Shown: positions 1-10,000 of the stretch, one piece after another
How the letters are laid out: each line of letters starts with the position of its first letter
Numbering within the stretch: position 1 is the stretch's first letter
From: Kiritimatiellota bacterium
GTDB taxonomy: Bacteria > Verrucomicrobiota > Kiritimatiellia > JAAZAB01
NCBI GenBank assembly: GCA_008636095.1
Contig: VSJD01000083.1
Span: 1-10,000, forward strand
Direction: 5' to 3'
Length of the DNA: 10,000 nucleotides
The notes under the pieces: generated by a model
Seen by the model: the letters and a program-made list of their open reading frames with translations, nothing else
What the model was told of the DNA's origin: nothing
The model's database searches: none
Translations under genes and position numbers: made by a program

Positions 1-1
1 G

Positions 2-751
2 ATTGTTGCCTCATATAAAAATACCATTATGGCTGCCGTTCTGGTCATTGGCGTCCTGGCCCTTTCTGCCGGTGCCAAGGTGTTCTGGACCCGACCGGCG
101 GCCCGGGGCCATGCCGTGCTGGAAACCACCCGTGACTGGAAAACGGTCTATACCAGTTCCGTGCACATCAATGATGGCCAGGGTGACCTGACCATCATAG
201 GCTGTAACGAGCCCCTGGGCACGGTGATGACCAAACTCCGGCAGGCGTATGCCTCCTGCGAAATGCTGGAGACCTTCCGCCAGAATGAAACCCTGGGCTG
301 TGCGCGGATGCGCGAGGGCGGAACAATCGTAACCTTGCTGGCACTGGCGCCAAACCTGGCGTTGGCGCCAAACGCGCCGGAACAGACCGTGCTCTTTGTG
401 CTGACTCAGACACCTGGCGATGCTGACAAGTCGCGCGGACCGCCGTCCGCGCCGCGTCTGCGTGATCCATCGCCCTACCCCGGCAGTCGCGTGCAGACGT
501 ACTTGACCAGCGCGGAATCCCAAATGCAGTTGGAAATCTACGCTGTGGCGGCCATGCCGGAGGTCATCCAGGCCTATTACGAAAGCACCCTGCTCGGCCA
601 GGCGTGGATGCGCCTCGATCCCGCCGGCGCCTCCGCGAGCCTGGCAATATATCAGAAAGGCACCGCGCTTTGCGCCCTGCTGGTGCTCCCGGCCGGCGGC
701 GGCACCGAAAGTACGATTACAGTGTTGCACAAACGGCTAAAAATGGAATAA
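2..751 (+). CDS. Hypothetical membrane-anchored protein next to the tad cluster (5' end probably outside window)
   Basis: I do not recognise a family. The frame is open to the left edge, reading IVASYKNTI before the first ATG at 29. That ATG lies inside a hydrophobic stretch (about MAAVLVIGVLALSAGAKVF) and has no Shine-Dalgarno sequence, so the true start is probably upstream and the preceding Lys would orient one N-terminal membrane anchor. Counting from the ATG at 29 (240 residues), the rest is soluble and looks like two related halves, about 41-127 and 157-236. Each half begins with a Y-S/T strand, then an L-x-I strand, a P-x-V helix ending near a Tyr, and later a hydrophobic strand pair (GGTIVTLLALAPN and GTALCALLVLPA). 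A Pro/Arg-rich linker joins them. It ends 36 nt before cpaB on the same strand, so co-transcription and an accessory role in the pilus system are plausible but inferred. Confidence 0.6.
   Translation: MVASYKNTIMAAVLVIGVLALSAGAKVFWTRPAARGHAVLETTRDWKTVYTSSVHINDGQGDLTIIGCNEPLGTVMTKLRQAYASCEMLETFRQNETLGCARMREGGTIVTLLALAPNLALAPNAPEQTVLFVLTQTPGDADKSRGPPSAPRLRDPSPYPGSRVQTYLTSAESQMQLEIYAVAAMPEVIQAYYESTLLGQAWMRLDPAGASASLAIYQKGTALCALLVLPAGGGTESTITVLHKRLKME
338..373 (+). repeat. 18-bp in-frame tandem duplication
   Basis: Two adjacent 18-nt units (338-355 and 356-373) differ at two positions and encode LALAPN twice. The duplication sits in the first half of the hypothetical protein, just after a hydrophobic strand. 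It looks like a recent local slippage event that kept the frame. Confidence 0.75.
433..452. repeat. Perfect 8/4/8 GC-rich hairpin inside the hypothetical gene
   Basis: GCGCGGAC at 433-440 is the exact reverse complement of GTCCGCGC at 445-452, with loop CGCC. It encodes residues around SRGPPSAP, the linker between the two halves of the protein, where sequence constraint should be low. Confidence 0.6.
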
Positions 752-775
752 TGAATCCAATCACAGACTTTAAAC

Positions 776-781
776 AAGGAG
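776..781 (+). promoter_or_regulatory. Ribosome binding site of cpaB
   Basis: AAGGAG lies 6 nt before the ATG at 788. It is the only strong Shine-Dalgarno sequence in the plus-strand cluster and fixes the cpaB start. The starts of cpaF, tadB and tadC lack a comparable site, which suggests that cpaF and tadB rely on translational coupling. Confidence 0.8.
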
Positions 782-787
782 CATACC

Positions 788-1594
788 ATGAAGCAGAAAT
801 CCATTTTGATAATCGCCATCCTGGCCGGCCTGATCGCCTTCTGGCTCACCGGCCAGTACTTGCGACACGAACAGGAACGGATGCTGGGCGAGGCCAAGCG
901 CGTCTTCGTGATCGTGGCCAACCATGAACTGCCCGCCGGTTCAATTCTTAAAAATACCGATCTGGCCAAGGCGGCGGTATTCCAGAGCAGTGTGGGCGGT
1001 CGCGCCATTCTACCGGAATCCGTACGGGATATCGTGGGCAAAAAACTGCTGTTCAACATTAGTCGCGGCGACCCGATCCAGTGGTCGGATATTGACGTGC
1101 CGGCCCAGGGAACCGCGGGGTTGGCCCAGATGATTAATCTCACCATGCGGGCGGTTTCCATTCCCGTGGATGCGATTGCGTCGGTAAGTGGCATGGTCAA
1201 GCCCAACGACCATGTGGACATCCTGGGTACATTCGCATTCCCCTCGGCGACAGTGACCGGCAGCGTTGAAACCATCACGCTGACCGTACTCCAGGACGTG
1301 ACCGTCCTGGCCACCGGCCAGGCGCTGGCCAACCAGATTCCCGCGCCAGGGGTGCGCGCAGAGCGCGCACCGCGCAGTTACAGCGCGATCACGTTCGAAG
1401 TAACGCCCCGGGAAGCGGAACTGCTCGTGTTCGCCCAGACTGTCCGGGGCCGTTTGACCCTGGCTCTGCGGAACCCGGCTGATGTAACCTTTATCACCAA
1501 TCCCCCGTCCATTAATTTTGGCCATCTCCAGAAAAAATTGCCGGAACTGAATCTGATCCGCCAACGCGAAATCCGTCATAAGAAAGACATTTAA
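788..1594 (+). CDS. cpaB: Flp pilus assembly protein CpaB (RcpC family)
   Basis: CpaB/RcpC proteins are envelope components of the Tad pilus machine and are thought to act in the periplasm with the secretin. This 268-residue protein has the family's usual size. Residues 5-22 form an N-terminal membrane anchor. An SAF domain follows at about 40-103, with the typical start VIVANHELPAGSIL and the RGDPIQWSDID segment at 93-103. An RcpC-type domain spans about 118-230 and shows GMVKPNDHVDILG (135-147), TLTVLQDVTVLATG (164-177) and VTPREAELLVFAQ (205-217) ending in LALRNP. The short tail is basic. A strong ribosome site supports the start. The gene is followed after only 4 nt by the cpaF ATPase. 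No cpaC secretin or cpaE gene follows, unlike the common cpaABCEF order, so those parts must lie elsewhere. The identification is firm at family level. Confidence 0.93.
   Translation: MKQKSILIIAILAGLIAFWLTGQYLRHEQERMLGEAKRVFVIVANHELPAGSILKNTDLAKAAVFQSSVGGRAILPESVRDIVGKKLLFNISRGDPIQWSDIDVPAQGTAGLAQMINLTMRAVSIPVDAIASVSGMVKPNDHVDILGTFAFPSATVTGSVETITLTVLQDVTVLATGQALANQIPAPGVRAERAPRSYSAITFEVTPREAELLVFAQTVRGRLTLALRNPADVTFITNPPSINFGHLQKKLPELNLIRQREIRHKKDI
1351..1371. repeat. Perfect 9/3/9 hairpin inside cpaB
   Basis: GGTGCGCGC at 1351-1359 is the exact reverse complement of GCGCGCACC at 1363-1371, with loop AGA. It encodes about GVRAERAP (residues 188-195), a charged loop between two conserved strands of the RcpC domain. 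Confidence 0.65.
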
Positions 1595-1598
1595 CCAC

Positions 1599-3272
1599 AT
1601 GAGCGCTCTTCTCCAACTTGAAATCCACCGCTTGGGACACGGGGCGCAGACGCACGCGATCGAACACGGCATCTATCCGACGGGCGCGGAACAAGGTAAC
1701 AAAATCATTATTCCCGACAGCGATGTCGAGCCACGGCACGCCATTCTTATTTTCCGCCCAGACGGGTTTTACGTGGAGGACTTGAACAGCAAGGCCGGAA
1801 CGTTCTTGAATGAAGCTCCTGTCCGGGGCCGCGCCGCGTTCCGCGCCGGCGACATCATTCGGGTGGGCAACTGCCGCCTGATCCTTCGCCTTCTTGACCA
1901 AGCGGCGCCCCCGCCCGCGATCGCGGCATTCCCTCCATTGCCCGTTAACCTTACTCCATCGCCGCATGATGTTCTCGACCAGCAGTTGCACACCGAAAAA
2001 AGCCTGATCAAAAAACAGATTCACACCGAACTTTTGGAACGCCTGGACATCAAACGGCTGACGGCGGCCCACATCAAGAAAGCCGATCTACACGAACGCA
2101 CGCTGCAGGCCATCGAGCAAATTGTCCAGGAAGTGCGCGAACGTCTGCCCGCCTGGATTGATCCGGCGGCACTGACCAAAGAAATCTTCGATGAATCCGT
2201 CGGGCTCGGTCCGCTGGAAGACCTGCTGGCCGACCCGGACGTGACCGAAATCATGGTCAACCGGAACGATCAGGTCTACGTTGAAAAGCGCGGCAAACTG
2301 GAAATGAGCGACCGCGTGTTTATGGACGACAGTTCCGTACTGGCCATCATCGAGCGGATCGTGGCACCCATCGGCCGCCGAATTGATGAAAGCCAGCCCT
2401 ACGTTGACGCCCGCCTTAAGGATGGCTCACGGGTCAACGCCATCATCCCGCCGTTGGCGCTCAACGGACCGTGCCTGACGATCCGCAAGTTTTCCAAGAA
2501 CGTACTGACCATGCCGGAGCTGATTCAGCTGGGCACCCTGGCGCCCGAAATGGCCGATTTCTTGCGCCTGTGTGTGCAGTTGCGCAAAAACATCGTCGTC
2601 TCCGGCGGGACAGGATCGGGCAAAACCACTTTTCTAAACGTCATGGGTTCGTTTCTGCCGGAAACGGATCGCATCGTCACGATCGAGGACTCGGCCGAAC
2701 TGCGCCTGCCCCAGGCGCATGTGGTCCGGCTGGAGTCGCGGCCGCCTAATATGGAAGGACGCGGCGCCGTGACCATCCGCGACCTCCTGCGCAACGCCTT
2801 GCGGATGCGCCCGGACCGTATTGTGATCGGCGAGTGCCGGGGCGGGGAGTCGCTGGACATGTTACAGGCCATGAATACCGGGCACGATGGGTCCCTGACC
2901 ACCGCACATGCCAACTCGCCGCGCGATGTAATTGCCCGGCTGGAAACCATGACACTAATGTCGGGCGTCGAATTGCCCTCCCGCGCCATTCGCGAACAGA
3001 TTGCCTCGGCAATTCACATGGTCGTTCAGACCGCCCGAATGAGCGATGGCACGCGCAAGGTAACCCACATCACGGAAATTTCAGGTCTGGAGGGGGACCG
3101 CATCACCATGCAGGACCTGTTTACCTTCACCCAGACCGGGCTCGATCAAAACGGCAAGGTCATCGGCCGTTTCGAAGCCACCGGCTCCGTACCGACCTTT
3201 ATTGAGGAAATCAAAATCCGTGGGCTTTCGTTAGCCATGAGCATCTTTGATACGCGCAAATGGAAACATTGA
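1599..3272 (+). CDS. cpaF: FHA domain-CpaF/TadA fusion, Tad pilus assembly ATPase
   Basis: This is the cytoplasmic hexameric ATPase of the secretion ATPase (VirB11/PulE) superfamily that powers Flp pilin assembly. At 557 residues it is longer than typical CpaF because of an added N-terminal FHA-like domain (about 20-98) and a Pro/Ala linker (about 101-122). The CpaF N-domain runs from about 130 and includes GLGPLEDLL (202-210) and DPDVTEIMVN. The ATPase core has Walker A GGTGSGKT (336-343, Lys342), an acidic box IEDSAEL (Glu363), Walker B RPDRIVIGE (Glu412), and a His box NTGHDGSLTTAHANS (426-440, His429 and His437). All catalytic motifs are intact. In contrast the FHA domain lacks its usual phosphothreonine-contact residues: the GR pair reads GA (29-30), the SRxH motif reads EPRH (44-47) and the NGT motif reads AGT (66-68). 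It starts 4 nt after cpaB and overlaps tadB by 13 nt. No clear ribosome site is present, so translational coupling is likely. Confidence 0.95.
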   Translation: MSALLQLEIHRLGHGAQTHAIEHGIYPTGAEQGNKIIIPDSDVEPRHAILIFRPDGFYVEDLNSKAGTFLNEAPVRGRAAFRAGDIIRVGNCRLILRLLDQAAPPPAIAAFPPLPVNLTPSPHDVLDQQLHTEKSLIKKQIHTELLERLDIKRLTAAHIKKADLHERTLQAIEQIVQEVRERLPAWIDPAALTKEIFDESVGLGPLEDLLADPDVTEIMVNRNDQVYVEKRGKLEMSDRVFMDDSSVLAIIERIVAPIGRRIDESQPYVDARLKDGSRVNAIIPPLALNGPCLTIRKFSKNVLTMPELIQLGTLAPEMADFLRLCVQLRKNIVVSGGTGSGKTTFLNVMGSFLPETDRIVTIEDSAELRLPQAHVVRLESRPPNMEGRGAVTIRDLLRNALRMRPDRIVIGECRGGESLDMLQAMNTGHDGSLTTAHANSPRDVIARLETMTLMSGVELPSRAIREQIASAIHMVVQTARMSDGTRKVTHITEISGLEGDRITMQDLFTFTQTGLDQNGKVIGRFEATGSVPTFIEEIKIRGLSLAMSIFDTRKWKH

Positions 3273-4159
3273 CCAATACCGCCGGGCTTTGGCTGATTCC
3301 GACCCTGTACCTGGTCTGCTTCAGCGGGTTGACCTATGCCTTTATGCTGGCCCTGCGCGCCGGTGCAGACAGCTACGAAAGGGTGTATAGCGAACAGACG
3401 GCGCGCCAGTTTGCCGACATATTTTTCTTCATCCCCCCGCGGCGCATCCGGGACCTTGCCTGGACCGCTGCCATTGCCTTCTTCCTGATTTTATTTTTTT
3501 TCGCCGGCGATTTTAAAACTGTCGCCGGCTTCCTGCGTGGGCTATTCATCGGTGTTTTGGCCGGCCTGGTGGCACTTGCCCTTCCGCGATGGTACCTGGG
3601 AATCCTTAAACAGCGGCGCCTGCGGCTTTTCAACGAGCAACTTGTAGATGCCCTGATGACCATGAGCAGCGCCTTGCGCGCCGGTTCCAGCATTACGCAG
3701 ACCTTCGAACATATCGTCCGGCAAAACCTGCCCCCGATTTCCCAGGAGTTTGATCTTTTCCTCCAGCAGACCCGTATCGGCGTTAAATTTGAAGACGCGC
3801 TGGTCAATCTGGAAAAGCGGGTGGCCAGCGAGGATTTGACGCTCATGATCCGCTCGATCGAGATTGCCCGGCAGACCGGCGGGAACCTGACGGAAGTGTT
3901 CGATAAAATTGCCGGTGTGATTCGCGAGCGCATCCGTATCCAGGGGCGCATCCAAACGCTGACTTCACAGGGGCGCATGCAGGGAATCGTTGTAGGTCTC
4001 ATGCCGATCGCGCTCATCTTTGCCCTGTTCCTGCTGGATCCCGTGATGATGACCGCGTTTTTTACGTCAAGCGCCGGAATTCTGACCGGATGCCTGGCCC
4101 TATGCCTGGAACTTATCGGCGCCTTGCTAATCCGCAAAATCATGCGGATTGATATCTGA
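3260..4159 (+). CDS. tadB: Tad pilus inner-membrane platform protein TadB (T2SSF domain)
   Basis: TadB pairs with TadC to form the inner-membrane platform on which the CpaF ATPase acts. This 299-residue protein has the family layout: hydrophobic segments at about 9-32, 66-82 and 91-109, a cytoplasmic T2SSF helical domain at about 124-230, and membrane segments at about 241-259 and 270-291. Within the T2SSF domain, EQLVDALMTMSSALRAGSS (126-144) and IARQTGGNLTEVFDKIA (202-218) are the typical TadB signatures, followed by IRIQGRIQTLTSQGRMQG. The ATG at 3260 overlaps the end of cpaF by 13 nt; an in-frame TTG at 3269 is a possible alternative. The gene is close to cpaF but separated from its partner tadC by a repeat-bearing gap, which is unusual because the two are commonly adjacent. 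Confidence 0.93.
   Translation: METLTNTAGLWLIPTLYLVCFSGLTYAFMLALRAGADSYERVYSEQTARQFADIFFFIPPRRIRDLAWTAAIAFFLILFFFAGDFKTVAGFLRGLFIGVLAGLVALALPRWYLGILKQRRLRLFNEQLVDALMTMSSALRAGSSITQTFEHIVRQNLPPISQEFDLFLQQTRIGVKFEDALVNLEKRVASEDLTLMIRSIEIARQTGGNLTEVFDKIAGVIRERIRIQGRIQTLTSQGRMQGIVVGLMPIALIFALFLLDPVMMTAFFTSSAGILTGCLALCLELIGALLIRKIMRIDI
3503..3529. repeat. 8-bp GC-rich inverted repeat inside tadB
   Basis: GCCGGCGA at 3503-3510 is the exact reverse complement of TCGCCGGC at 3522-3529, with an 11-nt AT-rich loop. It encodes the short connection AGDFKTVAG (82-90) between two membrane segments, so it again falls in an unconstrained loop. Confidence 0.45.
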
Positions 4160-4222
4160 AATCTGCTATAAGGCAAACAGGCGGTAGGCAGTTAGGAAGA
4201 TAACGATGATAGTTGCAAAAAC

Positions 4223-4293
4223 GTTCTTCGTCCTTGGTTCCTCGTTAATCCGAAACGAAGAACGAAGAACCAAGAACCAAGAACAATGAACTG
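4223..4293. repeat. Heptad-periodic inverted repeat (AACGAAG/AACCAAG type), copy 1, between tadB and tadC
   Basis: From 4254 the plus strand reads as 7-nt words: AACGAAG, AACGAAG, AACCAAG, AACCAAG, AACAATG, AACTG. The left arm 4223-4246, read on the minus strand, is built from the same words (AACGAGG, AACCAAG, GACGAAG, AAC). Paired in the best register the arms match at 21 of 24 positions, with the mismatches at variable word positions. The loop is 7 or 14 nt depending on register. It occupies much of the 167-nt gap. No T tract follows, so a plain terminator is unlikely and read-through into tadC is expected. The rest of the gap (4160-4222 and 4294-4326) shows nothing I can name. Confidence 0.85.
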
Positions 4294-4326
4294 TTTAGTC
4301 CGCATTCCCTAACAAACCGAGTTTAC

Positions 4327-5253
4327 ATGGACCTTATCATCATAATCAGCCTGGGCGTGTTGTGGGCGGTGTTTGCCGCCGGCATCACTTGGCACCTGGC
4401 GCAGACGGTCTTTGCCATTACATACGTAACGCTGGCCGATGGGCGTCGCCAAGAGCGGCGTCTTCCGATGCTCTTCCGGGTATTACTACCACTGACCCCT
4501 TCCCTGACGCCGTTTTTCCGTAAGCCGCGCTTTCGAAAAGCTCGCGAGCAGGCGCTGATTAGCCTCACTTCCGGAGGATTTGATGATGTCATCTCACCGG
4601 ATGAATTCATGGCACTGCGGGTGCTGACGCCGATCGTTGTGGTTCCCGTGCTGAGCATTCCGGTCATCAGCGCGTTCGCCTGGATTCAGGGCCCCGCGGA
4701 TAGTGGTTTGGGCGTACGGCTCGTGGCCTTGTTCGGCGCCCTGTTGCTGACGATGATCATGTACCCGTCCTGGTGGATCAAACAGGCTGTCGCTCTCCGG
4801 CATCGGCTGATTCTGAAAGCCCTGCCGTTTGTTATTGATTTACTTACGCTTTCGGTAGAGGCCGGCCTCGACTTCATGACCGCGATCAAAAACATTGTGG
4901 AACGGAGGCCGCCCGATCCGATCGCCGAGGAGTTATCGCGGGTCTTGTTTGAAATTCAGCTCGGCAAGACGCGGCACGAGGCACTGTCCCGTCTTGCAGA
5001 ACGCGTGCGTCAGCCGGACATCCAGTCCCTGGTCATGGCCCTGGTCCAGGCCGACGAACTGGGCGTCAGCATCGGCGCCACGTTACGGATCCAGTCCGAC
5101 CAAATCCGCGCCAAGCGCTTCATGCGCGCCGAGAAACTGGCCAACGAGGCCCCGGTCAAAATGCTGTTCCCGCTGGTGGTCTGCATTTTTCCGGCCGTCT
5201 TTTTGATCATGCTGGGACCCATTATTTTGCAGATGCTGAAGTACGGATTTTAG
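4327..5253 (+). CDS. tadC: Tad pilus inner-membrane platform protein TadC (T2SSF domain)
   Basis: TadC is the second inner-membrane platform protein of the Tad machine and works with TadB. The 308-residue product has an N-terminal membrane segment (about 3-30), two more at about 98-119 and 129-148, a cytoplasmic T2SSF domain at about 165-275, and a C-terminal segment at about 279-303. Diagnostic stretches are LPFVIDLLTLSVEAGLDF (166-183), VMALVQADELGVSIGATL (236-253), RAEKLANEAPVKMLFPLV (267-284) and the end FLIMLGPIILQML. The ATG at 4327 has no good Shine-Dalgarno sequence. The gene is flanked on both sides by copies of the same heptad-periodic hairpin family, and no further tad gene follows on the plus strand, so the cluster ends here. 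tadD, pilins, secretin and prepilin peptidase are not in the window. Confidence 0.94.
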   Translation: MDLIIIISLGVLWAVFAAGITWHLAQTVFAITYVTLADGRRQERRLPMLFRVLLPLTPSLTPFFRKPRFRKAREQALISLTSGGFDDVISPDEFMALRVLTPIVVVPVLSIPVISAFAWIQGPADSGLGVRLVALFGALLLTMIMYPSWWIKQAVALRHRLILKALPFVIDLLTLSVEAGLDFMTAIKNIVERRPPDPIAEELSRVLFEIQLGKTRHEALSRLAERVRQPDIQSLVMALVQADELGVSIGATLRIQSDQIRAKRFMRAEKLANEAPVKMLFPLVVCIFPAVFLIMLGPIILQMLKYGF

Positions 5254-5266
5254 GCAGCAGCAAAAC

Positions 5267-5319
5267 GTTCTTAGTTCTTGGTTGATTCAAAACGAAGAAC
5301 AAAGAACCATGATTTTTTT
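5267..5319 (+). terminator. Heptad-periodic hairpin copy 2 with T tract, likely tadC terminator
   Basis: The left arm 5267-5283 and right arm 5291-5307 pair at 15 of 17 positions around the 7-nt loop GATTCAA. Both mismatches fall exactly one per heptad (stem positions 7 and 14). The right arm reads AACGAAG, AACAAAG, AACCATG, the same word family as at 4254-4293. Seven T residues at 5313-5319 follow five bases after the stem, so it can act as an intrinsic terminator for the pilus cluster. It lies between convergent genes; in the minus direction only a short TTTT follows, so termination of the permease gene is less certain. Confidence 0.7.
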
Positions 5320-5332
5320 GGAACGATTCCCA

Positions 5333-6331
5333 TCACAGCCCCAGCAGGCGGACGAGGTAATACAGCACCGGCACGGTCAGGATACTCCCGAGGGTCGAAT
5401 AAAAAATGGCGCGCGCCGCCAGGGGTGTATCGCCGCCAAAGCGTTCGGTGACGATACTGCAACTGATGGCCACGGGCATGGCCGCAATCAGGTAGGTGGT
5501 CATACGCGTCACTTCCGGAATACGCAATCCAAGCAAGATAGCGGCCGTAAATATTGCGATGGTTATTGCGGGCGCAACCAACAGCCGCAACACGATCACC
5601 CCGACAAAATCGCGCGTCGGGTAATGATCAGCCAGATTCAAACTGCCTAACTGCGACCCTGTGATCACGAGTGAAAGTGGAATCGTAAGGCTCCCCAGCA
5701 TGGCCAATGCCTGGACTACGGACGCGGACGCAAGCACACCGACCGAGGCTCCGGCCACGGCCACGGTTTCCAGCGTACGCGTGAACGGCAACACCAGCGC
5801 AATGACAATCCCAGCCACTGTGGCGACCAATCCGTGATTCATGGCCAATTCCTTGAATGCCACCTTGCGCGGCATTGTCCCTCGCAAGGTCCAGACCCCG
5901 ATCGTCCACAGCATCAACTGGGCGCCCACATTGCAGAGCAAAACATCGCGCACGCCGGCATCACCAAAGAGCTTTTCCACAATCGGCAGGGGAAAGAACA
6001 CCCAATTCGGCATTGCCACCAGGAATACGGCGGTGGCCAGGGCGCCCTTGTGACGAAAGAGCGGCATACCCAACTGCCCCACGACTTTGGCAATGACAAT
6101 CACGGCGGCGCCGAGGATCGGCACGAACCAGCTTTCGCGCAGAACCTGGGGATTAACGGTGCGCAGCATTTGCGTGAAGACCATGGCGGGAAAAATCATG
6201 TCCACCAGCAAGCGACTGAGGACCCGGCCGGCGTTGTCGGTGATAAGGGCGCGCTTGCGCGCCACCCACCCAAGCGCCATGACCAGGAACATGGAGGCAA
6301 TCTTTAATAAAACTATCAGAAAATCAGACAT
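5333..6331 (-). CDS. AEC-family (auxin efflux carrier-like) permease
   Basis: The 332-residue product is strongly hydrophobic with about ten predicted membrane segments, as in the bacterial AEC family (Mem_trans), which includes malate and other organic-acid permeases. Family-like features are the N-terminal segment MFLVMALGWVARKR with a following Arg/Lys pair, the helix around VDMIFPAMVFTQM (43-55), AMPNWVFFPLPIVEKLFGD (106-124) with its helix-breaking prolines, a central hydrophilic region near 151-165, and the C-terminal pair AAMPVAISCSIVTERFGGD (283-301). The two halves look structurally repeated, as is usual for the family. The substrate cannot be told from sequence. The start is supported by AGGA 8 nt upstream. 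It lies 161 nt downstream of truA on the same strand and ends about 13 nt from the T tract of the tadC terminator. Confidence 0.88.
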   Translation of the reverse strand: MSDFLIVLLKIASMFLVMALGWVARKRALITDNAGRVLSRLLVDMIFPAMVFTQMLRTVNPQVLRESWFVPILGAAVIVIAKVVGQLGMPLFRHKGALATAVFLVAMPNWVFFPLPIVEKLFGDAGVRDVLLCNVGAQLMLWTIGVWTLRGTMPRKVAFKELAMNHGLVATVAGIVIALVLPFTRTLETVAVAGASVGVLASASVVQALAMLGSLTIPLSLVITGSQLGSLNLADHYPTRDFVGVIVLRLLVAPAITIAIFTAAILLGLRIPEVTRMTTYLIAAMPVAISCSIVTERFGGDTPLAARAIFYSTLGSILTVPVLYYLVRLLGL

Positions 6332-6339
6332 TGGAATAA

Positions 6340-6343
6340 TCCT
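6340..6343 (-). promoter_or_regulatory. Ribosome binding site of the AEC permease
   Basis: On the minus strand AGGA lies 8 nt before the ATG at 6331. It abuts the AATGGAA heptad at 6346, so the repeat arm lies directly next to the translation start region of this gene. Confidence 0.65.
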
Positions 6344-6345
6344 AA

Positions 6346-6500
6346 AATGGAAAATGGCTGATGGTTAATGATCAATGAAGACTGACGATCAAAATGGCTC
6401 GAATTATTTACTCGGCCGCAACATATCTGCTAAACACAGCTTGACGTTTACCCGACTTCGGCGCGTTTCATCAACCATTCCCCATGAACCATTTACCATT
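6346..6500. repeat. Heptad-periodic inverted arms (AATGGTT type) between truA and the AEC gene
   Basis: Plus strand from 6346 reads AATGGAA, AATGGCT, GATGGTT, AATGATC, AATGAAG (to 6380). Minus strand from 6500 down to 6466 reads AATGGTA, AATGGTT, CATGGGG, AATGGTT, GATGAAA. The arms therefore face each other, with about 85 nt of unassigned sequence between them (6381-6465). The truA stop codon TAA (6495-6493) is formed inside the first two heptads of the right arm. I found no convincing promoter in the 85-nt centre. Confidence 0.8.
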
Positions 6501-7323
6501 CTCGATCCGCGCGCACCACACGCGGATCGGGATACCACACCCGCCATAGAAACAAGCCTTGTGGTGGTGCCGTCGGCACACGTGCCGTGCGTATCCTCGA
6601 ATGCAGGATACGACGCGCCTCCTCCGGCGGCACGGCGCCCGTACCCACCCTGATTAGAAATCCGGCCAGACTGCGCACCATCTTGTAGAGGAATCCGTCG
6701 CTTTGTGCCCGGATGACGATCTCAGGCCCTTTCCGGCTGACGGTGAGTTTCATTACATGCCGCCGTGTGCTTTCCACCTCCCGATTGGGGTTGGCGGTGA
6801 AAGCGGCAAAATCGTGCCGCCCGACCAGCATCGCGGCGGCCACCCGCATGGCGCGCACATCGAGCGGCGTGCGCACATGGGTCCGATATAACCGCAAAAA
6901 CGGGGAGATAACATTGCCGTTCCAGATTAGATAACGATATTCCTTGCGTACGGCACTGCGTCGGGCGTGAAATGCCGCGCCAACCGGCTGAGCACGCAGG
7001 ATGCGGATAGCCGCCGGTAAGAGCGCATTCAAGGCCCGCGCCAAGCTGGCCGCCGGCAGGATAAACGGCAAATCGCAGTGCGCCACCTGGCCGGCGGCAT
7101 GTACGCCCTGGTCGGTGCGTCCACTGCCGTGGAGTTTCACGGGCGCACCCGCCATACGGCGCAAGGCCGCCTCAAGTTCGCTCTGGATCGTGCGCTGGTT
7201 GGGCTGAACCTGCCAGCCCGCATAAGCGGCCCCATCGTAGGCAATCAAAAGGCTATAGCGTTGCGGGCGAGATGTCGCCTGCGGGCGAATTGTCGCCTGC
7301 GGACGAATTTTTCCGTGTTTCAT
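6493..7323 (-). CDS. truA: tRNA pseudouridine(38-40) synthase TruA
   Basis: TruA converts uridines 38-40 of the tRNA anticodon arm to pseudouridine in the cytoplasm. The 276-residue protein shows the N-terminal motif RYSLLIAYDGAAYAGWQVQ (22-40), the catalytic motif GSGRTDQGVHAAGQ (66-79) with Asp71 as nucleophile, FHARRSAVRKEYRYLIW, HDFAAFTANPN and the C-terminal signature SDGFLYKMVRSLAGFLIRVG. Family members usually begin a few residues before the RY motif. Here about 20 extra residues precede it, made of IRPQAT, IRPQAT and SRPQ encoded by an 18-bp tandem repeat. No later in-frame ATG exists before the core, so the ATG at 7323 is the probable start. It lies 1 nt after the ruvX stop (TAGGATG), so translational coupling is likely. 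The C-terminus ends within a heptad repeat arm. Confidence 0.95.
   Translation of the reverse strand: MKHGKIRPQATIRPQATSRPQRYSLLIAYDGAAYAGWQVQPNQRTIQSELEAALRRMAGAPVKLHGSGRTDQGVHAAGQVAHCDLPFILPAASLARALNALLPAAIRILRAQPVGAAFHARRSAVRKEYRYLIWNGNVISPFLRLYRTHVRTPLDVRAMRVAAAMLVGRHDFAAFTANPNREVESTRRHVMKLTVSRKGPEIVIRAQSDGFLYKMVRSLAGFLIRVGTGAVPPEEARRILHSRIRTARVPTAPPQGLFLWRVWYPDPRVVRADREW
7263..7309. repeat. 18-bp tandem repeat encoding the TruA N-terminal tail
   Basis: Units 7274-7291 and 7292-7309 are 18 nt each, differ at one position, and are preceded by a partial unit from 7263. On the minus strand they encode (IRPQAT)2-SRPQ. The segments 7263-7282 and 7281-7300 each fold as an 8/4/8 hairpin (GCGGGCGA with TCGCCTGC, one G-T pair). 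The tail is therefore a tandem of small palindromes kept in frame. Confidence 0.8.
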
Positions 7324-7386
7324 CCTACAGCCTACAGTCTTCTGCCGAAGGCGGATCCGCCTGTGGGCGGAAAACGCCTACAGTCT
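7324..7386. repeat. Palindrome flanked by 11-bp direct repeats, plus CTGTAGG doublet, at the ruvX 3' end
   Basis: The 11-mer GCCTACAGTCT occurs at 7330-7340 and again at 7376-7386. Between them lies GGCGGATCCGCC (7350-7361), a perfect 12-bp palindrome, followed by GGCGG at 7366-7370 that can pair with the same CCGCC. On the minus strand the heptad CTGTAGG is perfectly duplicated (7337-7331 and 7330-7324) and runs directly into the truA ATG; its second copy supplies the ruvX stop TAG. The segment is translated as the last residues of RuvX (FRPQADPPSAEDCRL). The layout resembles an inserted small palindromic element with a duplicated flank. Confidence 0.75.
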
Positions 7387-7813
7387 CGGCGTCCCTATGG
7401 GACGCCAGTGCATCGAGATAACTCTGCAAAATGACCTGCGCGGCCAATTTATCTACCAGACCTTTGCGCCTCGAGCGGCTGACATCGAAGTCAATCAGCA
7501 TGCGTTCCACCTGCCGACTGCTCATGCGCTCGTCCCAGACTTCCACCGGCCGGCCGGCCTGTCGGCGGAGCTCCAGGACAAACCGTTCCACCGCTTCAAC
7601 CGCCGACCCCCGCGAGCCATCCATATTGAGCGGCAGGCCCACCACAATTCCCGCCACCTGTTTTTCCTGGCACAGGCGCAGGACATCCCTGATCACCTGC
7701 TTGAAACTTTGCACCGGCAGGATATCCAGCGGCAGGGCCATCATGCCCAGCTCGTCGCTGATGGCCAGGCCCACGCGCCGCTCACCATAATCCACGCCTA
7801 AAGTGCGAGACAT
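7325..7813 (-). CDS. ruvX: RuvX/YqgF-type RNase H-fold nuclease
   Basis: YqgF/RuvX proteins are RNase H-fold nucleases, linked to 16S rRNA 5'-end processing in E. coli and annotated as putative Holliday junction resolvases. The ATG at 7813 gives MSRTLGVDYGERRVGLAISD, the canonical N-terminus with the metal-binding Asp8; the longer open frame reaching 7915 would overlap manC and is rejected. Other motifs are GIVVGLPLNMDGSRG (55-69), VWDERMSSRQ (92-101) and VDKLAAQVILQSYLD (120-134) with Asp121. The family normally ends soon after that helix, at about 135-145 residues. Here 162 residues result from a tail of about 25, encoded by a hairpin (7388-7406) and a repeat element. It starts 16 nt after manC with only a weak GGA as ribosome site, and its stop is 1 nt before truA. 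Confidence 0.92.
   Translation of the reverse strand: MSRTLGVDYGERRVGLAISDELGMMALPLDILPVQSFKQVIRDVLRLCQEKQVAGIVVGLPLNMDGSRGSAVEAVERFVLELRRQAGRPVEVWDERMSSRQVERMLIDFDVSRSRRKGLVDKLAAQVILQSYLDALASHRDAETVGVFRPQADPPSAEDCRL
7388..7406. repeat. Perfect 8/3/8 hairpin in the RuvX tail
   Basis: GGCGTCCC (7388-7395) and GGGACGCC (7399-7406) are exact reverse complements around loop TAT. It lies just after the conserved final helix of RuvX and next to the 11-bp direct repeat, encoding about ASHRDAE. It may be part of the same inserted segment. It is not followed by a T tract and lies inside the operon, so it is not a typical terminator. Confidence 0.7.
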
Positions 7814-7829
7814 AGTATTGTGTCCAAAT

Positions 7830-8915
7830 TTACAGCCATGGATGCGCGTCACGCCGGCGCCGGAGCTTTTCGACCATGCGCTTGACCTCCTGGGAACGAT
7901 CCTTGCGGCAGACAAGGGTCACGGCGCCGGCCTTGACCACTACCATGTTATCCACACCGACCAGCGCCACCAAGCCATTGTCGGCGACCACGATGTTGCC
8001 GGAAGATTCCATCAGCTCGCCATTACCCACGACCACATTCCCGTGCCCGTCCTTGGGGAAATGTTGCTCCAACGCCGACCATGAGCCCACGTCATCCCAC
8101 GGAAACGCGCCCTCGACCATTACGATATTATCCGCACGCTCCATGACGGCATAATCCACCGATATTTTTTCCAGGCCGGCATAAGCGCGCTTCAACGCGG
8201 CATAAAATCCCACCCGGCCTGCCAGCGGCGTCAGCGTATCCAGCAAGCGCGCCAGGGGTGGGCAATGCCGCCGAAGCGCCCGTTCCCAGGCGGACAGCGA
8301 CCAGATAAACATACCCGAATTCCAATAGAATCGTCCGGTCTTGACATAACGTGCCGCTATACGCTCGTTCGGTTTCTCAACAAATCGCCTGACACGGTAA
8401 AAGACAGTCTTTGTCGGCCCGGCCAGGCGCCCGCCGGTTTCAATGTAGCCGAATCCTGTGCTCGGAAATGCCGGCTTGAGCCCGATGGTCACCAATACAT
8501 CCGCGGCGGCGGCGCGGGCAAAAGACTCTTTCAGCGTACGCCGGAAAACGGCCGCATTGCCGACGACATGATCAGCCGTCAGCACGCAAAACACGGCATT
8601 CGGGTTACGGGCCTTGATCAGGGCCGCGGCGAGGGTAATGGCCGCGGCCGTATCACGGCCGCAAGGCTCGCCAATCACATTTACTTTCGGCAAGCCGGGC
8701 AACAGATGGCACACGGCAGCATGGAGATCAGCGCTGGTAATCACCAGGATGCGCTTCTCCGGAATGATTGCCCGAATGCGATAAACCGCATCAGTCAGCA
8801 GGGCTCGCCGGCCGACCAGGGCCAGGAGCTGTTTTGGGCGGCGGCTCGTGCTCAGCGGCCAGAACCGCTCCCCCCGGCCCCCGGCCAGGATGACTGCGTA
8901 AGTATTGGCATTCAT
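7830..8915 (-). CDS. manC: Mannose-1-phosphate guanylyltransferase (GDP-mannose synthesis)
   Basis: The enzyme joins mannose-1-phosphate and GTP to give GDP-mannose for cell-surface polysaccharide and glycan synthesis. The 361-residue protein contains only the nucleotidyltransferase unit and lacks the C-terminal phosphomannose isomerase domain of bifunctional ManC/AlgA enzymes. It begins with AVILAGGRGERFWPLS (7-22) and Lys28 in RRPKQLL, the nucleotide-binding signature. Further motifs are EPCGRDTAAAI (83-93), LTADH (112-116), PSTGFGYIE (151-159), RFVEKPN (177-183), YWNSGMFIW (197-205), DYAVMER (254-260) and FPWDDVGSW (271-279), followed by a short beta-helix-like tail. AGGAG 9 nt upstream supports the ATG at 8915. 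It leads a tight manC-ruvX-truA unit rather than a polysaccharide cluster, so a housekeeping supply role is inferred. Confidence 0.94.
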   Translation of the reverse strand: MNANTYAVILAGGRGERFWPLSTSRRPKQLLALVGRRALLTDAVYRIRAIIPEKRILVITSADLHAAVCHLLPGLPKVNVIGEPCGRDTAAAITLAAALIKARNPNAVFCVLTADHVVGNAAVFRRTLKESFARAAAADVLVTIGLKPAFPSTGFGYIETGGRLAGPTKTVFYRVRRFVEKPNERIAARYVKTGRFYWNSGMFIWSLSAWERALRRHCPPLARLLDTLTPLAGRVGFYAALKRAYAGLEKISVDYAVMERADNIVMVEGAFPWDDVGSWSALEQHFPKDGHGNVVVGNGELMESSGNIVVADNGLVALVGVDNMVVVKAGAVTLVCRKDRSQEVKRMVEKLRRRRDAHPWL

Positions 8916-8924
8916 TGTGAATCG

Positions 8925-8929
8925 CTCCT
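8925..8929 (-). promoter_or_regulatory. Ribosome binding site of manC
   Basis: On the minus strand AGGAG lies 9 nt before the ATG at 8915. It is the strongest ribosome site on this strand and marks manC as the likely head of the manC-ruvX-truA unit. Confidence 0.75.
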
Positions 8930-8966
8930 GTTGTGCAAGCGTTTACAGTTGCAGGCTTCATGGCTT

Positions 8967-9060
8967 GAAATTAGAAATTGGGCAAAAAAACTCACGATTC
9001 TGTACAATATCCAATTTCTAATGTCAGCCAGCTCGTTGCTTATTCCAATTTCAACATTCC
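8967..9060. repeat. Heptad-periodic inverted repeat (GAAATTG type) between coaX and manC
   Basis: Plus strand 8967-8980 reads GAAATTA, GAAATTG. Minus strand 9025-9005 reads GACATTA, GAAATTG, GATATTG, and further upstream 9060-9040 reads GGAATGT, TGAAATT, GGAATAA. The core arms TTAGAAATTGG (8971-8981) and CCAATTTCTAA (9011-9021) are perfect reverse complements, 29 nt apart; extended to 15 nt they match at 14. It occupies most of the 166-nt gap after coaX. There is no T tract, so termination is not clear. No convincing promoter for manC was found in the remaining bases. Confidence 0.8.
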
Positions 9061-9081
9061 GCGAACACTTGCCATAAATGA

Positions 9082-9882
9082 TTAGGCCATATTCTCACGA
9101 CTTGTGTTGAGTTCATAAATCCGGGAAATGCCAAACAGCGTCAGGTCCGGGTCAATCCGCACCCTCAGATCACATCCGGCCAGCGCCCAGGCCGAATAAC
9201 CGCCAGTAGCGCAGAGGCGGACCGTTCGGTCCTTCAGCGTGTGCTGTAAGCGTGTAAAAATTTCGCGCACCATGCCGAGGTATCCCAGGCGCGCCCCAAT
9301 GGCCATGGCCTGTCGCGTGTTCTTGCCAATGACCGGCATGGCGCGTAAATTCCGCGGAATACCGTGATACCGGTCCAGCCGCAGGTGCGGCAGCAGCGCC
9401 GTTTTTTCGGCCAGGTAATCGGTCATTAGCGGCAGGCCGGGTACAATGATGCCGCCCATATAGGCATTTTTGGCCACCACATCAAAGGTCAGGGCCGTTC
9501 CGAAATCGGCTACAATCACGGGCGAGCCGTAGCGGTACGCCGCACCGCAGGCATTAGCTAACCGGTCCGCGCCGATACTGGCAGGGTTCGGATACTCGAT
9601 ACGCAGTCCCAACTTCATGCGGTGATGCACCATGCGGGGCAATCGGCCGCTGACAGCCTGCAGTTCCCGAAGCCAGAGGTGGTTGCGTTGTGGCACGACC
9701 GAACACAGCATGGCTCCCGTGATCAGACGGTTCCGCGTCAACCGGGTCAGCACGGCGGTTACATCCTTGCGGCAGGTAGTCCGGGTTGGCAAGTGGCTGA
9801 TGCCGCTGATCCGTCCGGCACGCGCCAGTCCCACGGTTGTACTGGTGTTGCCCATATCCACGACTATCACAAATCCAGACAT
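9082..9882 (-). CDS. coaX: Type III pantothenate kinase CoaX
   Basis: CoaX phosphorylates pantothenate, the first step of coenzyme A synthesis, and belongs to the ASKHA fold. From the ATG at 9882 the product has 266 residues, normal for the family. It shows the phosphate-1 motif VVDMGNTSTTVGL (7-19) with Asp9, the GADR motif IGADRLANACGA (103-114), the catalytic region VIVADFGTALTFDVV (122-136) with Asp126, and GGIIVPGLPLM followed by TALLP (143-165). ATGGYSAWA near 226-234 supplies the adenosine-side glycine motif. A longer open frame reaching 9936 would overlap the upstream gene and lacks family similarity, so the internal ATG is preferred; GGA lies 7 nt before it. The start is 1 nt after the upstream stop, implying coupling. 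The probable birA upstream is a common coaX neighbour. Confidence 0.94.
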   Translation of the reverse strand: MSGFVIVVDMGNTSTTVGLARAGRISGISHLPTRTTCRKDVTAVLTRLTRNRLITGAMLCSVVPQRNHLWLRELQAVSGRLPRMVHHRMKLGLRIEYPNPASIGADRLANACGAAYRYGSPVIVADFGTALTFDVVAKNAYMGGIIVPGLPLMTDYLAEKTALLPHLRLDRYHGIPRNLRAMPVIGKNTRQAMAIGARLGYLGMVREIFTRLQHTLKDRTVRLCATGGYSAWALAGCDLRVRIDPDLTLFGISRIYELNTSRENMA

Positions 9883-9883
9883 A

Positions 9884-10000
9884 TTATTTTCCAAATTGGC
9901 GTAACGACCATTCCTGCAGGATGCGGCTTTTATCATCCTGCCGCGCCATGGTGTAACAGATATCCAGTTCGTTCAACACACGCGCCAATACCCGGTCGCA
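9884..10000 (-). CDS. birA: C-terminal end of probable biotin--protein ligase BirA (partial)
   Basis: Reading the minus strand from the window edge gives 38 residues ending in TAA, with VLARVLNELDICYTM and ILQEWSLRQFGK as key stretches. This resembles the end of the BirA catalytic domain, where a helix of the type LxxLLxELxxxY is followed by an EW pair. In most BirA proteins a further C-terminal SH3-like domain of about 50 residues follows, starting with a GR/GK-V strand; here the frame stops at QFGK, so that domain appears to be missing. The stop is 1 nt before the coaX start. The birA-coaX pairing is common in bacteria and supports the call, but the visible part is short. Confidence 0.5.
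   Translation of the reverse strand, partial: CDRVLARVLNELDICYTMARQDDKSRILQEWSLRQFGK

Follow-up and report, generated by a model that had tools for sequence, protein, structure and literature searches.

Intergenic gaps of a Kiritimatiellota genome probably carry several families of short inverted-repeat elements with heptamer arms

Heptamer arms in the gaps of the window

Between two T2SSF genes in the window (the whole stretch of 10,000 nt that was analysed) lies a hairpin of the GAACNAA family at 4223..4284, with a left arm of GTTCTTN units (4223-4243), an apex (4244-4256) and a right arm (4257-4284); like all features described here except the CCTACAG units, it is given without a strand. 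The RNA folding z of its arms is -5.9, and its 7-nt apex is common to other hairpins. The hairpin is also found in G002 and G004 with the number of units changed, orthologous arms being one 7-nt unit longer or shorter, and a copy of 4209-4284 in L040 matches at 92% over 76 nt and has unrelated flanks. Among the matches listed, those of plasmids (22 records) and phages (17 records) to 4205-4295 covered at most 43% of the query. A second GAACNAA hairpin is placed between convergent genes at 5267..5307 (left arm 5267-5280, apex 5281-5293, right arm 5294-5307; fold z -4.2). It is present in G002 and not in G004, where the genes abut, and G003 has another heptamer word at this site, but with a different downstream gene.

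The one well-polarised insertion is an element of the ATGGTTA family at 6332..6531, made up of a left arm (~6344-6377), a right arm (6469-6500) and a G+C hairpin as a border (6503-6531), with arms that fold at z -4.1. It is absent from the close relative G002, in which the stop codon of truA overlaps the start of the next gene, and in all 6 relatives compared the TruA orthologue aligns only up to residue 264-268 of 276. The right edge at 6531 is common to copies in L167, L027 and L037, and G004 lacks the L027 copy, its orthologous gap measuring 3 nt vs 193 nt. The flanks of the insert offer only AT on both sides as a possible target duplication.

At the ruvX/truA junction, the perfect CTGTAGG doublet reported by the first-pass annotation (7324-7337) is indeed present, as CCTACAG units on the minus strand at 7324-7330 and 7331-7337, and is joined by a third copy at 7377-7383. 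All three lie inside the called C-terminal extension of RuvX, whose Pfam domain takes up residues 3-134 of 162, and their fold z is only -1.9. Between the second and third units there is a 31-nt G+C palindrome of the CCGAAGGCGGATCCGCC type (7341..7371), which is absent at the otherwise collinear orthologous site of G004 and has related copies in L191, L160, L037 and others; no target duplication was seen around it. Finally, arms of the GAAATTR type face one another at 8965..9060 (8965-8982 against 9011-9023 and 9045-9060; fold z -3.5). No copies of these arms were found in the sampled part of G000 or G004, and their membership of a dispersed family is putative.

The period of seven

It had been claimed at first pass that a 7-nt period runs through every gap of more than 50 nt, which was borne out within the window, where all four such gaps had an excess at lag 7 over 1000 dinucleotide shuffles (4160-4326, z 5.8; 5254-5332, z 2.6, p 0.016; 6332-6492, z 2.5, p 0.007; 8916-9081, z 3.1, p 0.003); the 36-nt gap 752-787 was without a lag-7 signal. 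Further lags reached p<0.05 in the window gaps, e.g., lag 3 in 5254-5332 (z 2.9) and lag 17 in 6332-6492 (z 3.1). The similar lengths of the three larger gaps (167, 161 and 166 nt), which had been pointed out as well, look like a coincidence, because the orthologue of the 167-nt gap measures 119 nt in G004 and two other gaps are practically absent from a relative (5254 from G004, 6332 from G002). Array-free gaps, too, have different lengths in G000 and G004 (median 57 nt), so that gap turnover is not special to arrays.

The signal extends beyond the window. In a genome sample of 84 contigs (957 kb), in which a simple ORF caller delimited 457 gaps of at least 40 nt, there were 29 perfect runs of at least 8 at lag 7 vs 1.3 in shuffles, with 34 at lag 14, 25 at lag 21 and 0-11 at the remaining lags from 3 to 24, where about 1 was expected; arrays numbered 76 at lag 7 vs 2-8 for most other lags. 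The lag-7 claim rests on these run and array counts, since the summed match fraction was equally strong at lag 3 (z 15.2) and lag 7 (z 15.3). In the sample as a whole, the notion that all gaps are involved did not hold, arrays being found, at the array threshold, in 64 of the 457 sampled gaps. Among relaxed arrays, 211 of 503 lay inside called ORFs, many of which are perhaps spurious. Tandem 7-nt units are thus in excess over other unit lengths in the gaps, as in STRR-like repeats; the STRR of cyanobacteria are short multicopy tandem heptamers whose words differ from those seen here.

Facing arms, polarity and folding

The facing of the arms, described for the window, was in excess among close arms of one family: within 250 nt, 63 same-family pairs were inverted (facing) and 15 direct (74 of 152 were neither). 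A cruder test gave an inverted partner at 31 of 110 flanks and a direct one at 21 of 110. At 1-8 kb the counts were 76 inverted and 99 direct, i.e., there was no inverted excess at that range, which speaks against a larger autonomous element. The facing polarity was fixed in six families, in 41 of 41 pairs (12/12, 6/6, 7/7, 6/6, 5/5 and 5/5), as expected for the inverted terminal arms of a MITE. CRGACGM pairs were without fixed polarity (4 direct ++, 2 +- and 1 --), and polarity was mixed in the small families AACRYCS, GGAAYTT and ATCSAAM. The position of an array within its gap agreed with its strand in eight families (Fisher p<0.03). In the AACRYCS family, start and end of the arms are repeated among copies, and ATGGTTA arms often have a G+C hairpin as their outer border.

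Of 21 hairpin candidates, 13 were of the GAACNAA type with an apex of 7 nt, and in the others the apex measured 6 nt (6), 4 nt (1) or 9 nt (1). Most of the eight candidates with another apex length belong to the GTTCRGK family or are chance-like; two of these sites, G4C16 12448 and G4C43 88639, resemble the GAACNAA family. In the GAACNAA stems, 7 of 37 pairings of variable columns were Watson-Crick pairs vs 11.6 expected (and 8 were G-T pairs vs 5.1 expected), and because the Watson-Crick pairs are fewer than expected the arms are not mirror copies, which argues against one arm having been copied from the other.

The possibility that the arrays evolve in place under selection as regulatory sequences, be it as RNA hairpins, terminators or protein-binding sites, would explain why array gaps fold better (mean z -2.06 in 47 gaps vs -0.75 in an array-free subsample of 82 gaps), why arrays tend towards ORF edges (43% of them within 10 nt vs 24% by random placement) and why 28 of 29 CRGACGM arrays have the sense orientation relative to co-directional genes. 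It is nevertheless very unlikely, given the variable column without compensatory pairing, the presence or absence of arrays at orthologous gaps and the exchange of words there; in addition, no known RNA family was matched in the window at the Rfam gathering threshold, and a terminator scan called none of the hairpins, terminator-like sites numbering 3 vs 5.9 in shuffles.

Word families

The words had been regarded as site-specific and grown from unrelated seeds. Neither description was right: some 15 families of degenerate words, with columns that are fixed and others that vary, recur across sites in the source genome and its sister genomes, where STRR-like repeats would have one or a few words per genome. 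Clustering gave 18 clusters of at least 6 arrays, with at least 2 cluster pairs apparently representing one word each; CRGACGM is the largest family. With strict patterns, no exact 5-unit strings were common to different sites, and alignment finds diverged copies. Inter-site alignments of at least 45 nt and at least 82% identity numbered 48 vs 17, 27 and 28 after the units were shuffled within arrays, and shared words explain much of these matches, since about half or more survive the shuffling. Some of the aligned inter-site pairs have related flanks (scores 17-28). Adenine-specific (DGR-like) mutagenesis was considered from the column tables and rejected, one AACRYCS column being C or G only.

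Slippage with a favoured 7-nt step, acting independently at each site and forming facing arms by hairpin template switching, would readily give a period of seven common to all families; slippage with a heptamer step is quoted as an idea for heptamer over-representation in the Xanthomonas repeat paper (PMC4692102). It would also account for orthologous arms that are one 7-nt unit apart. That slippage acts in places is indicated by the CRGACGM units, which are more alike within a chain (similarity 0.44) than in the whole pool (0.30), and by a nearly perfect 93-nt array at L156. As the sole cause, however, it is improbable, because in six families neighbouring units resemble one another no more than when the units of an array are shuffled, the GAACNAA arms are not mirror copies, and the words recur with fixed polarity, common ends, and fixed borders or apex.

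Ectopic conversion between gaps, by homologous or microhomology-driven recombination and with no element or enzyme of its own, is likewise unlikely. Different words at a given orthologous gap (L028_6891, L128_7560, L128_2662) and arms of two families joined in identical order at two sites (L137/L139 and L040/L143) speak for it, as do the want of a firm target duplication and of an enzyme in the Y1_Tnp search; but the insertion at 6332-6531 entered a site that in G002 consists of overlapping genes without an array, and fixed polarity together with a common outer edge suggests units.

Relation to known repeats

REP units are palindromes adjoining a GTAG or CGTC tag, and REP/REPIN elements, with their RAYT transposases, are short dispersed paired inverted units. 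The units here are not such tagged palindromes; rather, the arms are heptamer arrays, and they show no visible association with genes for Y1 transposases. By eye, GTAG was noticed only beside some GTTCRGK and CAGAATT arms. The search for transposases, which covered Y1_Tnp only, found the domain in 45 of 58 genomes, with 4 genes in G000, 2 each in G001, G003 and G004, and 0 in the array-rich G002 (70% complete); a Y1 transposase as a partner is not suggested by these raw counts.

It had also been held that facing arms were undescribed, which is contradicted by the published accounts of the Xanthomonas and Nostoc repeats. Two Xanthomonas genomes have 70 and 75 convergent GGGAATC pairs (PMC4692102), and the P6b hairpin of the Nostoc tRNA-Leu intron is built from degenerate heptanucleotide repeats that pair with one another (PMC3488679). 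As described there, the Xanthomonas GGGAATC and Nostoc GGGGA(C/T)T repeats resemble the present ones in being degenerate 7-nt units with conserved columns that are intergenic and dispersed, with many convergent pairs and strong variation in length and sequence between close relatives; they differ in that each genome has a single type of G-rich word, for which G-quadruplex formation is discussed, whereas here there are roughly 15 word families with fixed polarity and conserved borders or apex (PMC4692102). P6b shares degenerate heptamers that flank a hairpin and vary in copy number, but is described as a single locus inside an intron and not dispersed (PMC3488679). The TAACTGA repeats of Beggiatoaceae, some Cyanobacteria and Bacteroidetes are likewise intergenic heptamer arrays with a patchy distribution over distant phyla, but consist of one exact word, related heptamers being rarely repeated, with 169 direct-repeat sets and one indirect set in the main genome (PMC4679880). 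TAACTGA is not among the family consensuses here. The BrickBuilt MITE of Porphyromonas gingivalis, as its description has it, is also intergenic, with tandem repeats and small inverted-repeat ends, but has a 23-nt unit in a direct array and 19 copies in one strain (PMC4596501).

Mobile units with heptamer arms

Taken together, the gaps of the window probably carry members of several families of short, dispersed, non-coding, MITE-like inverted-repeat elements with heptamer arms. What was directly seen is that the families occur at many sites, that they are present or absent at orthologous gaps, and that the insertion at 6332-6531 is well polarised; dispersed non-coding copies with common ends and unrelated flanks, as expected of MITEs, are exemplified by 4209-4284 in L040 and by the edge at 6531 in three copies. 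The period-7 facing-arm layout is common to different words, as was proposed at first pass, and of the three mechanisms offered then, a mobile hairpin family is favoured and slippage alone is not.

Each arm would be an array in which a degenerate 7-nt word typical of the family is repeated about 3-6 times, the two arms facing one another with one polarity per family around a short conserved apex (in the GAACNAA family) or a longer stretch, often bounded on the outside by a G+C hairpin in the ATGGTTA family. The fixed polarity and the outer edge common among copies suggest that such elements move as whole units, presumably mobilised by an enzyme supplied in trans, and slippage or unequal exchange may only adjust the number of units after insertion. 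A strict pattern for the presumed outer end, GCAANAACNTTCTTNGTTC, had 0 matches in 6 genomes; the pattern misfits the window's own copy too.

A wider and rather doubtful reading is that of a superfamily across several phyla, in which an inverted arm pair would be written in genome-specific degenerate heptamers and the machinery would work in 7-nt steps while tolerating many words; if so, one word could replace another at a site and leave its period, polarity and layout intact. A hint in this direction is that the AATCGYM word is dispersed outside the genus, with 61 matches in a Verrucomicrobia MAG (among those listed, five pairs on opposite strands at distances of 116-136 nt, in each case minus before plus), 47 in a Chloroflexi MAG and 18 in an Anaerolineales MAG; it is absent from 5 of 8 genomes searched. 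Facing heptamer arms as such are already in print for Xanthomonas and Nostoc, in the accounts cited above, and the many-word set, the fixed polarity and the word swaps at orthologous gaps appear to be new.

Heptamer repeats have so far been noted in scattered bacteria, mostly as single words, and their origin and function are not agreed upon. Since a single genome of this genus contains many word families, its relatives stand at several removes, and some sites are occupied and others empty, comparing strains can put the question "why seven?" to the test. Should the arms belong to mobile units, then the published heptamer repeats may be the ends of elements rather than the products of slippage in place.

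Seven-nucleotide periodicity in the intergenic gaps

As the first-pass annotation had stated, a lag-7 excess is present in all four window gaps longer than 50 nt. The source genome (G000, 3.81 Mb in 357 contigs) was sampled with 84 contigs selected independently of content (957 kb, 457 gaps), in which lags 7, 14 and 21 gave 29, 34 and 25 perfect runs of at least 8, respectively, with about one expected, and the remaining lags in the range 3 to 24 gave 0-11. By summed match fraction the z of lag 3 equals that of lag 7, so that the run counts have to carry the claim. Degenerate arrays numbered 76 at lag 7 (in 64 of the 457 gaps), 59 at lag 14 and 2-8 at lags 4-6, 8-13 and 15. The longest array observed, a nearly perfect TCTGTCG array of 93 nt (locus L156, 2815-2907), looks like a true slippage expansion of one family.

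A recurring set of heptamer words

The words had been taken to be unrelated from site to site, a view displaced by a survey of 1.9 Mb (100 G000 contigs and 40 stretches of its sister genome G004, coding parts included), which yielded 421 arrays at lag 7 versus 6-41 at five control lags. These fell into 105 clusters, 82 of them singletons and 18 with at least six arrays; since two pairs of the 18 have a nearly identical consensus, the number of word families is put at roughly 15. Each word consists of fixed columns and a few columns allowing two or three letters: substitutions within arrays cluster by column (sum of squares 11902 versus 10550, sd 82), and the same alternative letter recurs in 2213 of 4273 pairs (0.52; random, about 0.33). 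In six families, adjacent units were no more similar than shuffled units from the same array.

Facing layout and polarity

Of the 152 neighbouring array pairs at most 250 nt apart, 78 joined arrays of one family, 63 in inverted and 15 in direct orientation, and 74 were neither; the corresponding counts for pairs 1-8 kb apart were 76, 99 and 816. Inversion in 63 of 78 same-family pairs has a binomial p of 4e-8, treating as independent pairs some of which may be mutual copies; an earlier, coarser test showed a slight excess, with an inverted partner at 31 and a direct partner at 21 of 110 flanks. Six families with at least five same-family pairs each showed a single polarity (41/41), CRGACGM pairs were 4 ++, 2 +- and 1 --, and AACRYCS, GGAAYTT and ATCSAAM were mixed, with three pairs each. 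Array strand agreed with position in the gap in eight families (Fisher p<0.03), once the 211 of 503 relaxed arrays within called ORFs, poorly classified arrays and gaps longer than 600 nt had been set aside. Of 29 CRGACGM arrays in co-directional gaps of G000 and G004, 28 are on the sense strand, frequently shortly after a stop codon and followed by CCGGAGAAGA; this strand bias is beyond what a plain mobile hairpin accounts for.

Anatomy of the arms and hairpins

In thirteen GAACNAA-type hairpins the apex is 7 nt long, and many of them read GTT-TYVRATT-AAC. The two arms of GAACNAA stems are not mirror copies: of 37 variable-column pairs, 7 are Watson-Crick, against 11.6 expected, and 8 G-T, against 5.1 expected. 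AACRYCS arms often start near AAGCAAAC and end near GTCGAATG, and frequent borders of ATGGTTA arms are GATCCGCGCG...CGCGCGGATC or a CCGCC...GGCGG palindrome. GTTCRGK/GAACMCY arms flank a longer core in loci L127 (5881-6195) and L202 (about 2176-2349); the core sequence turns up at more than one site, L198 and L167 carrying parts, and GTAGTTAC often lies just outside. Another dispersed repeat, roughly 200-270 nt long, lacks period 7 and includes a palindromic part resembling GCGCTATACTCGTGTATGCGCAAGCGCGG; it was seen in L155, L129, L140, L149, L157 and L189 and reaches a depth of about 10-14 when intergenic regions are compared.

Dispersal, insertion and turnover

Window positions 4209-4284 match locus L040 at 92% over 76 nt between unrelated flanks, and contig C70 of G004 at 90%, the true G004 orthologue being on C27. 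Inter-site alignments of at least 45 nt and 82% identity numbered 48, versus 28, 17 and 27 when the units of each array were shuffled (at 88%, 8 versus 5, 4 and 3); since 17-28 remain after shuffling, shared words account for about half of them.

The segment 6332-6531 is missing from the close relative G002 (TadC 97% identical), in which TruA ends in ...VWYV and the truA stop overlaps the transporter start. Because alignment of the TruA orthologues in all six relatives stops at residue 264-268 of 276, the insert is most simply the derived state; base 6531 is the common end of copies in L167, L027 and L037. A 31-nt palindrome (7341-7371) is missing from the orthologous G004 site. This G+C palindrome, around GGCGGATCCGCC, is a separate dispersed repeat with copies in L191, L160 and L037, found within or beside heptamer arrays.

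A G004 counterpart could be assigned to 104 of 831 gaps; of these, 17 have arrays in G000, 11 in G004 and 6 in both. Array-free pairs differ too (median 57 nt, 38 pairs), which makes fast turnover a general property of the gaps. At three sites (L028_6891, L128_7560 and L128_2662) matching flanks enclose different words, and G002 lacks one 7-nt unit in the 4160 gap.

Range across genomes

The words differ in range, as their distributions differ (totals include the own genome): GAACNAA is present in 9 of 58 genomes, with a single match in G009 equalled by one control match; ACCATYR in 15 of 58, and phylum-wide in 31 of 387, where the reversed control equals or exceeds the real matches in some genomes (G188, 79 control and 0 real); and GMCRGAC in 8 of 58, comprising five genus members (95, 31, 45, 35 and 90 matches) and three others (1-3 each).

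Gene products in the window that have Pfam support are two T2SSF proteins, a Mem_trans transporter, a pseudouridine synthase of the TruA type, RuvX, an NTP transferase carrying a ManC domain and a type III pantothenate kinase; CpaF, TadB and TadC are our labels. An 18-nt tandem repeat, TGCGGGCGAATTGTCGCC (2.7 copies, 7262-7309), lies within the N-terminal part of the called truA gene. The CpaF-like protein is 46-64% identical across its best 80 named loci, the top two being an 'uncultured bacterium' and a Verrucomicrobia MAG. Arrays at lag 7 number 22 in these loci, spread over 13 of the 80 and some of them low in complexity, versus 0-16 at five other lags. In eight genomes behind them, chosen as closest relatives or for arrays in their loci, AATCGYM is dispersed in three and AAGTGWT in one. 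The AATCGYM genomes (of L090, L116 and L124) are one Verrucomicrobia-labelled and two Chloroflexi-labelled, distant phyla, which may reflect either horizontal spread or convergence. Stretches of 31-39 nt in Acinetobacter plasmids and phages (H1-H8, H11-H12, H14-H16), at several places per plasmid, are similar to the right arm of the 4205-4295 hairpin; the likeness might represent iterons or chance.

Place in the literature

Facing heptamer arms are already in print (PMC4692102 and PMC3488679). No description of many words combined with fixed polarity and word swaps came up in the literature searched, which includes few subscription journals, so that the evidence of absence is weak. No enzyme for movement of the elements, no firm target duplication at them and no reason for the period of 7 were found. 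Taken together, the facts are better accounted for by families of short inverted-repeat elements that have heptamer arms than by in-place slippage.
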